Assembly: GCF_012999535.1 (NCBI RefSeq)
Contig: NZ_JABBWV010000004.1
Coordinates: forward strand, 1 to 64,000
Source: Microbispora sp. H11081
GTDB lineage: Bacteria; Actinomycetota; Actinomycetes; Streptosporangiales; Streptosporangiaceae
DNA: 64,000 nucleotides
Direction: 5' to 3'
Both the position numbers and the translations under genes were made by a program. The notes under the pieces are model-generated. The model saw only the letters and a program-made list of their open reading frames with translations, was not told the origin of the DNA and did not search any database. Positions 1 through 64,000 of the stretch are shown one piece after another. Every line of letters begins with the position of its first letter. Position 1 is the stretch's first letter.

Positions 1-118
1 GTTACGGCGGTTATAGCGGTAGGGAAACACCCGGTTACTTTCCGAACCCGGAAGTTAAGCCTGCCAGCGCCGATGGTACTGCACCGGGGACGGTGTGGGA
101 GAGTAGGACGCCGCCGGA
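1..118 (+). rRNA. rrf: 5S ribosomal RNA
   Basis: The sequence has the actinobacterial 5S rRNA layout. The first bases pair with the CCGCCGGA near position 111-118 to form helix I, and the internal CCGAACCCGGAAGTTAAGCC and GATGGTACTGC blocks are the conserved loop regions. It sits at the very left edge, so 16S and 23S of the same operon should lie just outside the window. The exact first base cannot be fixed because the window begins here. Two hairpins follow directly and would end the rRNA transcript. Confidence 0.95.
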
Positions 119-140
119 CAATCTTTCAAGTAGTACATGT

Positions 141-171
141 GTGAAGGCCATCCCTCTGGGGTGGCCTTCAC
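141..171 (+). terminator. first hairpin after 5S rRNA
   Basis: Arms GTGAAGGCCA and TGGCCTTCAC (10 bp) enclose a short GC-rich inner stem. It lies 22 bases after the 5S gene and is followed by CGCGTTTT, so it can act as the first rrn terminator. Confidence 0.8.
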
Positions 172-180
172 GCGTTTTGA

Positions 181-205
181 GCCCCGGCCGACGGCCGGGG
201 CTTTC
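181..205 (+). terminator. second rrn terminator
   Basis: A perfect 9-bp stem (GCCCCGGCC / GGCCGGGGC) with a 3-nt loop is followed by TTTC. It is a classic intrinsic terminator and gives the rRNA operon a tandem stop. Confidence 0.85.
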
Positions 206-310
206 GCATACCCAGGACCAACGCGCACACCGTCCAAGGCTCATGAGGGAGGCAGGGCATATAGTCGCGACCTGCCGGTATCCAACGAGGGAGACAGGGG
301 GATCTTCCTG

Positions 311-937
311 ATGAGCAGCCGCTTCGGTCCGATCGCAAAACTGAGCGGTTGGTGGACGTCCGCACTGCTGACGGGCCTGGGACTCGGTGTTGTCACCAAT
401 CTTGCCCAGGGCTGGCTTCCAGGCGCCTGGAACCAGGTCGCCAACTCCGGTGCTGTCTGGTGTGTCCCGGCGTTCGTCGTCGGCGCCGTGCTTGCCGACT
501 GGGCGTCAGCGCGGTCAGCCGCCGTCGCCGGCCTGTGTGCCTCGGTCGGTCTGGTCGTCGGTTATTACGGGTACGCGGAGTTCGGCCGTGACGGCATGGG
601 CAGCCTCGCCTATCCGCTGATGTGGCTTGTGATGGCGGTCATCAGCGGCTCGTTGTTCGGTGTGGCCGGGCTGTGGTGGCGGAACGGACGCACCGTCCGT
701 AATCGTGTCATCGGGCTCGCCGCGCTGGGCGGTGTCTTCGGGATGGAAGGCATCATGTATGCCTTCGTCCTGCATTACGCCCCGCAGGCATGGGCCTGTC
801 TGGCCATCCTCGTCCTTGTGCCGCTGGTGATGGCACATCGGCGTAGAGAGCGGTTGCCGACCCTGCTGACGGCCCTGGCCCTCGCGCTACTGGCGTACTT
901 GGTCGTCGAATTCCCACTTCAGTACGTGACGATATGA
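311..937 (+). CDS. small integral membrane protein (DUF6518-like)
   Basis: Predicted 208-residue protein made almost entirely of hydrophobic segments, with about six or seven membrane helices starting near residues 15, 46, 66, 98, 127, 150 and 178. I place the start at the ATG at 311, which opens the hydrophobic pattern (MSSRFGPIAKLSG); the upstream reading frame runs back through the rrn terminators and is not coding. The length and helix pattern resemble actinobacterial DUF6518 proteins, which have no known function. The assignment is from memory and is tentative. The gene stands alone after the rRNA operon and no catalytic motif is visible. Confidence 0.7.
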   Translation: MSSRFGPIAKLSGWWTSALLTGLGLGVVTNLAQGWLPGAWNQVANSGAVWCVPAFVVGAVLADWASARSAAVAGLCASVGLVVGYYGYAEFGRDGMGSLAYPLMWLVMAVISGSLFGVAGLWWRNGRTVRNRVIGLAALGGVFGMEGIMYAFVLHYAPQAWACLAILVLVPLVMAHRRRERLPTLLTALALALLAYLVVEFPLQYVTI

Positions 938-1210
938 GGTGGATCGCAGACCGCGGGCGCAGTGGGGCCGGTCTCCTTGCCGACCACACGCTTCGTTTGT
1001 TCAGGCGTTCTGAGTCGCCGGGGCGTTAGCACCGAGGGAGCGGAGCGGGCGGGAGGGAGGACCGCAGCGAAGGCCCAGCGAAGCGGGCTTCGCGAGGACC
1101 GGACCTTCCGGCCGGCGCAGTGACACCCCACAATGCCGAGTCCGAAAAGGCCAACTCCCCGACGCACCCACGGCTCTATGCCGAGAGGCCGACGCTCGGC
1201 ACTGTGAGGC

Positions 1211-1300
1211 TCTCGAAGGCTCGCTAGTGCTCGCGAAGGCTCGGGGAGACGCGCGGAGACGCGCGAAGGCTCGAGGAGACGCGTTGGGACGCGGGGAGCG
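1211..1300. repeat. degenerate 10-bp tandem repeat
   Basis: Nine consecutive decamers resemble TCGCGAAGGC or GCGCGGAGAC. CGAAGGCTCG recurs at 1214, 1234 and 1264, and GAGACGCG (or GGGACGCG) at 1246, 1256, 1276 and 1286. Every spacing is a multiple of 10 bp, close to one helical turn. Confidence 0.75.
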
Positions 1301-1651
1301 GGCTCTTGCCGCCGTTGGGGTCGAGCCCTGATTTCTGGGGGTGGGGGGCCATCGACCGCGCTGTGGTCCCCGCGAGAGAATCGGCGGGTGCTACTGGAGA
1401 CGAGCGGCGAGGCCGAGGATCGACGGCAGGGCCGGATGCGGATGCCTTGCCATCCTCTTTTCGCTGGCCGGGCCGGCGTTCGATACCGCTCGGCAGGCGT
1501 GAGGGGAGGCTTCGTCCGGGGTCGATATCGGTGCGGAGGGACAGGCCATGTGGAAAGCGCGGCTATCAGCCGCACTGCTGCAGTCGTACTCCCAGTGGTG
1601 ATCATTAGCGGTCGTACCGGTGCCCCGGACGGTGCTACCGGGCCGGTCCGA

Positions 1652-1677
1652 CGATATCGAAAATGCTTTCGATATCG
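1652..1677. promoter_or_regulatory. perfect palindrome, possible operator
   Basis: The 11-base arm CGATATCGAAA is followed by ATGC and then its exact reverse complement. The element is AT-rich against a GC-rich background and is not followed by a T-run, so it looks more like a protein-binding site than a terminator. The nearest gene downstream is the sepF paralogue, about 390 bp away. Confidence 0.5.
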
Positions 1678-2069
1678 AAATTATGTGGGTCTTCCCGGCG
1701 TAATTCGATCTTCCTTGGCGTTGTCGGTAATCGCACCTCATGGGAGTCCCATGGCCGGCCTACCAGCAAGATCGTGTCTTGGGGAACCCGTCCTCCACGG
1801 CGTCCGTTGTGATCTACTGAAGGCGTGCCGTCGTTCGGGATGACTGTGAAAAATGTTTGCGAAGGGTTCCGTGGGGTAGGCGGGTTTAAGAGTTACCCTG
1901 GAAGGGCTGACGGAATTGGCGATGAAGACACGAGCACCCGGCCTGTACATTATCCAGCCAGCAACGCTTAAACGGCCGGGCGTGTCGGTGGGGGTTCGCT
2001 GAATCGTCGATTACGGTTCCGTGTGTCGGGACGAGCCCGGAAAAGGACAAGCCGGAAAAGGACGAACCG

Positions 2070-2453
2070 ATGGGGGCTGTGCGCAAGGTGGCGAGCTACC
2101 TTGGCCTAGGTGGGGCAGACCAGTACGACGACGAGACCTATGCCGAGGACGAGTACGAGGACGACTGGATGCCGGCGGCCGAGCGTGCCGCCAAGCGGTG
2201 GCAGCCCAATGCTGACCCCGCCCGGATCGTCATGGTTCGCCCACGGAAATACGACGACGCCCTGACGATCGGCCGGCACTTCCGTGAGGGCCACACGGTG
2301 GTCATGGATGTGGTGAGCATGTCGACGGCTGAGGCCACGCGAATGGTCGACTTCGCCGCGGGGCTCGCCTACGGCTGTGAGGGCCGTATCGAGCGGATCG
2401 CGGACAAGGTGTTCCTGATCACTCCGGCCACGGTGGAGGTTTCCACCGCCTGA
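2070..2453 (+). CDS. sepF: SepF-family cell division protein (paralogue)
   Basis: Predicted 127-residue protein. The N-terminal part has the actinobacterial SepF opening (MGAVRKVASYLGLG) and an acidic Asp/Glu/Tyr-rich linker (about residues 18-35). The C-terminal SepF core (residues 50-122) ends with the family hallmark VDFAAGLAYG...IERIADKVFLITP. SepF binds the FtsZ tail and the membrane to organise the Z ring. Actinomycetes carry extra SepF copies outside the division cluster. This copy has no murein or fts neighbours, so it is more likely an accessory paralogue than the main one. A purine-rich GGAAAAGGA precedes the ATG. Short GCCGGGCCTGA repeats follow the stop. Confidence 0.88.
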   Translation: MGAVRKVASYLGLGGADQYDDETYAEDEYEDDWMPAAERAAKRWQPNADPARIVMVRPRKYDDALTIGRHFREGHTVVMDVVSMSTAEATRMVDFAAGLAYGCEGRIERIADKVFLITPATVEVSTA

Positions 2454-2590
2454 AGCCGGGCCTGAGCCGGGCCTGAAGCTGGGCCTAAGGCCGAGATCGA
2501 AGCAGGGCCCGAAGGCATGGCCGGAAGCACCGCCTGAAGGCTGAAGCGCGGCCGTGGTGACCGCTGAGGCGTGTTTCTGAAGAAGAGCGA

Positions 2591-2627
2591 ACTGTGCCCG
2601 CCACCCGGAAGGGTCGGCGGGCACAGT
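2591..2627. terminator. bidirectional hairpin between convergent genes
   Basis: Arms ACTGTGCCCGCC and GGCGGGCACAGT (12 bp, perfect) are extended inward by ACCC/GGGT around a GGAA loop with one bulged base. It lies between the convergent sepF paralogue and the membrane protein gene, where it can stop both transcripts. Confidence 0.8.
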
Positions 2628-2646
2628 CGTCCGTGGTGGCGTGTCG

Positions 2647-3966
2647 CTACGCGGCCCGTGGGCCCCGGCGCAGGAGCGTGGAGACCTCGGTCAGGTCCCG
2701 GGCGGCGGCGGAGGCGCGTTCCTCGGACTCCCTGGCGTACTCGTGCAGGGCCCAGACGGCTTTGTCCGCGAGGTCGGAGAGCTTGCCGGCCCGTGTCTGG
2801 ACGTACCGCACGTCCGAGTGTTCCTTGATGCGGTGCCGCCACAGCAGGTGCCCGCCCGCGGCGCCGATCATCAGGCCGACGAGGGCGAGCGGCAGCGAGA
2901 CCACGAACCCGGCGGCGAGGACGGCGACGGCGAGGACCAGGAGGACGTATCCGGCCCAGGGCCGCCCACGCTTGGGCACGTGGTCGGTGACGAGCCGTTG
3001 CTCGGCCGCCGCCATCGTCTCCTGGTCGGGGCCTTCGGGCCTGAGCGTGATCGGGTAGCCGAGGATCGGCACGCGCAGGGTGTCGGGCGGCGGTTCGCGC
3101 ACGACCTCGACGAGAGACTCGGCGGCCGCCCTGATGGCGGGCGCGGCCACGTGCAGGGCGAGCGCCGCCAGGTGGGGGTCGGCGTCGGGGCGCAGATCCT
3201 GGAGCAGATGCCCGGTGAGCGAGCTGAGCGGCCCTTCCTGGCCGCCCTGGCCCGCCAGGGCGCGGAGCACGGCAAGCGGCTCGTCGTCGGCCCACACCGT
3301 GCCTGCCACGACCTTGGTGACCTCGCCGGCCTTGCGGGTGGAGGTGATCTCGGTGCAGCGCTCGCGCAGCCGGTCGAGGGTGACCGAGGCCCGCAGCGAC
3401 CGCTCGATCTCGGGGACCTTGGCGAGCTCGGGGAACGCGGCCAGAGAGTCGGGCACAGCCGTTTCCGGCAGGCCGGGCACCAGTGCCTTGAGCCACCGCT
3501 CGTCGGTGGCCGGCACGTTCACCGCGTCCAGCTTGCGCAGTACGAAGATCTTGCCGACCGGTCCGTACGCCCCGCGGGCGGCGGCGAGCCACAGCGCCCG
3601 CTGACCGGGGGCCACCGGACGGTCCTCAGAAAGGTCGCCGAAGGCGGTGCCGAGCCATGAGGCGTGGATCCGGTCGCCGTGGCCGCATACGGCGAGGGCC
3701 AGGCAGAGGAACAGCGCGGTGCGCCGCTCGTCGAGCTGGTTGGCCAGCGCCAGCGGGTCCAGGGCGTCCTTGCCCGACATGATGAGGACGAGGGCCTCGA
3801 CGGCGGGCCCCAGCCAGTAGCCCGGCACGTCCGTGATCCCCGGAGGCAGGTCGGGCACGATGCCTTCGGCCGCCAGGCTCACGATCAGCGCCTCGGCGTA
3901 CCGGTGTAGCTCCGTGGCCTCGGCCAGGTTTCCAAAGTCCGGACTTGTGGTCAGGTCCATGCTCAC
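2647..3966 (-). CDS. unrecognised protein with two C-terminal membrane helices
   Basis: Predicted 439-residue protein that I cannot assign to a named family. Residues 1 to about 330 are soluble, Leu/Ala-rich and mostly helical. Residues about 338-376 form a hydrophobic hairpin of two membrane helices (GYVLLVLAVAVLAAGF...LPLALVGLMIGAAGG). The last 60 residues are charged and helical and end in LLRRGPRAA. It therefore looks like a membrane-tethered cytoplasmic protein. The GTG at 3966 follows a GGGGAG; an ATG two codons later is equally possible. It is transcribed in the same direction as argS but is separated from it by about 270 bp and a terminator. Confidence 0.8.
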   Translation of the reverse strand: MSMDLTTSPDFGNLAEATELHRYAEALIVSLAAEGIVPDLPPGITDVPGYWLGPAVEALVLIMSGKDALDPLALANQLDERRTALFLCLALAVCGHGDRIHASWLGTAFGDLSEDRPVAPGQRALWLAAARGAYGPVGKIFVLRKLDAVNVPATDERWLKALVPGLPETAVPDSLAAFPELAKVPEIERSLRASVTLDRLRERCTEITSTRKAGEVTKVVAGTVWADDEPLAVLRALAGQGGQEGPLSSLTGHLLQDLRPDADPHLAALALHVAAPAIRAAAESLVEVVREPPPDTLRVPILGYPITLRPEGPDQETMAAAEQRLVTDHVPKRGRPWAGYVLLVLAVAVLAAGFVVSLPLALVGLMIGAAGGHLLWRHRIKEHSDVRYVQTRAGKLSDLADKAVWALHEYARESEERASAAARDLTEVSTLLRRGPRAA

Positions 3967-4126
3967 GCGGAACGCTCCCCGAGGGGTCGGCTGGCACTCC
4001 CTTGACCGCGCCAGACTAGACGCTTGGTGCGACAGTCACGGGCGAGGCGCGCCGTGGCCGGCCCTGACCCGGGGAAACGGGGCGGCCATACCGCCGCAGA
4101 AGGGGCGGCGGGCCCCGATGAGAGGG

Positions 4127-4158
4127 GAACGCCATCCCCGGAGACGGGGATGGCGTTC
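4127..4158 (-). terminator. terminator of argS
   Basis: Perfect 14-bp arms (GAACGCCATCCCCG and its complement) enclose a GAGA loop. The hairpin sits 77 bases past the argS stop, before the upstream end of the membrane protein gene. Confidence 0.8.
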
Positions 4159-4234
4159 ACGGTTCCGACGGGGCCGCTCCCGGTTCCGGGGAGGTCCTCC
4201 CCGGTGTCCGCCGGAGCGGGATCGGGCACCGCGC

Positions 4235-5956
4235 TCACATCCGCTCGGGGACTTCGATGCCGAGCAGGTCGAGCCCGCGCAGCAGCACCCGCAGGGTGAG
4301 CGCGGACAGAGCCAGACGCGACTGCCGTACGGACTCCTCCTCGGCCTTGAGGACCGGGCAGCCCTCGTAGAAGGAGGTGAACGCCTGGGCCACGTCGAAC
4401 AGGTAGTTGCACAGCCGGTGGGGCTCGGAGAACTCGGCGACGGCGGTGACGACCGAGCCGAATCCGAGCAACTGCAGCGCGAGCGCCCGCTCGGCCGGGT
4501 GGCCCAGCGTGATCGGACCGGTGACCGACTCCGGCTCGATGCCGCCGTTGCGGAAGATCGACCGGATGCGGGCGGTGGCGTACTGGAGGTAAGGCCCGGT
4601 GTTGCCGGTGAGGGCGAGCATGCGGTCGAAGTCGAACACGTACTCGCTGTCGTGGCTCACCGACAGGTCGGCGTACTTGACGGCGCCCATGCCGACCTGG
4701 CGCGCGATCTGCCGGCGGGCCTCCGGGTCGTACCCGCGGTCGGCGATGACGGCCTCGGCCCGCACGATGGCCTCGTCCAGCAGTTCGGTGAGCTTGATCG
4801 AGGCGCCGCTGCGGGTCTTGAACATCTTGCCGTCGCTGCCGAGCACGCTGCCGATCTGGACGTGCTCCGCCTTCACGTCGTCGTGCAGCCAGCCGGCCAT
4901 CCGCGCGGAGGCGAACACCATCTGGAAGTGGAGCGACTGGGTGGCGCCCACGACGTACAGGATCTGGTCGGCCTTCAGGTCGCGCACCCGGTAGCGGATC
5001 GCCGCGAGGTCGGTCGTGGCGTAGCCGTACCCGCCGTCGCTCTTGCGGACGATGAGCGGCAGCGGCTGGTCGTCACGGCCCTTGAATCCGGGCGGGAACA
5101 CGCACAGCGCGCCCTCGCTGATCTCGGCGACGCCGGTGCGCTCCAGTTCGTCGCAGACGTCGGCGAGCATGGGGTTGTACATGCTCTCGCCGGCGATGTC
5201 GTCGTCGGTCAGCGTGACGCCGAGCATGGCGTACACGTTGTTGAAGTACTGCTTGGTGTTGTCGATGAACTCGTGCCAGAGCCGCAGGGTCTCCGGGTCG
5301 CCGCCCTGCAGCAGCGGCACCCGGCGGCGGGACCGCTGTTGGAACTCGGGGTCGTTGTCGAACTTGTGCCGCGCCGCCTGGTAGAACGCGTTGCCGTCGC
5401 CGGCGGCGAGCATGCCGAGGGCCGCCTCCTCGCCGATGTCGAGGAGGTGCTCGATGAGCATGCCGAACTGGGTGCCCCAGTCACCGAGGTGGTTCTGCCG
5501 GATCACCCGGTTGCCGACGTGTTCATGGGTGCGCGCGAGGGTGTCGCCGACGATCGTGGTGCGCAGGTGGCCGACGTGCATCTCCTTCGCGGCGTTCGGC
5601 GCCGAGTAGTCGACGATCACGGTCCGCGGGGCAGGCTGCGGCACGCCGACGCGCTCGTCGAGCAGCCGCTGCGCGGCCTGCTCGGCGATCCAGCCGTCGC
5701 GGAGCGTCAGGTTGAGGAACCCGGGGCCGCTGACCTCCACGCTCACGTCGTCCGTGCCGAGGTGGTCGGCGATCGCCTGGGCGACCTCCCGCGGGGCACG
5801 TCGGAGCCGCTTGGCCAGGCTGAGCGCGACGTTCGCCTGGTAGTCGGCGAACTGGGAGGGCCTGATCAGCGGATCTTCTGTGGCGTACTCCGGACCGAAG
5901 GCGGAACCCAGCGCCTGCTGGACCCGCTCGGTGAGCACGAGCTGCGGGTCGGTCAT
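4235..5956 (-). CDS. argS: arginine--tRNA ligase
   Basis: Class I aminoacyl-tRNA synthetase that charges tRNA-Arg. The 573 residues match the usual length. An N-terminal tRNA-binding domain (residues 1-100) is followed by the HIGH-type signature (SAPNAAKEMHVGHLR, HVGH at 127-130), the Rossmann catalytic core, a DGKMFKTRSG loop in the KMSK position, and a C-terminal DALR anticodon-binding domain (about 450-573) ending IEVPERM. The start has TAAGCT exactly 6 nt before the ATG and no Shine-Dalgarno, which points to a leaderless transcript. plsX lies 51 bp upstream on the same strand but has its own similar promoter. A strong hairpin follows the stop. Confidence 0.97.
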   Translation of the reverse strand: MTDPQLVLTERVQQALGSAFGPEYATEDPLIRPSQFADYQANVALSLAKRLRRAPREVAQAIADHLGTDDVSVEVSGPGFLNLTLRDGWIAEQAAQRLLDERVGVPQPAPRTVIVDYSAPNAAKEMHVGHLRTTIVGDTLARTHEHVGNRVIRQNHLGDWGTQFGMLIEHLLDIGEEAALGMLAAGDGNAFYQAARHKFDNDPEFQQRSRRRVPLLQGGDPETLRLWHEFIDNTKQYFNNVYAMLGVTLTDDDIAGESMYNPMLADVCDELERTGVAEISEGALCVFPPGFKGRDDQPLPLIVRKSDGGYGYATTDLAAIRYRVRDLKADQILYVVGATQSLHFQMVFASARMAGWLHDDVKAEHVQIGSVLGSDGKMFKTRSGASIKLTELLDEAIVRAEAVIADRGYDPEARRQIARQVGMGAVKYADLSVSHDSEYVFDFDRMLALTGNTGPYLQYATARIRSIFRNGGIEPESVTGPITLGHPAERALALQLLGFGSVVTAVAEFSEPHRLCNYLFDVAQAFTSFYEGCPVLKAEEESVRQSRLALSALTLRVLLRGLDLLGIEVPERM

Positions 5957-6007
5957 GCGTCAAGCTTATCGGCGCGCGGCTTCCGCCCGCCGTCCTATAT
6001 ACGCCGG

Positions 6008-7036
6008 TCACCGGCGGCGGTGCTGCTTGCCGCCGGAGGCGAACCGCTCGCCGATCCTGGCGACGATGCCCTGGGCCGACAGGCGGGCCGCGAGCTCGCA
6101 GGCGGCGGCCACGCCACGCGCCCGCGACGACCCGTGCGCGATCACCACCGTGCCGTTCAGGCCCAGCAGCACGGCCCCGCCGTGCGACTCGGGATCGAGC
6201 CGGCCTGCCAGCTCCCTGAGCCGGGCCCGCTGCAGCATCCCGCCGAGCCTGGCCGCGCGGCTCTCCGCGATCGTCTCCCTGAACTGCTCGAAGGCGTACC
6301 GCACCGCGCCCTCGACGGTCTTGAGCGCCACGTTGCCGGTGAACCCGTCGGTGACGATCACGTCGGCTCTGCCGCTGAGCAGATCGTGCCCTTCGATGTT
6401 GCCGGTGAAGTCGATGCCGGGCGTGGCGGCGAGCAGTTCGTGGGCCCGTTTGGCGAGTTTGTTGCCCTTCGAGGCCTCGGCGCCGATCGTGAGCAGGCCG
6501 ACCCGGGGACGTCGCAACCCGAGCGCCGCCTCGGCGTACGCCACCCCGAGGTGGGCGAACTGCACCAGCATCTCCGGCTTGGCGTCGGCGGTGGCGCCCG
6601 CGTCGAGCAGCACGGTCGGATGGGGCAGGGTCGGCAGGCCGACCGCGATCGCGGGGCGCATGACCCCTTGCTGGGCGCGCAGCCGCAGCCGGCCGGTGGC
6701 GACGACGCCCGCCGTCGACCCCGCGGACACCACCCCGCAGGCGTCGCCGCGCCGGACGAGGTGGCAGGCGACGGCGATGCTGGACCGGGGCCGCCTCAGG
6801 CTCGCCAGCGCGCCCTCGTCCATCGCCAGGGCCTCGTCGGCGCGGACGATGGGGATCTCGGTGACGGCGTCGTGCTCGGCCAGTTCCTGGTAGAGCACAC
6901 GGGGGTGGCCGACGAGCACGACGGGCACGCCCCGCTCCCGTACGGCCCGCACCGCTCCCGCGACGATCTCCGCGGGTGCGTTGTCGCCGCCCATGGCGTC
7001 GAGTGCCACGGGAAGCGCACGGCCGGTGGGCTGCAT
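6008..7036 (-). CDS. plsX: phosphate acyltransferase PlsX
   Basis: PlsX converts acyl-ACP and phosphate to acyl-phosphate, the donor for the first acylation of glycerol-3-phosphate in phospholipid synthesis. The 342-residue protein starts with the hallmark ALDAMGGDNAP and contains VSAGSTAGVVATG, LLDAGATADAKPEML, GLLTIGAEASKGN and VTDGFTGNVALKTVEG, all typical of the family. In many bacteria plsX sits with fabD/fabF or rpmF; here it stands beside argS. TACGAT lies 6 nt before the ATG with no Shine-Dalgarno sequence, so it is probably leaderless. The C-terminus ends with a basic GGKQHRRR tail. Confidence 0.95.
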   Translation of the reverse strand: MQPTGRALPVALDAMGGDNAPAEIVAGAVRAVRERGVPVVLVGHPRVLYQELAEHDAVTEIPIVRADEALAMDEGALASLRRPRSSIAVACHLVRRGDACGVVSAGSTAGVVATGRLRLRAQQGVMRPAIAVGLPTLPHPTVLLDAGATADAKPEMLVQFAHLGVAYAEAALGLRRPRVGLLTIGAEASKGNKLAKRAHELLAATPGIDFTGNIEGHDLLSGRADVIVTDGFTGNVALKTVEGAVRYAFEQFRETIAESRAARLGGMLQRARLRELAGRLDPESHGGAVLLGLNGTVVIAHGSSRARGVAAACELAARLSAQGIVARIGERFASGGKQHRRR

Positions 7037-7053
7037 GGCCGCATCGTAGGCCG

Positions 7054-7629
7054 TCAGCGACGTCTCCCGCGGTAGACGACTATCTTGCCGAACCTCGCGT
7101 TGCCGGTGACGCGGATCAACGGGCCGTCGCTGTCGCCTTCGCCGTCCCCGCCGGTCACCGAGCGCTTCGAGAAGACCGCGCTGCCCTCGTCGATCACCCT
7201 GGCGTCGGCCGGAACGGCGACGATGACCTTCCCGCAGAAGGAGTTCAGCTCCAGCGTCACCTCACGCCCGGGCAGGACCGCGTCGGTGAGGTCCACGATC
7301 AGCGCCCCGAAAACCGCGCTGAGCTCGGTGTGCCGGCCAGGGACCCAGCGCCCGCGCCGAATGATCTTGCTGCCCACCGCGGCGATCCGCTGCCGCTCGG
7401 TGGAGGGCGTGCCCGGGGGGCGGGCCGCGTCGGGCAGGTCCCTGACCAGGGGAACGAGGTCTCCGACGGTCATCGCGCTGTAGGCGGCTTCGAGCCGGTC
7501 GGAGTGCTCGACGCTCGTCAGGCGGCCGGTGGCCAGCGCCTCTCCGAGGATGGCCGCGACCCGGTCGCGGTCGGCGTCCGAGGCGCGCTGTGCGGGGTCG
7601 TCGCCCGCATGGGGGATGAGGGACGTCAC
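7054..7629 (-). CDS. DUF1707 SHOCT-like domain protein
   Basis: Predicted 191-residue protein. The N-terminal DUF1707 domain (about residues 9-60) has its typical pattern: RASDADRDRVAAILGEALATGRLT, EHSDRLEAAYSAMTVGDLVPLVRDLP. A second domain resembles a liaF/YvqF-type beta-helix (about 95-190: ELSAVFGALIVDLTDAV, VTLELNSFCGKVIVAVP). Such proteins are common in actinobacteria and may respond to cell-envelope stress, but no function is established. I chose the GTG at 7629 because TACGCT lies exactly 6 nt upstream (leaderless type) and the domain begins just after; the longer upstream frame has no such signal. Its stop lies 18 bp from the plsX start, on the same strand. Confidence 0.85.
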   Translation of the reverse strand: MTSLIPHAGDDPAQRASDADRDRVAAILGEALATGRLTSVEHSDRLEAAYSAMTVGDLVPLVRDLPDAARPPGTPSTERQRIAAVGSKIIRRGRWVPGRHTELSAVFGALIVDLTDAVLPGREVTLELNSFCGKVIVAVPADARVIDEGSAVFSKRSVTGGDGEGDSDGPLIRVTGNARFGKIVVYRGRRR

Positions 7630-8008
7630 TCCGCCAGCGTAACTCCAATCGAGATATGTCGCGATAGTGCGCGCGCTCGTGGACGGCTCGAACGGGCCGG
7701 GTCGCGCGGCCCGCCGGCGCGTCGCTAAAAGCGAGCGGAAAGATCTGTCGCCGGGCCTGGGCGTCGTGTTTACCGTGGCTTTCTCCTGAGGCGGGATTGC
7801 GGTGACCGTGAAGTGGTTGTCCGATGCTCGATATACCGACTTTCCGGGCGGGCGCGGGCCGGGGATCCCCTGGTCGGCACGGCTTTCGGCCGTGATCGGG
7901 GGTGATAGAAATGCCGACGTCTTTGTCGGCGGGCTCGCCGACGCACGGGGGTTCTTGGGTTCGTCATTCCCACTCTCGTGAAAAGGAATATGAACCGGGG
8001 GCAAGTTA
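7630..8008. other. intergenic region with adjacent hairpins upstream of the Ala-rich secreted gene
   Basis: About 380 bp between divergent genes. Two stem-loops lie close together on the plus strand: CACGGC/GCCGTG (7878-7894) and GCCGAC/GTCGGC (7913-7930). The last 60 bases before the ATG are less GC-rich than the surroundings. I compared the region with the c-di-AMP (ydaO) riboswitch pattern often found before secreted actinobacterial genes and did not see its conserved core. It may be a structured 5' leader of unknown type. Confidence 0.4.
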
Positions 8009-8983
8009 ATGAAACGAGTGGTTAGGACAGCCGTCGTCGCCGTCGCGATCGGCATCGCCGGCATGCTCGCCGCGCCCGCGCAGGCCGACGCGTGCGCAGA
8101 GAAGTGCACCGAGCACCGGGTCGCGTCGCTGGCGAGGCTCCTCGCCGATCTTCAGGGCACGGCCGTCGGCGGGGTGACGAGCGGCGTCGCCGCGCAGGCC
8201 GACGCGGCCGCCGAGGTGGCGGTGAACCTGACCGCTGACATCAGGGCCGACCTCGTCGCCGTCGCGAAGCTCAGCGGCACGGTGACGGCCGCTCTGTCGG
8301 CCGAGGCGAACGCCCAGATCAACGCCGCGGCCGACATCGCGGCCGACATCGTGGCCGACGCCACCGTCACCGTCAACGCCAACGTGGTCGCCCGGCTGCA
8401 GGCACACCTGACGGCCGCCCTGGTCGCGGTCGCGGACGTCAACGCCAACGTCAACGCGGCCGTGGCCGCCAAGGCGAACATCGCCGCGGACCTGGCGGCC
8501 CAGGTCGGCAAGCCGGTCGTCGCGGCCTCCGGCCAGGCCGCCGCCGCCGTGGACGCCTCGGCGGCGGCCGTCGCCACCGCGGGCGCCGCGGTCAACGCCG
8601 GGCTCAACGTCACCGCGAGGCTCAACGCGCTCCTCAGCCTCAAGGGCGCCGTCGCGGCGACCGCGGGCAGCGCGGGTGGCCTGCTGGCTCTGGTGCCGTG
8701 CGAGACCCCGGCGGACGCCGCCGTGAGCGGCGCGCAGGCGACCGTCGTCGACGCCGCCGCCAAGGCCGACGCCAACGCCAACGCGACCACCAAGGTCGTC
8801 AGCGGCACCACGGACGCCCCGGCGCAGGGGGCCGCCGCGACGGCGGGAGCGGCCGCCGATCTCGCCGCCTCCGCGACGGCCACGGCCGACGCCGCGGCGT
8901 CGAGCACGGTCTCGTCCGCCCCGGGCACGGTGTCGAACCTCGCGCCGCAGAACGCGCGCAAGGGCGCGTACAACAGTAAGTGA
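8009..8983 (+). CDS. secreted alanine-rich low-complexity protein
   Basis: Predicted 324-residue protein that I do not recognise. Residues 1-27 form a clear Sec signal peptide (basic start, hydrophobic core, cleavage after PAQA). The mature part consists mainly of Ala, Val, Asp, Asn, Thr and Leu in a short-period pattern (ADIAADIVADATVTVNANVV, VNANVNAAVAAKANIAADLA). It has no Phe or Trp and only one Tyr, near the C-terminus. Two Cys are close to the mature N-terminus (ACAEKC) and one lies at LVPCETP. The alternating pattern could form amphipathic helices or a fibrous wall-associated structure; this is inference. A GGGGGC precedes the ATG. A strong terminator follows, so it is a single-gene unit. 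Confidence 0.85.
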   Translation: MKRVVRTAVVAVAIGIAGMLAAPAQADACAEKCTEHRVASLARLLADLQGTAVGGVTSGVAAQADAAAEVAVNLTADIRADLVAVAKLSGTVTAALSAEANAQINAAADIAADIVADATVTVNANVVARLQAHLTAALVAVADVNANVNAAVAAKANIAADLAAQVGKPVVAASGQAAAAVDASAAAVATAGAAVNAGLNVTARLNALLSLKGAVAATAGSAGGLLALVPCETPADAAVSGAQATVVDAAAKADANANATTKVVSGTTDAPAQGAAATAGAAADLAASATATADAAASSTVSSAPGTVSNLAPQNARKGAYNSK

Positions 8984-9071
8984 TCCCCGCCTGAGGCTGC
9001 TGTCGACCGGCGTCTGAGGCTCCGCGTACGGCAGGGCCGTAAGAAGACGGCGATGACGCCGATGACGAAAG

Positions 9072-9102
9072 CGGCCGGCGCCCCCTGAGGGGGCGCCGGC
9101 CG
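9072..9102 (+). terminator. terminator after the Ala-rich gene
   Basis: A perfect 14-bp stem (CGGCCGGCGCCCCC and its complement) with a TGA loop. There is no long T-run, so it may act in both directions, also ending the 56-aa minus-strand gene. Confidence 0.85.
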
Positions 9103-9141
9103 TCCGGCGTCTTGCCAGAACCCTGAACCGTCGTCGCGGCT

Positions 9142-9312
9142 CTAGTTCGGTGAGTCGGAACGCGCGCGCAGGTGGGTGCGCCTGGCGATCTGGGCCTGCA
9201 GACGGGCCATCTGCCAGTGCAACTCGATGAGCTGCTCGGCGATCAGTCCGACGGGAAGCTCCGAGGGATCTTCGGTGGCCAGGTTGTCGATCGCCGTCGC
9301 CAGGTCGCTCAT
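9142..9312 (-). CDS. small 56-residue protein, coiled-coil-like
   Basis: A short frame reads MSDLATAIDNLATEDPSELP and continues with a heptad-like helix (IAEQLIELHWQMARLQAQIARRTHLRAR) to a TAG stop. A good ribosome-binding site (AGGGGAGG) lies 6 bp before the ATG, which is strong support for a real gene. The helix suggests a dimeric coiled coil. No family is recognised and there is no signal peptide. It lies 61 bp downstream of the PEBP gene on the same strand, so the two may be co-transcribed. Confidence 0.7.
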   Translation of the reverse strand: MSDLATAIDNLATEDPSELPVGLIAEQLIELHWQMARLQAQIARRTHLRARSDSPN

Positions 9313-9373
9313 CCGCCCCTCCCCTATGTCGAATCTCCGTTCGAATCATAGTGGAACGAGCGGCGCTCGCGCA

Positions 9374-9910
9374 TCAGGTTTCGTACACAGGTGCGATATA
9401 GCCCCGGGCGAGCGTGTTGGCCGTGACGTTGAACCCGACCACGGCCGGCGGCGTGTCGGTGTCGACGCCGAGGGACTCCACGCCGAGGGCGTGCACGGCG
9501 AAGAGGTACCGGTGGGGGTAGCCGGGGGGCGGCGCCGCCCCGCCGTACTCCTTGGTGCTGAAGTCGTTGCGCGCGTGCTTGGCGCCCTCGGGCAGTCCCT
9601 TGAAGTCGGGGCCGTTGCCCGCGCCCGCCGGCAGTTCGGTGACGCCGGCCGGGATGTCGAACAGCACCCAGTGCCAGAAGCCGCTGCCCGTGGGCGCGTC
9701 CGGGTCGAAGCAGGTGACGGCGTAGCTCTTGGTGCCCTCGGGGGCGCCCGACCAGCGCAGGTGCGGGGAGATGTTCTGCCCGCCCATGCCCCAGTCGTCG
9801 AACACTTGGGCCTCGGGGAGCCGCTCGCCGTCGCGCACGTCGTCGCTCTCGACGGTCAGCGCGGGCACCTCGGGCAGATGGTCATACGGGATCGGTGGCG
9901 GCGTCGGCAC
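9374..9910 (-). CDS. YbhB/YbcL-type PEBP family protein
   Basis: Predicted 178-residue cytoplasmic protein of the phosphatidylethanolamine-binding / Raf-kinase-inhibitor-like family. The ligand-pocket motifs are present: [40 protein letters not shown], and then [16 protein letters not shown]. The length is normal for bacterial YbhB homologues, whose role is unclear. The GTG start at 9910 follows GGAGGGGC at a good distance. It lies just downstream of the ABC export pair, with a 19-bp gap, so it may be read through from that operon, though no functional link is evident. Confidence 0.9.
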
Positions 9911-9929
9911 GGTCGCCCCTCCGTTTCTC

Positions 9930-10772
9930 TCAGGCTTTGTTGTACGCCTCCAGGACCTCCTGGGGGTCGCCTTCCATTCTGATCTTCCCCTTGTGCAGCC
10001 AGATCACCCGGTTGCACGTCTCCTCGATCACGTCGAGGTTGTGGGCGACCAGGAAGACAGTGCCGGCGGAGTCGCGCATCTGCTTGATGCGCTGCTGGCT
10101 CTTCCGCTTGAAGTCGCGGTCGCCGGTCGCGAGTGCCTCGTCGATGAGCAGCACGTCGTGCGTCTTGGCCGAGGAGATGGCGAAGCGCAGTCGCGCGCCC
10201 ATGCCGGACGAGTACGTCGACATGGGGAACTGGACGAAGTCGCCGATGCCGGAGAAGTCCACGATCTCGTCGTACTTCTCGCGGACCTCGGCCGGGGACA
10301 TGCCCATCGCGTAGCAGCCGAGGATGATGTTGCGCTCGCCCGTCAGTTCCTTCATGAGGGCCGCGTTGACGCCGAGGAGGGACGGCTGGCCGTTGGTGTA
10401 GACGGCGCCCTTGTGCGGGGGCAGGAGGCCGGCGATCGCGCGCAGCAGGGTCGACTTGCCCGAGCCGTTGCGGCCGATGATGCCGATGGCGTCCCCGTGG
10501 TGGGCGACGAAGCTCACGCCCTTGACGGCGTGGACCTCTTTCATCTGCGGCCGGCCCTGCCGCCGCAGGATGCGCATGAGGGCGTTGGCGGCGTTGCCCT
10601 TCTCGGACTCGCTCGCGGCGCCGTACACCTTGTAGACGATGTGCAGATCGTCGACGATGACCGTCGGGCTCCCGACCTTGGGATTGCGGGTCTCGGAATT
10701 CTGGGTCTTGGAATTCTGGGTCTCGGAATTCTGGGGCGCCACCTGTGACAGCTCCTCGGTCAGCTCAGCCAC
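9930..10772 (-). CDS. polysaccharide/teichoic-acid export ABC transporter, ATPase
   Basis: Predicted 280-residue ATPase of the TagH/Wzt/RfbE type, the energy subunit that exports undecaprenyl-linked wall polymers. Walker A is GRNGSGKS (100-107), the signature is YSSGMGARL, Walker B is VLLIDEAL, and the H-loop His is in LVAHN. Before Walker A lies a loop ([37 protein letters not shown]) typical of this subclass. The first 31 residues are a low-complexity tail with a five-residue repeat ([15 protein letters not shown]) encoded by a 15-bp DNA repeat. It overlaps the permease gene by 8 bp, so the two are translationally coupled. There is no C-terminal Wzt carbohydrate-binding domain. Confidence 0.92.
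10681..10738. repeat. 15-bp tandem repeat inside the ABC ATPase gene
   Basis: GAATTC followed by TGGGTCTCG or TGGGTCTTG recurs at 10696, 10711 and 10726, with a degenerate copy before. It encodes the QNS(E/K)T repeat at the N-terminus of the ATPase and should vary in copy number between strains. Confidence 0.8.
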
Positions 10773-11670
10773 GGCCGTACCTCTCCTCGGCCCGCCAGAA
10801 GTACCAGAAGCCGACGATCAGCGCGAACACTGCCCAGAATAGACAGGTCACCCAAGCCCAGCGCTCGGGGAACCGCTGGTAGATCAGCAGATCGCGCATG
10901 AACTCGATGTAGGCGGCGGCGGGGTTGAACTCCAGGACCCAGCGGAGGATCTCCGGCAGGTCCCTGGTCTTGTCGTCGATCGCGTAGAAGACGCCGGAGG
11001 CGTACAGCCAGGTGCGGGTGATGAACGGCATGAGCTGGTTCAGGTCCCGCATGAACGCGCCGAGGCGTGCCATGAACATGGCCATGCCGATGTTGAAGAC
11101 CAGCTGTGTGAGCAGTGTCACGGGGATGAGCAGCCATAGCCAGGTGATCGGCTCTCCGGTGACGAGCACCAGGAGGACGAGCACGGCCATGGAGTAGCCG
11201 AGCTGCTGGAGCTCCTGCATGGTGTACGCGAGCGGGAGCGAGGCGCGCGGGAAGTGGAGCGCCCGGATGAGTGACAGGTTCGACGAGATGGACTTGGCGC
11301 CGCTGATCACCGTGCGCTGGGTGAAGGTGAAGACCATGACCCCGGTGATGAGGAACGCGGGGTAGTTCTCGATCGACTTGCTCTGCCCCAGGATGACGCC
11401 GAACATCAGCCAGTACACCGCGGCGTTGAGCAGCGGGGTCAGCACCTGCCAGAGCTGCCCGAGCATCGACTCGGAGTACTTCGAGACGTTGCGCGAGGTG
11501 GCGTACGTGAGGATGAAGTGCCGCCGGTCCCACAGTTGACGCAGGTAGGCGGGCATGCTGGGGCGTGCGATGGCGCGTCGTAGTCCGTGACGCTCGGCTA
11601 GCGCGGCCAGCGACTCCGGGGCTCGGCCGCCACCCTGGGCCTCCGCGAGCGCGGATTCCGGCTGGCTCAT
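10765..11670 (-). CDS. polysaccharide/teichoic-acid export ABC transporter, permease
   Basis: Predicted 301-residue ABC-2 permease (TagG/Wzm-like), the membrane partner of the following ATPase. Six membrane helices are visible from about residue 60 (NAAVYWLMFGVIL, FLITGVMVFTFTQ, YSMAVLVLLVLVT, WLWLLIPVTLLTQLVF, WLYASGVFYAI, WVTCLFWAVFALIVGFWYFW). The phrase SSNLSLIRALHFPRASLPLAY is characteristic of the family. I chose the ATG at 11670 (MSQPESALAEA). A frame extending to 11715 adds a Pro/Arg-rich stretch of doubtful value. The substrate cannot be deduced because no glycosyltransferase genes are in the window. Confidence 0.92.
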   Translation of the reverse strand: MSQPESALAEAQGGGRAPESLAALAERHGLRRAIARPSMPAYLRQLWDRRHFILTYATSRNVSKYSESMLGQLWQVLTPLLNAAVYWLMFGVILGQSKSIENYPAFLITGVMVFTFTQRTVISGAKSISSNLSLIRALHFPRASLPLAYTMQELQQLGYSMAVLVLLVLVTGEPITWLWLLIPVTLLTQLVFNIGMAMFMARLGAFMRDLNQLMPFITRTWLYASGVFYAIDDKTRDLPEILRWVLEFNPAAAYIEFMRDLLIYQRFPERWAWVTCLFWAVFALIVGFWYFWRAEERYGRG

Positions 11671-12062
11671 GGCATGGACTCTATTGGATGGAGGTCGGTG
11701 GGACGGCTGTCGCACCGAACGTGGCTGCGACTGGTCAAAGGTAGCTCAGGACACCGCCGTCCGGGGACCGGGAGGTGGGGTGTTGCCACCCAGATTGGGG
11801 CAAGGACCTGCAATTTGTCGGTATATGTACGTTAAAAGAGAGTTTGATGCCGTGCTGGGCATTTAGGGTTGGGCCCACAGGAATGTGTGTGACGCCCGAC
11901 TGACGCACGTGTGACCGAACTGCAACGTGCTGGAGACTCCTCTGGTGCGTCCGGTAAGGGATGCTCCGGACGACTGGCAGGACGTCATCTGGATTGACGA
12001 AACCCGGCAAACCGGGGTCGACCAGCATGAACGCCCATCCTTAGAGGGAGGACCAATCCACT
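11671..12062. other. divergent regulatory region upstream of the peptide ABC operon
   Basis: About 390 bp between divergent transporter operons. An inverted repeat CGTCCGG-N11-CCGGACG lies at 11948-11972, in the probable leader of the substrate-binding protein gene. A less GC-rich block around 11816-11866 (TATATGTACGTTAAAAGAGAG) is a likely promoter zone. No gene or known RNA family is seen. Confidence 0.4.
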
Positions 12063-13757
12063 ATGCGCGTGACTAAGGGCGCGAAGATCGCCGCCGGCAC
12101 CGCGCTGCTTGCGCTCGGCGTCGCCGCGTGCGGCGGAGGCGGCGGCGGGGAGGGCGGCTCCAGCAGCGGCGGGGACAACCCCAGGGCCGCGTCGGGGACC
12201 GTCTACATCCGTGGCTGTGAGCCCCAGACCGGCTTCGTTCCCGGAAACATCAACGAGACCTGCGGCGGCACGATCAACGACTTCGTGTACAGCAAGCTCG
12301 TGAAGTACAACTCGGACACGGCCGCTCCCGAACTCGACCAGGCGGAGTCGATCGAGACCACCGACAACAAGGTGTGGACGATCAAGCTCAAGCCCGGTCT
12401 CAAGTGGACCGATGGCACGCCGGTCACCGCGAAGAACTACGTCGACGCGTGGAACTACACGGCCTACTCCCCGAACGCCCAGCTCGGCAGCTTCTGGTTC
12501 GGCGACATCGTGGGCTACGACAAGGTCAACACCGCCGACCCCGACGGCCCCGACGGGCCGAAGGAGGCTCCGAAGCCGGAAGCCGACAAGATGGAGGGCC
12601 TCGAGGTCGTCGACGACCTCACCTTCAAGGTCACGCTGACCGCGCCCATCTCGGTGTTCCGCACCAAGCTGGGTTACTCGACCTTCTCGGCGCTGCCGGA
12701 GGCGTTCTTCAAGGACCCGAAGGGCTTCGCGCAGAAGCCGATCACGAACGGCCCCTTCAAGTTCGTGCAGTGGGACCACAACTCGCAGATCATCGTCGAG
12801 GCCAACCCCGACTACCCCGGGCCGGAGAAGCCCAAGGTCAAGAAGATCGTCTACAAGATGTACAAGGACGACAACGCGGCCTACGCGGACCTGGTCTCCA
12901 ACAACCTCGACTTCACCGAGCTGATCCCGCCGTCCGCCCTCGCGGGTGACAAGTGGAAGACCGACCTCGGCGACCGCGCCATCGACGGCCAGCAGGGCGT
13001 CATCCAGACGCTCACGTTCCCCGTGTACAACAAGGAGTTCGGCGGCAACGCGGACTTCCGCAAGGCCGTCTCCCTCGCGATCGACCGGAAGACGATCACC
13101 GAGAAGATCTTCAACAGCGGCCGCACGCCCATCAACGGCTGGGTCTCCCCGATCGTCGAGGGCTTCAAGGACGGCGCCTGCGGCGACCTGTGCGCCTACG
13201 ACCCCGCCAGGGCCAAGGAGCTCCTCGCCAAGGCCAAGGCCGAGGGCTACACCCCGCCGGCCGAGTACCCGATCTGGTCCAACGCCGACGGCACGCACAA
13301 GGACTGGATCGAGGCCACGGTCAACAGCATCAACCAGGCCTTCGGTCCCGACGCCGGCTTCAAGTTCGTGCACAAGGACATGCCCACCTTCGCCGAGCTG
13401 CGCGACGTCGTCACGCAGCACAAGCTCAAGGGCGCGCACCGCACGGGCTGGCAGATGGACTACCCGCACATCGAGAACTTCCTGAACCCGCTGTACAAGA
13501 CCGGCGCGTCCTCCAACGACGGTCTCTACAGCAACAAGGCTCTCGACGAGAAGCTCCACGAGGCCGACACCACCACCGACCCCGCGCAGGCCAACGCCCT
13601 CTACCAGGAGGCCGAGGCTATGCTGCAGCAGGACATGCCCGCGATTCCGCTGTGGTCGTACGGCCTGCAGGCCGGCACCTCCAAGTGGGTGACCGGCGTG
13701 AAGGTCACCCCCTTCGGCGTGCTCGACCCGCTGTCGATCGCGATCAAGGAAGCGTAA
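12063..13757 (+). CDS. peptide ABC transporter substrate-binding lipoprotein
   Basis: Predicted 564-residue extracytoplasmic solute-binding protein of family 5 (DppA/OppA type). It has a lipoprotein signal peptide with the lipobox LGVAAC (lipidated Cys23), followed by a flexible Gly/Ser linker. The mature domain has the family pattern (TWTIKLKPGLKWTDGTPVTAKNY-like region, FADLR-style closure, ITNGPFKFVQWDHNSQIIVEANPDY, FRKAVSLAIDRKTITEKIF). It captures oligopeptides or similar solutes at the outer membrane face for the permeases encoded next. AGGGAGGA lies 11 bp before the ATG. It is the first gene of a five-gene operon; a hairpin after its stop probably raises its expression over the permeases. 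Confidence 0.95.
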   Translation: MRVTKGAKIAAGTALLALGVAACGGGGGGEGGSSSGGDNPRAASGTVYIRGCEPQTGFVPGNINETCGGTINDFVYSKLVKYNSDTAAPELDQAESIETTDNKVWTIKLKPGLKWTDGTPVTAKNYVDAWNYTAYSPNAQLGSFWFGDIVGYDKVNTADPDGPDGPKEAPKPEADKMEGLEVVDDLTFKVTLTAPISVFRTKLGYSTFSALPEAFFKDPKGFAQKPITNGPFKFVQWDHNSQIIVEANPDYPGPEKPKVKKIVYKMYKDDNAAYADLVSNNLDFTELIPPSALAGDKWKTDLGDRAIDGQQGVIQTLTFPVYNKEFGGNADFRKAVSLAIDRKTITEKIFNSGRTPINGWVSPIVEGFKDGACGDLCAYDPARAKELLAKAKAEGYTPPAEYPIWSNADGTHKDWIEATVNSINQAFGPDAGFKFVHKDMPTFAELRDVVTQHKLKGAHRTGWQMDYPHIENFLNPLYKTGASSNDGLYSNKALDEKLHEADTTTDPAQANALYQEAEAMLQQDMPAIPLWSYGLQAGTSKWVTGVKVTPFGVLDPLSIAIKEA

Positions 13758-13780
13758 GGACAGCTCGTACGTGAAACCCC

Positions 13781-13811
13781 CGAGGCCGGTTCCCCACCGG
13801 GGCCGGCCTCG
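13781..13811 (+). terminator. intercistronic hairpin after the binding-protein gene
   Basis: Arms CGAGGCCGG and CCGGCCTCG are continued by CCCC/GGGG. There is no T-run. Hairpins in this place in binding-protein operons usually protect the 5' mRNA or attenuate read-through, so that the binding protein outnumbers the membrane complex. Confidence 0.75.
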
Positions 13812-13890
13812 TGGGCTGTCCATTCGCGAAATCCCGTGTTGACCCACGGGGTGCGTGTGTACGACCTTTAGCGTCAGATCGGAGGTGCGC

Positions 13891-14817
13891 ATGGGCCGAT
13901 ACGCGATCCGGCGCCTGTTGCAACTCGTGCCCGTCGTGCTCGGCACGACGTTCATCATCAATTTCATGGTCTGGCAGCTGCCGGGCGACCCGTTCGCGGG
14001 ACGATGCGGCCAGCGGCCGTGCCCGGATGCCTACATCACGGCCATGCGCGAGCAGTTCGGGCTGGACCAGCCGCTCCTGGTGCAGTACTGGAACTTCCTG
14101 AAGAACCTTCTCACCGGCAACCTCGGCACCGACTTCAACGGGGTGTCGGTGGCGGGCCAGCTCGGCGACGCCTGGCCGATCACCATCAGGCTCGCGCTGA
14201 TGGCGGTGGCCTTCGAGGCGATCATCGGCATCGGCGCCGGCGTGCTGTCCGGGCTCAAGCGCGGCGGCTTCATCGACAACGTGGTGACGCTCTCCACGCT
14301 GTTCCTGCTCTCCATGCCGATCTTCGTCACCGGCTACCTGCTGCAGTGGCTGCTCGGCGTGCGCCTCGGCATCATCACGCCGACCGTGCCGGACGAGGCG
14401 ACGGTCCCGCAACTGATCGTGCCCGCCCTGGTGCTGGCCAGCCTCAACATGGCGTTCACCGCCAGGCTGACGCGTACCAGCATCGTGGAGAACCTGCGGT
14501 CCGACTACGTGCGCACGGCCGTGGCCAAGGGGCTGACCAACCGGCGGGTGGTCGGCATCCATCTGCTGCGCAACTCGCTCATCCCCGTGCTGACGTTCCT
14601 CGGCACCGAGGTCGGTTCGCTGATGTCCGGTGCGATCATCACCGAGGGCATCTTCAACATCCACGGCATCGGCGGCCTGTTGTGGCGGGCCATCAACGGA
14701 CAGGACTACACGATCGTGGTCCCGGTGGCGACGCTGCTCGTGCTCGTGTACCTGGTCTCCAACCTGCTCGTCGACCTCCTCTACGGCGTGCTCGACCCGA
14801 GGATCCGCTATGAGTGA
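13891..14817 (+). CDS. peptide ABC transporter permease (DppB-like)
   Basis: Predicted 308-residue inner-membrane permease. It begins with the family opening MGRYAIRRLLQLVPVVLGTTFIINFMVWQLPGDP and has six membrane helices. The EAA-type cytoplasmic loop is at about residues 205-235 (TRTSIVENLRSDYVRTAVAKGL...RNSLIPVLTFLG). A Cys-containing insert (RCGQRPCPDAY) in the first external loop is common in actinobacterial members. The ATG at 13891 follows GGAGGT with 4 bp spacing. Its stop overlaps the next permease start by 8 bp. Confidence 0.95.
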   Translation: MGRYAIRRLLQLVPVVLGTTFIINFMVWQLPGDPFAGRCGQRPCPDAYITAMREQFGLDQPLLVQYWNFLKNLLTGNLGTDFNGVSVAGQLGDAWPITIRLALMAVAFEAIIGIGAGVLSGLKRGGFIDNVVTLSTLFLLSMPIFVTGYLLQWLLGVRLGIITPTVPDEATVPQLIVPALVLASLNMAFTARLTRTSIVENLRSDYVRTAVAKGLTNRRVVGIHLLRNSLIPVLTFLGTEVGSLMSGAIITEGIFNIHGIGGLLWRAINGQDYTIVVPVATLLVLVYLVSNLLVDLLYGVLDPRIRYE

Positions 14818-15757
14818 CCCGACCGCGACGCAAGACCTGATCAAGGGTGCGGACGATCCGGCCGAGAGCCCGGTCACGGTCAAGGACAGCCAGCGCAGCC
14901 TCTGGCGCGACACGTGGGACATCCTGAAGCGACGCAAGATCTTCTGGGTCTCGTTCGTGATGCTGCTCGTGTTCCTGCTGATGGCGGCGTTCCCGTCGCT
15001 GTTCACGCACAAGGACCCCGAGTACGCGACGCTCGCCAAGAGCATGGAGCTGCCGAGCTCCGAGGCATGGTTCGGCTACGACCTGCAGGGCCGCGACGTG
15101 TGGGCGAGGGCCGTCTACGGCGCCCGCACCTCGATCATCGTGGGCGTGCTCGCCACGCTGGCCACCGTCCTGCTCGGCGGCCTCATCGGCGTGCTCGCGG
15201 CCTACTTCGGCCGCTGGTTCGACGCGATCACCTCCCGCCTCGGCGAGATGTTCCTCGGCCTGCCGTACGTGCTGGGCGCGATCATCATCCTCGGCACCGT
15301 CGCGCCGGCCCAGTCGAACCCCGGCAAGGTGACGATCATGGCGGTCGTCATCATCGTGCTCGCCGTGCTGGGCTGGCCGATCCTGATGCGCATCGCCCGC
15401 TCGGCCGTCATCCAGGCCAAGCACCAGGACTACGTGCAGGCCGCCAGGGCGCTCGGCGCGGGGCCGCTGCGGATCATCTTCAGGCACCTGCTGCCGAACT
15501 CGCTGGCGCCGATCCTCGTGTACGCCACGATCACGATCGGCAGCTACATCGGCGCCGAGGCGACGCTGTCGCTGCTCGGCATCGGCCTGCGCTCGCCGGT
15601 CATCTCCTGGGGCATCGCGATCGCCGACCACACCTCGTACATCAGGACCGGCCCGCACGCCATGTTCTTCCCCGCCGGGTTCCTGTCCCTGTGCGTCCTG
15701 ACCTTCGTCATGCTCGGCGAAGCCGTACGCGACGCCCTCGACCCGAAGCTTCGATGA
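14810..15757 (+). CDS. peptide ABC transporter permease (DppC-like)
   Basis: Predicted 315-residue second permease. A cytoplasmic N-terminus (about 45 residues) is followed by OppC_N and a five-helix core. The EAA loop is visible (IARSAVIQAKHQDYVQAARALGAGPLRIIFRHLLPNSLAPILV), and the family phrase HLLGTDxxGRDV appears here as WFGYDLQGRDVWARAVYGARTS. It pairs with the upstream permease to form the membrane channel. The start overlaps the preceding stop by 8 bp, which indicates coupled translation. Confidence 0.95.
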   Translation: MSDPTATQDLIKGADDPAESPVTVKDSQRSLWRDTWDILKRRKIFWVSFVMLLVFLLMAAFPSLFTHKDPEYATLAKSMELPSSEAWFGYDLQGRDVWARAVYGARTSIIVGVLATLATVLLGGLIGVLAAYFGRWFDAITSRLGEMFLGLPYVLGAIIILGTVAPAQSNPGKVTIMAVVIIVLAVLGWPILMRIARSAVIQAKHQDYVQAARALGAGPLRIIFRHLLPNSLAPILVYATITIGSYIGAEATLSLLGIGLRSPVISWGIAIADHTSYIRTGPHAMFFPAGFLSLCVLTFVMLGEAVRDALDPKLR

Positions 15758-15770
15758 GGAGGCGCAGCGA

Positions 15771-16785
15771 ATGACGGAAGTGCTCTCCGAGCAGACGGGC
15801 AGGGGCGCCCACAGCGGCGCACTGCTGGAGGTCGACAACCTCCACGTCGAGTTCCGCACGCGGGCGGGCGTGGCCAAGGCCGTCAACGGCGTGACCTACA
15901 GCGTGGACGCCGGCGAGACGCTCGCCGTGCTGGGCGAGTCGGGCTCCGGCAAGAGCGTCACAGCCCAGACCATCATGGGCATCCTCGACATGCCCCCCGG
16001 GAAAATCACCGGAGGCGAGATCCGCTTCCGGGGCGTCGACCTGCTCAAGCTCCCCGAGGACCAGCGCAGGAAGATCCGCGGGGAGAGCGTCTCCATGATC
16101 TTCCAGGACGCGTTGTCCTCGCTGAACCCGGTCTTCCCGGTCGGCTGGCAGATCGCCGAGATGTTCCGCATGCACCGCGGCAGTTCGCGGTCGGACGCGA
16201 AGAAGAAGGCCGTCGAGCTGATGGACCGGGTCAGGATCCCGGCCGCCAAGGACCGGGTCAACGACTTCCCGCACCAGTTCTCCGGCGGCATGCGGCAGCG
16301 CATCATGATCGCCATGGCGATCGCGCTCGACCCGGAGATCCTGATCGCCGACGAGCCGACCACGGCGCTCGACGTGACCGTACAGGCCCAGATCATGGGG
16401 CTGCTCGCGGAGTTGCAGCGCGACAGCAACATGGGCCTGATCCTCATCACCCACGACCTCGGCGTCGTCGCCGACGTCGCGGACAAGATCGCGGTCATGT
16501 ACGGCGGGCGCATCGTCGAGAACGCGCCGGTGCACGACCTGTACAAGACGCCGGCCCACCCCTACTCGAAGGGGCTGCTTGAGTCGATCCCCCGGGTGGA
16601 CCAGAAGGGCCAGGAGCTCTACGCGATCAAGGGCCTGCCGCCCAACCTGCTGGAGATGCCGCCGGGCTGCGCCTTCCACCCGCGGTGCCCGTACCGGCGG
16701 GACAACTGCGTGACCGAGGTTCCCCCGCTGTACACGATCAGTGGCACCCGCGGCAGCGCCTGCCACTACTGGAGGGAGGTCATCG

Positions 16786-16802
<17 letters not shown>
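15771..16802 (+). CDS. peptide ABC transporter ATPase (DppD-like)
   Basis: Predicted 343-residue ATPase. Walker A is GESGSGKS (55-62), the signature FSGGMRQR, Walker B ILIADEPT, and the switch His in ITHDLG. The C-terminal oligopeptide-transporter extension carries the Cys pattern PPGCAFHPRCPYRRDNC, which in DppD/OppD proteins can bind an iron-sulfur cluster. GAGGAGGCGCAGCG precedes the ATG. The end overlaps the next ATPase gene by 17 bp. Confidence 0.95.
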
Positions 16803-17802
<1,000 letters not shown>

Positions 17803-17812
17803 GACCCGCGGG

Positions 17813-18619
17813 TCAGCGCCCGGGCGACAGCCGTACGTGCGCGCCCGGGGGCAGACCCAGGCGGTCGGCGGCGTCCCCGGCGTTGATCGCCATCGCGACC
17901 AGGCCGGCGGAGTCGGCGAACGCCACGAGGTCGCCCGGAGGCACGGCCGTGAACGTCTCACGGAACGGCACGACGACCTGGCGGCGCCCGAGCCACACGG
18001 CGATGGTGTCGCCGAGCCGCACGCCGAGCTCGGCCAGGTCGGTGGCGGTGATCGACAGCTGGACGTTGCCGTGCCTGTCCACCGACAGCACCTCGCCCTC
18101 GGCCGCGCCGTCCCGCAACCTGCAGGTCGGCGCGGGCAGGGACACCAGGCGGTTCACCGGCATCGGCGGCCCCACGTCGGCGACCACGCGACCGGTGCAC
18201 AGGTGGGCGGCCACCGGGGCGAACAGGTCACGCCCCTGGAAGGTCGGAGAGACGTCGGCCAGGAACAGCTGCGAGTTCGTTATCTCGTAGGCGGCGTCCG
18301 CGCCTCCCGCGGCGCGGACGGCCCAGGACAGGACGCCGTTGTCGGGGCCGAGGAACACGCGTCCCCCCGCCTCCACGGCGACCGGGCGCCGGTTGCCGCC
18401 CACGGAGGGGTCGACGACCGCGAGATGGACGCCGGCCGGCAGGTAGGGCAGGGTCTGCGCGAGGATGGCCGCGCCGCGCCGTACGTCCCCCGCGGGGACG
18501 AGATGACCCACGTCGATGATCCGAGCCTGCGGGGCGATGCCCGCGATCACGCCGTGGCACGCGGCGACGAACCCGTCCTCCAGCCCGTAGTCGGTCAGAA
18601 GCGTGATTACAGAGCTCAC
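17813..18619 (-). CDS. SAM hydroxide adenosyltransferase (DUF62 / SAM hydrolase)
   Basis: Predicted 268-residue enzyme of the DUF62 family, which splits S-adenosylmethionine to adenosine and methionine with water and is related to fluorinase/chlorinase. The N-terminal domain opens with VITLLTDYGLEDGFVAACHGVIAGI and contains HLAVVDPSVGG and FLGPDNGVL. The C-terminal domain has VDRHGNVQLSI. The N-terminal Asp-Tyr-Gly and Asp-Asn-Gly motifs are those of the family. I prefer the GTG at 18619, preceded by TAGTGT; a GTG at 18658 would add 13 residues. It is convergent with the peptide transporter operon, with a 10-bp gap. Confidence 0.88.
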   Translation of the reverse strand: MSSVITLLTDYGLEDGFVAACHGVIAGIAPQARIIDVGHLVPAGDVRRGAAILAQTLPYLPAGVHLAVVDPSVGGNRRPVAVEAGGRVFLGPDNGVLSWAVRAAGGADAAYEITNSQLFLADVSPTFQGRDLFAPVAAHLCTGRVVADVGPPMPVNRLVSLPAPTCRLRDGAAEGEVLSVDRHGNVQLSITATDLAELGVRLGDTIAVWLGRRQVVVPFRETFTAVPPGDLVAFADSAGLVAMAINAGDAADRLGLPPGAHVRLSPGR

Positions 18620-18726
18620 ATCACGTGACACTACGTCTGTCCCGCCCGGCCTGAACACCCCGGGTTCGTCTGAAGGGTGAGCGCATTACCATGGGACGGC
18701 CTTGCGAGCCGATCGAGGAGGAGCGG

Positions 18727-19008
18727 ATGGACACCGAACCGGCCGGCGGCGACGGGCTCGACCTCTCGGAGCGCGACCGCGAGATGCTCGCGTTCGAGCG
18801 CCAGTGGTGGCGTTACGCGGGCGCGAAGGAACAGGCGATCAGGGAGGCCTTCGGCGTCTCCGCGACCCGGTACTACCAGTTACTCGGGGAGCTGATCGAC
18901 CGGCCAGAGGCGCTGGAGCACGACCCCATGCTCGTCAAGCGGCTGCGCCGGATGAGAGCCGGCAGGCGGCGTGACCGCTCGGCCCGCAGGTTCGGGCTCA
19001 ACCCCTAG
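18727..19008 (+). CDS. DUF3263 helix-turn-helix-like protein
   Basis: Predicted 93-residue protein. The DUF3263 core is clear (LSERDREMLAFERQWWRYAGAKEQAIREAFGVSATRYYQLLGELIDRPEAL), and the tail is strongly basic (LRRMRAGRRRDRSARRFG). The AIREAFGVSATRYYQLL part reads like a helix-turn-helix, so DNA binding is likely but unproven. GAGGAGGAGCGG lies directly before the ATG at 18727, which sets the start. In many actinomycetes this gene neighbours otsB, as here (84 bp away). Confidence 0.9.
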   Translation: MDTEPAGGDGLDLSERDREMLAFERQWWRYAGAKEQAIREAFGVSATRYYQLLGELIDRPEALEHDPMLVKRLRRMRAGRRRDRSARRFGLNP

Positions 19009-19092
19009 CTTTCCCTTCGCACGCATGCGCCCCGCCACCGGGGCATGAGGCCGTCGAGGCGTACTCATCTGACCCCCCTTCGGAGTGAGGCC

Positions 19093-19914
19093 ATGACCCT
19101 GCCCGCGCACGCAGGACTCGACGCGATCGTCGCCGACCCGGCCGGCGCCGTGATCGGGCTCGACTACGACGGCACGCTCTCCCCGATCGTGCCCGACCCC
19201 GCCGCCGCCCGGGTGCATCCCGGCGTGCCGGGCGTGCTGGCCGCCCTTGCGCCGCTGGTGCGCGCCGTCGTGATCGTCACGGGCCGTCCGCCGCGTACGG
19301 CGCTCGCGCTCGGCGAGGTCGCGGGCGGGTCGTCCCTCGCCGGCGTGCCCGGCCTGGTGATCCTCGGCCACTACGGCCTGGAGCGCTGGGAGGACGGCCG
19401 GATCACGGCGCCGCCGCCCCCGCCGGGGCTCGACCTCGTCCGCGCCCGGCTGCCCGAGCTGGTGGCGGGCCTCGGCGGGGCGTGGATCGAGGACAAGCAC
19501 CGGGCCGTCGCCGTGCACACCCGGCGGTGCGCCGATCCCGCCGGGGCGCTGGAGGCGCTGCGCGGGCCGGTCGCCGCGCTGGCGGCGGAGGCCGGGCTCG
19601 TGGTCGAGCCGGGTCGTATGGTGCTGGAGCTCCGGCCGGCCGGGATGGACAAGGGACGGGCCCTGTCGGCCTTCCTCGCCGAGCGCGGCGCCCGCTCGGT
19701 CATGTTCGTCGGCGACGACCTGGGGGACCTCGCCGCCTTCCGCGCGGTCGAGACGGCGGGGATCCCCGGCGTGCGCGTGTGCAGCGGGTCGGCGGAGGTG
19801 ACCGAGCTCGCGGAGCGCGCCGACCTGGTGGTGGCCGGGCCCGACGGCGTCGTGACGCTCCTCGGCGATCTCGTGGCGACGCTCGGCAAGCCGTCTGCAA
19901 CCGGCCGGGCGTAA
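19093..19914 (+). CDS. otsB: trehalose-6-phosphate phosphatase
   Basis: Predicted 273-residue HAD-superfamily phosphatase that releases trehalose from trehalose-6-phosphate, the second step of the OtsAB route. Motif I is DYDGTLSPI (Asp24 the nucleophile, Asp26 the acid), motif II is VVIVTGR, the substrate cap includes GHYGLERWEDG and IEDKHRAVAVHTRR, and motif IV is FVGDDLGDLAAF. The ATG at 19093 follows GGAGTGAGG. The partner synthase otsA lies 1.4 kb downstream on the opposite strand, separated by two secreted-protein genes. The TAA stop overlaps the putative -10 box of the next gene. Confidence 0.95.
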   Translation: MTLPAHAGLDAIVADPAGAVIGLDYDGTLSPIVPDPAAARVHPGVPGVLAALAPLVRAVVIVTGRPPRTALALGEVAGGSSLAGVPGLVILGHYGLERWEDGRITAPPPPPGLDLVRARLPELVAGLGGAWIEDKHRAVAVHTRRCADPAGALEALRGPVAALAAEAGLVVEPGRMVLELRPAGMDKGRALSAFLAERGARSVMFVGDDLGDLAAFRAVETAGIPGVRVCSGSAEVTELAERADLVVAGPDGVVTLLGDLVATLGKPSATGRA

Positions 19915-19924
19915 CGTCCGGGCC

Positions 19925-20521
19925 ATGAGAACGACGATCTCGGCCGCGGCCGGGCTGGCCGTGCTCGCGGCGTCTCTGGCGGTTCCGGCCGCGGCGTCCG
20001 CGAGCACCGGCGCGGCCACCAGGACGCTGCACCTGCGCAAGGGCCTGACTCTCACGATCCCCTCGGCCTGGCGGGTCGACGCCGTACGGCGGGACTGGCT
20101 GCGCGTCATCACCGGCTCGTGCCCCACCAAGGGCACGGACACGTACGGCTTCCGCGACTCGGGGTGCCGCAGCTTCTGGATCCTGGGCCCCAAGGCCATC
20201 AAGGTGGGCCATGAGCTGTTCCAGCCGTACACGCCGGACGGCCCGTTCTACCCGGCCACCGACGTCGGGCCCTGCCCGGTCAGGAAGGGTCTCTACATCC
20301 ACAGGACGACGCTCGCCGAGAAGGGGCTGCGGCAGGTCGGGCCGGGGCACAAGGCGTACTACCGCGACTGGGCGGGCACCTGCGGGCCGCTGGGCCCGGG
20401 CAAGCGGAGAGCCGGCTTCCACCAGCGCGAGTGGTATCTGCCCACGTCCAAGATCCTGGTGGTCGACCAGTGGGGGACCCCGGGACTCGCCGCCATCCTC
20501 AAGAACGCCACCTGGAACTGA
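19925..20521 (+). CDS. secreted Cys-containing protein, tandem paralogue 1
   Basis: Predicted 198-residue exported protein of unknown function. A signal peptide (about residues 1-27, cleavage near ASAST) precedes a mature domain with LHLRKGLTLTIPSAWRV, GSCPTKGTDTYGFRDSGCRSFW and REWYLPTSKILVVDQW. Four Cys are conserved with the next gene, which suggests two disulfides. TAACGT lies exactly 7 nt before the ATG and there is no Shine-Dalgarno, so the mRNA is probably leaderless. The -10 box overlaps the otsB stop codon. Confidence 0.85.
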   Translation: MRTTISAAAGLAVLAASLAVPAAASASTGAATRTLHLRKGLTLTIPSAWRVDAVRRDWLRVITGSCPTKGTDTYGFRDSGCRSFWILGPKAIKVGHELFQPYTPDGPFYPATDVGPCPVRKGLYIHRTTLAEKGLRQVGPGHKAYYRDWAGTCGPLGPGKRRAGFHQREWYLPTSKILVVDQWGTPGLAAILKNATWN

Positions 20522-20593
20522 CGCCGCGTTCGGCGACCTTTCGCCTATCGGGCCACAAGTCGTCCGCAAGTGAACGCGCCTAATGTGCCGGAC

Positions 20594-21202
20594 ATGTTCA
20601 AGAAGACGATCTCGGCCGCGGCGGCCGGCCTGACCGTGCTCGCGGCCACCCTGGCGACCCTGGCCGCTCCGGCGGCGGCGTCCGCGAGCGAAAACCGCGC
20701 CACCAAGCAGGTCCATCTGCGGAACGGCCTGACCCTCACGATTCCCGCGTCGTGGAAGGTGGCCAAGGACGACAAGGACTGGGTGCGCGTCATCACGGGC
20801 CCATGCCCCACCTTCGGCACCGAGGACTTCGGCTTCCGTGACTGGGGATGCCGCAGCTTCTGGGTGCTGGGCCCGAAGGCGCTCAAGATCGGGCTCCGCA
20901 CGTTCCAGGCGTACAAGCCGAAGTACGGCTACGACCCCGCGACCGACGTGAGCGTCTGTCCCAAGAGCTACAAGCTCTACAAGGGCGACTGGAAGATGGC
21001 GGACAAGGGGCTGCGGCAGGTCGGGCGCGGCCACAAGGCGGACTACCACAGGTGGGCGGCGACCTGCGTCGACAAGAAGTGGCGGGTGAAGCTGCACTAC
21101 AACCAGCGCGAGTGGTATCTGCCCACGTCGAAGATCCTGGTCCTCGACCAGTGGGACCACCCGCAGCTGAGCTCGATCCTCAAGAACGCGACCTGGCGCT
21201 GA
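20594..21202 (+). CDS. secreted Cys-containing protein, tandem paralogue 2
   Basis: Predicted 202-residue exported protein and clear duplicate of the preceding gene. Shared blocks are the signal peptide (KTISAAAAGLTVLAATLA), HLRNGLTLTIPASWKV, DWVRVITGPCP, FGFRDWGCRSFWVLGPKALK, KGLRQVGRGHKA, and QREWYLPTSKILVLDQW with a similar end (LKNATW). The four Cys align. I chose the ATG at 20594 because TAATGT lies 7 nt before it, matching the architecture of the first copy; the frame extends a few codons upstream without a signal. The differing middle (YKPKYGYDPATD against YTPDGPFYPATD) suggests divergence of a binding surface. Confidence 0.85.
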   Translation: MFKKTISAAAAGLTVLAATLATLAAPAAASASENRATKQVHLRNGLTLTIPASWKVAKDDKDWVRVITGPCPTFGTEDFGFRDWGCRSFWVLGPKALKIGLRTFQAYKPKYGYDPATDVSVCPKSYKLYKGDWKMADKGLRQVGRGHKADYHRWAATCVDKKWRVKLHYNQREWYLPTSKILVLDQWDHPQLSSILKNATWR

Positions 21203-21231
21203 CGCCGGCCCGCCGCTCCACTGGCCCGGCG

Positions 21232-21341
21232 GTGTTCAGCAGGGAGCGGCGAGCCGCGGGTGTTCAGCTCTGCGCGGCGAGCCGCGGGTGATCAGCTCTG
21301 CGCGGCGAGCCGCCGGTGTTCAGCGCAGTGCGGCGAGCTGG
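21232..21341. repeat. 28-bp tandem repeat at the otsA 3' end
   Basis: GTG(T/A)TCAG starts units at 21232, 21260, 21288 and 21316, a constant 28-bp period, each continuing with GCGGCGAGCCGC or a close variant. The last copy runs into the otsA coding end. There are no spacers, so it is not CRISPR. GGCGAGCCGC is itself partly self-complementary, so each unit could fold. Confidence 0.85.
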
Positions 21342-22744
21342 TCCTCGAACCAGCGCTGGGGCGGCAGGGCGGTGGCGGCCTTACGCAGCCGCAGGCCGCG
21401 CGTGAGGCGTTCCTGCTCCGGCATCGTCAGCGCCTCGTGCAGCGCCGCCGCCGTGCCCGACACGTCGTACGGGTTGACCAGCAGCGAGTCCGCCCCCAGC
21501 TCGGCCGCCGCGCCCGCCTCGCGCGACAGCACGAGCGCGCACCGCGGCGACAGGATCGGGCCCTCCTTGGCCACCAGGTTCATGCCGTCCCTGATCGGGT
21601 TGACGAGCAGCACGTCGGCCAGCCGGTAGGCGGCCAGGGAGCGCGGGTAGTCGTCGTTCACGTTGAGTATGAGCGGGTCCCAGTCCTCCGTGGCGTACTC
21701 GTCCTCGATCTCCTTGGCGCAGCGCTGCACCGCCGCCGTGTACTCGCGGTACTCAGGCAGGTCGTGCCGGGAGGGGTAGGCGAACGCCAGGTGGACGACC
21801 CGGCCGTGCCACTCGGGATGGGCGGCCAGGAACTCCTTGTAGGCCCGCAGGCCGCGCACGATGTTCTTGGACAGCTCGGTGCGGTCGATGCGCACGATCA
21901 GCTTGCGGTCGCCGACGTGGTCCCTGATCGCGGCCATGTGCGACTCGACGTCCGGCTCGGCCGCCCGCGCCCGCAACTCCTCGCCGTTCACCCCGAGCGG
22001 ATGGACGCCGATCCTGGTGGTCCGCCCGTCGTAGGTCACCGTACGGGCGGAGTGGTCCACCCGCGCTCCGAGCAGCACCTCGCAGCAGTCCATGAAGGAG
22101 CGGGCCCAGCGGGCGGTGAGGAACCCGGCGTGGTCGGCTCCGAGGATGCCGGTCAGCACCTCCGCCGCGACGTCCTCGGGCAGCAGCGCGAAGTATTCCG
22201 GCGGCGCCCAGGGCGTGTGCGAGAAGTGGCCGATGCGCAGGTCGGGCCGGTCGATCCTGAGCATCGCCGGGGTGAGCGTCAGGTGGTAGTCCTGCACGAC
22301 GACGCGCGCCCTGGGCGCCGCCTCCTCGGCCAGGGCCAGCGCGAAGGTCCCGTTGTACGTGCGGTACGACTCCCACTCGCGCCGGAAGCGCGTGCCGAAC
22401 TCGGGGGAGAAGGGCGTGTTGTACAGCAGGTGGTTGACGAACCAGAGGGTCGAGTTGGCCACGGCGTTGTAGGCACGGTGGAAGATGGCGGGCGGGATGT
22501 CCAGCATGCGGATAGCCCCCGTCTCGAAGACCTGGTCGAGCCGGCCGCCGGGCGCCTGGCGCACCGCGCCCCGGTCGCCGTCCGACAGCGCCGCGCAGAC
22601 CCACACGACGTCGGTGTCCCTGACCACCTCTGACAGCCCGGAGACCAGGCCGCCCCCGCCCCTGCGCATGGTCAGGCCGCCGTCCTCCGACAGCGTGAAG
22701 GACACCGGGCCCCTGTTGGAGGCGATAAGAACGGTGCTGCTCAT
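21320..22744 (-). CDS. otsA: trehalose-6-phosphate synthase
   Basis: Predicted 474-residue GT20 glycosyltransferase that joins a nucleotide-sugar glucose to glucose-6-phosphate. Family motifs are visible: LIASNRGP near the N-terminus, WFVNHLLYNTPFSP, VVVQDYHLTLTPAMLR, GHFSHTPWAPPEYFALLP, IVRIDRTELSKNIVRGL (phosphate-binding Arg/Lys), and LLVNPIRDGMNLVAKEG (nucleotide-sugar Glu). The N-terminal glycine-rich loop reads MRRGGGGLVSGLSEV. The ATG at 22744 follows GAGGGACG; a frame 11 codons longer lacks support. It is convergent with the secreted paralogues and divergent from the sigma factor gene. Confidence 0.95.
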   Translation of the reverse strand: MSSTVLIASNRGPVSFTLSEDGGLTMRRGGGGLVSGLSEVVRDTDVVWVCAALSDGDRGAVRQAPGGRLDQVFETGAIRMLDIPPAIFHRAYNAVANSTLWFVNHLLYNTPFSPEFGTRFRREWESYRTYNGTFALALAEEAAPRARVVVQDYHLTLTPAMLRIDRPDLRIGHFSHTPWAPPEYFALLPEDVAAEVLTGILGADHAGFLTARWARSFMDCCEVLLGARVDHSARTVTYDGRTTRIGVHPLGVNGEELRARAAEPDVESHMAAIRDHVGDRKLIVRIDRTELSKNIVRGLRAYKEFLAAHPEWHGRVVHLAFAYPSRHDLPEYREYTAAVQRCAKEIEDEYATEDWDPLILNVNDDYPRSLAAYRLADVLLVNPIRDGMNLVAKEGPILSPRCALVLSREAGAAAELGADSLLVNPYDVSGTAAALHEALTMPEQERLTRGLRLRKAATALPPQRWFEDQLAALR

Positions 22745-22847
22745 CTGGGTCGTCCCTCGATCAGAGCGGGCGCGCATGCCGGAAGATTAATAAAAGCCGG
22801 CCGCCGTCAATAGGATGTCAACCGATTGCGGGAGGGCTGGATACGGC

Positions 22848-23399
22848 ATGGCACTGGACGACACGACCGAGGACCTGGCCCGATCGGCTGCCCAGGGGGA
22901 CCATCGCGCGCTCGGTGAACTGCTGCGGCGCATCGAGCCCGACGTGCTGCGCCACTGCGAGCGGCTCCTACCGTACCGGCAGGACGCGGAGGAGGCGGCA
23001 CAGGACACGCTGCTCGCCGTGGCCCGCAACATCGCCAGGTTCGAGGGACGCGCGAAGTTCAGCACCTGGTTGCACATCGTGACCGTCAACTGCGCCAGGA
23101 CCACCTATCGCTCGCTCAAGCGGCGCTCGTCGGAGCAGGCGGAGGAACTGCCGGAGCAGCGGCCCGATCCCCGGCGGGTCAGCGTCATCGCCGGGTCGCG
23201 GCTCGACCTGCTCGACGCGATGGAGGCGCTGGAGACCGAACGGCCCGACCTCGCCCAGGCGCTCGTGCTGCGCGACATCTGCCAGCTCGACTATGCGGAG
23301 GTCGCCGACCAGCTGAAGATCCCCCTCGGAACGGTCAAGTCCCGCATACACCAGGCGCGCAAATACGTGCAGGCGGCCCTCGGCGAGGCGTACGGCTGA
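22848..23399 (+). CDS. RNA polymerase sigma factor, ECF type
   Basis: Predicted 183-residue sigma-70-family factor. Region 2 (about residues 22-90) contains RHCERLLPYRQDAEEAAQDTLLAVARNIARFEGRAKFSTWLHIVTVNCARTTYRSLKRR. Region 4 (about 125-175) has the helix-turn-helix LRDICQLDYAEVADQLKIPLGTVKSRIHQARKYVQ. There is no region 1.1 or 3, as in ECF factors. GGAGGG lies 11 bp before the ATG at 22848. No anti-sigma gene is adjacent, so its control is unknown. A CGTCTC/GAGACG hairpin follows the stop. Confidence 0.92.
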   Translation: MALDDTTEDLARSAAQGDHRALGELLRRIEPDVLRHCERLLPYRQDAEEAAQDTLLAVARNIARFEGRAKFSTWLHIVTVNCARTTYRSLKRRSSEQAEELPEQRPDPRRVSVIAGSRLDLLDAMEALETERPDLAQALVLRDICQLDYAEVADQLKIPLGTVKSRIHQARKYVQAALGEAYG

Positions 23400-23406
23400 T
23401 ACAAAT

Positions 23407-23425
23407 CGTCTCATTATACGAGACG
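23407..23425 (+). terminator. hairpin after the sigma factor gene
   Basis: Arms CGTCTC and GAGACG flank ATTATAC, eight bases after the stop. It is short and lacks a T-run, so it is only a weak terminator candidate. Confidence 0.4.
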
Positions 23426-23497
23426 GCGGAACGGACAGAGGGGACGCCGGGGTACAGTGCTAGGGACCTTCCGTCGAAGGTTCCACAACTGAACATG

Positions 23498-23635
23498 CTC
23501 ATCCAGAGGGGTGGAGGGACCGGCCCTGCGAAGCCCCGGCAACCTCCCCGGTGTCGAACTCGTGCCCACGAGGCCCGGCCGGGACAGGTGCCAATTCCGG
23601 CTCGCGGCCAGGGTGGTCGCGAGCGAAGATGAGGG
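23498..23635 (+). promoter_or_regulatory. SAM-I (S-box) riboswitch
   Basis: The leader carries the S-box consensus in order: CTCATC opening P1, CAGAGGGGTGGAGGGAC, GGCCCTGCGAAGCCCCGGCAACC (P2 and kink-turn/GGCAACC core), a P3 arm, GGTGCCAATTCC, a P4 arm and GAAGATGAGG closing P1. P1 pairs CTCATC (23498-23503) with GATGAG (23628-23633). GAGGG, a ribosome-binding candidate for thrC, starts inside the closing strand, so SAM binding would hide it and lower translation. No terminator hairpin separates the switch from the ATG, which favours translational control. Confidence 0.93.
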
Positions 23636-23649
23636 AAAGGCCTCGCTTC

Positions 23650-24912
23650 ATGGCGCACACCAGCACTGCCGCTACCACCGTCGAGTTCGGCCCCGCCACC
23701 GGTCTTTCGTGCCGCGAATGTGGTGCCCTCTATGAGCTCGGCCCGAACTTCGCCTGTACGGAGTGTTTCGGCCCCCTTGAGGTGGCGTACGAATTCGGTG
23801 ACATCCGCCGGGAGGACATCGAGTCGGGCCCGGCGAACATCTGGCGGTACCGCTCCCTGCTCCCCGTCCCCGCCGACGTGGCGGCCAAGCCCAACCTCCA
23901 GCCCGGCTGGACCAAGCTCGTGAAGGCCGACAGGCTGGCGGCCGAGCTGGGCCTGCGTTCGCTCCACGTCAAGGACGACTCCGGCAACCCGACCCACTCC
24001 TTCAAGGACCGGGTCGTCGCGATCGCGGTCGAGGCCGCGCGCAACTTCGGCTTCCACACCCTGTCGTGCTCCTCCACCGGCAACCTCGCCGGCGCGGTGG
24101 GCGCGGCGGCCGCCAGGGCCGGGCTGGACTCCTGCGTGTTCATCCCCGCCGACCTGGAGGCGGCCAAGGTCACCATGGCCGCCGTGTACGGCGGGCGCCT
24201 GGTCGGCATCGACGGAACCTACGACGAGGTGAACCGCTTCTGCTCCGAGCTCATCGGCGACGAGCTGGGCGAGAAGTGGGGCTTCGTCAACGTCAACCTC
24301 CGGCCGTACTACGCCGAGGGTTCCAAGACGCTGGCGTACGAGATCGCCGAGCAGCTCGGCTGGCGGCTGCCCGACCAGATCGTCATCCCGATCGCGTCGG
24401 GGTCGCAGCTCACCAAGATCGACAAGGGCTTCCGCGAGCTGGTCAAGCTGGGCCTGGTCGAGGATCGGCCCTACCGGATCTTCGGTGCGCAGGCCGAGGG
24501 CTGCTCGCCGGTCTCCCAGGCGTTCAAGGCCGGTCAGGACGTTGTGCAGCCGGTGCGGCCCGACACCATCGCCAAGTCCCTCGCCATCGGCAACCCGGCG
24601 GACGGGCCGTACGTGCTCGACATCGCCCGGCGTACGGGCGGCGCGGTGGAGGACGTGAACGACCACGAGGTGGTCGAGGCGATCCGCCTGCTGGCCAGGA
24701 CCGAGGGCGTGTTCGCCGAGACGGCGGGCGGCGTGACGGTCGGCGTGCTGCGCAAACTGGTGCGCGAGGGCCGCCTCGACCCCGACGCCGAGACCGTGGT
24801 GCTGAACACCGGCGACGGGCTCAAGACGCTCGACGCGGTGGCCGAGCACGCCCGTCCCGCCGCCGTCATCCGCCCCTCTCTCGAGGCGTTCCGTACGGCA
24901 TTCGCCAACTGA
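23650..24912 (+). CDS. thrC: threonine synthase-type PLP enzyme
   Basis: Predicted 420-residue PLP enzyme of fold type II. An N-terminal zinc-ribbon (SCRECGALYELGPNFACTECFGPLEV, two CxxC pairs at about 20-40) precedes the catalytic domain. The PLP lysine lies in NPTHSFKDR and the phosphate-binding loop is SSTGNLAGA. Threonine synthase converts O-phosphohomoserine to threonine. The ATG at 23650 lies 16 bp past the SAM-I riboswitch, so expression falls when SAM is high. That is unusual for a pure threonine enzyme but fits the methionine/threonine branch point. The CysO-like gene follows by 45 bp on the same strand. Confidence 0.92.
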   Translation: MAHTSTAATTVEFGPATGLSCRECGALYELGPNFACTECFGPLEVAYEFGDIRREDIESGPANIWRYRSLLPVPADVAAKPNLQPGWTKLVKADRLAAELGLRSLHVKDDSGNPTHSFKDRVVAIAVEAARNFGFHTLSCSSTGNLAGAVGAAAARAGLDSCVFIPADLEAAKVTMAAVYGGRLVGIDGTYDEVNRFCSELIGDELGEKWGFVNVNLRPYYAEGSKTLAYEIAEQLGWRLPDQIVIPIASGSQLTKIDKGFRELVKLGLVEDRPYRIFGAQAEGCSPVSQAFKAGQDVVQPVRPDTIAKSLAIGNPADGPYVLDIARRTGGAVEDVNDHEVVEAIRLLARTEGVFAETAGGVTVGVLRKLVREGRLDPDAETVVLNTGDGLKTLDAVAEHARPAAVIRPSLEAFRTAFAN

Positions 24913-24957
24913 AAGCGTTTCTCAAGGCCCATCAGCAGCGACGAAAGCGAGCGAATA

Positions 24958-25233
24958 ATGAGTGTTTCCGTGCGGATTCCGACGATTCTCCGGACGTACA
25001 CCAACGGAGCCGCGGAGGTGAGCGGCGAGGGGGGAACGCTCCGCGAGGTCCTGCAGAAGCTGGACGCGGACTATCCCGGCATCGGCGGTCGAATCCTGGA
25101 CGAAACGGGTAAGATTCGGCGTTTTGTCAACGTCTATGTAGGGGAAGAGGACGTCCGATTTGCCGAGGGCCTGGACACCGTAACCCCGGACGGGGTGCAG
25201 GTTTCGGTCATCCCCGCCGTGGCCGGAGGCTGA
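24958..25233 (+). CDS. cysO: CysO-like ubiquitin-fold sulfur carrier protein
   Basis: Predicted 91-residue MoaD/ThiS-family protein with the diagnostic C-terminal Gly-Gly (VIPAVAGG) that is adenylated and converted to a thiocarboxylate. It closely resembles mycobacterial CysO as I remember it: VRIPTILRTYTNG at the start, GTLREVLQKLDADYPGI, RRFVNVYVGEEDVRFAEGL and the same PAVAGG end. In Mycobacterium, CysO-thiocarboxylate gives sulfur to O-phosphoserine through CysM. Here cysM and the Mec protease are not adjacent; thrC is. The pair lies behind the SAM riboswitch. The ribosome-binding site is weak (AAAGCGAG). Confidence 0.88.
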   Translation: MSVSVRIPTILRTYTNGAAEVSGEGGTLREVLQKLDADYPGIGGRILDETGKIRRFVNVYVGEEDVRFAEGLDTVTPDGVQVSVIPAVAGG

Positions 25234-25483
25234 GCCGCCGCGCGGGGGCGAGCATCTGACATGCGCTTCTGTCCCGATGAAGTCGGGTGATGCAATGTCA
25301 AAAGGTGCAGCTCTCAACTATTCAACAGCAAAGTGAATATTCTTCGGTCCCGCTTAGAGTGAACGCCACGTAGTAGTTTGCGGATTGACTCTGTTGTCCT
25401 ACGCCTTGACACAGGTATGGTCGAGGCGATCGACAAAACCGGGGGCTTCTTGGTGGTCCCCAGCCCAGCAAGAGGAGTCGGAA
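25234..25483. other. 250-bp leader of the cold-shock gene
   Basis: Less GC-rich than its surroundings. TTGTCC (25394) and TATGGT (25416) are separated by 16 bp and could be the promoter; TTGACA at 25406 is another -35 candidate. No other gene or RNA family is recognised. Confidence 0.4.
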
Positions 25484-25684
25484 GTGGCGCAGGGCACCGT
25501 CAAATGGTTTAACGCGGACAAGGGCTACGGCTTCATCGCGGTAGACGGTGGTAAGGACGTGTTCGTCCATTACTCGGCAATCATGATGGACGGCTACAAG
25601 GCCCTCGAGCAGGGTCAGCGGGTGGAGTTCGACATCACGCAGGGTCAGAAGGGCCCCCAGGCGGAGGCCGTACGGGCCGTCTGA
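25484..25684 (+). CDS. cold-shock protein, CspA family
   Basis: Predicted 66-residue single cold-shock domain that binds single-stranded RNA/DNA and melts RNA structure. Both RNP motifs are present: KGYGFI (RNP1) and VFVHY (RNP2), within [34 protein letters not shown]. It starts with GTG at 25484, preceded by AGAGGAG at 7 bp. Length and sequence are those of the main actinobacterial Csp. A second, longer cold-shock-domain protein lies at 40 kb. Confidence 0.95.
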
Positions 25685-25862
25685 TCCCGTCAACGACCTT
25701 GGAGGGCCCGGTTCGCGGTTCCGCGCACCGGGCCCTCCGCTGTGTCTTCCCCTGCTCTGGAGTCGCCCGTTCCGCTTCCGCCGAGGTCCTGCGGGCTCGC
25801 GAGGCGCGGACCTGGGGCGGGGTTCCGGACATACCGTCCAAGCTGGTCAGGCTGGCTTCCGC

Positions 25863-25891
25863 TTGCACTCTCAGGGGGAGAGTGCTAAATA
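25863..25891 (+). promoter_or_regulatory. groEL promoter with overlapping CIRCE 1
   Basis: TTGCAC (25863-25868), 17 bp, TAAATA (25886-25891) form an excellent vegetative promoter. The same bases form a CIRCE operator, GCACTC-N9-GAGTGC, extended on one side to GAGTGCTAA. HrcA bound here would block RNA polymerase directly. Confidence 0.9.
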
Positions 25892-25898
25892 CTTGTTT

Positions 25899-25920
25899 GG
25901 CACTCTGAGGTCGAGAGTGA
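25899..25920 (+). promoter_or_regulatory. CIRCE element 2
   Basis: GCACTC, nine bases and GAGTG form a second CIRCE just after the probable transcription start. Its outer positions are less perfect than in the first copy. Together the two give tight HrcA repression of groEL. No hrcA gene is in the window. Confidence 0.85.
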
Positions 25921-26000
25921 CAACAACCGGGATCGGGGCGATGGGGCCCGCGCAGGGATAGCGGGTCCAAGCCGTCGCGGGCGTCGGCTCGGTCCGTTGA

Positions 26001-27653
<1,653 letters not shown>

Positions 27654-27675
27654 TCCATAGTCTTCCTCGTCTCAG

Positions 27676-27710
27676 CGGAAGGGCGGTTCCCACGGGAACC
27701 GCCCTTTCCG
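27676..27710 (+). terminator. groEL terminator
   Basis: GGAAGGGCGGTTCC and GGAACCGCCCTTTCC pair around a CACG loop, and the TTTCCGTTT tail follows. It lies 22 bp past the stop. Confidence 0.85.
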
Positions 27711-27882
27711 TTTCCGCTGTGGCGTCGGGCCAGGTGCCCGGCCCGCGCCTGGCAGTCATCACGACTGGTGGCGGGCGAATCCCAGCCGCTCCGGGCGGCG
27801 ACGTGGTTCCGACGCCGCCGGCCGGCGGTCCCGGCCGGCGGCGGTCCCCCGGTCCTGGCGAAAAGCGTGCTCGCCCCCGCTG

Positions 27883-28677
27883 TCAGCGGGCGTAGCGTCC
27901 GGCGGGGCGGGCGAGGGACAGGCCCGGGATGAGTTCCTGGCGGGCGTTCTCGTACTCCTCCCACTTGGCGTACTCCGGCAGCGAGGGAATAGTGACCAGT
28001 TCGCCGGCGTCGAGACCGGCGAGCCCGGCCCGCGCGGCGTCGTGGGGCGACATGACGGCCTCCTTGGGCAACTGGTCCAGTTCGATGCCCGAGCCGTCCC
28101 AGATCGCCGTCTCCAGCGCTCCCGGCACCACCACCTGCACCCGGACGCCGGAGCCGGCGAATTCCTGCGCCAGAGCCTGGGTGAACGCGATCACGTAGGC
28201 CTTCGTCCCGCTGTACACCGCGCCCACGGGCAGGATGTTGAGGGCGAGGGCGGACGAGACGTTGACGATCGTGCCCGAGCCCCGGCCGGCGAACGCCTTC
28301 GCGGCGGCGGCCGCCAGCCGGGTGACGGAGGTCAGGTTGAACGTGACCAGCCACTCCAGCCGGTCCGGGTCCGCCGCGGACAGCGGGCCGAACAGCGCGC
28401 TGCCGGCGTTGTTCACCAGCATGTCGATCGAGGGGTCCGCCGCCAGGCGGTCCTCGACGCTCCGCATGCCCTTCGGCGTGGACAGGTCGGCGCTCAGCAC
28501 CGAAACCTCGACGCGGAAGCGCTGCGCCAGGTTCGCCGCGGAAGATTCCAGCCGCGCCTGGTCGCGAGCGACAAGCAGCAGGTCGTGCCCCCGCGCCGCC
28601 AGTTCCTCGGCGTAGGCGGCGCCCAGGCCTGCGGTCGCGCCGGTGACGAGTGCCGTACCTGTCTTCTGTGTGGACAT
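27883..28677 (-). CDS. short-chain dehydrogenase/reductase
   Basis: Predicted 264-residue NAD(P)-dependent SDR. The cofactor motif is TGATAGLG (GxxxGxG), followed by NNAG and the catalytic Ser-Tyr-Lys (VSSALA...YSGTKAYV). Length and motifs are those of classical SDRs. The C-terminus (LSLARPAGRYAR) is not diagnostic, so the substrate is unknown. A ribosome-binding GAGGAAAG precedes the ATG. Two TAGAT-N10-ATCTA palindromes lie upstream, so the gene is probably under a local repressor not encoded here. Confidence 0.9.
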   Translation of the reverse strand: MSTQKTGTALVTGATAGLGAAYAEELAARGHDLLLVARDQARLESSAANLAQRFRVEVSVLSADLSTPKGMRSVEDRLAADPSIDMLVNNAGSALFGPLSAADPDRLEWLVTFNLTSVTRLAAAAAKAFAGRGSGTIVNVSSALALNILPVGAVYSGTKAYVIAFTQALAQEFAGSGVRVQVVVPGALETAIWDGSGIELDQLPKEAVMSPHDAARAGLAGLDAGELVTIPSLPEYAKWEEYENARQELIPGLSLARPAGRYAR

Positions 28678-28709
28678 GGTCGTCTTCTTTCCTCGGTGGA
28701 TGTGGCCCG

Positions 28710-28731
28710 TTAGATGTCATGTGTAATCTAA
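28710..28731. promoter_or_regulatory. palindrome TTAGAT-N10-ATCTAA upstream of the SDR
   Basis: Six-base arms separated by 10 bp lie 33-54 bp before the SDR ATG, in the probable promoter region. The 16-bp arm spacing (about 1.5 turns) fits a dimeric repressor such as a TetR or MarR protein. Confidence 0.6.
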
Positions 28732-28843
28732 ATTTCCGCGCTTGCCAACTTCGGCGCTTGTGACCAGGCGTACGGCCGGCGGCCGGTGCAGAGCGTGGGC
28801 GCCTGGGTGGGGGCGGCGGGCGGGGGTTATTCCGTCCGGTCGC

Positions 28844-28865
28844 ATAGATTGTTAGTGGCATCTAT
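28844..28865. promoter_or_regulatory. second palindrome ATAGAT-N10-ATCTAT
   Basis: The arms TAGAT/ATCTA and the 10-bp spacer are the same as in the first palindrome 134 bp away, while the spacer bases differ. That pattern is expected for two sites of one protein rather than chance. Confidence 0.6.
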
Positions 28866-29056
28866 CACGTAGACGCCGCGAGGCGGGGGCCTGCATGATT
28901 GGCTCATGCCCGACGCCTCGCCTGCCCTATGAGGTTCGAACGATCACGCCGTCGCCGTTGCTCGTCAGCCGTACCTGCCGTGGCTGTGCGACCCGACCAC
29001 CTCTGCGACGTGGTGCCTGGTCCGCGCGTCCCCTGGCGAGCAGGAGACCACACCCC

Positions 29057-29899
29057 GTGACCTGGTCCATCACAGACGACCCAGAAGTGTTCCGCTCCGA
29101 GGCGGGGTCGTTCCTCGCCGCGCGTCCCGATCTGCACACCATGTTGCTGTCCGGGCTGGAGGCGATCGAGCGACTGCGGTCCGGGGGCAAGAACCCGCCC
29201 ACGGTGCTGGGCTGGTGGCAGGAACCGGAGGAGACGGCGACGACGGCCGCCTTCGTCTGGGCGCCGCCGCACCTGCTGGCCGCGAGTCGCCTTTCCCAGG
29301 TCGCGGCAACGCACCTGGCCGAACTTCTCTCCGCCCAGGCTCACCCGTTCACGCAGTTCCTGGCCGACGCCGCGTCGGTCCATGCCTTCTCCGAAGCGTG
29401 GCGGACGACCACCGACTCCACGCCGAAGGACGGACCGCACCTGCGCCTCCACCGTCTCGAACGGCTCGTGGGCCCTGACGTCGCACCGCCAGGGGCGCCG
29501 CGGGAGGCGACCGACGGTGACCGGGCTCTTCTCCACGACTGGTGCACCCGTTTCGTCATGGAAGCCGGCTCGCTCGGAGCCGATCTCGACGCGTTCGTCG
29601 ACGAGCGGCTGAGCCTGGGCGGCTGGCGGTTGTGGGAGGTCGGGGACGAACCCGTGGCCATGGCCGCCATGACGTCGGTGGTGGCCGGTGCGGCCCGCAT
29701 CACTCCCGTCTACACGCTGCCCGTACACCGCGGCCGGGGCTACGGCTCCGCCGTCACCACAGCCGTTTCCCAGGCGGCTCGCGACGCCGGTGCGGAACAC
29801 GTACTCCTCTTCACCGACCTCGCCAACCCGACGAGCAACAGCGTCTACCAGCGCATCGGATACCGCCCCGTCCTGGACTACCGGATCGTGGTGCCCTGA
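29057..29899 (+). CDS. GNAT family N-acetyltransferase
   Basis: Predicted 280-residue GNAT protein. The C-terminal acetyl-CoA-binding motif A is VYTLPVHRGRGYGSAVTTAVS (RGRGYG), followed by VLLFTDLANPTSNSVYQRIGYRPV, the usual closing strand. The N-terminal half is longer and less typical, like a partial second GNAT fold. The GTG at 29057 follows AGGAGA at 9 bp. The next gene, another GNAT, starts 64 bp downstream, and both may be co-transcribed. Substrate unknown. Confidence 0.88.
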   Translation: MTWSITDDPEVFRSEAGSFLAARPDLHTMLLSGLEAIERLRSGGKNPPTVLGWWQEPEETATTAAFVWAPPHLLAASRLSQVAATHLAELLSAQAHPFTQFLADAASVHAFSEAWRTTTDSTPKDGPHLRLHRLERLVGPDVAPPGAPREATDGDRALLHDWCTRFVMEAGSLGADLDAFVDERLSLGGWRLWEVGDEPVAMAAMTSVVAGAARITPVYTLPVHRGRGYGSAVTTAVSQAARDAGAEHVLLFTDLANPTSNSVYQRIGYRPVLDYRIVVP

Positions 29900-29963
29900 C
29901 ACCGCAATCGACGAAAGGCCGTTCCGGACAGGCGATCAACGCACTACCGGTGAGGGGACACCC

Positions 29964-30797
29964 ATGACGAACGTATCGAGCGGAGCCGATGAACGGCTCA
30001 CGGCGGCCGCGCCGGGCAACGGTGCCCTCCGAGACCTGCGGGACCCCGGGAGCATGGCCCGCGTGACCGCCAACTTCCGCCAGTACCTCACCGGCTGGGG
30101 CGTGGCGGACCGCGGTGAGGGTGACCTCGACTACTTCCGCAGCGGGCTGGCTCAGCCACAGTTCAACGGAGTGGTCCGGGTCCGCTCCCTGGACGCGGTA
30201 GAGCAGATCTCCGCCACCGCGCGAGATCGGCTCGCGGGAGTGCCCTGGTGGTGGTGGGTCGGCCCGGACAGCCCCGCGGGCACGTCGCTCGCCCTGACCA
30301 CGCACGGAGCACAAGAAGTCACAACGCTGCCCGTGATGGTCAGATCGCTCGACCAGGCCGTGGATCCGGTCGATCCGCCGGCCGGCCTGCGGATCGAGGC
30401 GGTGACCGATCACGACCGGCTGCCGGAACTGGTGCGCACCTACAGCGCTTCCATGGGCGTCGCACCGAGCCTCGAACCCGACATCGTGCGGATCGAGTCG
30501 CGACGCCGGGACAACGCGGACATCGTCCGCCTGGCGGCGGTTCTCGAGGACCGTGTGGTCGGGACGACCACAGTGATCGCAGCCCACGACGTGGCCGGGA
30601 TCTTCCTCGTCCACGTCGCGGACACGCATCGCCGGCGCGGCATCGGCGCGGCACTGACCGCGGCAGCGCTCCGCGTGGGACGGGACCGCGGTACGCGGCT
30701 GGCGGCACTCGCCGCGAGCCCGGCCGGTGAGCCGCTGTACCGGCGGTTCGGTTTCGTCGAAGTCTCGCGGTACCGCCTCTTCGCCTTCCCCGCCTAG
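29964..30797 (+). CDS. GNAT family N-acetyltransferase
   Basis: Predicted 277-residue GNAT protein. Motif A is IFLVHVADTHRRRGIGAALTAAALRVG (RRRGIG), with a C-terminal strand EPLYRRFGFVEVSRYRLF. The N-terminal half (TGWGVADRGEGDLDYFRSGLAQPQFNGVVRVRSLD) looks like a degenerate GNAT repeat, as in two-domain members. GAGGGGAC precedes the ATG at 29964. It is downstream of another GNAT gene but the two are not close paralogues. Confidence 0.88.
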   Translation: MTNVSSGADERLTAAAPGNGALRDLRDPGSMARVTANFRQYLTGWGVADRGEGDLDYFRSGLAQPQFNGVVRVRSLDAVEQISATARDRLAGVPWWWWVGPDSPAGTSLALTTHGAQEVTTLPVMVRSLDQAVDPVDPPAGLRIEAVTDHDRLPELVRTYSASMGVAPSLEPDIVRIESRRRDNADIVRLAAVLEDRVVGTTTVIAAHDVAGIFLVHVADTHRRRGIGAALTAAALRVGRDRGTRLAALAASPAGEPLYRRFGFVEVSRYRLFAFPA

Positions 30798-30861
30798 CGT
30801 GATCCGCGGCGAGCCGATGACCTTCCTGTTGTCGATCGAGGCCGCCGACGCCAGGGCGAGG

Positions 30862-32847
30862 TCAGCGCAGCTCCTCGGGCAGGTCGCGGCTGTGCAGGAT
30901 GGCCAGCGACGTCACCGCGCGGGTGAGGACCACGTAGAGGCGGGCGAGGCCGCGCTCCTCCGCCTCCGCGACCTCGGCGGGCTCGGCGACGATCACATGG
31001 TCGTACTCCAGGCCCTTGGCGAGCGTCGCGGGCACGAGCAGCACCCGGTCGTCGCCCGTCGAGTCGGGGCCGAGCACCGCGTGCGGCACTCCCGTGGCCT
31101 CCAGGGCCGCCGACAGCGCCGGAAGAGCCGCGTCCGCGGCGATGACCGCGACGGAGCCCTCCTGCGCGAGTGCCCGCGCCACGGTCTCGGGAAGGGCGGC
31201 GGCGACGTCGGCCTCGCGGCGTACGGACAGGGAGCCCGCGCCGGGACGCAGTGAACGCGGCGGGGCGAGCTCCGGCGCGACGGAGGGCAGCAGCCGTGCC
31301 GCGAAGTCGAGGATCTCGCGGGGCACGCGGAAGCCGAGCGTGAGCTCGGTGACCTCGCCCGACGGCTGACCGAGGTGGTCGAGCACCGTCTTCCACGAGC
31401 GCGCCGACCAGGGCGTGGTGCCCTGCGCGAGGTCGCCGAGCACGGTCGCGGAGCCCGTGCGGCAGCGGCGTCCGAGCGCGCGCAACTGCATCGCCGACAG
31501 GTCCTGCGCCTCGTCCACCACGAGATGGCCCTGCGACGGCGTCCGCTCGATCAGGTCGGCGAGCTCGTCGAGCAGCGCCGCGTCCGCGGCCGTCCACTTG
31601 GCCGACCGGTGCGACTTGTACGGCTTGCGCCACAGGACGAGCTCCTGCTCCTCCGGCGAGAGATCCGACCGGGCCGCTCTGGCCAGGAACTCCGGGTCCG
31701 ACAGCAGCCGGAACAGCACCTGCTCGGGGACGAGCTTCGGCCAGACGGCGTCCAGCACGGCCTTGACAGGCTTCGACCTGGCCACGGCGTCCTGCACCCG
31801 GTCGTCGGGCGACTCGCCGCGCCGTTCCATCTGGACGAGCACGGCGTGGGCGAGCCGCTGGGCCAGGGCGGCGCGGCCGGGGCCGTACCTCGTCGTGCCG
31901 CGCAGCGAGGCGACGATCTCGCGCACTTCGTAGTCGGGCACCCGGTAGCGGTTGACGCCCTTGGTGAAGAGCACCCCTTCGACCGGCTTGGTGACGTGCA
32001 GCCACAGGGCCCGCCGCACCACTTCGGCCATGCGGGCGTCACCCTTCACGGCGGCCGTCGCGGGGTCCTCCGGATGGGCGTGGTCGCCGAGGACGCCGGC
32101 CACCGTCGTCTGGTCGACCTTCACCTCGCCGAGCGCGGGCAGCACCGAGGAGATGTAGGCGAGGAAGGCCCGGTTGGGTCCCACGATCGTCACGCCCGAG
32201 CGCGACAGCTTCTCCCGGTGGGTGAACAGCAGGTAGGCCGCGCGGTGCAGGCCGACGGCCGTCTTGCCGGTGCCCGGCGCGCCCTGCACGCAGACGGTCA
32301 CGCCGAGGTCCGCGCGGACGATCTCGTCCTGGTCGGGCTGGATGGTCGCGACGATGTCCCGCATGGGGCCGGTGCGGGGCCGCTCGATCTCCTCCGTCAG
32401 CAGTCTGCTCTGCCCGAGCGCCCTGCCGTCGAGCGGTTCGTCCTCGTACGCCGTGAGGTCGCCGCCCTGGTAGCCGAACCTGCGGCGAAGCCTGACCCCC
32501 ATGGGGTCGGCGGGGCTGGCCTGGTAGAAGGCGCGCGAGATCGGAGCGCGCCAGTCGATCACGAGGGGCCGGCTGCTCTCGTCGTGGACGTGCCTGCGCC
32601 CGACGTAGACCGTGTCCGGCAGGTCGTCGCCGGGCGCGCGGTCCAGCCGGCCGAAGAACAGCGGCGTGTCGGGATGGTCGGCGAGGGCGGCCACTCTCTG
32701 GTCGAGCAGGCCCTGCAGGACCTGTTGCGACACCCAGTCGCCTGCGGCGTCCGCCGACAGCGACTGCGCGTGCTCACGCATCGCGCGCAGGGCGGCGCGT
32801 GATGCCGCCAGATGGGCGCGCTCGTCTTCGAGCACATTTCCGGGCAT
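30862..32847 (-). CDS. HelD-like RNA polymerase-recycling helicase (UvrD superfamily)
   Basis: Predicted 661-residue superfamily 1 ATPase. Walker A is GAPGTGKT (189-196) and Walker B is VVDEAQDLS; the typical HelD phrase VYVGRRHVHDE...PLVIDWRAPISRAFYQ precedes them. The N-terminus (ERAHLAASRAALRAMREH) is a helical coiled coil that in HelD inserts into RNA polymerase to release stalled complexes. The protein is somewhat shorter than mycobacterial HelD. GAGGAG lies before the ATG at 32847; the much longer upstream frame reads through repeats and is not used. Some actinomycete relatives (HelR) give rifamycin tolerance, but no rifamycin-associated element is visible here. Confidence 0.88.
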   Translation of the reverse strand: MPGNVLEDERAHLAASRAALRAMREHAQSLSADAAGDWVSQQVLQGLLDQRVAALADHPDTPLFFGRLDRAPGDDLPDTVYVGRRHVHDESSRPLVIDWRAPISRAFYQASPADPMGVRLRRRFGYQGGDLTAYEDEPLDGRALGQSRLLTEEIERPRTGPMRDIVATIQPDQDEIVRADLGVTVCVQGAPGTGKTAVGLHRAAYLLFTHREKLSRSGVTIVGPNRAFLAYISSVLPALGEVKVDQTTVAGVLGDHAHPEDPATAAVKGDARMAEVVRRALWLHVTKPVEGVLFTKGVNRYRVPDYEVREIVASLRGTTRYGPGRAALAQRLAHAVLVQMERRGESPDDRVQDAVARSKPVKAVLDAVWPKLVPEQVLFRLLSDPEFLARAARSDLSPEEQELVLWRKPYKSHRSAKWTAADAALLDELADLIERTPSQGHLVVDEAQDLSAMQLRALGRRCRTGSATVLGDLAQGTTPWSARSWKTVLDHLGQPSGEVTELTLGFRVPREILDFAARLLPSVAPELAPPRSLRPGAGSLSVRREADVAAALPETVARALAQEGSVAVIAADAALPALSAALEATGVPHAVLGPDSTGDDRVLLVPATLAKGLEYDHVIVAEPAEVAEAEERGLARLYVVLTRAVTSLAILHSRDLPEELR

Positions 32848-32922
32848 GCGGAAGCTCCTCCGGACATGACGAGGACAGGACTGGTGGAAGCGGGAAACAC
32901 AAGAGCTTAGCGACCGATCCCC

Positions 32923-33294
32923 GTGATGCCGAAACGGTATTCCTCGCGCGTGTCGTCGTTCGGCGTGAGGGGTATCTGTACCCGGGTGACGCGCACCGTG
33001 GTTCCTCCGGCGATCCAGGCGGCGGCGAGCCTGTTGCTCGCCACGCTCTGGGGGTTCGCGGTCTTCGGCGGGTGGAGCACGCAGGCCTTCTGCACGACGA
33101 GCCTGGGGCCCTCGCCGGACTGCGCGGACCGGATCGCCTCGGTGGTCGCGTTGTCCGTGCTGGTCGGGGTGGTCGCGGCGGGCGCGACGGGGGTCGCGTG
33201 GCTCGGCCGGCGCGAGTCGCTGTACGGCGCCGCCGCGGTGGCCTGGGTTGTCGCGCTGGTGGTGCTGTTCGTCGGCGGCCTGGCCGCCCGATGA
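32923..33294 (+). CDS. small membrane protein of unknown function
   Basis: Predicted 123-residue protein with three hydrophobic segments (AIQAAASLLLATLWGFAVFGGW, IASVVALSVLVGVVAAGATGVAW, YGAAAVAWVVALVVLFVGGLAA). Between the first two lies an external-looking loop with two Cys (CTTSLGPSPDC). GTG at 32923 or ATG at 32926 can start it. It is divergent from the HelD-like gene with a 75-bp gap. No family recognised. Confidence 0.65.
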   Translation: MMPKRYSSRVSSFGVRGICTRVTRTVVPPAIQAAASLLLATLWGFAVFGGWSTQAFCTTSLGPSPDCADRIASVVALSVLVGVVAAGATGVAWLGRRESLYGAAAVAWVVALVVLFVGGLAAR

Positions 33295-33305
33295 CCGGGC
33301 CCCCG

Positions 33306-33401
33306 TGACCTGGTCACTGTGACCTGGCCCGTGGTGACCTGGCCCGTGTGACCTGGTCAGTGTGACCGGGTGGGCGTGACCGGGTGGGCGTGACCGGTCG
33401 G
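33306..33401. repeat. 14-bp tandem repeat
   Basis: TGACC starts units at 33306, 33320, 33335, 33349, 33363, 33377 and 33391: spacing 14, 15, 14, 14, 14, 14. Units read TGACCTGGCCCGTG, TGACCTGGTCACTG or TGACCGGGTGGGCG. It begins 12 bp after the small membrane protein stop. Confidence 0.85.
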
Positions 33402-33712
33402 AAGACTTCCCGGCGGGCCGAGGGGGGTGTGCCTCTCCCCGGCCCACGCGGGCATCGTCATGCGGTAGTGGGGTGATTTGTCATGAGATGTGCCGTTGCG
33501 TGAGCTTCGGGCGCGCGCAGCAGCGGGATAACGGGCGGCGACAAACCGAGACCAGGACGAAAAATGCGCATATTGCGTGATTTGCCTCGTCTGTTGGGTA
33601 TTGCCGCCATCGCGACTGCATCATGGAGGGGTAAAGGCGCGAGGGGGTGATGTGGTGACAGCGCCGAAGGGTATCTCCTGGACTTAGCCGCGCCCGGCGC
33701 CCGGCCGAGCCC
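33402..33712. other. 310-bp intergenic stretch with possible micro-ORFs
   Basis: After the 14-bp repeat there is no long reading frame. A 28-codon frame at 33564 has a plausible ribosome-binding site and is listed separately. A 10-codon GTG frame (33655) follows closely. Nothing else is supported. Confidence 0.4.
33564..33650 (+). CDS. candidate 28-residue peptide
   Basis: A short frame encodes MRILRDLPRLLGIAAIATAS followed by WRGKGARG. A hydrophobic helix is flanked by basic residues, like a short membrane-active or leader peptide. CAGGAC lies 6 bp before the ATG. The support is the ribosome-binding site and the non-random amphipathic character only; there is no family match. Confidence 0.3.
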   Translation: MRILRDLPRLLGIAAIATASWRGKGARG

Positions 33713-34582
33713 TTATTCGGGGGCCTGGATCTTGCCGATGCCGAGGGTCGTGACGGAGGGCAGCAGGCCCGACTCGAACACCGCCCCGAGCAGCGGCAGG
33801 TTGAGCTCGGCCAGTCGCCCGGCCCCTTCCTCACCGAGCGTCCGCCACGGACCCGCGGCCAGTTCGTCGGTCATGCGCTCCACCTGGTCGCGCAGCGCCC
33901 GCCCCTCGGGGGTGGCGTTCCCTTCGCCGTCCACCAGGCCGCGTACGGCGAGCCGTTCGCGTGCGGCGGCCCACTCCTCGTCGGTCCATCCGCGGCCGGC
34001 GAAGGCGTCCGCCGGGGCCGCCCCGACGGCGGAGAAGGAGACCAGGGCCTCGCACGCGTCGAGGCCGGCGGCGTGCAGGGCCGTCAGGTGGCCGTCGCCG
34101 CGGTGCTCGCGCAGCACCGTGTAGGCCTGCCACAGCGCGAGGTGCGGCTCCTCCGGCCACGGAAGGTCGAGGTTGGCCGCGGCGAGCGGCCGGTGGGCGA
34201 CGTCCACGCTCTCCGCCGCCCGGATCGCCAGTTCGGCCGCCTCCTTCACGCCCTCGTCGATCCGGCCGCCGAGCAGGCCGCGTAGCGTCCGGTCCATCGC
34301 GCGCAGTCGCGCGTCGAGCACCTGCCGGGGCGATGCCGTCGCCCAGATGTCCGGGACGAGACCGGCGATCATGCTCGGGCTGAAGCTGTAAAAGGTGGCG
34401 GCCACCAGCGCCGGGCCCGCCTCTCCGAGCGGCGCGGTGCGCCAGGCGAAATAGCTCGGCCACCGGGCCGAGACGTCGTAGCCGAGCGCGGCGGCCTCCT
34501 CGGAGGCCTGCGGGCTGTAGTAGAGGGTGGCGTGGACCGGCTCGATCTGATGCCACATGGTGCGGGCCAGGCGTGCGGACAT
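33713..34582 (-). CDS. SCO6745-family protein
   Basis: Predicted 289-residue protein resembling the SCO6745 family of actinobacteria. It opens with ARLARTMWHQIEPVHATLYYSPQASEEAAALGYDV, contains a central segment with PSMIAGLVPDIWATASPRQVLDARL, and has a winged-helix-like C-terminal part (WTDEEWAAARERLAVRGLVDGEGNATPEGRALRDQVERMTD). No biochemical function is established. The ATG at 34582 follows GAGG 8-12 bp upstream; an extended frame to 34642 overlaps the divergent gene and is not used. It is divergent from the CGNR gene by about 30 bp, so they share a control region. Confidence 0.85.
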   Translation of the reverse strand: MSARLARTMWHQIEPVHATLYYSPQASEEAAALGYDVSARWPSYFAWRTAPLGEAGPALVAATFYSFSPSMIAGLVPDIWATASPRQVLDARLRAMDRTLRGLLGGRIDEGVKEAAELAIRAAESVDVAHRPLAAANLDLPWPEEPHLALWQAYTVLREHRGDGHLTALHAAGLDACEALVSFSAVGAAPADAFAGRGWTDEEWAAARERLAVRGLVDGEGNATPEGRALRDQVERMTDELAAGPWRTLGEEGAGRLAELNLPLLGAVFESGLLPSVTTLGIGKIQAPE

Positions 34583-34616
34583 CCCAGGAACCTCACTGTC
34601 TATATAAGCTATGCCA

Positions 34617-35261
34617 GTGACGATAGAGCCGTGGCGCATCACTGGTCAACCAGAAATAGACAGTTATGTCGGGCGCTGGGCGGAGCTCGCCGTCCTCCTG
34701 GTGAACGTCCTGGCGGTCGACGCGTCGCACGGGCGTCGCGTCACGCCACCCCAGACGGGCGAGGAACGCCTGGCCGCGATCCTGGCCGGACTCGCCGCCG
34801 CCGGTCGCCCCGCCCCCGGACCCGCCCAAACCGGACCCGCCCAAACCGGGCACACAGATACAGGGCTCACCGCCGCGGGCGCCGACCGGCTCGCGGAGAT
34901 CGCCGCCGAACTGCGCCCCTTGTACGGCGCGGGGGACCGGCTGCCCGAGGCCGCGGAACGGCTCAACGACCTCCTGGCCCGGCACGGCGCCGTGCCCACG
35001 GTGTACGCCGACGACGGCAAGCTCAAGCTGGCCTTCCACCGCTCCGGCGCGACGCTCGTGGACGCCTGGGCGGCCGACATGGGCACGGCGCTGGCCATGG
35101 TCGCCGGGGTGGGCCAGGGGGCGCGGCTCGGCGCGTGCGAGGCCGCCACGTGCTCCCTGGTCTTCTTCGACACCACGCGCAACGCCTCGCGCCGGTTCTG
35201 CGACCTGTCGTGCCAGAACCGGGCCAAGGCCAGCGCCTACCGGGCGCGGCGCCGTACGTGA
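34617..35261 (+). CDS. CGNR zinc-finger regulator (CQNR variant)
   Basis: Predicted 214-residue protein. The N-terminal stress-induced/ABATE-like domain is followed by a C-terminal zinc finger ACEAATCSLVFFDTTRNASRRFCDLSCQNRAKASAYRARR. In this family the last pair normally reads CGNR; here it is CQNR, a Gly to Gln change. Four Cys ligands remain, so metal binding should persist. A repeated stretch (PAQTG x2) lies near residue 75. TAAGCT lies 6 nt before the GTG at 34617, which supports a leaderless start; the ATG at 34611 is the alternative. The finger suggests DNA binding. Confidence 0.85.
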   Translation: MTIEPWRITGQPEIDSYVGRWAELAVLLVNVLAVDASHGRRVTPPQTGEERLAAILAGLAAAGRPAPGPAQTGPAQTGHTDTGLTAAGADRLAEIAAELRPLYGAGDRLPEAAERLNDLLARHGAVPTVYADDGKLKLAFHRSGATLVDAWAADMGTALAMVAGVGQGARLGACEAATCSLVFFDTTRNASRRFCDLSCQNRAKASAYRARRRT

Positions 35262-35271
35262 CCCGAGGAGG

Positions 35272-36927
35272 TCACCTCGCCGGGTCCTCCTCGCCCACGT
35301 CGTCGGCGTCGATGATGTGGTAGGCGTAGCCCTGCTCGGCCAGGAAGCGCTGCCGGTGCGCGGCGAACTCCTGGTCGACGGTGTCCCGGCTGACGACCGA
35401 GTAGAACCGCGCGCCGCCGCCGTCCGCCTTGGGCCGCAGCACGCGGCCGAGCCGCTGGGCCTCCTCCTGGCGCGAGCCGAACGTGCCGGAGACCTGGATC
35501 GCCACGGCCGCCTCCGGCAGGTCGATGGAGAAGTTGGCGACCTTGGAGACCACCAGCACCCGGATCTCCTTGTCGCGGAACGCCTGGAACAGCCGCTCGC
35601 GCTCCTTGATCTTGGTCTCGCCCTTGATGACGGGCGCGTTCAGGTGCTCGCCCAGCTCGTCGAGCTGGTCGATGTACTGCCCGATGACCAGCACCTGCTC
35701 GTCCGCGTGCCGCCGCACCAGCGCCTCGGTCACCCTCGTCTTGGCGGGCGTGGTCGAGCAGAACCGGTAGCGCTCGTCGCTCTCCGCCATGGCGTAGGCG
35801 AGCCGTTCGTCGTCACCGAGCGTCACCCGCACCTCGACGCACTCGGCGGGGGCGATGTAGCCCTGGTTCTCCATCTCCTTCCAGGGCGCGTCATACCGCT
35901 TGGGGCCGATGAGCGAGAAGACGTCGCCCTCCCGGCCGTCCTCGCGCACGAGCGTGGCGGTGAGGCCGATGCGCCGCCGGGCCTGCAGGTCGGCGGTCAT
36001 CCGGAAGATCGGCGCGGGCAGCAGGTGGACCTCGTCGTAGACGACCAGCCCCCAGTCACGGGCGTCGAACAGCTCAAGGTGCCGGTAGGTGCCCTGCCGC
36101 CGGGTCGTCATGACCTGGTAGGTGGCGATCGTGACCGGGCGGATCTCCTTCTTGGTGCCGGTGTACTCGCCGATCTCGTCCTCGGTCAGCGTGGTGCGCC
36201 TGAGCAGCTCCTGCTTCCACTGGTGGGCCGAGACCGTGTTGGTGACCAGGATCAGCGTGGTCGCCCTGGCGTGCGCCATCGCCGCCGCGCCCACGATCGT
36301 CTTGCCCGCGCCGCACGGCAGCACCACGACGCCTGAGCCGCCGTGCCAGAAGGCGTCGGCCGCCTCGCGCTGGTAGGGCCGCAGCGTCCAGCCTTCCTCG
36401 CGCAGGTCGATCGGGTGGTGCTCGCCGTCGACGTAGCCGGCGAGGTCCTCGGCCGGCCAGCCGAGCTTGAGCAGCGTCTGCTTGATGTTGCCGCGCTCGG
36501 AGGGGTGCACGGCCACCGAGTCGGCGCCCAGGCGCTCCCCGACCAGCGGCTGGATCTTCTTGGAGCGCAGCACCTCCTCCAGCACCGCGCGGTCGACGCT
36601 GGTGAGCACCAGACCGTGGATCGGGTGCTTCTCCAGCCGCAGTCTGCCGTACCGCGCCATGGTCTCGGCGACGTCCACGAGCAGCGCGTGCGGCACGGGG
36701 TAGCGGCTGAAGCCGATCAGCGCGTCGACCACCTGCTCGGCGTCGTGCCCGGCGGCGCGGGCGTTCCACAGCGCCAGCGGGGTGACCCGGTAGGTGTGGA
36801 CATGCTCGGGCGCGCGTTCGAGCTCCGCGAACGGCGCGATGGCCTTGCGGCATTCGTCGGCCCTGGGGTGGTCGACCTCCAGCAGCAGGGTCTTGTCCGA
36901 CTGGACGATCAGCGGCCCGTCACTCAA
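35272..36927 (-). CDS. DNA repair helicase XPB (Ssl2/Rad25 family)
   Basis: Predicted 551-residue superfamily 2 helicase. An N-terminal damage-recognition-like domain (about 1-175) is followed by Walker A LPCGAGKT (203-210), the DEVH box (298-301), TATLVRED containing the XPB RED motif (328-330), and the C-terminal RecA domain with QVSGTFGSRQEEAQRLGRVLRP (motif VI). It unwinds DNA in repair or transcription-linked steps in other systems. It starts with the rare TTG at 36927, supported by GAGGGGGAGC at 6 bp. The Helicase_C_3/WYL gene lies two genes away on the same strand, as in many actinobacteria. Confidence 0.93.
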   Translation of the reverse strand: MSDGPLIVQSDKTLLLEVDHPRADECRKAIAPFAELERAPEHVHTYRVTPLALWNARAAGHDAEQVVDALIGFSRYPVPHALLVDVAETMARYGRLRLEKHPIHGLVLTSVDRAVLEEVLRSKKIQPLVGERLGADSVAVHPSERGNIKQTLLKLGWPAEDLAGYVDGEHHPIDLREEGWTLRPYQREAADAFWHGGSGVVVLPCGAGKTIVGAAAMAHARATTLILVTNTVSAHQWKQELLRRTTLTEDEIGEYTGTKKEIRPVTIATYQVMTTRRQGTYRHLELFDARDWGLVVYDEVHLLPAPIFRMTADLQARRRIGLTATLVREDGREGDVFSLIGPKRYDAPWKEMENQGYIAPAECVEVRVTLGDDERLAYAMAESDERYRFCSTTPAKTRVTEALVRRHADEQVLVIGQYIDQLDELGEHLNAPVIKGETKIKERERLFQAFRDKEIRVLVVSKVANFSIDLPEAAVAIQVSGTFGSRQEEAQRLGRVLRPKADGGGARFYSVVSRDTVDQEFAAHRQRFLAEQGYAYHIIDADDVGEEDPAR

Positions 36928-37030
36928 TGCCTGCTCCCCCTCGTACGGCTATCGCCTATCAAACACGAGGCGGGGCCGAATCAGTCCCGGTCTCGCGGAT
37001 GCCGTACGGATGCCGCATGGCCGGCGCCGG

Positions 37031-37588
37031 TCAGTCGAGGTAGCCGTTGGCCCCGGCGACGATGAGCCCGCCGAGCCCCAGGATGAGCAGGACGACGTTG
37101 ATGCCGATGGCGATCCACGTCCACTTCAGCAGCCCGCGCGCCTGGTCGGGCGCCGTGTCGACCTTGCTGAGCGCGATGCCCGACAGGATGGCGCCCGCGA
37201 TGCCGCCGAGGGAGACGTAGCAGCTCAGGGCCAGCACGAGGCTGATGACGAGGGCCACGATCGCGTGCGTGCGCGGGCCCTCCTGCCGCGGCGGGTATCC
37301 GCCCGGCGGGTAGTAGCCGTACGGCTGCTGCTGCTGGTAGGGGTTCTGTCCCGGCTGGCCGTACTGCCCGTACTGGCCATGTTGCCCGTACTGCCCGTAC
37401 TGCCCGTACTGCTGGTTGGGGTCGCCCGCCGGCGGCTGGCCGTACTGACCGTACTGACCGTACTGGCCGTACGGGTCCTGGGGCTGGCCGTAGGGGCCGG
37501 CGCCGGACGGCGGTCCGTACGGGTGGTTCGCCGGGGTCTGCCAATCCTGGGGTCCCTGCCCCGGCTGCTCAGGAGGAGGAGTCGTCAC
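37031..37588 (-). CDS. Gln/Tyr/Pro-rich membrane protein (DUF4190-like)
   Basis: Predicted 185-residue protein. Residues 1 to about 100 are low complexity, built from PYGQ and GQYGQYGQ repeats and QQQQPYGYYPPGGYPP. Residues about 107-183 hold two membrane helices (AIVALVISLVLALSCYVSLGGIAGAILSGIAL and WTWIAIGINVVLLILGLGGLIV), the DUF4190 pattern. The tail should lie in the cytoplasm and could drive protein condensation, which is inference. GTG at 37588 follows AAGGATC. The gene lies between XPB and the Helicase_C_3/WYL gene. Confidence 0.88.
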   Translation of the reverse strand: MTTPPPEQPGQGPQDWQTPANHPYGPPSGAGPYGQPQDPYGQYGQYGQYGQPPAGDPNQQYGQYGQYGQHGQYGQYGQPGQNPYQQQQPYGYYPPGGYPPRQEGPRTHAIVALVISLVLALSCYVSLGGIAGAILSGIALSKVDTAPDQARGLLKWTWIAIGINVVLLILGLGGLIVAGANGYLD

Positions 37589-37635
37589 CGTGTGATCCTT
37601 TACTTACGCGGACCTCAAGGTTTACCACGGAAGTG

Positions 37636-40017
37636 TCATCCGCCGATCTCCCCTATGCCGGTGATCCGGTGCAGGGCGAAGCGGTGCACCGTCGCCCGGG
37701 TCTCGTCGTACGCGGTGAGGTAGCCGCCCTCCATCCGGGCCGGTTCGAGGATGCGGCTGGTGGCGTGCCCCTGCGAGTCGAGGTAGCCGATCCACACCCG
37801 CGACCCCTGCCTGATGGCCTCCTGGAGCGCGCTGATCGTGGCGGTCGCGGGGGAGCGGGGCACCTCGCCCCCGGGCGCCTCGACTGGCCGCCTGCGCGAG
37901 TCTCCGGCCCGCATCGCGCGTACGGCGGCGGTCACCGTCTCCGGGTCGGGCGCGGCGGCGGCGGTCACGCGGGCGGCGAGCCGGCCCTCGGTGCGCCGGG
38001 CGTCGGCCCGCGCGACGACCACGTCGCCCTCCAGAGACTCGGCCACCGGCGCGTATCCCATCGCCCGCAGCGAGTCGACCAGCGCCGCCCGGGAGGTCTT
38101 CGAAGCCAGCACGGTCGGCGCGAGCCGCCGCAGCCGCAGCAGGTGGGCCCGTTTGTCGGCGAGCACCTCGTCGAGCAGGGCCGGGTCGTCGCACCGGATG
38201 TAGGCCGACGCCACGCCGACGCGGATGCGGCCGTGGCGGCGCGCCACGTCCCCGACCAGGTAGGCCAGCGGCTGGGGGACCGGGGTGGCCGAGTGGCGCT
38301 CCAGCATGGCGAGCAGGTCGCCGGCCGAGTGCCCCGCGTCGAGCGCGCGGCGGATCGACTGCTCGGAGAAGCGGTAGACCGTCGCCCCGCCCTTGCTCTC
38401 CACGTCGGCCATGAGCGCGAGCCTGCGGCCGAGGTCGGTGGTCAGCGGGCCCGGCGCCACGGCCGTCAGGTCGGCCTGCAGCAGCACGTGGTCGACCGCC
38501 TGCGGCAGCAGCGGCGCGAGCAGGCCCGCCGCGCCGCCGTCTCCGCGCGCGACGGAACGGCCGTGCGAGGACGGCACGCCGAGACCGGTCACGCCGATGT
38601 GCTCGGCCTCGCGCAGGGCGAAGCGTACGAGCCGGTCGCGCAGCGCGGGGCGGCGGCGGGGCTGCTCCCAGGCGAGCCTGGCCAGCACGGACTCGGGCGT
38701 CGGCGCGAGGCCGGGCGGCGCCGACTCCAGCACGGCGAGCGTGCGCGCCCGCATCTGGGCGGCCCCCGGCCTGCGCAGGTCGGGGTGGAGGGCGTTCAGA
38801 GGGCGGTCCCGGTCGTCCCGCTCGCCGATCAGCCCCGGGGCGCGTTCCATCGTGGCCCAGGCGTCGGCGAGTACGGCCCACCGGTCCTCGGTGGCCTTGA
38901 TCCGCCAGCCGTCGTAGCCGCCGGTCGGCAGCCAGTCCCCCTCGCCCACGGCGACCAGCCCGGCCGCGTGCGCGACCTCGACGACCAGGCCCGCCGCCCA
39001 CTCAGGCAGGTCGAGCAACTGCGCCGTCCGTCTCAGGTCGCGTACGGCGAGGCCGCCCGCGCGCAGCACCCCTGGCGGGTCCACGCTCCACACCTCGCAC
39101 AGCTCCTCCACCGTGCGCACGAACGCGAACGCCTGCCCGGCGGCCGTGCGGTCGGCGAGGTCCTGGTCGCGCACCGGTCCTTCCAGGGCGGGTGGGCCGG
39201 GGGAGAGGTCACGGTGCACGCGGCCGTCGCGCAGCACGAGGGCGACCTCCCGGGGGAGCGCGACGGTCTCCTCCCCGGTGGCGCCGAGCAGGCCGCGGGC
39301 CAGCAACTGTTCGATGGGCGACTGGGCGCTCGCCGCGTCCACGTCGCGGCGGGCGTTCGGCAGCCGTCCGCTCGCCGGGCCCCACACCAGCTCGTCCAGG
39401 GCGGCCCTCGCCTGGGGGGAGACCTCTCCTACCAGGCGGGCGACCGTCGCGGGGTCGGCGAGCAGCGCCGCGAGACGCGCCACGGCGGGCCCGCCGCCCT
39501 TGTACGCCGGGTCGATGTCCCGCAGGAGCACGTCGAGCCGTTCGGGCGGGTGGTGGCGGAAGACCTCGGCGACCGGCGGCCCGAGGGCGGCCGGGGGGTC
39601 GAGCGCCTCGGCCACGCCGGGCGCGGGCCGCAGCGCGTCCTCCGGCCCGTAGATCAGGGCGCGCGTCGCCAGCAGGTCGAGCGCGGCGTCGAGGGCGGGC
39701 CCGAGCGCCTCGCCGACGGAGCCGCCGGAGCCGTCTGAACCGCCGGGCACGGCGCGGGCGAGCAGGGCGAGCAGCGTCTCACGGTCGGCGGGACCCGGCC
39801 GCAGGACAAGCGTCTCCAGCACCGAGAGCGAGAACCGGTCGAGCCGGTCGAGCGCCCGTCCGATGGCCGAGGGGCTGCAGGCGCGGGCGGCGAGACCGTC
39901 GATGTGGGCGGGGACGGGGGTCACGAGTTCGGGCCGCGCCGCCACGAGCGCCCGCAAGCGCTCGTCGGAACGGCCGCGCAGCCACTCGCCGAAGTCCGTA
40001 CCCGTCATCTTCCTCAT
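37636..40017 (-). CDS. Helicase_C_3 protein with C-terminal WYL-like domain
   Basis: Predicted 793-residue protein related to the XPB/Ssl2-associated Helicase_C_3 family. Residues about 1-450 form winged-helix-like repeats (RLVARRPELVTPVPAHIDGLAARACS, FSLSVLETLVLRPGPADRETLLALLARA). About 470-620 is the Helicase_C_3 core (PLLPQAVDHVLLQADLTAVAPGPLT). The C-terminus (about 700-790) has a WYL-like fold: AIRQGSRVWIGYLDSQGHATSRILEPARMEGGYLTAYDETRATVHRFALHRI. There is no Walker A, so it is not itself a helicase; it may be a partner of XPB or a ligand-sensing regulator. The ATG at 40017 or 40008 can start it. Confidence 0.85.
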   Translation of the reverse strand: MRKMTGTDFGEWLRGRSDERLRALVAARPELVTPVPAHIDGLAARACSPSAIGRALDRLDRFSLSVLETLVLRPGPADRETLLALLARAVPGGSDGSGGSVGEALGPALDAALDLLATRALIYGPEDALRPAPGVAEALDPPAALGPPVAEVFRHHPPERLDVLLRDIDPAYKGGGPAVARLAALLADPATVARLVGEVSPQARAALDELVWGPASGRLPNARRDVDAASAQSPIEQLLARGLLGATGEETVALPREVALVLRDGRVHRDLSPGPPALEGPVRDQDLADRTAAGQAFAFVRTVEELCEVWSVDPPGVLRAGGLAVRDLRRTAQLLDLPEWAAGLVVEVAHAAGLVAVGEGDWLPTGGYDGWRIKATEDRWAVLADAWATMERAPGLIGERDDRDRPLNALHPDLRRPGAAQMRARTLAVLESAPPGLAPTPESVLARLAWEQPRRRPALRDRLVRFALREAEHIGVTGLGVPSSHGRSVARGDGGAAGLLAPLLPQAVDHVLLQADLTAVAPGPLTTDLGRRLALMADVESKGGATVYRFSEQSIRRALDAGHSAGDLLAMLERHSATPVPQPLAYLVGDVARRHGRIRVGVASAYIRCDDPALLDEVLADKRAHLLRLRRLAPTVLASKTSRAALVDSLRAMGYAPVAESLEGDVVVARADARRTEGRLAARVTAAAAPDPETVTAAVRAMRAGDSRRRPVEAPGGEVPRSPATATISALQEAIRQGSRVWIGYLDSQGHATSRILEPARMEGGYLTAYDETRATVHRFALHRITGIGEIGG

Positions 40018-40204
40018 GGTAGGGCTCGGCCTTCATCGGGCCGCCGGAGCGCCCGTGTGGCAGGGGTTTGCGCATATGCGCGGAAGATCCACAAGAATCT
40101 CTTCATGGGATGCTTCATTGGCCTCCGAGTGGGTCCACGGGGCCGGTCTCTGGGCATACCCTACCTACAGTCACCTTCACGACAGTCTGAACGAGGTCAC
40201 CCCT

Positions 40205-40603
40205 GTGCCGAGTGGCAAGGTCAAGTGGTACGACGCCGACAAGGGTTTCGGCTTCCTCACCCGCGACGACGGCGGCGAGGTCTTCGTGCATTCCTCCGCC
40301 CTGCCCAAGGGGGTCGAGGCGCTCAAGCCCGGGCAGAAGGTCGAGTTCGGAGTCGCCGAGAGCCGCCGCGGACAGCAGGCGCTCTCGGTGCGGGTGATCG
40401 ACCAGCCCCCGACGCTGGCCAAGACCGTCAAGGCCAAGCCGAAGCGGAAGAAACCCGACGAGATGGTCGTGATCGTCGAGGATCTGATCAAGCTGCTCGA
40501 CGACATCTCGAACTACTACCAGCGCGGCAAGCACCCGGACGTGGCGCACGCCAAGAAGATCGCGACCGTGCTCCGGGCCGTCGCGGACGACCTCGACGCC
40601 TGA
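40205..40603 (+). CDS. cold-shock-domain protein with C-terminal extension
   Basis: Predicted 132-residue protein. The cold-shock domain (residues 1-65: SGKVKWYDADKGFGFLTRDDGGEVFVHSSALPKGVEALKPGQKVEF) has both RNP motifs. A basic linker (KAKPKRKKPDE) and a helical tail (MVVIVEDLIKLLDDISNYYQRGKHPDVAHAKKIATVLRAVADDL) follow; the tail is characteristic of this actinobacterial subclass. GTG at 40205 is supported by GAGGT at 7 bp. It lies 187 bp past the start of the divergent Helicase_C_3 gene. Confidence 0.92.
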   Translation: MPSGKVKWYDADKGFGFLTRDDGGEVFVHSSALPKGVEALKPGQKVEFGVAESRRGQQALSVRVIDQPPTLAKTVKAKPKRKKPDEMVVIVEDLIKLLDDISNYYQRGKHPDVAHAKKIATVLRAVADDLDA

Positions 40604-40726
40604 GGACGCCGCCCGCCGCCCCTGTCCTCCGTACGGCCGGCGACCTCCGTACGGCGAAGGGACGGCGGGCGTCCTCGCGGTTTTCTGATCTCGCCCCGCT
40701 CACGTCCGGGCCGCGTCCGGCCGCGT

Positions 40727-42040
40727 TCAGGTCGCGGGGGCGGTGCCGGCGGCGAGCCTGCGGCGGCGCAGCATGATGAGGCGGCCGAAGGAGAGCGCCA
40801 GGGCCGCGGACATCACGCCGAGCCCGGCGGGACCGGCCACGAACAGCGACATCACCAGGCCGAGCAGGCCGCCCAGCACCCAGGCGATCTGGAGCAGCGT
40901 CTCGGCGACGCCGAACGCCGACGAGCGCACCTCCTCGCCGATCTCGCGTTGCACGATCGCGTCGAACGCGAGCTTTCCGAGGCCCTGGGCGAAAGCGCCC
41001 ACGAGGGCGACGACGGCGGCGGTCCACACGGTGAAGAAGAACGCCGCCGCGACGGTGGCCACCGTCGCCAGCGCGAGCGTGGCCATCACGGTCAGGTGCG
41101 GGGACCGTGACCGCGACCAGGAGCCCGCGGCGGCCCCCGCGAAGCCGCCCATGCCCGCGGCGGCGGCCAGCAGCGCCAGCGCGACCTTCGGGTCGACGCC
41201 GCGCAGGTGATCGTCCTGGACGAGGAACAGCAGGAAGAACACGAGAAAACCCGACTGCACCCGGATCGCGGCGTTGGCGCCCATGGCCTCGCCCACGACA
41301 GGGCCGAGGTTGAGCACGGTCCGCCACCTGGGCCGCGGCTCGTCCTCCTCCAGGTCGGGCGCGTCCACGTGCCGCGGCAGCCGTACGGCGAACACCCCGG
41401 CCAGCAGGAACAGCGGCACGGCGCCGCGCAGCACCCAGTCGGGCCCCACGAGGGCGGAAAGGCCCGTCGCGAGGCCTGCGCCCACCCCGGCCGAGACCAG
41501 CGCGAACAGCGCGACCCTGGCGTTGGCGGTCACCAGCGGGATGTCGGCGGGCAGCACGCTCGGCATGATCGCCGCCCGGGACACGTTGTAGGCCTTCGAC
41601 AGGACCAGCACGGCGAGCGCGGAGGGGAACAGCGTGACGGCGTCGGAGGCGTGGACGGCCCCCGCCATCCCCCAGCACAGCAGGCCCCGCGCGAGCAGGG
41701 TGCCCGCCATGATGTAGCGGCGGCCAGAGCGGAGCCGGTCGAGCACCGGCCCGACGAAGGGCGCCACGACCGCGAAGGGCACCATGGTGATCAGCAGGTA
41801 CGCCGCGACCTGACCGCGCGCCTGGCCGACCGGGAGCCCGAACAACAGCGCCCCGGCGAGGGCCACCGTGACCAGCGCGTCCCCGGCCGAGTGCGCGGCC
41901 GTCAACTCGATCAGGCGGCCGAGACCGGTGCGGCCGGCTCCCTGGGCATGCGTCAGCCGGCGTGCCACCAGCGCCGGTGCTCTCACGACACGCGTGACTT
42001 TCGCCCAAATCTCCACCATAGGCACCGAGGGTCCTTCCAT
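40727..42040 (-). CDS. MFS transporter
   Basis: Predicted 437-residue major facilitator with about 12 hydrophobic helices (AGDALVTVALAGALLFGL, VAAYLLITMVPFAVVAPFVGPVLDRLRSGRRYI with the conserved loop basic pattern DRLRSGRRY, later helices to ALSFGRLIML). It belongs to the actinobacterial MFS group with a cytoplasmic central loop (RHVDAPDLEEDEPRPRWR). No substrate can be named. ATG at 42040 (MEGPSVPMVEIW) or 42019 can start it. It is divergent from the DUF3027 gene, with 53 bp between starts. Confidence 0.88.
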   Translation of the reverse strand: MEGPSVPMVEIWAKVTRVVRAPALVARRLTHAQGAGRTGLGRLIELTAAHSAGDALVTVALAGALLFGLPVGQARGQVAAYLLITMVPFAVVAPFVGPVLDRLRSGRRYIMAGTLLARGLLCWGMAGAVHASDAVTLFPSALAVLVLSKAYNVSRAAIMPSVLPADIPLVTANARVALFALVSAGVGAGLATGLSALVGPDWVLRGAVPLFLLAGVFAVRLPRHVDAPDLEEDEPRPRWRTVLNLGPVVGEAMGANAAIRVQSGFLVFFLLFLVQDDHLRGVDPKVALALLAAAAGMGGFAGAAAGSWSRSRSPHLTVMATLALATVATVAAAFFFTVWTAAVVALVGAFAQGLGKLAFDAIVQREIGEEVRSSAFGVAETLLQIAWVLGGLLGLVMSLFVAGPAGLGVMSAALALSFGRLIMLRRRRLAAGTAPAT

Positions 42041-42093
42041 GATTTACCCATCCAGCCGGTGCGGTCCGCTCGCGGCGTGGGTGAAAATGGAGT

Positions 42094-42888
42094 GTGAGTC
42101 GTACCCGAATCCGTAGCACTCCAGTCGACCAGGCCTGTGCGGCGGCGGTCGACATCGCCCGCCGGGCCGCCGAGGAAATCGCGCGCCCGGGAGAGGTGGG
42201 AGAGCACCTGGGCTTCGACAGCGAGGGCGACCGCCTTGTCGCACACTACTTCGAATGCCTCGACCGCGCGTACCGCGGCTGGCGCTGGGCGGTCACCGTC
42301 ACCCGGGCCTCCCGCGCGCGTGTCGTGACCGTGAGCGAGACCGTGCTGCTGCCCGGCTCGGGCGCGCTGCTCGCCCCGCGCTGGGTGCCGTGGAACGAGC
42401 GGCTGCGCCCGGGCGACCTCGGCGTGGGCGACCTGCTGCCGGTCGAGGCCGACGACGACCGCCTCGTGCCCGGCTTCGCCTCCGGCGACGAGGAAATAGA
42501 CAAGCAGATGATCTTCGAGCTGGGCCTGGGCCGCGCCCGCGTCCTGTCGGTGATCGGCCGGGACCTCGCCGCGCGGCGCTGGCGCGCCGGTGACGCGGGC
42601 CCGCACACCCCGATCGCGAGCGCCGCCCCCGCGCAATGCTCCACCTGCGGCTTCTACTGGCCGCTCGCCGGCGCGCTCGGCCTCGGCTTCGGCGTCTGCG
42701 CCAACGAGTACGCGCCGGACGACGGTCGTGTCGTGTCCGCCGACCACGGCTGCGGGGCGCACTCCGAGGCGACGACCGTGCCCTCGATGGTCACGGACCC
42801 GGCGCCGCCCATCCTGGACGACCTGGACTACGACCTCAGCGAGCCGGGCTCCGCCGGCGACGGCTCCGAGCCGCTGGGCCACCTGTGA
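42094..42888 (+). CDS. DUF3027 protein
   Basis: Predicted 264-residue protein of the actinobacterial DUF3027 family, function unknown. It opens with VDQACAAAVDIARRAAEEIARPGEVGEHLG, contains YRGWRWAVTVTRASRARVVTVSETVLLPG, WVPWNERLRPGDLGVGDLLP, and a Cys-rich C-terminal part (CSTCGFYWPLAGALGLGFGVCANEYAPDDGRVVSADHGCGAHSE) that could bind a metal. Its TGA overlaps the GTG of the sacsin-like gene by four bases (GTGA), so translation is coupled. The GTG start has no good ribosome-binding site. Confidence 0.9.
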   Translation: MSRTRIRSTPVDQACAAAVDIARRAAEEIARPGEVGEHLGFDSEGDRLVAHYFECLDRAYRGWRWAVTVTRASRARVVTVSETVLLPGSGALLAPRWVPWNERLRPGDLGVGDLLPVEADDDRLVPGFASGDEEIDKQMIFELGLGRARVLSVIGRDLAARRWRAGDAGPHTPIASAAPAQCSTCGFYWPLAGALGLGFGVCANEYAPDDGRVVSADHGCGAHSEATTVPSMVTDPAPPILDDLDYDLSEPGSAGDGSEPLGHL

Positions 42889-45878
42889 CCACGTCCGACA
42901 GCGCGTTCGGCACCGCGCGCCTGCGTGACACCGTTCTCGCGGCCTGGACGGCCTCGCCCGCCCGGTTCCGGGAGGACGCCAACGCCGAGGAGGACTTCGC
43001 CCTCGGCGGCTACCGGGACCGGCTGGTCGTGGAGCTCGCCCAGAACGCCGCCGACGCCGCGCTGCGCGCCGGCGTCCCCGGCCGGCTGCGGCTGACGCTC
43101 GCCGACGGCGTGCTGCTGGCCGCCAACGTCGGCGCCCCGATCGACGAGACCGGTGTCGAGGGCCTGAGCACCCTGCGCGTCTCGGGCAAGAAGGGCGAGG
43201 CGGGAGCGGCCGGGCGTTTCGGCGTCGGCTTCGCCGCCGTGGTGTCGGTGACCGACGCGCCCTCGATCGCCTCCCGTGCCACCGGGGGCGTCCGCTGGTC
43301 CCGCGAGGAGAGCGCCGCGCTGGTGGCCGGCAGGCCGGAGCTCGCCGCCGAACTGGCGGGCCGAGAGGGGCACGTGCCGCTGCTGCGGCTGCCGTTCTCC
43401 GACGACTCGCTCGACGTGCCGGAGGGCTTCGACACGGTCGTCCGCCTTCCGTTGCGCGACCAGGCCGCCGAGCAGGCCGTACGGCGCATGCTGGAGGAGG
43501 CGGGGCCCGCGCTGCCGCTGTCGATGCCGGCGCTGGAGACCGTCGAGATCGAGGTGGACGGGCGGACCCGCGAGATCTCGGCCGACGGCTGGCACGTCGT
43601 CTCCGAGTCGGGGACGTTCACGCCCGAGCAGGTGGCCGAGCTGTTCGCCGACCGGCCGACCGAGGAGCGCGCCCGGCCCTACTGGGAGGTCCGCTGGGCC
43701 GTGCCCGTGGGCCGCAGGAGCGACGTCCCCAGGGTGGTGCACGCGCCGACGCCCAGCGACGAGCCGCTCGACCTGCCCGCGCTGCTGATCGCGTCGTTGC
43801 CGATGACCACGGACCGGCGGCACGTCGCCCCCGGGCCGCTCACCGACTTCCTGGTCGCCAGGGCCGCAGAGGCGTACGTACGGCTGCTGCGGGAGCTCCC
43901 GGCAACCCCCGCCCTGCTCGACCTCGTGCCCGGCCTGATGGGCAAGGGCGCGCTCGACGCCGCCATCCGGCGGAAGATCGTCGAAGCGCTGCCGGACACG
44001 CCGCTGCTGCCGTCGCTCACGGACGGGGGCGCGCAGGCCGACGGCGTCATCCCGGGCAACGAGGCGCGGGCGGTCGAGGGCTCCGCCGAGTTCCTGGCGC
44101 TGATCGCCGGCATCGTCCCCGGGCTGCTGCCCGCGGGCTGGGCGTCCAGGCACCCGGCCCTGACCACGCTCGGCGTGCGCAGGGTCGACCTGGCCGACGT
44201 CGTGGACATGCTGACCGGCGAGGCCGTGGAGGACAAGGACCCGTCGTGGTGGCGGTCGCTCTACGAGGTGCTGCCCGCCGACGACCTGGAGGCGGTCGGC
44301 GCGGTCGCCGTGCCGCTGGCCGACGGCCGGCTGGTGCGGGGCCCGCGCGGCACGCTCGTGCTCTCCGCGGAAGGCTCCGCGGACAGCTCCGTGGACCCCG
44401 CCCTGCTGGCGCCGCTCGGGTTGCGGATCGTCCACCCCGACGCCGCTCACCCGCTGCTGCTGCGGCTGGGCGCGGCCGAGGCCACCCCGCGTACCGTTCT
44501 CGAGGACCCGCTCACCCACGCGGCCGTGTCCGAGTCGCTGAACAGCGCCGACCCCGAGCCGGTGGCCCAGGCCGTGCTGGCGCTGGTCGACGCGGCGGGC
44601 CTGACCGCGGGGGAGGCTCCCTGGCTGGCCGAGCTGGCGCTGCGCGGCGCCGACGGCGAGCTGTACGCGGCGGGCGAGCTGCTGCTGGCCGAGGGCTCGC
44701 TGGCCGGGCTGATCGACCCCGAGGTGCCGTTCGGCGTCGCCGCCCCCGAGCTGGTGGAGAGGTTCGGGCCGCACGTGCTCGCGGCGGCAGGGGTGCTCGA
44801 CGGCTTCGCCGTGGTCAACGACTCCGACGTGCTGCTCGACCCGGCCGAGTGCGACCACGACCTCGATCTTGAGGACGAGTGGCTGGAGGCCGTGCTCGAC
44901 CTGCTGCACGACTCGCTGAAGACCGGGCTCGACGTGCCGCCGGTGGTCCGCGAGTTCGCCGCCGTCCGCGACCTGGAGTACGTCGCCGACTGGCCGAACG
45001 CGCTCGCGCTGCTGTCGCGGCCCCCGCTGCGCGCCGCCCTGCGGCCCATGCGGGTGCTCGCGGCGGGAGAGATCGTCGAGGTGCCGTCGTACACCGCCTG
45101 GTGGCTGTCACGGCACCCCGTGCTCGGCGGGCGCAAACCTACTGAGCTGCGGCTTCCGGCGGGCGACCCGCTGCTGTTCGGCCTGTACGGCGAGGCGCCC
45201 GCGGGGATCGACGAGGAGGCGCTGCGGCTGATCGGCGTGCGGTCCACCCTCGCCGAGCTGCTCGACGGGCACGGCGGCCCAGAAGAGCTGCTCGACCTGC
45301 TGGCCGACTCGTCCCTGGAGGTCGACCGGGCCCAGCTGCGGTCCCTGTGGATCGCGCTGGCGGCCGTCGATCCCGCCCGGGTGAGCCCGCCGGAGGCCGT
45401 ACGCGCCGTGCTGAAGGGCATGGTCACGGTCGCGGACGTCGAGGACGGCCCGGTCGTGGTGGAGGCGCCCGACCTGCTCCCCCTGGTCGAGGACCGGCCG
45501 CTCGTGCTCGCGCCGTTCGACCTCGCCGAGGCGCTGTCGGAGGTGCTCGACCTGCCGCTCGCCGGGGAGGAGGTCGCCGGGGCGGTGACCTCGACCGGCA
45601 CGGAGAGGCCCGTGCCGCCCGAGGTGCGTTCGCTGCTGCCCGGAGCGCCCTCGACGTACGTCGAGCACGACCAACTGCTCGTGGACGGCAGGCCGGCGCC
45701 GTGGCGGTTCTTCGAGGGCGTGGTGCACGCCTCCGGCGTCGACGGCCTGGCCAGGGGCCTCGCGTGGGCGTCCGGCCAGTGGGGCGACCGCCTCGCCGTG
45801 GCGGCCCTGCTGCGCGACCCCGCCCGGGTCCCCCTGCTGCTCGCCGAGGCCGACCTCGATCCCACGGCCTCGATCTAG
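42885..45878 (+). CDS. sacsin-like GHKL ATPase
   Basis: Predicted 997-residue protein. The N-terminal Hsp90-like ATP-binding domain is of the sacsin type: N-box RLVVELAQNAADAALRAG (Glu50, Asn54), ADGVLLAANVGAPI, and G-box GEAGAAGRFGVGFAAVVSV (110-120). The rest is a long Leu/Ala/Glu-rich region without a known catalytic motif. Sacsin proteins in eukaryotes are chaperone-like; bacterial members are uncharacterised. It is translationally coupled to DUF3027, which suggests one complex or pathway. The downstream neighbour is a pseudogene. Confidence 0.9.
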   Translation: MTTSDSAFGTARLRDTVLAAWTASPARFREDANAEEDFALGGYRDRLVVELAQNAADAALRAGVPGRLRLTLADGVLLAANVGAPIDETGVEGLSTLRVSGKKGEAGAAGRFGVGFAAVVSVTDAPSIASRATGGVRWSREESAALVAGRPELAAELAGREGHVPLLRLPFSDDSLDVPEGFDTVVRLPLRDQAAEQAVRRMLEEAGPALPLSMPALETVEIEVDGRTREISADGWHVVSESGTFTPEQVAELFADRPTEERARPYWEVRWAVPVGRRSDVPRVVHAPTPSDEPLDLPALLIASLPMTTDRRHVAPGPLTDFLVARAAEAYVRLLRELPATPALLDLVPGLMGKGALDAAIRRKIVEALPDTPLLPSLTDGGAQADGVIPGNEARAVEGSAEFLALIAGIVPGLLPAGWASRHPALTTLGVRRVDLADVVDMLTGEAVEDKDPSWWRSLYEVLPADDLEAVGAVAVPLADGRLVRGPRGTLVLSAEGSADSSVDPALLAPLGLRIVHPDAAHPLLLRLGAAEATPRTVLEDPLTHAAVSESLNSADPEPVAQAVLALVDAAGLTAGEAPWLAELALRGADGELYAAGELLLAEGSLAGLIDPEVPFGVAAPELVERFGPHVLAAAGVLDGFAVVNDSDVLLDPAECDHDLDLEDEWLEAVLDLLHDSLKTGLDVPPVVREFAAVRDLEYVADWPNALALLSRPPLRAALRPMRVLAAGEIVEVPSYTAWWLSRHPVLGGRKPTELRLPAGDPLLFGLYGEAPAGIDEEALRLIGVRSTLAELLDGHGGPEELLDLLADSSLEVDRAQLRSLWIALAAVDPARVSPPEAVRAVLKGMVTVADVEDGPVVVEAPDLLPLVEDRPLVLAPFDLAEALSEVLDLPLAGEEVAGAVTSTGTERPVPPEVRSLLPGAPSTYVEHDQLLVDGRPAPWRFFEGVVHASGVDGLARGLAWASGQWGDRLAVAALLRDPARVPLLLAEADLDPTASI

Positions 45879-45881
45879 TCT

Positions 45882-46790
45882 TCAGCGCGAGGCCGGCAGG
45901 GCGTAGTCGGGCAGGTCGATGCTCGACGCCTTGGTGAACTGCGAGGCGATCAGGTTCCGCATCGGCCAGCGCGTCATGGCGCGCATGGACGCGGCCCGCA
46001 TCCGGATCGCGAGCGCGGTGGACGGCGCGAAGCCGTTCACGCCGCCGGGCGGCAGCTTCTGCGCCTCGCCGACGTAGGGGCGCATGATCCGGTCGTAATC
46101 GCGCCGCACCTGTCCCACGGGCTCTAAGAAGAAGTCGGACGCCTCGGCCATCGCGGCGAGCAGGCGCGGCGTCTGCCACCCGGCGCCCGCGAAGCGGTCG
46201 GCGACGATGGCTTTCTGCCCCGCGACGTCCCTGCGGTCGTAGGCGATCGGAGCGGAGCGGAACGCGAAGCTGACCTTGACCTCGCCCGCCAGGCGCCCGG
46301 GCCGCGCCGAGGCGACGAGGCCGCCGGGGGCGTTGTACATCTGGTACCAGCCGTCGAGGTCCAGTTCGTCAAGGGCCGTGGAGATGTGGAGACCCAGTGG
46401 GTGGATGTGGTGCGCCTCAGGGCCGAAGGCCAGCGCGCGTACGGCCGAGTGCAGCCCGTCCGCGCCGACGACCAGCGCGAACCGGCGCGGTGCCGACTTC
46501 TCGAAGGTGACGTTCACCCCGTCGTCGTCCCGCTCCAGTCCGGTGACGGTGTCGTCGAACACGTGCTCCGTGTGCGGAAGCGACGCCTCGTGGAAGAGAC
46601 GGGCGAGGTCGCCCCGCAGGATCTCGATCTCGGAGACGATGCCCTCGCCGCCGAAGCTGTCGGCCGGGAGGCGAGCGGTGATACGGCCTCTCCCGTCGAC
46701 CATGGCGACGCCGCGCTGTTCGACGGCGATCGCCCGCGCCTGGTCCAGCAGGCCCATCCGGTCGACCACCGTACGGCCCGCGCCGCGCAT
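45882..46790 (-). pseudogene. decayed FAD-dependent monooxygenase
   Basis: The frame is open for 302 codons but does not encode a complete enzyme. The N-terminal GxGxxG FAD motif is absent; the frame begins with MRGAGRTVVDRMGLLDQA, which family members carry some 30-40 residues in. The DG motif is intact (VGADGLHSAVRAL). The later block with the GD motif and the phrase normally following FFLEPVGQV is missing, and the frame jumps to RRDYDRIMRPYVGEAQKLPPGGVNGF, which should come about 60 residues later. The C-terminus (TRWPMRNLIASQFTKASSIDLPDY) is normal. Two losses make it inactive. It is divergent from the decayed GntR gene. Confidence 0.8.
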
Positions 46791-46814
46791 GGCGCACTAG
46801 TGCGGGGAGGTGTC

Positions 46815-47314
46815 GTGACCGGTCGGAGCGCAGGGCGCTACCAGGAGATCGCCGCCGGGATACGCCGGCGGATCGAGGCGGGCGAGCTCCGGCCGGGCGA
46901 CCGCGTGCCGTCGACCCGGGAGATCGTCCGGGAGTGGGGCGTCGCGATGGCGACCGCGACGAAGGTCCTCACCGAGCTGCGCCGCGAGGGGCTCGTCCAC
47001 GCCGTTCCGGGCGTCGGCACTGTCGTGGCTCCAGTAGCAGGCCCGGTCGCCGGCGCTTGTTCAACCACATCCGCGGCACCGCGATCAACCTGGAGTTCGA
47101 GGCGGAGGCCGAGGCGGTGACCGGGATGGACGCCGACGCGTGGATGGACGCCCGCAAACCGGCGTTCGAGGCGATCACGGCCGACGGTGGGCTGCCGCTG
47201 TTCGAGCGGCTCAGCGCGGCCGGCGGATACGACTTCGACATGGACGCGCTGTTCGAGTTCGGCCTGCAGCGGCTTCTCGACGGCATGGAGACGCTCATCG
47301 CCGGGACGCGCTGA
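46815..47314 (+). pseudogene. decayed GntR/TetR-C regulator
   Basis: From the GTG at 46815 (ribosome-binding GGGGAGG) the frame encodes a GntR winged helix (QEIAAGIRRRIEAGELRPGDRVPSTREIVREWGVAMATATKVLTELRREGLVHAVPGVGTVV). Near 47040-47060 the reading passes into another frame, encoding the end of a TetR-type C-terminal domain (NLEFEAEAEAVTGMDADAWMDARKPAFEAI...YDFDMDALFEFGLQRLLDGMETLI). Intact relatives, as I remember them, have more than 100 residues between these parts. So it has an internal deletion and a frameshift, and the regulator is broken. Its target was presumably the neighbouring monooxygenase. Confidence 0.78.
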
Positions 47315-47329
47315 GCCGAGAATCCTCGG

Positions 47330-47593
47330 TCAGGGGTGGCGGGACTCCGATCCGGCGGTCTCGTCGCCGGCCGGGGCGGTCTCGTCCAACCGGGCGTCGC
47401 GGCGGCGGACGAACCAGAGCCCGAAGAGGCCGAGGCCGATGCCCGCGACGCAGACCCAGACGGGGCGGGGATCGGCGGGCCTGACCACCAGCAGCACGAC
47501 GACCATGGCGATCACCCACAGCACCGTTCCGGTCAGGATGGTCGGGGTGTCTCTCGTCCTGAGGGGCAGGGGATCCGGCTGGCGTTCGCTCAC
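47330..47593 (-). CDS. DUF2530 membrane protein
   Basis: Predicted 87-residue protein. Two membrane helices (ILTGTVLWVIAMVVVLLVV and VWVCVAGIGLGLFGLWFV) are followed by an RRRDARLDE motif typical of DUF2530. Function unknown. The GTG at 47593 has TAAGCT 7 nt upstream and no Shine-Dalgarno, so it is probably leaderless. In actinomycetes it often sits beside an NCS2 permease gene, as it does here, in divergent orientation. Confidence 0.88.
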   Translation of the reverse strand: MSERQPDPLPLRTRDTPTILTGTVLWVIAMVVVLLVVRPADPRPVWVCVAGIGLGLFGLWFVRRRDARLDETAPAGDETAGSESRHP

Positions 47594-47715
47594 GTCAGCC
47601 AGCTTAGAAGGTCGCGCAGGGTGAGCCGTTATCTCTATGACAAACCCGTCACGAATGGACAACGCTGCTCCCCTGGCTCTTTCCCTGGTCGGGGAGGTGC
47701 TGCCACTCTGCGCGC

Positions 47716-49194
47716 GTGAATGCTAACCCTACGAAGACCACTGGTTTCCTCGATCGATACTTCTCCATCTCGGCCCGTGGATCCACCATCGGGCAGGAGG
47801 TCCGTGGCGGTGTGGCCACGTTCTTCACCATGGCCTACATCGTGGTGCTGAACCCTCTGATCATCGGCACCGTCGCGGACAAGACGGGCCAGTTCCTCGG
47901 TGACGGGGCGAATCCCAACATCCCGCTTGTCGCCGCGGCCACCGCGTTCGTCGCGGGCATCCTCACGATCGTCATGGGCGTCTTCGGCCGGGTGCCGTTC
48001 GCCCTGGCCGCCGGCCTCGGCCTGAACGCCTTCCTCGCCTTCGGCATCGCGAGCCAGATGTCGTGGGAGGACGCGATGGGCCTGGTGGTGCTGGAGGGCA
48101 TCGTCATCGCGATCCTCGTGCTGACCGGCTTCAGAGTGGCGGTGTTCCACGCGATCCCGACCCAGCTCAAGACCGCGATCAGTGTCGGCATCGGCCTGTT
48201 CATCGCGTTGATCGGGTTTGTCGACGCCGGGTTCGTCCGGCGCATGCCGGACGCGAGCGGCACCACGGTCCCGGTGAAGCTCGGCGTGCTGGGCAACGGC
48301 TCGCTGACGGGGTGGCCCACGCTCGTCTTCGTCGTCGGCCTGCTCGTGACGGCCCTGCTCGTCGCCCGCAGGGTCAAGGGCGCCATCCTGCTCGGAATCC
48401 TCGGCACCACCGTGATCGCCGTCATCGTCGAGGCGATCGCCAAGATCGGGCCGCAGGTCCCCGACGGCAGCAACCCCAACGGCTGGTCGCTCAACGTGCC
48501 CACGTGGCCGGGGAACTTCATCGACCTGCCCGACCTGTCGCTGCTCGGCCAGTTCAGCCTGTTCGGCGGCTTCGCCAAGGTCGGCGGCCTGGCCGCGGTG
48601 ATGTTCGTCTTCACGCTCATGCTCGCCGACTTCTTCGACACCATGGGCACGATCGTCGGGGTCGGCCGCCAGGCGGACCTGGTCAGGGAGGACGGCAGCG
48701 TTGAGCGCACCAAGGAGATCCTGCTGGTCGACTCCGTCGCGGCGGCGGCCGGCGGCGCGGCCAGCGTGTCGTCCAACACCACTTATATCGAGTCGGCGGC
48801 CGGCGTCGGGGAGGGCGCGCGTACCGGTCTGGCGAGCATCGTCACCGGCGTGCTGTTCCTACTGGCCATGTTCTTCGCCCCGCTGACCGAGATCGTGCCG
48901 TTCGAGGCGGCGAGCCCGGCCCTCGTGGTCGTCGGCTTCATGATGATGACGCAGGTCAAGGAGATCGACTTCAGCGACTTGGAGACCGCGATCCCGGCGT
49001 TCCTCACCATTGTGCTCATGCCGTTCACGTACTCGATCACCGCCGGTATCGGCGCGGGCTTCGTGAGCTACATCGTCATCAAGGCGTTCCGCGGCAAGGC
49101 GCGCGAACTGCACCCCCTGCTGTGGCTGGTGGGCGCGCTGTTCGTCGTGTACTTCGCGCTGGAGCCCATCAAGGCGCTGCTCGGGCTGTCCTGA
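47716..49194 (+). CDS. NCS2 family purine permease
   Basis: Predicted 492-residue transporter of the AzgA-like NCS2 group that imports hypoxanthine, guanine or adenine with protons. It has 12-14 hydrophobic helices and the family phrases FFTMAYIVVLNPLI, VPFALAAGLGLNAFLAFGI, FDTMGTIVGVGRQADLV and SSNTTYIESAAGVGEGARTGLASIVTG. The GTG at 47716 opens NANPTKTTGFLDRYFSISARGST. The ribosome-binding site is not clear. A good terminator follows the gene. Confidence 0.93.
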   Translation: MNANPTKTTGFLDRYFSISARGSTIGQEVRGGVATFFTMAYIVVLNPLIIGTVADKTGQFLGDGANPNIPLVAAATAFVAGILTIVMGVFGRVPFALAAGLGLNAFLAFGIASQMSWEDAMGLVVLEGIVIAILVLTGFRVAVFHAIPTQLKTAISVGIGLFIALIGFVDAGFVRRMPDASGTTVPVKLGVLGNGSLTGWPTLVFVVGLLVTALLVARRVKGAILLGILGTTVIAVIVEAIAKIGPQVPDGSNPNGWSLNVPTWPGNFIDLPDLSLLGQFSLFGGFAKVGGLAAVMFVFTLMLADFFDTMGTIVGVGRQADLVREDGSVERTKEILLVDSVAAAAGGAASVSSNTTYIESAAGVGEGARTGLASIVTGVLFLLAMFFAPLTEIVPFEAASPALVVVGFMMMTQVKEIDFSDLETAIPAFLTIVLMPFTYSITAGIGAGFVSYIVIKAFRGKARELHPLLWLVGALFVVYFALEPIKALLGLS

Positions 49195-49221
49195 GCCTGC
49201 TCGTCCTCGGGGGATGGCCAC

Positions 49222-49250
49222 GGGCCGCCGGAGTTCCGTTCCGGCGGCCC
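49222..49250 (+). terminator. terminator of the NCS2 permease gene
   Basis: GGGCCGCCGGA and TCCGGCGGCCC pair perfectly over 11 bp around GTTCCGT. It lies 28 bp past the stop; there is no T-run. Confidence 0.8.
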
Positions 49251-49302
49251 GACGCATGTCCCCGGATCTGCCGCTGGGCCGGACACGATTTAGGGTCGAG
49301 AC

Positions 49303-49794
49303 GTGGCTGTGAGGGGACGGCGTACGGTGCCGGTGGATCTGCTGCCCCGGCTCCGGCTGGCGCGCGACAGCATCGACCGCGACTACCGCGCTGACCTGGA
49401 TCTCGACGGGCTCGCCGCGGTGGCCGGGATCTCCAAGTTCTACTTCGTCCGCTGCTTCGAGGCGGCGTACGGCGAGACGCCGATGCGCTATCTCACCCGG
49501 CGCCGCATCGAGCGGGCCCAGGACCTGCTGCGGGGGGCCAACCTCACGGTCACGGAGATCTGCATGGCGGTGGGGTTCACCAGCCTTGGGTCCTTCTCGG
49601 CGAAGTTCCGTCAGCTCGTGGGCGAGAGCCCGAGCGGCTACCGCGACCGGTGGGCGGCGCGCGGCGGGCCGCATGTCCCCGGATGCTGGCTGTTCATGCG
49701 CGGCGTGCTCGACCTCACCGGCACGGCCGAGCCTGACAAGAGGCAGCCGGATTGTGCAATTTTCGAGAAGCCCAGGTCAGAGGGGCCGCAGTAG
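49303..49794 (+). CDS. AraC-family transcriptional regulator
   Basis: Predicted 163-residue regulator. Two helix-turn-helix motifs lie in residues about 30-125: LDGLAAVAGISKFYFVRCFEAAYGETPMRYLTRRRIERAQDLLRGANLTVTEICMAVGFTSLGSFSAKFRQLVGESPSGYR. There is no N-terminal sensing domain, so it is a minimal AraC protein. TAGGGT lies exactly 6 nt before the GTG at 49303, supporting a leaderless start; a GTG at 49327 is possible. The VOC gene follows by 10 bp, so the two probably work together. Confidence 0.9.
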   Translation: MAVRGRRTVPVDLLPRLRLARDSIDRDYRADLDLDGLAAVAGISKFYFVRCFEAAYGETPMRYLTRRRIERAQDLLRGANLTVTEICMAVGFTSLGSFSAKFRQLVGESPSGYRDRWAARGGPHVPGCWLFMRGVLDLTGTAEPDKRQPDCAIFEKPRSEGPQ

Positions 49795-49804
49795 CGTCCT
49801 CGGC

Positions 49805-50233
49805 ATGATTAGGAACGTCTCCCTGACGACCGTTTACTGCCTCGACCAGGACACGGCGCGGGACTTCTATGTCGACATACTCGGCTTCGTCCCGCGCACC
49901 GACATCAGCATGGGCGAGGACTTCCGCTGGGTCACCATCTGCCACCCCGACCACCCCGAACTCGAACTCACGCTCATGAAGCCGGGGCCGCCGCTGGACC
50001 CCGAGACCGCGGCCTTCTACCGCCGCCAGTTGGAGAAGGGGCAGATGGGCGGTCTCGGCCTGCGGGTCGACGACTGCCGCAAGACCTGTGCGGAGCTCAC
50101 CGCCAAGGGCGTCACGATCCTGCAGGAGCCCGCGGAGCGCCCGTACGGCGTGGAGGCGGTCATCCGCGACAACCAGGGCAACTGGCTCGTCCTGGTCGAG
50201 CCGAAGGAGTTCACGCCGGACGACTTCGCCTGA
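49805..50233 (+). CDS. VOC-family protein (glyoxalase/bleomycin-resistance fold)
   Basis: Predicted 142-residue metal-binding VOC protein. The paired beta-alpha-beta-beta-beta modules are visible (TTVYCLDQDTARDFYVDILGFVPRTD... and LGLRVDDCRKTCAELTAKGVTILQEP). The end VIRDNQGNWLVLVEPKEFTPDDFA is typical of the AraC-linked subgroup. TAGCGT lies 7 nt before the ATG, so it also has a leaderless-type promoter of its own, although it is 10 bp behind the AraC gene. Confidence 0.9.
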   Translation: MIRNVSLTTVYCLDQDTARDFYVDILGFVPRTDISMGEDFRWVTICHPDHPELELTLMKPGPPLDPETAAFYRRQLEKGQMGGLGLRVDDCRKTCAELTAKGVTILQEPAERPYGVEAVIRDNQGNWLVLVEPKEFTPDDFA

Positions 50234-50252
50234 CGAGGGAGCGCCTCCGGGC

Positions 50253-50283
50253 GGCCCGGTCCCCCTCGGGGGCCGGGCCTTTC
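50253..50283 (+). terminator. terminator of the AraC/VOC pair
   Basis: GGCCCGG-T-CCCCC and GGGGGCCGGGCC form a long stem with a CTCG-type loop. TTTCT follows. Confidence 0.8.
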
Positions 50284-50340
50284 TCGTTCCCGGACGCGCC
50301 GACTCTCGTTCCCGGACGCGCCGACTCTCGTTCACGGACG
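50283..50340. repeat. 22-bp direct repeat
   Basis: CTCGTTCCCGGACGCGCCGACT occurs twice exactly (50283, 50305), and a third partial copy begins at 50327 (CTCGTTCACGGACG). The period is 22 bp, about two helical turns. Confidence 0.85.
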
Positions 50341-50415
50341 GGTCAACGCGCGGGTACGGTGTGTCACGATCCGAAAAACTGGACGATTTGGAGGAATGCG
50401 GGTATGCGGCATATA

Positions 50416-50443
50416 GTTAGCAAAGGTAATGACTCATGCTAAC
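50416..50443. promoter_or_regulatory. GTTAGCA-N14-TGCTAAC operator over the marR start
   Basis: Seven-base arms, centred 21 bp apart, flank the start region of the MarR gene and cover its ATG at 50436. The arrangement of a palindrome at the start of a MarR gene is typical of autoregulation. Confidence 0.65.
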
Positions 50444-50879
50444 GAACCCCCAGAACTTGCGCAGCGACGCCGCGCTCGCGTCCGCTTTACGCGTGTCCCT
50501 CGCCCGGTTGACGCGACGGATGCGCAGACAAGCCGCGCACCACTCGTTGACGGCCACGCAACTAGGGACGCTTGTCGCCGTCGAGCGCCACACCGCAATG
50601 ACCCCCGGAGAGCTCGCGGAGCACGAGAAGGTGCAGCCGCCCTCGATGACCCGAGTGATCGCCAAGCTGGAGGCGCGGGGCCTGCTGGAACGCAGCCCGC
50701 ATCCGACCGATCGCCGGCAGGTGATGGTCAGCGTGACGCCGCTGGGAGCGGAGTTGCTGAACGAGGAGCGCAGAACCAGGGAAGCCTGGCTGGCGCAGCG
50801 ACTCAAGGAGCTGACGCCGGAGGAGAGGGCGACGCTGCGGGCGGTGGCGCCGATCCTGGAGAAGCTCTCGACGATGTAG
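50436..50879 (+). CDS. MarR-family transcriptional regulator
   Basis: Predicted 147-residue winged-helix regulator. The wHTH (about 44-108) includes TATQLGTLVAVERHTAMTPGELAEHEKVQPPSMTRVIAKLEARGLLERSPHPTDRRQVMVSVTPLG, with the DRR wing motif. The flanking helices form the dimer. The downstream MFS gene starts 5 bp after its stop, so it is probably repressed by this protein. A palindrome covers its start codon. Confidence 0.93.
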   Translation: MLTNPQNLRSDAALASALRVSLARLTRRMRRQAAHHSLTATQLGTLVAVERHTAMTPGELAEHEKVQPPSMTRVIAKLEARGLLERSPHPTDRRQVMVSVTPLGAELLNEERRTREAWLAQRLKELTPEERATLRAVAPILEKLSTM

Positions 50880-50884
50880 GCGGC

Positions 50885-52138
50885 ATGTTCCGCTCGCTGC
50901 GGAACCACAACTACCGCCTGTTCGCCGCCGGGGGCGTCGTCTCCAACGTCGGCACCTGGATGCAGCGCACCGCCCAGGACTGGCTGGTCCTCGACCTCTC
51001 GCACGGCAGCGGCTCGGCGCTCGGCCTCACCGTGGCGCTGCAGTTCCTGCCGACGATGCTGTTCGGCATGTTCGGCGGAGTGATCGCGGACCGCTACCCC
51101 AAGCGCCGGATCCTCATGGTGGCCCAGACGCTCATGGGCCTGCTGGCGCTCACCATGGGCGTCCTGGTGCTCACCGGGTCGGCCGAGGTCTGGCACGTGT
51201 ACGTGATGGCGTTCACGCTCGGCCTGGTGTCCTGCGTCGAGGTGCCCACCCGGCAGTCGTTCGTGGTGGAGATGGTGGGCAGGCGTGACCTGCCGAACGC
51301 GATCGCGCTGAACAGCTCGACCTTCAACCTCGCCAGGGTCGTCGGCCCCGCGGTGGCCGGACTGCTGATCTCCTGGATGGGCACCGGCCCGATCTTCGTG
51401 CTGAACGCCGTGTCGTTCGCCGCGGTGATCACCGGCCTCGCGCTCATGCGGGTGTCGGAGCTGCGGTCGCCGGTGCCCGTGCCACGAGGCAAGGGTCAGC
51501 TGCGGGCGGGCCTGCGCTACGTCGGCGACCGGCCCGACCTCCTGCTGCCGCTGCTGCTCGTGGCCTTCATGGCGATCTTCGCGCAGAGCTTCTCGACCAG
51601 CATCGCGCTGATGGCCAAGCAGGCGTTCGGCGCGGGCGCGTCCTCCTTCGGCGTCGCGTCCAGCGCGTTCGCCGTCGGGGCGTTCGGCGGGGCGCTGCTC
51701 GCCGCGCGCCGGGTCAAGCCGAGCCGCCGCTTCCTGATCGCCGGAGCGTTGTGCTTCGGGGTGTTCCAGGTCGCCGCCGGGCTCGCCCCCGCGTACCCGG
51801 CCTTCCTGCTGATGCTCGTCCCCGCGGGCATGGCGATGATCACGGTCAACACGACCGCGAACACGATCGTGCAGCTCGGCGCCTCGCCCGAGATGCGCGG
51901 CCGGGTCATGGGGATCTACGTGCTTGTCTTCACCGGGGGAGCCCCGATCGGGTCGCCGCTCGTGGGCTGGCTCGCCGAGCAGGCCGGCCCCCGGGTCTCG
52001 GTCGTGGTCGCCGGTGTGCTGAGCATCTGCGGCGTCTTCCTCGCGGTGCTGGTGACCCGGATGGTCGCGGCCCGCAAGGCCCGCAGGCAAGAATCGGCAT
52101 GTGAGCAGATTGTTCGTGGCGCTGCTGCCACCGCCTGA
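50885..52138 (+). CDS. MFS transporter (likely drug efflux)
   Basis: Predicted 417-residue major facilitator with 12 membrane helices. It opens with FRSLRNHNYRLFAAGGVVSNVGTWMQRTAQDWLVLDLS and contains GGVIADRYPKRRIL (loop 2-3 motif) and EVPTRQSFVVEMVGRRDLPNAIALNS, typical of the enterobactin/multidrug-like group in actinobacteria. It lies 5 bp behind the MarR gene. The end overlaps thpR by 38 bp. Confidence 0.92.
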   Translation: MFRSLRNHNYRLFAAGGVVSNVGTWMQRTAQDWLVLDLSHGSGSALGLTVALQFLPTMLFGMFGGVIADRYPKRRILMVAQTLMGLLALTMGVLVLTGSAEVWHVYVMAFTLGLVSCVEVPTRQSFVVEMVGRRDLPNAIALNSSTFNLARVVGPAVAGLLISWMGTGPIFVLNAVSFAAVITGLALMRVSELRSPVPVPRGKGQLRAGLRYVGDRPDLLLPLLLVAFMAIFAQSFSTSIALMAKQAFGAGASSFGVASSAFAVGAFGGALLAARRVKPSRRFLIAGALCFGVFQVAAGLAPAYPAFLLMLVPAGMAMITVNTTANTIVQLGASPEMRGRVMGIYVLVFTGGAPIGSPLVGWLAEQAGPRVSVVVAGVLSICGVFLAVLVTRMVAARKARRQESACEQIVRGAAATA

Positions 52139-52670
52139 GGCGCTGGCGGAGATCGCCGCGGTGATCGGCCCCATCCGCGCCGAATGGTCGCAGCTGCGCT
52201 GGGTCGATCCCGCGCTGTGGCACGTCACCGTCGCCTTCCTCGGCGAGGTGCCCGACGAGGTCCTGCCCGAACTGCGCGTACGGCTGGCCAGGGCGGCCGG
52301 TCGCCACTCCGCGCAGACCGTGGCGTTCGGCGGCGCAGGCGCCTTCCCCTCCGCCTCCAGGGGCCGCGTCCTCTGGGTGGGCCTCGACGCCGGAGTGGCG
52401 CTGACGCGTCTCGCGGGCTCGGTCGCGGCCGGCGCCCGGCGGGCGGGGGCGGTGGAGACGGACCGCAAGCGGTTCCGCCCCCACCTCACCCTGGCTCGCT
52501 CCAGGACGCCGTCACGTGAGGGCGACGACCTGCGCCCCCTGGTCGGCGCTCTGGGCGCCTTCGGCGGGCGGCGCTGGGAGGTGTCGTCTGTCCACCTCGT
52601 GCGCAGCCACACCGGGGCTACCGTGCGCTACGAGCAGGTCGAGGCGTACCCACTGGCAGTCCGCGACTAG
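52101..52670 (+). CDS. thpR: RNA 2',3'-cyclic phosphodiesterase (2'-5' RNA ligase family)
   Basis: Predicted 189-residue enzyme of the 2H phosphoesterase superfamily. Both catalytic HxT motifs are present: HVTVAFLG (His41, Thr43) and HLTLARSR (His128, Thr130). It opens 2',3'-cyclic RNA ends; a ligase activity is known in relatives. The GTG at 52101 lies inside the MFS gene. The TAG stop overlaps the -10 box of the next small gene. Confidence 0.93.
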   Translation: MSRLFVALLPPPEALAEIAAVIGPIRAEWSQLRWVDPALWHVTVAFLGEVPDEVLPELRVRLARAAGRHSAQTVAFGGAGAFPSASRGRVLWVGLDAGVALTRLAGSVAAGARRAGAVETDRKRFRPHLTLARSRTPSREGDDLRPLVGALGAFGGRRWEVSSVHLVRSHTGATVRYEQVEAYPLAVRD

Positions 52671-52680
52671 GCTCCATGAC

Positions 52681-52770
52681 GTGGATCGTCCTCGACGCTG
52701 GCTGCTGCCCACGGTGCTCGCGCTGCTCGTGCTCATCGTGCTCGTCGGCGCATGGCTGGGACGTGTCTGA
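52681..52770 (+). CDS. 29-residue single-helix membrane peptide
   Basis: The frame encodes VDRPRRWLLPTVLALLVLIV followed by LVGAWLGRV: a basic start and one membrane helix. TAGGCT lies 7 nt before the GTG, matching the leaderless pattern seen at other genes in this window, and its first bases are the thpR stop. The pattern and the clean helix support a real small gene, but no family is recognised. Confidence 0.5.
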   Translation: MDRPRRWLLPTVLALLVLIVLVGAWLGRV

Positions 52771-52842
52771 CGGATCACGGCCCTGCCGCGCGTGAGGCGG
52801 CGTTCGCGAGGCACTCCACAGGCCGTCGCAGGCACAGCCTGA

Positions 52843-53811
52843 TCACCAGGCGTACTCCTCCGGGGCGGTCTTGTAGCCGGGGAAGATCTCGTCGAGCCGG
52901 GCGAGCGCCTTGTCGTCGAGCTCGATCTCCAGCGCCTTGAGCGTGCCGTCGAGCTGCTCGACCGTACGGGGGCCGATGATGGGCGCGGTGACCGCCCGCT
53001 GGTGCAGCAGCCACGCCAGCCCGACGTTGGCCGGGTCCTCGCCGAGCTCGTCGCAGAACGCCTCGTACCGCTCGATCTTGTCGCGGTGCCTGTCGAGCTG
53101 GGCGGCGATCTGGTCGCTGGCGGAACGACCCTTGTCGATCTTCCGGAGGATGCCGCCGAGCAGGCCGCCCGCCAGCGGGCTCCACGGGATCAGGCCGAGG
53201 CCGTAGTCCTCACAGGCCGGGATGACCTCCAGCTCGGGCGCGCGGACGAGCAGGTTGTAGTGGGACTGCTCGCTGACCAGGCCGAGGGTGTTCCGGCGGC
53301 GGGCCGCCTCCTGGGCCTTGGCGATGTGCCAGCCGGCGAAGTTGGACGAGCCGACGTACAGGATCTTGCCCTGCTGCTTGAGGATGTCCATGGCCTCCCA
53401 GAACTCCTCGAACGGGGTGTCCCGGTCGATGTGGTGGGCCTGGTATACGTCGATGTAGTCCGTCTGCATGCGGCGCAGGGAGGCCTCCGCCGCCCGCCGG
53501 ATGTTCAGCGCGGAGAGCTTCTCCTCGTTCGGCCAGTCGCCCATCGAGCCGTACAGCTTGGTGGCGATGACCGTCTTCTCCCGGCGGCCGCCGCCCTGGG
53601 CGAACCAGCGCCCGATGATGTTCTCGGTGATCCCCTCGCCCTTGACCCAGCCGTACACGTTGGCCGTGTCGAAGAAGTTGATCCCGAGTTCGTGCGCGCG
53701 ATCCATGATCGCGAAGGAGTCCTCCTCCGAGGTCTGCGGACCGAAGTTCATGGTCCCCAGGCAGAGCTTGCTGACCAGCAGGCCGGTGCGGCCCAGATGT
53801 CCGTATTCCAT
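52843..53811 (-). CDS. aldo/keto reductase
   Basis: Predicted 322-residue NADPH-dependent oxidoreductase with a TIM barrel. The catalytic tetrad is visible: Asp and Tyr in NFFDTANVYG, Lys in VIATKLYG, and His in VYQAHHID. The NADP loop lies in GPRTVEQLDGTLKALE. It resembles the YajO-like group. TAGGGT lies 7 nt before the ATG, so it is probably leaderless. The PadR gene lies 50 bp upstream on the same strand. Substrate unknown. Confidence 0.93.
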   Translation of the reverse strand: MEYGHLGRTGLLVSKLCLGTMNFGPQTSEEDSFAIMDRAHELGINFFDTANVYGWVKGEGITENIIGRWFAQGGGRREKTVIATKLYGSMGDWPNEEKLSALNIRRAAEASLRRMQTDYIDVYQAHHIDRDTPFEEFWEAMDILKQQGKILYVGSSNFAGWHIAKAQEAARRRNTLGLVSEQSHYNLLVRAPELEVIPACEDYGLGLIPWSPLAGGLLGGILRKIDKGRSASDQIAAQLDRHRDKIERYEAFCDELGEDPANVGLAWLLHQRAVTAPIIGPRTVEQLDGTLKALEIELDDKALARLDEIFPGYKTAPEEYAW

Positions 53812-53861
53812 GCCCTACACCCTAGGTACCTGGAGTGGACTCCAGGCGAGCCCGGCGCGCG

Positions 53862-54431
53862 TCAGATACGGAAATCCCAGGTGAGGCGGCCCTCGCCCAG
53901 GTCGTCGGCGAGGCCGCGCACGAACTCCAGTTCAGCGGCGACCTGGGCCCGCTGATACTCGGACTCCACGAGGAAGAGGCGGGGCACGAAGGTCAGGTTG
54001 TCGGCCATCTCGGCGCCGAGCACGGCCAGCCGTGCCTCCAGCGCCGCGATCCGCTGCCGCAGCGCCGCCAGCGCCTCCTCCGGAGTCAGCACGGGCAGGA
54101 AGGCGAGGGCGGCGGGGAACTCGGGGAACTCCCTGGCCGGGGTGGACAGCATGGTCCGCATCCACTGCTTGAGCGTCTCCCGGCCCGTCTCGGTGGCCTC
54201 GTAGACGGTCCGCTCCGGCCGGTTCTCCTCGCGGGTGGTCTCACGGACCGCCAGCAGCCCGTCGCGGAGCAGGCGCTCGATCGTCTGGTAGACGCTGTTG
54301 CGCTGCGCCACGTTGACCACGTCGTCCTGGTGCCGCTCCTTGATGAGCTGCTGCATCCGGTACGCGTGCATCGGCGACTCGCAGACCAGGGCGAGCACGG
54401 CCGTGGCCAGGGGAGAGCGCCGTGTCGACAT
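53862..54431 (-). CDS. PadR-family transcriptional regulator
   Basis: Predicted 189-residue regulator. The winged helix (about 5-80: SPLATAVLALVCESPMHAYRMQQLIKERHQDDVVNVAQRNSVYQTIERLLRDGLLAVRETTREENRPERTVYEATETGRE) is followed by a coiled-coil (about 115-160) for dimerisation. I chose the ATG at 54431 because TATGAT lies 7 nt before it, a typical leaderless -10. It is divergent from the FAD monooxygenase gene and probably controls it. It may also affect the aldo/keto reductase downstream. Confidence 0.92.
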   Translation of the reverse strand: MSTRRSPLATAVLALVCESPMHAYRMQQLIKERHQDDVVNVAQRNSVYQTIERLLRDGLLAVRETTREENRPERTVYEATETGRETLKQWMRTMLSTPAREFPEFPAALAFLPVLTPEEALAALRQRIAALEARLAVLGAEMADNLTFVPRLFLVESEYQRAQVAAELEFVRGLADDLGEGRLTWDFRI

Positions 54432-54438
54432 GGCGCCC

Positions 54439-54486
54439 ATCATAGGGCCCGTGGCGCCGTATAGTCATAATATGTATAGTCATTGC
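54439..54486. promoter_or_regulatory. divergent promoter region with direct repeat TATAGTCAT
   Basis: TATAGTCAT occurs at 54460-54468 and 54475-54483, 15 bp apart. The second copy contains TATAGT, the -10 of the FAD gene (6 nt before its ATG). The opposite strand has TATGAT, the PadR -10, at 54439-54444. PadR bound to the repeats would cover both promoters. Confidence 0.6.
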
Positions 54487-55659
54487 ATGACCAAGAAAGC
54501 TCTGATCATCGGGGGCGGGATCGCGGGTCCCGTCACGGCCATGGCGCTGCTGCGCGCCGGAATCGACAGCGAGGTCTTTGAGGCCTACGACCGGGGGGCC
54601 GAGGGCGTCGGCGCCTTCCTCACGCTCGCGGTCAACGGGCTGGAGGCCCTGCGCCTGCTCGGCCTGCACGACCTCGTCGCCGGCCTCGGCATGGACACGC
54701 CGGTCATGGAGATACGCAACGCGCGCGGCAGGGCGCTGGCCACCGTCCGCCAGCCGAGCCGTACGCTCAGGCGGGCCGACCTCTACCAGGCGCTGCGCGA
54801 CGAGGCCGTACGGCGGGGCGTGCGGATCCACTACGGCAAGCGGCTCACGGACGCCTCGGCATCCTCGGGCGGCGTGCGGGCGGTCTTCGCCGACGGGACG
54901 CAAGCCGAGGGCGACCTGCTGGTGGGCGCCGACGGGCTGCGCTCGCGGACCCGCGCCCTCATCGACCCCGGCGCCCCCCGCGCCCGGTATGTCGGGCTGC
55001 TGAACACCGGCGGCTACGCCGATGGGGTGCGGGTGCCCGGCAGGCCGGGGATCAGCAACTTCGTCTTCGGCAGGCGGTGCTTCTTCGGGTATCTGATCCA
55101 CCCCGAGGGGCAGGTGTGGTGGTTCGCCAACCCGCCGAGCCGCAGGGAGATGACCTCCGAGGAACTCGCCGCGATCACTCCCGAGCGGTGGCGGGCCAGG
55201 CTCATGGACCTGTTCGAGGGCGACACGGGCCCGATGCGGGAGATCATCGACGCGACCCCGCACATCCTGCCGCCCTGGAACACCTACGACTTCCCGAGCG
55301 TGCCGAAATGGTCGGGCGAGCGCATGGTCATCGTCGGGGACGCCGCCCACGCCACCTCGCCGTCCTCCGGGCAGGGCGCGTCGATGGCGATCGAGGACGC
55401 CGTGGTCCTCGGCAAGTGCCTGCGCGACCTGCCGGACACCGCGGCCGCGTTCGCCGCCTTCGAGCGGCTGCGGCGCGGGCGGGTCGAGCGCGTCGTCGCG
55501 CAGGGCAAGCGCAACGGGGACGGCAAGGCGCCGGGCGCCGGCGGCGCCTTCGTCCGCGACCTGGTTCTTCCCGTGGTGCTGCGTCAGGTGGAGAAGCGGA
55601 ACGCGCTGGCCTGGATGTACGACCACCGGATCACCTGGGACGAGCGCGTCTCAGCGTAA
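54487..55659 (+). CDS. FAD-dependent monooxygenase
   Basis: Predicted 390-residue flavin monooxygenase (PHBH fold). The three FAD/NADPH motifs are intact: GGGIAGPVTAMALLRAG (GxGxxG, residues 8-15), VGADGLRSRTRAL (DG), and MVIVGDAAHATSPSSGQGASMAIEDAV (GD). It hydroxylates an aromatic or similar small molecule; substrate unknown. TATAGT lies 6 nt before the ATG, so it is leaderless. It is divergent from PadR. It contrasts with the decayed monooxygenase at 46 kb. Confidence 0.93.
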   Translation: MTKKALIIGGGIAGPVTAMALLRAGIDSEVFEAYDRGAEGVGAFLTLAVNGLEALRLLGLHDLVAGLGMDTPVMEIRNARGRALATVRQPSRTLRRADLYQALRDEAVRRGVRIHYGKRLTDASASSGGVRAVFADGTQAEGDLLVGADGLRSRTRALIDPGAPRARYVGLLNTGGYADGVRVPGRPGISNFVFGRRCFFGYLIHPEGQVWWFANPPSRREMTSEELAAITPERWRARLMDLFEGDTGPMREIIDATPHILPPWNTYDFPSVPKWSGERMVIVGDAAHATSPSSGQGASMAIEDAVVLGKCLRDLPDTAAAFAAFERLRRGRVERVVAQGKRNGDGKAPGAGGAFVRDLVLPVVLRQVEKRNALAWMYDHRITWDERVSA

Positions 55660-55661
55660 TT

Positions 55662-55673
55662 GACCGATCGTTC
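55662..55673. promoter_or_regulatory. TetR operator 1 (GACCGATCGTTC)
   Basis: One mismatch from the perfect palindrome GACCGATCGGTC. It overlaps the -35 (TTGACC, 55660-55665) of the TetR promoter, whose -10 (TAGGGT) lies 18 bp later and 6 nt before the ATG. Confidence 0.65.
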
Positions 55674-55695
55674 TCGAATGGTCTAGGGTGCCGGT

Positions 55696-56271
55696 ATGGC
55701 GAGGACCAAGGAGTTCGACCCCGACGTCGTGCTGGAGCGCGCCCTGGACCTGTTCTGGCGGCGCGGCTACGAGGCCACGTCGATGGCCGACCTGGTCGAG
55801 CACCTCGGCATCGGCCGCGCCAGCCTGTACGCCACCTTCGGCGGCAAGCACGACCTCTACCTGAAGGCGCTGGAGCGCTACGTCCAGACGCGCGACCCCG
55901 ACCCCGTGGAACTGCTGTCGCAGCCGGGTCCCGCACTGCCGGCCGTACGGGCCCTGGTCGAGATGTACGCCGAGGACTCGATCCGCGACCGGCGGGGCTG
56001 CCTGATCGTGAACGCGGCGGCCGAGCGCCTGCCGTACGACGAGCCGGTCGCCCGGTTCGTCGAGACGAGCTGGACGGGTCTGGAGACGGCGCTGACCTCG
56101 GCCCTCATCCGCGCCCGCGCCCAGGGGGAGATCTCCGCCGAGTCCGACCCCCGGGCGCTGGCGCGGTTCGTGCTCGTCTTCGCGCAGGGGCTGCGGGTGA
56201 TGGGCAAGGGCGGCGGCGACCCCGCCCGCGTCCGCGACGCCGCCGCACAGGCGCTCGCCCTACTTCGCTGA
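55696..56271 (+). CDS. TetR-family transcriptional regulator
   Basis: Predicted 191-residue repressor. The N-terminal HTH (about 10-56) reads VVLERALDLFWRRGYEATSMADLVEHLGIGRASLYATFGGKHDLYLKALERY; the ligand domain (EMYAEDSIRDRRGCLIVNAAAE) follows the AcrR/YsiA-type pattern. TTGACC-N18-TAGGGT and 6 nt spacing show a leaderless start. It is followed by an MFS and an SDR gene, which it probably controls; a matching palindrome lies at the MFS start. Confidence 0.93.
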   Translation: MARTKEFDPDVVLERALDLFWRRGYEATSMADLVEHLGIGRASLYATFGGKHDLYLKALERYVQTRDPDPVELLSQPGPALPAVRALVEMYAEDSIRDRRGCLIVNAAAERLPYDEPVARFVETSWTGLETALTSALIRARAQGEISAESDPRALARFVLVFAQGLRVMGKGGGDPARVRDAAAQALALLR

Positions 56272-56302
56272 TCTCTCCGTGGGAAGGGGAGTGCGCTTTT
56301 CC

Positions 56303-57661
56303 ATGCCCTCATTCTTGACTGATCGGTCCAGAAATGTGGCCGCGTTCGCCGTGCTCGGCGGGGCGCAGGTCACGCTCGTCGCGGCGATCACTCTTCTCAC
56401 CGTGCCGCTGCCGGCCATCCAGCGGGAGTTCGGCCTCGGTCAGGGGGACCTGGCACTGCTGACCTCGGCGTACGGGCTGACCTTCGGCGGGCTGCTGCTC
56501 CTCGGGGGCAGGCTCGCCGACAGGTGGGGCGCCCGGGAGACGTTCCTCGCCGGGATGGCCCTGCTCGCGCTGGCGTCGGCGGCGGGCGGGCTGGCTCAGG
56601 ACCACGCGGTCCTGCTCGCCGCGCGCTTCGCCCAGGGAGTGGGCGCCGCGATGGCCGCTCCCGCGGCCGTCCCACTGGTGACGCGGCTCCGCCCGGACGT
56701 CAGGGAGCGTGAGCGCGCCCTGGCGGTGTGGGGCACCCTGTCGGTCACCGGGGCCGTCACCGGAAGCCTGCTCTCCGGCCTCGTCGCCGCCGCTGCCTCG
56801 TGGCGCTGGTCGTTCCTCCTGCCCGCCGCCGTCGGCGTCGCGGCCGTGGCCGCCGGGATCCTCCTGCTGCCGCCCCTGCCTCGTACGGCGGCCCGCCTCG
56901 ACGTGCCCGGCGCGCTGCTCGCCACGGCCGGGCTGATCGCGTTCGCGTACGGCCTGCTGGAGGGCGCGACGACCGTCGTCGTCACCGGCCTGGTGCTGAC
57001 GGCGGGCTTCGTCGCCCTCCAGGCGAGGACGCCGCGGCCACTGCTGCCGCTCGGGCTGGTGGCTCATCCCCGCAGGGGCGCCGCCCTGCTCGTCGTCTTC
57101 GTCACGGCCGCCGCCAGTGCGACGATCACGTTCCTGCTGAGTCTCCACCTGCAGCAGGTGCGCGGGCTGTCGCCGATCTCCACGAGCCTGGTCTTCCTGC
57201 CCTTCCTCCTGGTCGTCGTCATGGGCCCGGTGAGCGGCCGCCTGCTGCGCCGCCTCGGTGTGCGGCACGTGCTGGTCGCCGGGTCGCTGCTCGCGGCGGT
57301 GTCGATGCTGCTGCTCGGCCGTCTCGCGTCCGGGGGAACCGTGCTCGCCGGGCTGCTGCTCTTCCCGGTCGCCTCGGGGCTGGCCTTCTCCGGCGCCACC
57401 GTGGCGGCCCTCGACGGCGTACGCGCGGAGGACGCCGGGGCGGCCGGGGGACTGGTCAACACCGCCATGGAGGCGGGGCCGACGGTGGGCCTCGCCGTGC
57501 TCGTGGCACTCGCCGCCGCCCGAGCGGGCGACGTGCCCGCCGGCGGCGCCCGGGCCATGACGGAGGGCTACGGGTTCGCCCTCACCGTCATGGCCCCGGT
57601 CTTCCTCCTCGCGGCGGCGACGGTCGCCGTCGCGTTCATCCGCACAGGGAGCGGCAGATGA
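56303..57661 (+). CDS. MFS transporter, DHA2 (14-helix) type
   Basis: Predicted 452-residue efflux transporter. Motifs include AVLGGAQVTLVAAITLLTVPLPAIQREFGLGQGDLALLTSAYGLTFGGLLLLGGRLADRWGARETFLAG and the motif C region GTLSVTGAVTGSLLSGLV. About 14 helices are visible. I use the ATG at 56303 (MPSFLTDRSRN). A GTG at 56336 is possible, and a TetR-type palindrome lies between them. The stop overlaps the SDR start (ATGA). Confidence 0.9.
   Translation: MPSFLTDRSRNVAAFAVLGGAQVTLVAAITLLTVPLPAIQREFGLGQGDLALLTSAYGLTFGGLLLLGGRLADRWGARETFLAGMALLALASAAGGLAQDHAVLLAARFAQGVGAAMAAPAAVPLVTRLRPDVRERERALAVWGTLSVTGAVTGSLLSGLVAAAASWRWSFLLPAAVGVAAVAAGILLLPPLPRTAARLDVPGALLATAGLIAFAYGLLEGATTVVVTGLVLTAGFVALQARTPRPLLPLGLVAHPRRGAALLVVFVTAAASATITFLLSLHLQQVRGLSPISTSLVFLPFLLVVVMGPVSGRLLRRLGVRHVLVAGSLLAAVSMLLLGRLASGGTVLAGLLLFPVASGLAFSGATVAALDGVRAEDAGAAGGLVNTAMEAGPTVGLAVLVALAAARAGDVPAGGARAMTEGYGFALTVMAPVFLLAAATVAVAFIRTGSGR
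56317..56328. promoter_or_regulatory. TetR operator 2 (GACTGATCGGTC)
   Basis: One mismatch from GACCGATCGGTC and 10 of 12 bases shared with operator 1. It lies at the start of the MFS gene. Confidence 0.6.
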
Positions 57662-58410
57662 GATTCACGGACAAGGTCGTGCTGGTCACCGGCGCCGGCT
57701 CCGGCGTCGGCCGGGCGGTCGCCAGGGGATTCGCCCGCGAGGGCGCCACCGTGGTGGCGGCCGGGCGGATGCGGGAGCAGTTGGAGCGGACCGTCACGCT
57801 GATCGAGGCGGGGGGAGGCCGGGCCGTCGCGCTCACGGCCGACGTGACCGACTCGGCCGCTGTGGCCCGGCTCGTCGGTGAGATCGTCACCCGGTTCGGC
57901 CGCCTCGACGTCGCGGTCAACAACGCCGGAATGTTCGCGGGAGGGGCCGTCGTGGACATGCCGGAGGAGGACTGGGCGCGCGTCCTCCAGGTCAACACGA
58001 CGGGAGTCTTCCTCGCCCTGAAGCACGAGATCGCCGCGATGCGCGCGCAGGGCTCCGGCGTGATCGTGAACATCGCCTCGAACATCGGCGCGCACAAGGC
58101 GGTCCCGGGGCTGGGCGCCTACGCCGCGTCGAAGGCGGCGGTCAGCGCGCTGACCCGCACGGCGGCGCTGGAGAACATCAGGGCCGGCGTCAGGATCAAC
58201 GCGGTGAGCCCGGGGCCGCTGGACACCGCCATGTCCCTGCGCCCCGGCGAGACCGAGGACGACCGGGCCGCCCGAATGCGGGAATCGCTGCCGATCGGCC
58301 GCGTCGGCGCACTCGACGAGATCACCGGCGCCGTGCTCTGGCTCGCCTCGGACGACGCCGGCTTCGCGGTGGGCCTCGACCTGGTGCTCGACGGCGGCGC
58401 CTCAGCCTGA
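57658..58410 (+). CDS. short-chain dehydrogenase/reductase
   Basis: Predicted 250-residue classical SDR. Cofactor motif TGAGSGVGRAVA, NNAG, and the catalytic Ser/Tyr/Lys as NIASNIG...YAASKAAV; it ends with the usual WLASDDAGFAVGLDLVLDGGASA. The Asp-type choice (AGRMREQ) suggests NADP. It overlaps the MFS stop by four bases (ATGA) and so is in one operon with it. Its end overlaps the WYL gene end by 9 bp. Confidence 0.93.
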   Translation: MRFTDKVVLVTGAGSGVGRAVARGFAREGATVVAAGRMREQLERTVTLIEAGGGRAVALTADVTDSAAVARLVGEIVTRFGRLDVAVNNAGMFAGGAVVDMPEEDWARVLQVNTTGVFLALKHEIAAMRAQGSGVIVNIASNIGAHKAVPGLGAYAASKAAVSALTRTAALENIRAGVRINAVSPGPLDTAMSLRPGETEDDRAARMRESLPIGRVGALDEITGAVLWLASDDAGFAVGLDLVLDGGASA

Positions 58411-59394
58411 TCCCGCTGCCGCTGCCGCTGCCGTCGCCGCTGCGGCGGTCGCGCGGGCGTAGCGGGCGGCCAGGGCGCGCAGGTGGTCGACCAGTTCGGG
58501 CGGGCCGGTGACCTCGAAGTCGAGATCGAGCAGGCCGAGGTGGACGGCGAGCGAGTGCACGGTCCCGGCCCCCGTCGCGAGCACGCAGGTACGGCCGTCG
58601 ACGTCCTCCACGACGCCGACGGCCGGGTTGATCCGCGCGGCGACCACCTCGGCGGGGGCGTGGACGAGCACCCGGGCGTGGTGCCGCCAGGCCGCCGACG
58701 ACACGCCGCGGGCGACGTACGCCGCCGCGCCGCCCTCCGGCGGGTCGCGGGGCGGAAACCGCGGCCCGGTCGGAGTGCGCGGTGCGATGCGGTCCACCCG
58801 GAACGTGCGCCAGTCGTCGCGGTCGACGTCCCAGGCCACGAGGTACCACCGGCGGCCCCAGGACACGAGCCGGTAGGGCTCGGCCAGCCTGACGCCGGAG
58901 GAGCCGTCGTGGCCGCGGTAGTCGAACCGCAGCCGCTCGCGGTCACGGCAGGCCGCCGCCAGCACGCTCAGCACGCCGGGGTCGACCGCGGGGCCCGGCC
59001 GGTCGGGCGGCACCGGCTCGGTGTACGCCTGCACGGCGCCGACGCGGCGGCGCAGGCGTGACGGCAGGACCTGTCCGAGCTTGGCGGCGGCGCGCTCGGC
59101 CGCCTCCTCGACGCCCGTCACACCCGCGGCGGTGCGCAGCCCGATCGCCACGGCCACCGCCTCGTCGTCGTCGAGGAGCAGAGGCGGCATCGCCGCCCCG
59201 GCGACCAGGCGATAGCCGCCGTCCGTGCCTCGGGTGGACTCCACCGGATAGCCGAGACCGCGCAGCCGGTCGACGTCGCGGCGCACCGTCCGCTCGCTCA
59301 CGCCGAGCCGATCGGCCAGGGTCGCGCCGGGCCAGTCGCGTCGGGCCTGGAGCAACGACAGCAGGCGCAGCAACCGCGCCGAGGTTTCCAGCAT
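58402..59394 (-). CDS. WYL-domain transcriptional regulator
   Basis: Predicted 330-residue regulator of the DeoR/YafY group. The HTH (about 1-60: ARLLRLLSLLQARRDWPGATLADRLGVSERTVRRDVDRLRGLGYPVESTRG) is followed by the WYL domain (about 140-210: RERLRFDYRGHDGSSGVRLAEPYRLVSWGRRWYLVAWDVDRDDWRTFRVDRI) and a WCX domain. The C-terminus is an Ala/Thr tail coded by GCC-rich repeats. It is divergent from the epoxide hydrolase gene, with 62 bp between starts, and probably controls it. Confidence 0.92.
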   Translation of the reverse strand: MLETSARLLRLLSLLQARRDWPGATLADRLGVSERTVRRDVDRLRGLGYPVESTRGTDGGYRLVAGAAMPPLLLDDDEAVAVAIGLRTAAGVTGVEEAAERAAAKLGQVLPSRLRRRVGAVQAYTEPVPPDRPGPAVDPGVLSVLAAACRDRERLRFDYRGHDGSSGVRLAEPYRLVSWGRRWYLVAWDVDRDDWRTFRVDRIAPRTPTGPRFPPRDPPEGGAAAYVARGVSSAAWRHHARVLVHAPAEVVAARINPAVGVVEDVDGRTCVLATGAGTVHSLAVHLGLLDLDFEVTGPPELVDHLRALAARYARATAAAATAAAAAAGSG

Positions 59395-59417
59395 GGTCTC
59401 AGTCTGGCGTCACTTCA

Positions 59418-59432
59418 GGACAGAAGCTGTCC
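59418..59432. promoter_or_regulatory. palindrome GGACAG-AAG-CTGTCC
   Basis: Perfect 6-bp arms lie between the divergent WYL and epoxide hydrolase genes, about -39 to -25 from the predicted start of the hydrolase mRNA. It is a good candidate for the WYL protein's binding site. Confidence 0.6.
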
Positions 59433-59456
59433 GGAAGGGTCCGTAATGTCGGCGTC

Positions 59457-60566
59457 ATGAGCGAGAACACGCAGATCAGGCCCTTCCGCATCGACGTGGC
59501 GCAGGCCGGCCTCGACGACCTGAGGGACCGGCTCGGCCGGACCCGCTGGCCCGACGAGATCCCCGGAACCGGCTGGGAGTACGGCGTGCCGGTCGCGTAC
59601 GTCAAGCGGCTGGCCGAGTATTGGCGTGACGGGTACGACTGGCGCGCCCACGAGGCCGAGATCAACCGGCATCCGCAGTTCATCACCGAGATCGACGGGC
59701 AGGACATCCACTTCCTGCACGTGCGGTCGCCGCACGAGGACGCCTTCCCGCTGATCCTCACCCACGGCTGGCCAGGCTCGATCGCGGAGTACCTCAAGGT
59801 CGTCGAACCGCTGACGAACCCGGAGGACCCGGCGCAGGCGTTCCACCTGGTGATCCCGTCGCTGCCGGGCTTCGGCTTCTCCGGCCCGACGAGGGAGCGG
59901 GGCTGGAACCGGTTCCGTACGGCCAGGGCGTGGGCGGAGCTCATGCGCAGGCTCGGCTACGACAGGTACGGCGCGGTGGGCAACGACGGCGGCTCGTTCG
60001 TCTCCCCCGAGGTGGGCAGGGTGGACCCCGAGCACGTCGCCGGCGTCCACGTGACGCAGATCTACTCCTTCCCCTCCGGCGACCCGGCGGAGATGGCGAA
60101 CCTCACCGACGAGGAGCGGAAGGGCCTGGAGGTGCTGCAGTGGTTCTACGAGAACAAGATGTCGTTCAACATGGTCCACTCGCAGCAGCCGCAGACGCTG
60201 TCGTACGGGATCTTCGACTCGCCGGCCGGGCTGCTGGGCTGGAACGCCCAGTTGTTCGGTGAGGACGTCGACGACGACTTCATCCTGACCAACACGATGC
60301 TCTACTGGGCGACCGGCACCGCCACCTCGGCCACGCGGTTCTACTACGAGGACGCGCACGCCGAGCATCCCAAGGAGCCGACGACGGTCCCGCTCGGCCT
60401 GGCGATGTTCGAGGGCGACTTCGTGTCGATGCGCACCTTCGCCGAGCGCGATCACAAGAACATCGTCCACTGGCGGTCCTACGACGGGGGCGGTCACTAC
60501 GCCGCCCACCTGCGGCCGGACGTGCTCGCCGCCGACCTGCGCGACTTCTACGCGGCCCTGCGGTGA
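59457..60566 (+). CDS. epoxide hydrolase
   Basis: Predicted 369-residue alpha/beta hydrolase of the microsomal epoxide hydrolase group. The N-terminal EHN domain (residues 1-105: FRIDVAQAGLDDLRDRLGRTRWPDE...YWRDGYDWRAHEAEINRHPQF) is followed by HGWPGS (oxyanion HGxP), the nucleophile region GNDGGSFVSPE, and the C-terminal GGHYAA with the catalytic His. TAATGT lies 7 nt before the ATG, so the transcript is leaderless. The WYL regulator is divergent. Confidence 0.93.
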   Translation: MSENTQIRPFRIDVAQAGLDDLRDRLGRTRWPDEIPGTGWEYGVPVAYVKRLAEYWRDGYDWRAHEAEINRHPQFITEIDGQDIHFLHVRSPHEDAFPLILTHGWPGSIAEYLKVVEPLTNPEDPAQAFHLVIPSLPGFGFSGPTRERGWNRFRTARAWAELMRRLGYDRYGAVGNDGGSFVSPEVGRVDPEHVAGVHVTQIYSFPSGDPAEMANLTDEERKGLEVLQWFYENKMSFNMVHSQQPQTLSYGIFDSPAGLLGWNAQLFGEDVDDDFILTNTMLYWATGTATSATRFYYEDAHAEHPKEPTTVPLGLAMFEGDFVSMRTFAERDHKNIVHWRSYDGGGHYAAHLRPDVLAADLRDFYAALR

Positions 60567-60648
60567 CAGGCCGCCCGCATACCCGTTCCTGACCGATTCC
60601 GGGACGGCCGGGGCACGTCGCCCGCCGCGCCCCCTGCGGACATCGGCC

Positions 60649-61695
60649 ATGATGGGCCGCATGGGGTGCGCAAGGGGGCGGAGCCGGACGAGACGGATTC
60701 CGCGCACCGTCCTGGCTCTCCTCGCGACCGCGGGAGCGGTCCTCCCTGGTGCCGCCGCGCGGGCCGACGACGGGGACAAGCCGCAGTTCGTGATCCGGGA
60801 CGAGCGCATCGGCGAGTCGAGCGGCCTGGCCGTCTCGCCCACGCACAAGGGCATCGTCTACACCCACAACGACAGCGGCAGCGGGCCGCGGATCTACGCC
60901 ATCGGCCCGGACGGCCGCACACGGGCGACCTTCACGATCGGGAACGCCGAGGCCCGCGACTGGGAGGGCATCGCGGCCTCCACCGACCGCGCGACCGGCC
61001 GCGGCGTGCTGTGGATCGCCGACATCGGGGACAACCTGGACACCTGGCCGGACGTGTCCGTCTACAAGGTCGTCGAGCCCAGGACGATGGAGGACGCGAC
61101 GCTGCGGGCGACCAGGTATCGCTTCAGGTACGCCGACGGTCCCCGCAACGCCGAGGGGGTGATGGTCAATCCCCGCACGGGCCGGCTGTACATCGTCAGC
61201 AAGGAGTTCTCCGGCGGCGTCTACGCCGCCCCCGCGAAGCTCCGCACCGACAGGGTCAACGTCCTGCGGCGGGTGGGCAGCGCGCCCATCATGGCGACCG
61301 ACGCGGCGTACGCGCCCGACGGGTCGAGCTTCGTCATCCGCACGTACTTCTCGGCGTCCGTCTACCGGTCACCGGGCGAACTGATCGCGCACGTCACGAT
61401 GCCGCCGCTGCACCAGGCCGAGTCGATCGCGTACACGCGGGACGGCAGGGCACTGCTCACCGGGAGCGAGGGGAAGAACAGCCCGGTCTACCGGGTGCCG
61501 CTGCCCGCCGCCGCCAGACCGGCTCCGTCGCCCACGCCGGCCCGGACCTCCGCCCGGCCGAGGGCGGTCAAGGCGACGAGCGGAGCGGCCGCCGGGGACG
61601 GAGTCCTCGCCGTGCCGATGCCGGTGTTATGGCTGGCGGTCGCTGTAGGGGCGATCGGGATCATCGCGTTCGTCGCCTACCGCACGGGCCGCTGA
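60649..61695 (+). CDS. secreted, membrane-anchored beta-propeller-like protein
   Basis: Predicted 348-residue exported protein. An N-terminal signal peptide with a basic start (RRIPRTVLALLATAGAVLPGAAARA) leads to a domain with repeated motifs (GIVYTHNDSGSGPRIYAIGPDGR, RGVLWIADIGDNLDTWPDVSVYKVVEP, GRLYIVSKEFSGGVYAAP, ESIAYTRDGRALLTGSEG), typical of a six-bladed beta-propeller. A Pro/Ala/Arg linker and one C-terminal membrane helix (VLWLAVAVGAIGIIAFVAY) follow. Starts at 60649, 60652 or 60661 are possible. Function unknown. Confidence 0.85.
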   Translation: MMGRMGCARGRSRTRRIPRTVLALLATAGAVLPGAAARADDGDKPQFVIRDERIGESSGLAVSPTHKGIVYTHNDSGSGPRIYAIGPDGRTRATFTIGNAEARDWEGIAASTDRATGRGVLWIADIGDNLDTWPDVSVYKVVEPRTMEDATLRATRYRFRYADGPRNAEGVMVNPRTGRLYIVSKEFSGGVYAAPAKLRTDRVNVLRRVGSAPIMATDAAYAPDGSSFVIRTYFSASVYRSPGELIAHVTMPPLHQAESIAYTRDGRALLTGSEGKNSPVYRVPLPAAARPAPSPTPARTSARPRAVKATSGAAAGDGVLAVPMPVLWLAVAVGAIGIIAFVAYRTGR

Positions 61696-61760
61696 ACGAG
61701 GCGTGGCGGCGCGAGAGGGCCGGGCACCGTCGGCGCCCGGCCCGGAGAGCGTCGCGAGAG

Positions 61761-62195
61761 TCAGCTCCGCGCGTAGATGCGGTGCACGAACTCCGCGAGC
61801 TTGCTGTCGGGCAGTTCCTTGGCCAGGTCGGCCTCAGTGATCATCCCGACGATCCGGTGGTTGTCGATCACCGGCATGCGCTTGATCTGGTGCTCCTCCA
61901 TCTTCGCCAGCGCGTCCTCGACGCTGGCGCCGGCGTCGACCCAGACGAGGCCGCGGGCGAGCTCGCTCGCCGTGGTCTGGTCGAGGTCCTTGCCTTCCGC
62001 GCAGCACTTGATGACGATGTCGCGGTCGGTGATGATGCCTTTGAGCCGGTCGTCCTCCCCGCAGATGGGCAGGGCCCCGACGCCCAGGTCGCGCATCATC
62101 TCGGCGGCCCTGCGCAGGCTGTCGTGCTCGCCGATGCACTGCGCGCCCTCGTGCATGACCTGGCCGGCGGTCTTGGACACTCCCTCTGTGGTCAT
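61761..62195 (-). CDS. CBS-domain protein
   Basis: Predicted 144-residue protein with two CBS motifs (about 10-70: AGQVMHEGAQCIGEHDSLRRAAEMMRDLGVGALPICGEDDRLKGIITDRDIVI; about 75-140: VDAGASVEDALAKMEEHQIKRMPVIDNHRIVGMITEADLAKELP). It resembles the mycobacterial hypoxic-response protein Hrp1 in layout. Such pairs bind adenine nucleotides. GGGGGT precedes the ATG. Role unknown. Confidence 0.93.
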   Translation of the reverse strand: MTTEGVSKTAGQVMHEGAQCIGEHDSLRRAAEMMRDLGVGALPICGEDDRLKGIITDRDIVIKCCAEGKDLDQTTASELARGLVWVDAGASVEDALAKMEEHQIKRMPVIDNHRIVGMITEADLAKELPDSKLAEFVHRIYARS

Positions 62196-62258
62196 GGCTA
62201 ACCCCCGATTCCCTCTTTTGAGCGGTTATGCCCCATATGTCGGGAAATAAGACCGGAA

Positions 62259-62621
62259 TCACAGCCGGGGAAGGAAGTGCTCGCCGCGCAGGGCGCGCTC
62301 CACCAGCGCGATCGACGCGGCCAGCCGTACGAGCCGGGGGCCCTCCTGGCGGTAGGCGTCCAGGACGGCCTCGACCGCGTGCGGGGGGAGATGTCCCTTC
62401 AGCTCCACCGCCGCTCCGCGGTAGCCCTCCCTGGCCGCCTGGATCGAGGCCGCCACCTGCTGGCGTGCCATCCGGGCGAGCGCGAGCGGGTGACGGCGCA
62501 GCACGCCGTACGCGCGGTAGTCCGGAGGCACCGCGTCGAGCAGCCACGACACGGCCGAGATCTCCCAATCGGGGCTGTCCGGAGGGCGCACCTCCGGCGG
62601 CCAGCCGGGTGGCACGTACAC
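62259..62621 (-). CDS. small conserved protein behind an SOS box
   Basis: Predicted 120-residue protein. The sequence VYVPPGWPPEVRPPDSPDWEISAVSWLLDAVPPDYRAYGVLRRHPLALARMARQQVAASIQAAREGYRGAAVELKGHLPPHAVEAVLDAY is soluble and helical; I cannot assign it to a named family, though similar proteins are widespread in actinomycetes. TACGAT lies 6 nt before the GTG at 62621 (leaderless). A LexA-type palindrome lies immediately upstream of that -10, so the gene is probably induced by DNA damage. Confidence 0.8.
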   Translation of the reverse strand: MYVPPGWPPEVRPPDSPDWEISAVSWLLDAVPPDYRAYGVLRRHPLALARMARQQVAASIQAAREGYRGAAVELKGHLPPHAVEAVLDAYRQEGPRLVRLAASIALVERALRGEHFLPRL

Positions 62622-62634
62622 GCAGCCATCGTAC

Positions 62635-62648
62635 CGAACACAGGTTCG
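62635..62648. promoter_or_regulatory. LexA-type SOS box (CGAAC-N4-GTTCG)
   Basis: The 14-bp perfect palindrome matches the Gram-positive/actinobacterial SOS box consensus CGAAC-N4-GTTCG. It lies one base upstream of the -10 box (TACGAT) of the 120-residue gene, so LexA would block that promoter. It is also 39 bp before the candidate leader peptide of lhgO. Confidence 0.75.
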
Positions 62649-62686
62649 ATCACCGCGGAGCGACTCCGGCTGCCACAATGTGCGCC

Positions 62687-62713
62687 ATGCTGACGAGAGC
62701 CGCGCGGACATGA
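62687..62713 (+). CDS. candidate 8-residue leader peptide before lhgO
   Basis: ATG at 62687 encodes MLTRAART, and its TGA overlaps the lhgO ATG (ATGA). CACAAT lies 7 nt before this ATG, a possible -10. Coupled translation of lhgO from a tiny leaderless frame would explain the missing ribosome-binding site of lhgO. Confidence 0.35.
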   Translation: MLTRAART

Positions 62714-63894
62714 GGATCGGGATCGTCGGCGCCGGGATCCTCGGTCTGGCCGTGGCCCGGCAGATGGCGCGGGCAGGCGCCGAGGTGACCGTCCTGGAGA
62801 AGGAGAACCGGGTCGCCGCCCACCAGACCGGGCACAACAGCGGGGTCGTGCACGCGGGGATCTACTACCAGCCCGGCTCGCTCAAGGCGACGCTCTGCCG
62901 GGAGGGCGCGGCCATGCTGCGCGAGTACTGCGCCGAGCACGGCCTGCCGTACGACGAGGCGGGCAAGCTCGTCGTGGCCTCCACCCGGGCCGAACTGCCC
63001 GGCCTGCGCCGCATCGCCGAGCGGGCCAGGGAGAACGGCGTGCCCGGCATCGCCGAACTCGACGCGATCGGCCTGCGGGACGTGGAGCCGTACGCGGTCG
63101 GGGTCGCCGCCGTCCACTCGCCGCACACCGCGATCACCGACTTCGCCGCGGTCGCGCGCCGCCTCGCCGCCGACGTGGCCGAGGCCGGCGGGACCGTACG
63201 GCTCTCGCGTCCCGTACGCGCGATCAGGCAGACCACGGACGGCGTCGCGGTGCTGGCAGGGCGGGAGAGGTTCGACTTCGACCGCCTGATCTCCTGCGCC
63301 GGTCTCGGCTCGGACGGCGTGGCGGACCTGGCGGGGGCGGGCGGCGACGTGCGGATCGTCCCGTTCCGCGGGGAGTACTACCGGCTCGCCGGGCCGGCGC
63401 GTGACCTGGTGAAAGGGCTCATCTACCCCGTGCCCGACCCCCGGTACCCCTTCCTCGGCGTCCACCTGACCCGCCGGATCGACGGGGAGGTCCTGGTCGG
63501 GCCCAACGCCGTGCCCGCGCTCGCCCTGGAGGGCTACTCCTGGCGGTCCGTGTCGGCGCGTGACCTGCGGCGGATCGCCGCCTGGCCGGGCACGCGGCGG
63601 CTGGCGGCCGAGCACTGGCGGACCGGCCTGCGCGAGGTGTACGGCTCGCTGGCCAAACACGCCTTCGTGGCCGCCGCCCGGCGGTACGTGCCAGAACTGG
63701 CCCCGGCCGACCTCGTACGCACCGAGGGCGGCGTGCGGGCGCAGGCCGTGTCGCGGGACGGCGGGCTGCTCGACGACTTCGTCATCGACGTGCGCGGACG
63801 GATCGTGCTGGTGCGCAACGCGCCCTCACCGGCGGCCACGAGCAGCCTCGCCATCGCCCGGCATATCGCCTTAACGGTTCCCTTAGCCAATTAG
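62710..63894 (+). CDS. lhgO: L-2-hydroxyglutarate oxidase
   Basis: Predicted 394-residue FAD enzyme of the DAO family that oxidises L-2-hydroxyglutarate to 2-oxoglutarate. The FAD motif is GIVGAGILGLAVARQMARAG (GxGxxG), followed by the LhgO signature HQTGHNSGVVHAGIYYQPGSLKATLCREG, SPHTAITDFAAVARRLA and FLGVHLTRRIDGEVLVGPNAV. The ATG at 62710 is chosen because the domain begins immediately. Confidence 0.93.
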   Translation: MRIGIVGAGILGLAVARQMARAGAEVTVLEKENRVAAHQTGHNSGVVHAGIYYQPGSLKATLCREGAAMLREYCAEHGLPYDEAGKLVVASTRAELPGLRRIAERARENGVPGIAELDAIGLRDVEPYAVGVAAVHSPHTAITDFAAVARRLAADVAEAGGTVRLSRPVRAIRQTTDGVAVLAGRERFDFDRLISCAGLGSDGVADLAGAGGDVRIVPFRGEYYRLAGPARDLVKGLIYPVPDPRYPFLGVHLTRRIDGEVLVGPNAVPALALEGYSWRSVSARDLRRIAAWPGTRRLAAEHWRTGLREVYGSLAKHAFVAAARRYVPELAPADLVRTEGGVRAQAVSRDGGLLDDFVIDVRGRIVLVRNAPSPAATSSLAIARHIALTVPLAN

Positions 63895-63912
63895 GTCTAG
63901 AGTGCAGGCGCC

Positions 63913-64000
63913 ATGGTCGCTGCATCTCCTGAAGCCCGGCTGCTGATCGTCGAGGACGAGCCGAACATCCTCGAACTGCTCGCGGCCAGTCTCCGGTATG
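63913..64000 (+). CDS. response regulator, N-terminal part (runs off the window)
   Basis: The ATG at 63913 opens VAASPEARLLIVEDEPNILE followed by LLAASLRY, the start of a receiver domain with the acidic pair in VEDEPN. Only 29 codons are in the window. It is probably OmpR-type, with the DNA-binding domain and a kinase gene beyond the edge. TAGAGT lies 9 nt before the ATG. Confidence 0.85.
   Translation, partial: MVAASPEARLLIVEDEPNILELLAASLRY

Follow-up and report, generated by a model that had tools for sequence, protein, structure and literature searches.

A SAM-I riboswitch, a threonine synthase-like gene and a sulfur-carrier gene in Microbispora as a probable MetM/MetO homocysteine-forming pair

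Why does a riboswitch that senses SAM stand before a gene usually labelled threonine synthase, and why does a gene for a sulfur carrier follow it? Both features occur in the window, that is, the whole stretch of 64,000 nucleotides of Microbispora sp. H11081 DNA analysed here. The SAM-I (S-box) riboswitch aptamer lies on the plus strand at 23496–23635 (RF00162, E 3.8e-15 in the Rfam search of the window; the score of 72.9 bits exceeds the gathering score of 44.4), and the match covers model positions 1–108, the full aptamer. It is followed on the same strand, after 14 nt, by a gene for a 420-residue PLP enzyme of the threonine-synthase family (23650–24912, the start being best placed at ATG 23650) and, 45 bp beyond the stop codon of this gene, by a gene for a CysO-like sulfur carrier of 91 residues with a Gly-Gly end (24958–25233). 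The sequence-only reading had described a complete S-box, whose start it placed correctly to within 2 bases, and a CysO-like carrier 45 bp downstream, whose end coordinate was exact, and had suggested that the enzyme makes homocysteine from O-phosphohomoserine with the carrier thiocarboxylate as sulfur donor, naming plain threonine branch-point control as the alternative. We regard the locus as very probably a SAM-I-controlled MetM/MetO pair for the formation of homocysteine, and the two genes are called metM and metO below. The best protein matches to both products come from Microbispora, with 94% identity for MetM and, among the named matches, 97% for the carrier. An ECF-type sigma factor gene (22815–23399) is the upstream neighbour of the S-box, and the pair is followed on the plus strand by a cold-shock gene (25484–25684) and then groEL (26031–27653). 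A csp match and a groEL match were each found downstream in 72 of 80 named loci, many of whose contigs are cut. A gene of the SAM hydroxide adenosyltransferase type (PF01887, PF20257) is located on the minus strand at 17813–18658, some 5 kb before the S-box.

In Streptomyces, homocysteine is made by a synthase termed MetM (Hasebe et al., 2024), which has homologues in cyanobacteria, according to the available part of a later source (PMC12172450). The same excerpt states that O-phosphohomoserine is converted into homocysteine by MetM, which keeps S. albulus from methionine auxotrophy, that S. albulus metM carries an upstream SAM riboswitch, and that a relative of S. albulus metO, a sulfur-carrier gene, adjoins the cyanobacterial metM-like gene (PMC12172450). 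As judged by sequence relationship and by this excerpt, the suggested formation of homocysteine from O-phosphohomoserine via a carrier thiocarboxylate is supported and matches the published MetM/MetO route. For a cyanobacterial relative with 51.6% identity to MetM, the excerpt also reports threonine production in vitro and an incomplete fulfilment of the MetM function in cells (PMC12172450), and both findings call for caution towards the MetM/MetO reading of the present locus.

The window enzyme was matched by the TIGR00260 thrC model at 278.9 bits (cut-off 167.1) and by PF00291, though TIGR00260 matches MetM as well as ThrC and does not tell them apart. The solved structures nearest to MetM are threonine synthases (2d1f, 1uim, and 2zsj), and the PLP lysine K119, in the motif SFKDR, is kept in all 139 MetM rows of the alignment. 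The model match and the solved relatives, together with the threonine reported for the cyanobacterial enzyme, would fit plain branch-point control, in which metM encodes a second threonine synthase tuned by SAM and the carrier is a passenger belonging to another pathway. However, the genome has its own ThrC (contig C50, 125068–126072), which adjoins a GHMP-kinase gene, probably thrB, and is 34–35% identical to MetM, and a further TIGR00260 match besides MetM was detected at E 1e-50 in 100 of the 101 genomes of an order-level sample, so that the cell need not rely on MetM as its sole ThrC and MetM is unlikely to be the cell's threonine synthase. The exception was one genome (G243), in which MetM alone matched the thrC model at E 1e-50, through either a gap in the draft assembly or a genuine loss. 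Furthermore, MetM does not share the residues fixed in the other ThrC proteins of the order, from which it differs at 44 columns fixed differently at a level of at least 97% on each side (alignment of 139 MetM and 16 ThrC rows), several of them within the NSxNPxRxxGQKT and GNAGN stretches of ThrC. A passenger carrier would, in addition, neither suit the presence of a carrier gene behind metM in 134 of 138 loci examined nor account for the missing MetX of the window genome, both of which are described below. The alternative of plain threonine branch-point control, weakened above all by the second thrC-model match in nearly all genomes, was therefore set aside and appears very unlikely. In a tree with one IlvA outgroup, MetM was separated from ThrC with support of 0.71 for the MetM side and 1.00 for the ThrC side. 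MetM has some 60 residues ahead of the part that aligns with solved ThrC, and this N-terminal segment holds four cysteines, which are conserved in 138 or 139 of the 139 MetM rows; the solved threonine synthases align from MetM residue 61–64 or so, near their own N-termini, and 1e5x aligns later. Because 15 of the ThrC rows were trimmed to the matched stretch and the start of the 16th was chosen by the analyst, the ThrC rows are uninformative on this segment. As far as the sequence comparison goes, the usual label threonine synthase is thus most likely a misnomer for a homocysteine synthase.

The product of metO belongs to the ThiS/MoaD family (PF02597) and ends in IPAVAGG. Its best solved relative is 3dwg_C (E 1e-24 over residues 1–91), listed as 9.5 kDa culture filtrate antigen cfp10A, which we take to be CysO of Mycobacterium tuberculosis. 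This likeness, together with the established cysteine-forming reaction of CysM/CysO, raises the question of whether the pair is a cysteine synthase of that type, which would convert an activated serine and the carrier thiocarboxylate into cysteine. Such a role seems most improbable, since the enzyme is near ThrC and far from cysteine synthases (the best cysteine-synthase model shown for MetM, cysteine synthase A, gave 31.3 bits against a cut-off of 387) and since SAM control would suit methionine supply better than cysteine supply; a CysM/CysO identity was set aside on the enzyme family as seen in both models and solved relatives. Some sulfhydrylases accept sulfide, and MetM might likewise form homocysteine from free sulfide and O-phosphohomoserine, MetO being a helper dispensable for turnover. 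In the available part of the source, sulfide tried with the cyanobacterial enzyme gave only an unidentified peak, a result counted on the side of free sulfide (PMC12172450). The tight linkage of the carrier gene to metM (134/138 loci) and the IPAVAGG motif, which was invariant in all 134 carriers read, argue against a dispensable MetO and make the use of free sulfide improbable.

The 134 carriers read comprised 96 ending in Gly-Gly, 37 with a tail, and one running off its contig. The tails extend 1–6 residues beyond Gly-Gly and consist of a single Cys in 26 of the 37, and the tailed forms are scattered over Nocardiopsis, Streptomyces, and others (loci L015–L043, L104–L132, and L133–L212). C-terminal trimming of QbsE precedes its adenylation. 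Tailed MetO would, by comparison with QbsE, need trimming before adenylation, and the tailed sequences suggest a trimming protease in those species. The window's own MetO ends in Gly-Gly and requires no trimming.

The order-level sample consisted of 101 genomes from 31 genera, 97 of which belong to the window's own family. A MetM relative, called at E ≤1e-100, and an S-box were present in 101/101 genomes, and in every one of them an S-box stood immediately ahead of metM in the same orientation, with 13–83 nt (median 27) separating it from the start of homology. The arrangement of S-box and metM is thus not due to chance, and the adjacency is not limited to this strain, the case that the sequence-only reading had considered damaging to its proposal. 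Among the loci fetched, a carrier gene follows metM in 78/80 named, 29/29 order, and 27/29 phylum loci, three sets that may overlap in species. The named loci were the 80 top-ranking ones out of more than 590, and by title more than half of them are Streptomyces. The two named loci lacking a carrier sit 69 and 73 nt from a contig edge, and the two phylum loci lacking one (L033 and L042) are not at a contig edge. An Rfam search of 15 chosen from the 80 named loci detected an S-box in 15/15. A regular-expression test for the S-box core, which was too strict for longer aptamers, was positive in 18/80 named, 29/29 order, and 4/29 phylum loci. The genome searches scored only part of the first-look candidates, and the large RNA searches used stricter filters. 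Two genomes (G247 and G290) have a second S-box (L237:973–1064 and L238:3935–4034, respectively), located 7–8 nt before an open reading frame of 203–214 codons whose product resembles an acetyltransferase. For another three S-boxes distant from metM (in G212, G201, and G204), no clear target was found within reach.

The curated cut-off of the MetX model, 500 bits, was reached by no genome, controls included, and a strong MetX was defined by E <1e-100, a limit set after a gap was seen in the scores. On this definition, a strong MetX was present in 33/101 and absent from 68/101 order-sample genomes, the latter including the window genome and all eight sampled relatives of its genus; seven genomes have weaker MetX-like matches (E 1e-27 to 1e-43), and if these are counted, the 68 become 61/101. 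The best match to the MetX model in the window genome was at E 1.7e-6. MetA gave one weak match among the 101 genomes and none in the window genome, from which the acyl-homoserine route is absent as judged by MetX and MetA. The usual homocysteine pathway is thus not complete in all relatives, as the sequence-only reading had allowed that it might be. Its expectation that metX, metY, and metB would be missing held in part: the window genome has no strong MetX, and neither of its two strong PF01053 proteins passes the MetY model TIGR01326 (339.4 and 380.4 bits, below 495.1), but one of the two passes the cystathionine gamma-synthase model, and a MetB/CGL-like gene is therefore present. From its place beside a gene for cystathionine beta-synthase, reverse transsulfuration is its most likely role. 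Its presence nevertheless means that forward transsulfuration from O-phosphohomoserine may operate, which counts against the MetM/MetO reading, as does the finding that all 33 order genomes with a strong MetX keep it alongside MetM. Four ThiF proteins of the window genome exceed the cut-off, and one of them combines ThiF with a rhodanese domain in the manner of MoeZ.

The S-box before metM is the sole RF00162 match in the 7.38 Mb genome, and its short leader was compared with those of related genomes. A short expression platform is predicted at 23625–23649 on the plus strand from the fold of the isolated segment; in it, the 3' strand of P1, GATGAGGG (23628–23635), could pair with a predicted alternative partner, CCTCGCTTC, before the ATG. 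In the 58 of 101 order-sample leaders read in detail, the nearest start codon is 11–17 nt past the aptamer; GATGAGGG is the 3' strand of P1 in 51/58, a CCTC or CCCC stretch stands ahead of the start codon in 58/58, and in 40/58 the isolated segment is predicted to fold into a hairpin between this stretch and the 3' strand of P1, with a mean z of -2.6 for the related leaders. The predicted fold of the window segment 23600–23662 was better than 200/200 shuffles, and neither the whole leader, as well folded in 24/200 shuffles, nor the piece 23620–23662 (33/200) stood out. In the ligand-free predicted fold of the whole leader, the hairpin displaces P1 and the 5' strand of P1 pairs near the start codon, so that folding alone cannot tell which state is ON. 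A sense-strand terminator was not found between the aptamer and metM, where the gap is too short for a terminator with a T run; the lone terminator-like site in 23390–25500 is on the minus strand (23425–23407), 1.5 such sites being expected from shuffles. A search of 23390–25500 for a promoter of the sigma-70 type found none. On the strength of the short leader, we infer that S-box control most likely acts at the start of translation.

In a sample of 198 genomes from the phylum, MetM was present in 74, a strong MetX in 71, both in 16, and neither in 69. MetM and MetX thus tend towards mutual exclusion, with an odds ratio of 0.35 and a Fisher p of 0.0013, uncorrected for shared ancestry. With a limit of 600 nt to the following gene, 49 of the 142 S-box matches at E ≤0.001 precede metM and 18 precede metX, each group including one match (in G135 and G102, respectively) below the gathering score; the other 75 are outside both counts. 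The two placements never coincide in one genome of the phylum sample. Where MetM and MetX occur together, in 16 genomes representing seven families, the S-box is before metM in 16/16 and before metX in 0/16. On the other side, 25 of the 74 genomes with MetM lack an S-box in the 600 nt before the gene, and five of these 25 have one elsewhere. Tentatively, and at somewhat less than an even chance, the S-box may mark the enzyme that commits homoserine carbon to homocysteine, which would be metX in a single lineage and metM elsewhere, also where both genes occur, while the tails on more than a quarter of the MetO carriers read may add a protease step before activation and possibly a further control point. 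We lowered this reading from an even chance because 17 of the 18 metX placements, with the S-box 162–243 nt before metX, are from one family. If it is true, the position of the riboswitch would predict the homocysteine route in use.

For the window locus itself, we propose the following course of events. The Gly-Gly end of MetO would be adenylated and thiocarboxylated, probably by a MoeZ-like enzyme encoded elsewhere in the genome. MetM would draw O-phosphohomoserine from the threonine branch and convert it into homocysteine with the MetO thiocarboxylate as the sulfur donor, a role that Hasebe and colleagues reportedly ascribed in 2024 to thiocarboxylated MetO; the formation of homocysteine by MetM in this organism is deduced from its family relation to the published MetM. 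The homocysteine may then feed methionine and subsequently SAM. Plentiful SAM would bind the S-box and lower the expression of metM and probably of metO, and this repression would most likely be exerted at the start of translation. Under such a scheme, proteins named threonine synthase in the genomes of Microbispora, Streptosporangium, Nonomuraea, and related organisms are most likely homocysteine synthases, and MetM as a homocysteine synthase would fill the apparent methionine gap of the 68 genomes without a strong MetX. Two signatures, the 44 fixed columns and the four cysteines of the N-terminal segment, are available for correcting the annotation.

The locus can be compared with several known systems. 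The Wolinella route, which Krishnamoorthy and Begley are said to have described in 2011, leads from a protein thiocarboxylate to homocysteine with a MetY-type enzyme and O-acetylhomoserine; the window genome differs in having no strong MetX and in that neither of its two strong PF01053 proteins reaches the cut-off for MetY. Acidimicrobium ferrooxidans is described as an organism without any of the homocysteine routes recognised by 2018 (PMC5764234). The carrier resembles CysO of the CysM/CysO system of M. tuberculosis over its whole length, but the partner enzyme is ThrC-like, not of the CysM type. MetM shares the PLP fold family and the SFKDR lysine with ThrC, both that of its own genome and those of known structure (2d1f, 1uim, and 2zsj), but is distinguished from it by the 34–35% identity to the own-genome ThrC, the 44 differently fixed columns, and the N-terminal segment with its four cysteines. 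With MetM/MetO of Streptomyces, as far as the available text describes them, the locus has in common a ThrC-like enzyme, an adjoining sulfur-carrier gene, and an upstream SAM riboswitch; Streptomyces loci of the same gene order encode proteins 76–82% identical to the window MetM. In S. lividans, the accessible part of a further source lists RF00162 before the pair SLIV_16930–SLIV_16925, assigned to threonine biosynthesis, in a table whose heading states validation by RNA-seq (PMC8079986), and we infer that this is a metM–metO pair. From MetM/MetO of Streptomyces, the present locus differs in belonging to another actinomycete family and in having a leader of 14 nt from aptamer to start codon. 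In the library and listings searched, no description of the pair in Microbispora or its family was recognised. The homocysteine route and its link to the riboswitch are already published for Streptomyces, to which the present locus adds a strongly conserved member from another family.
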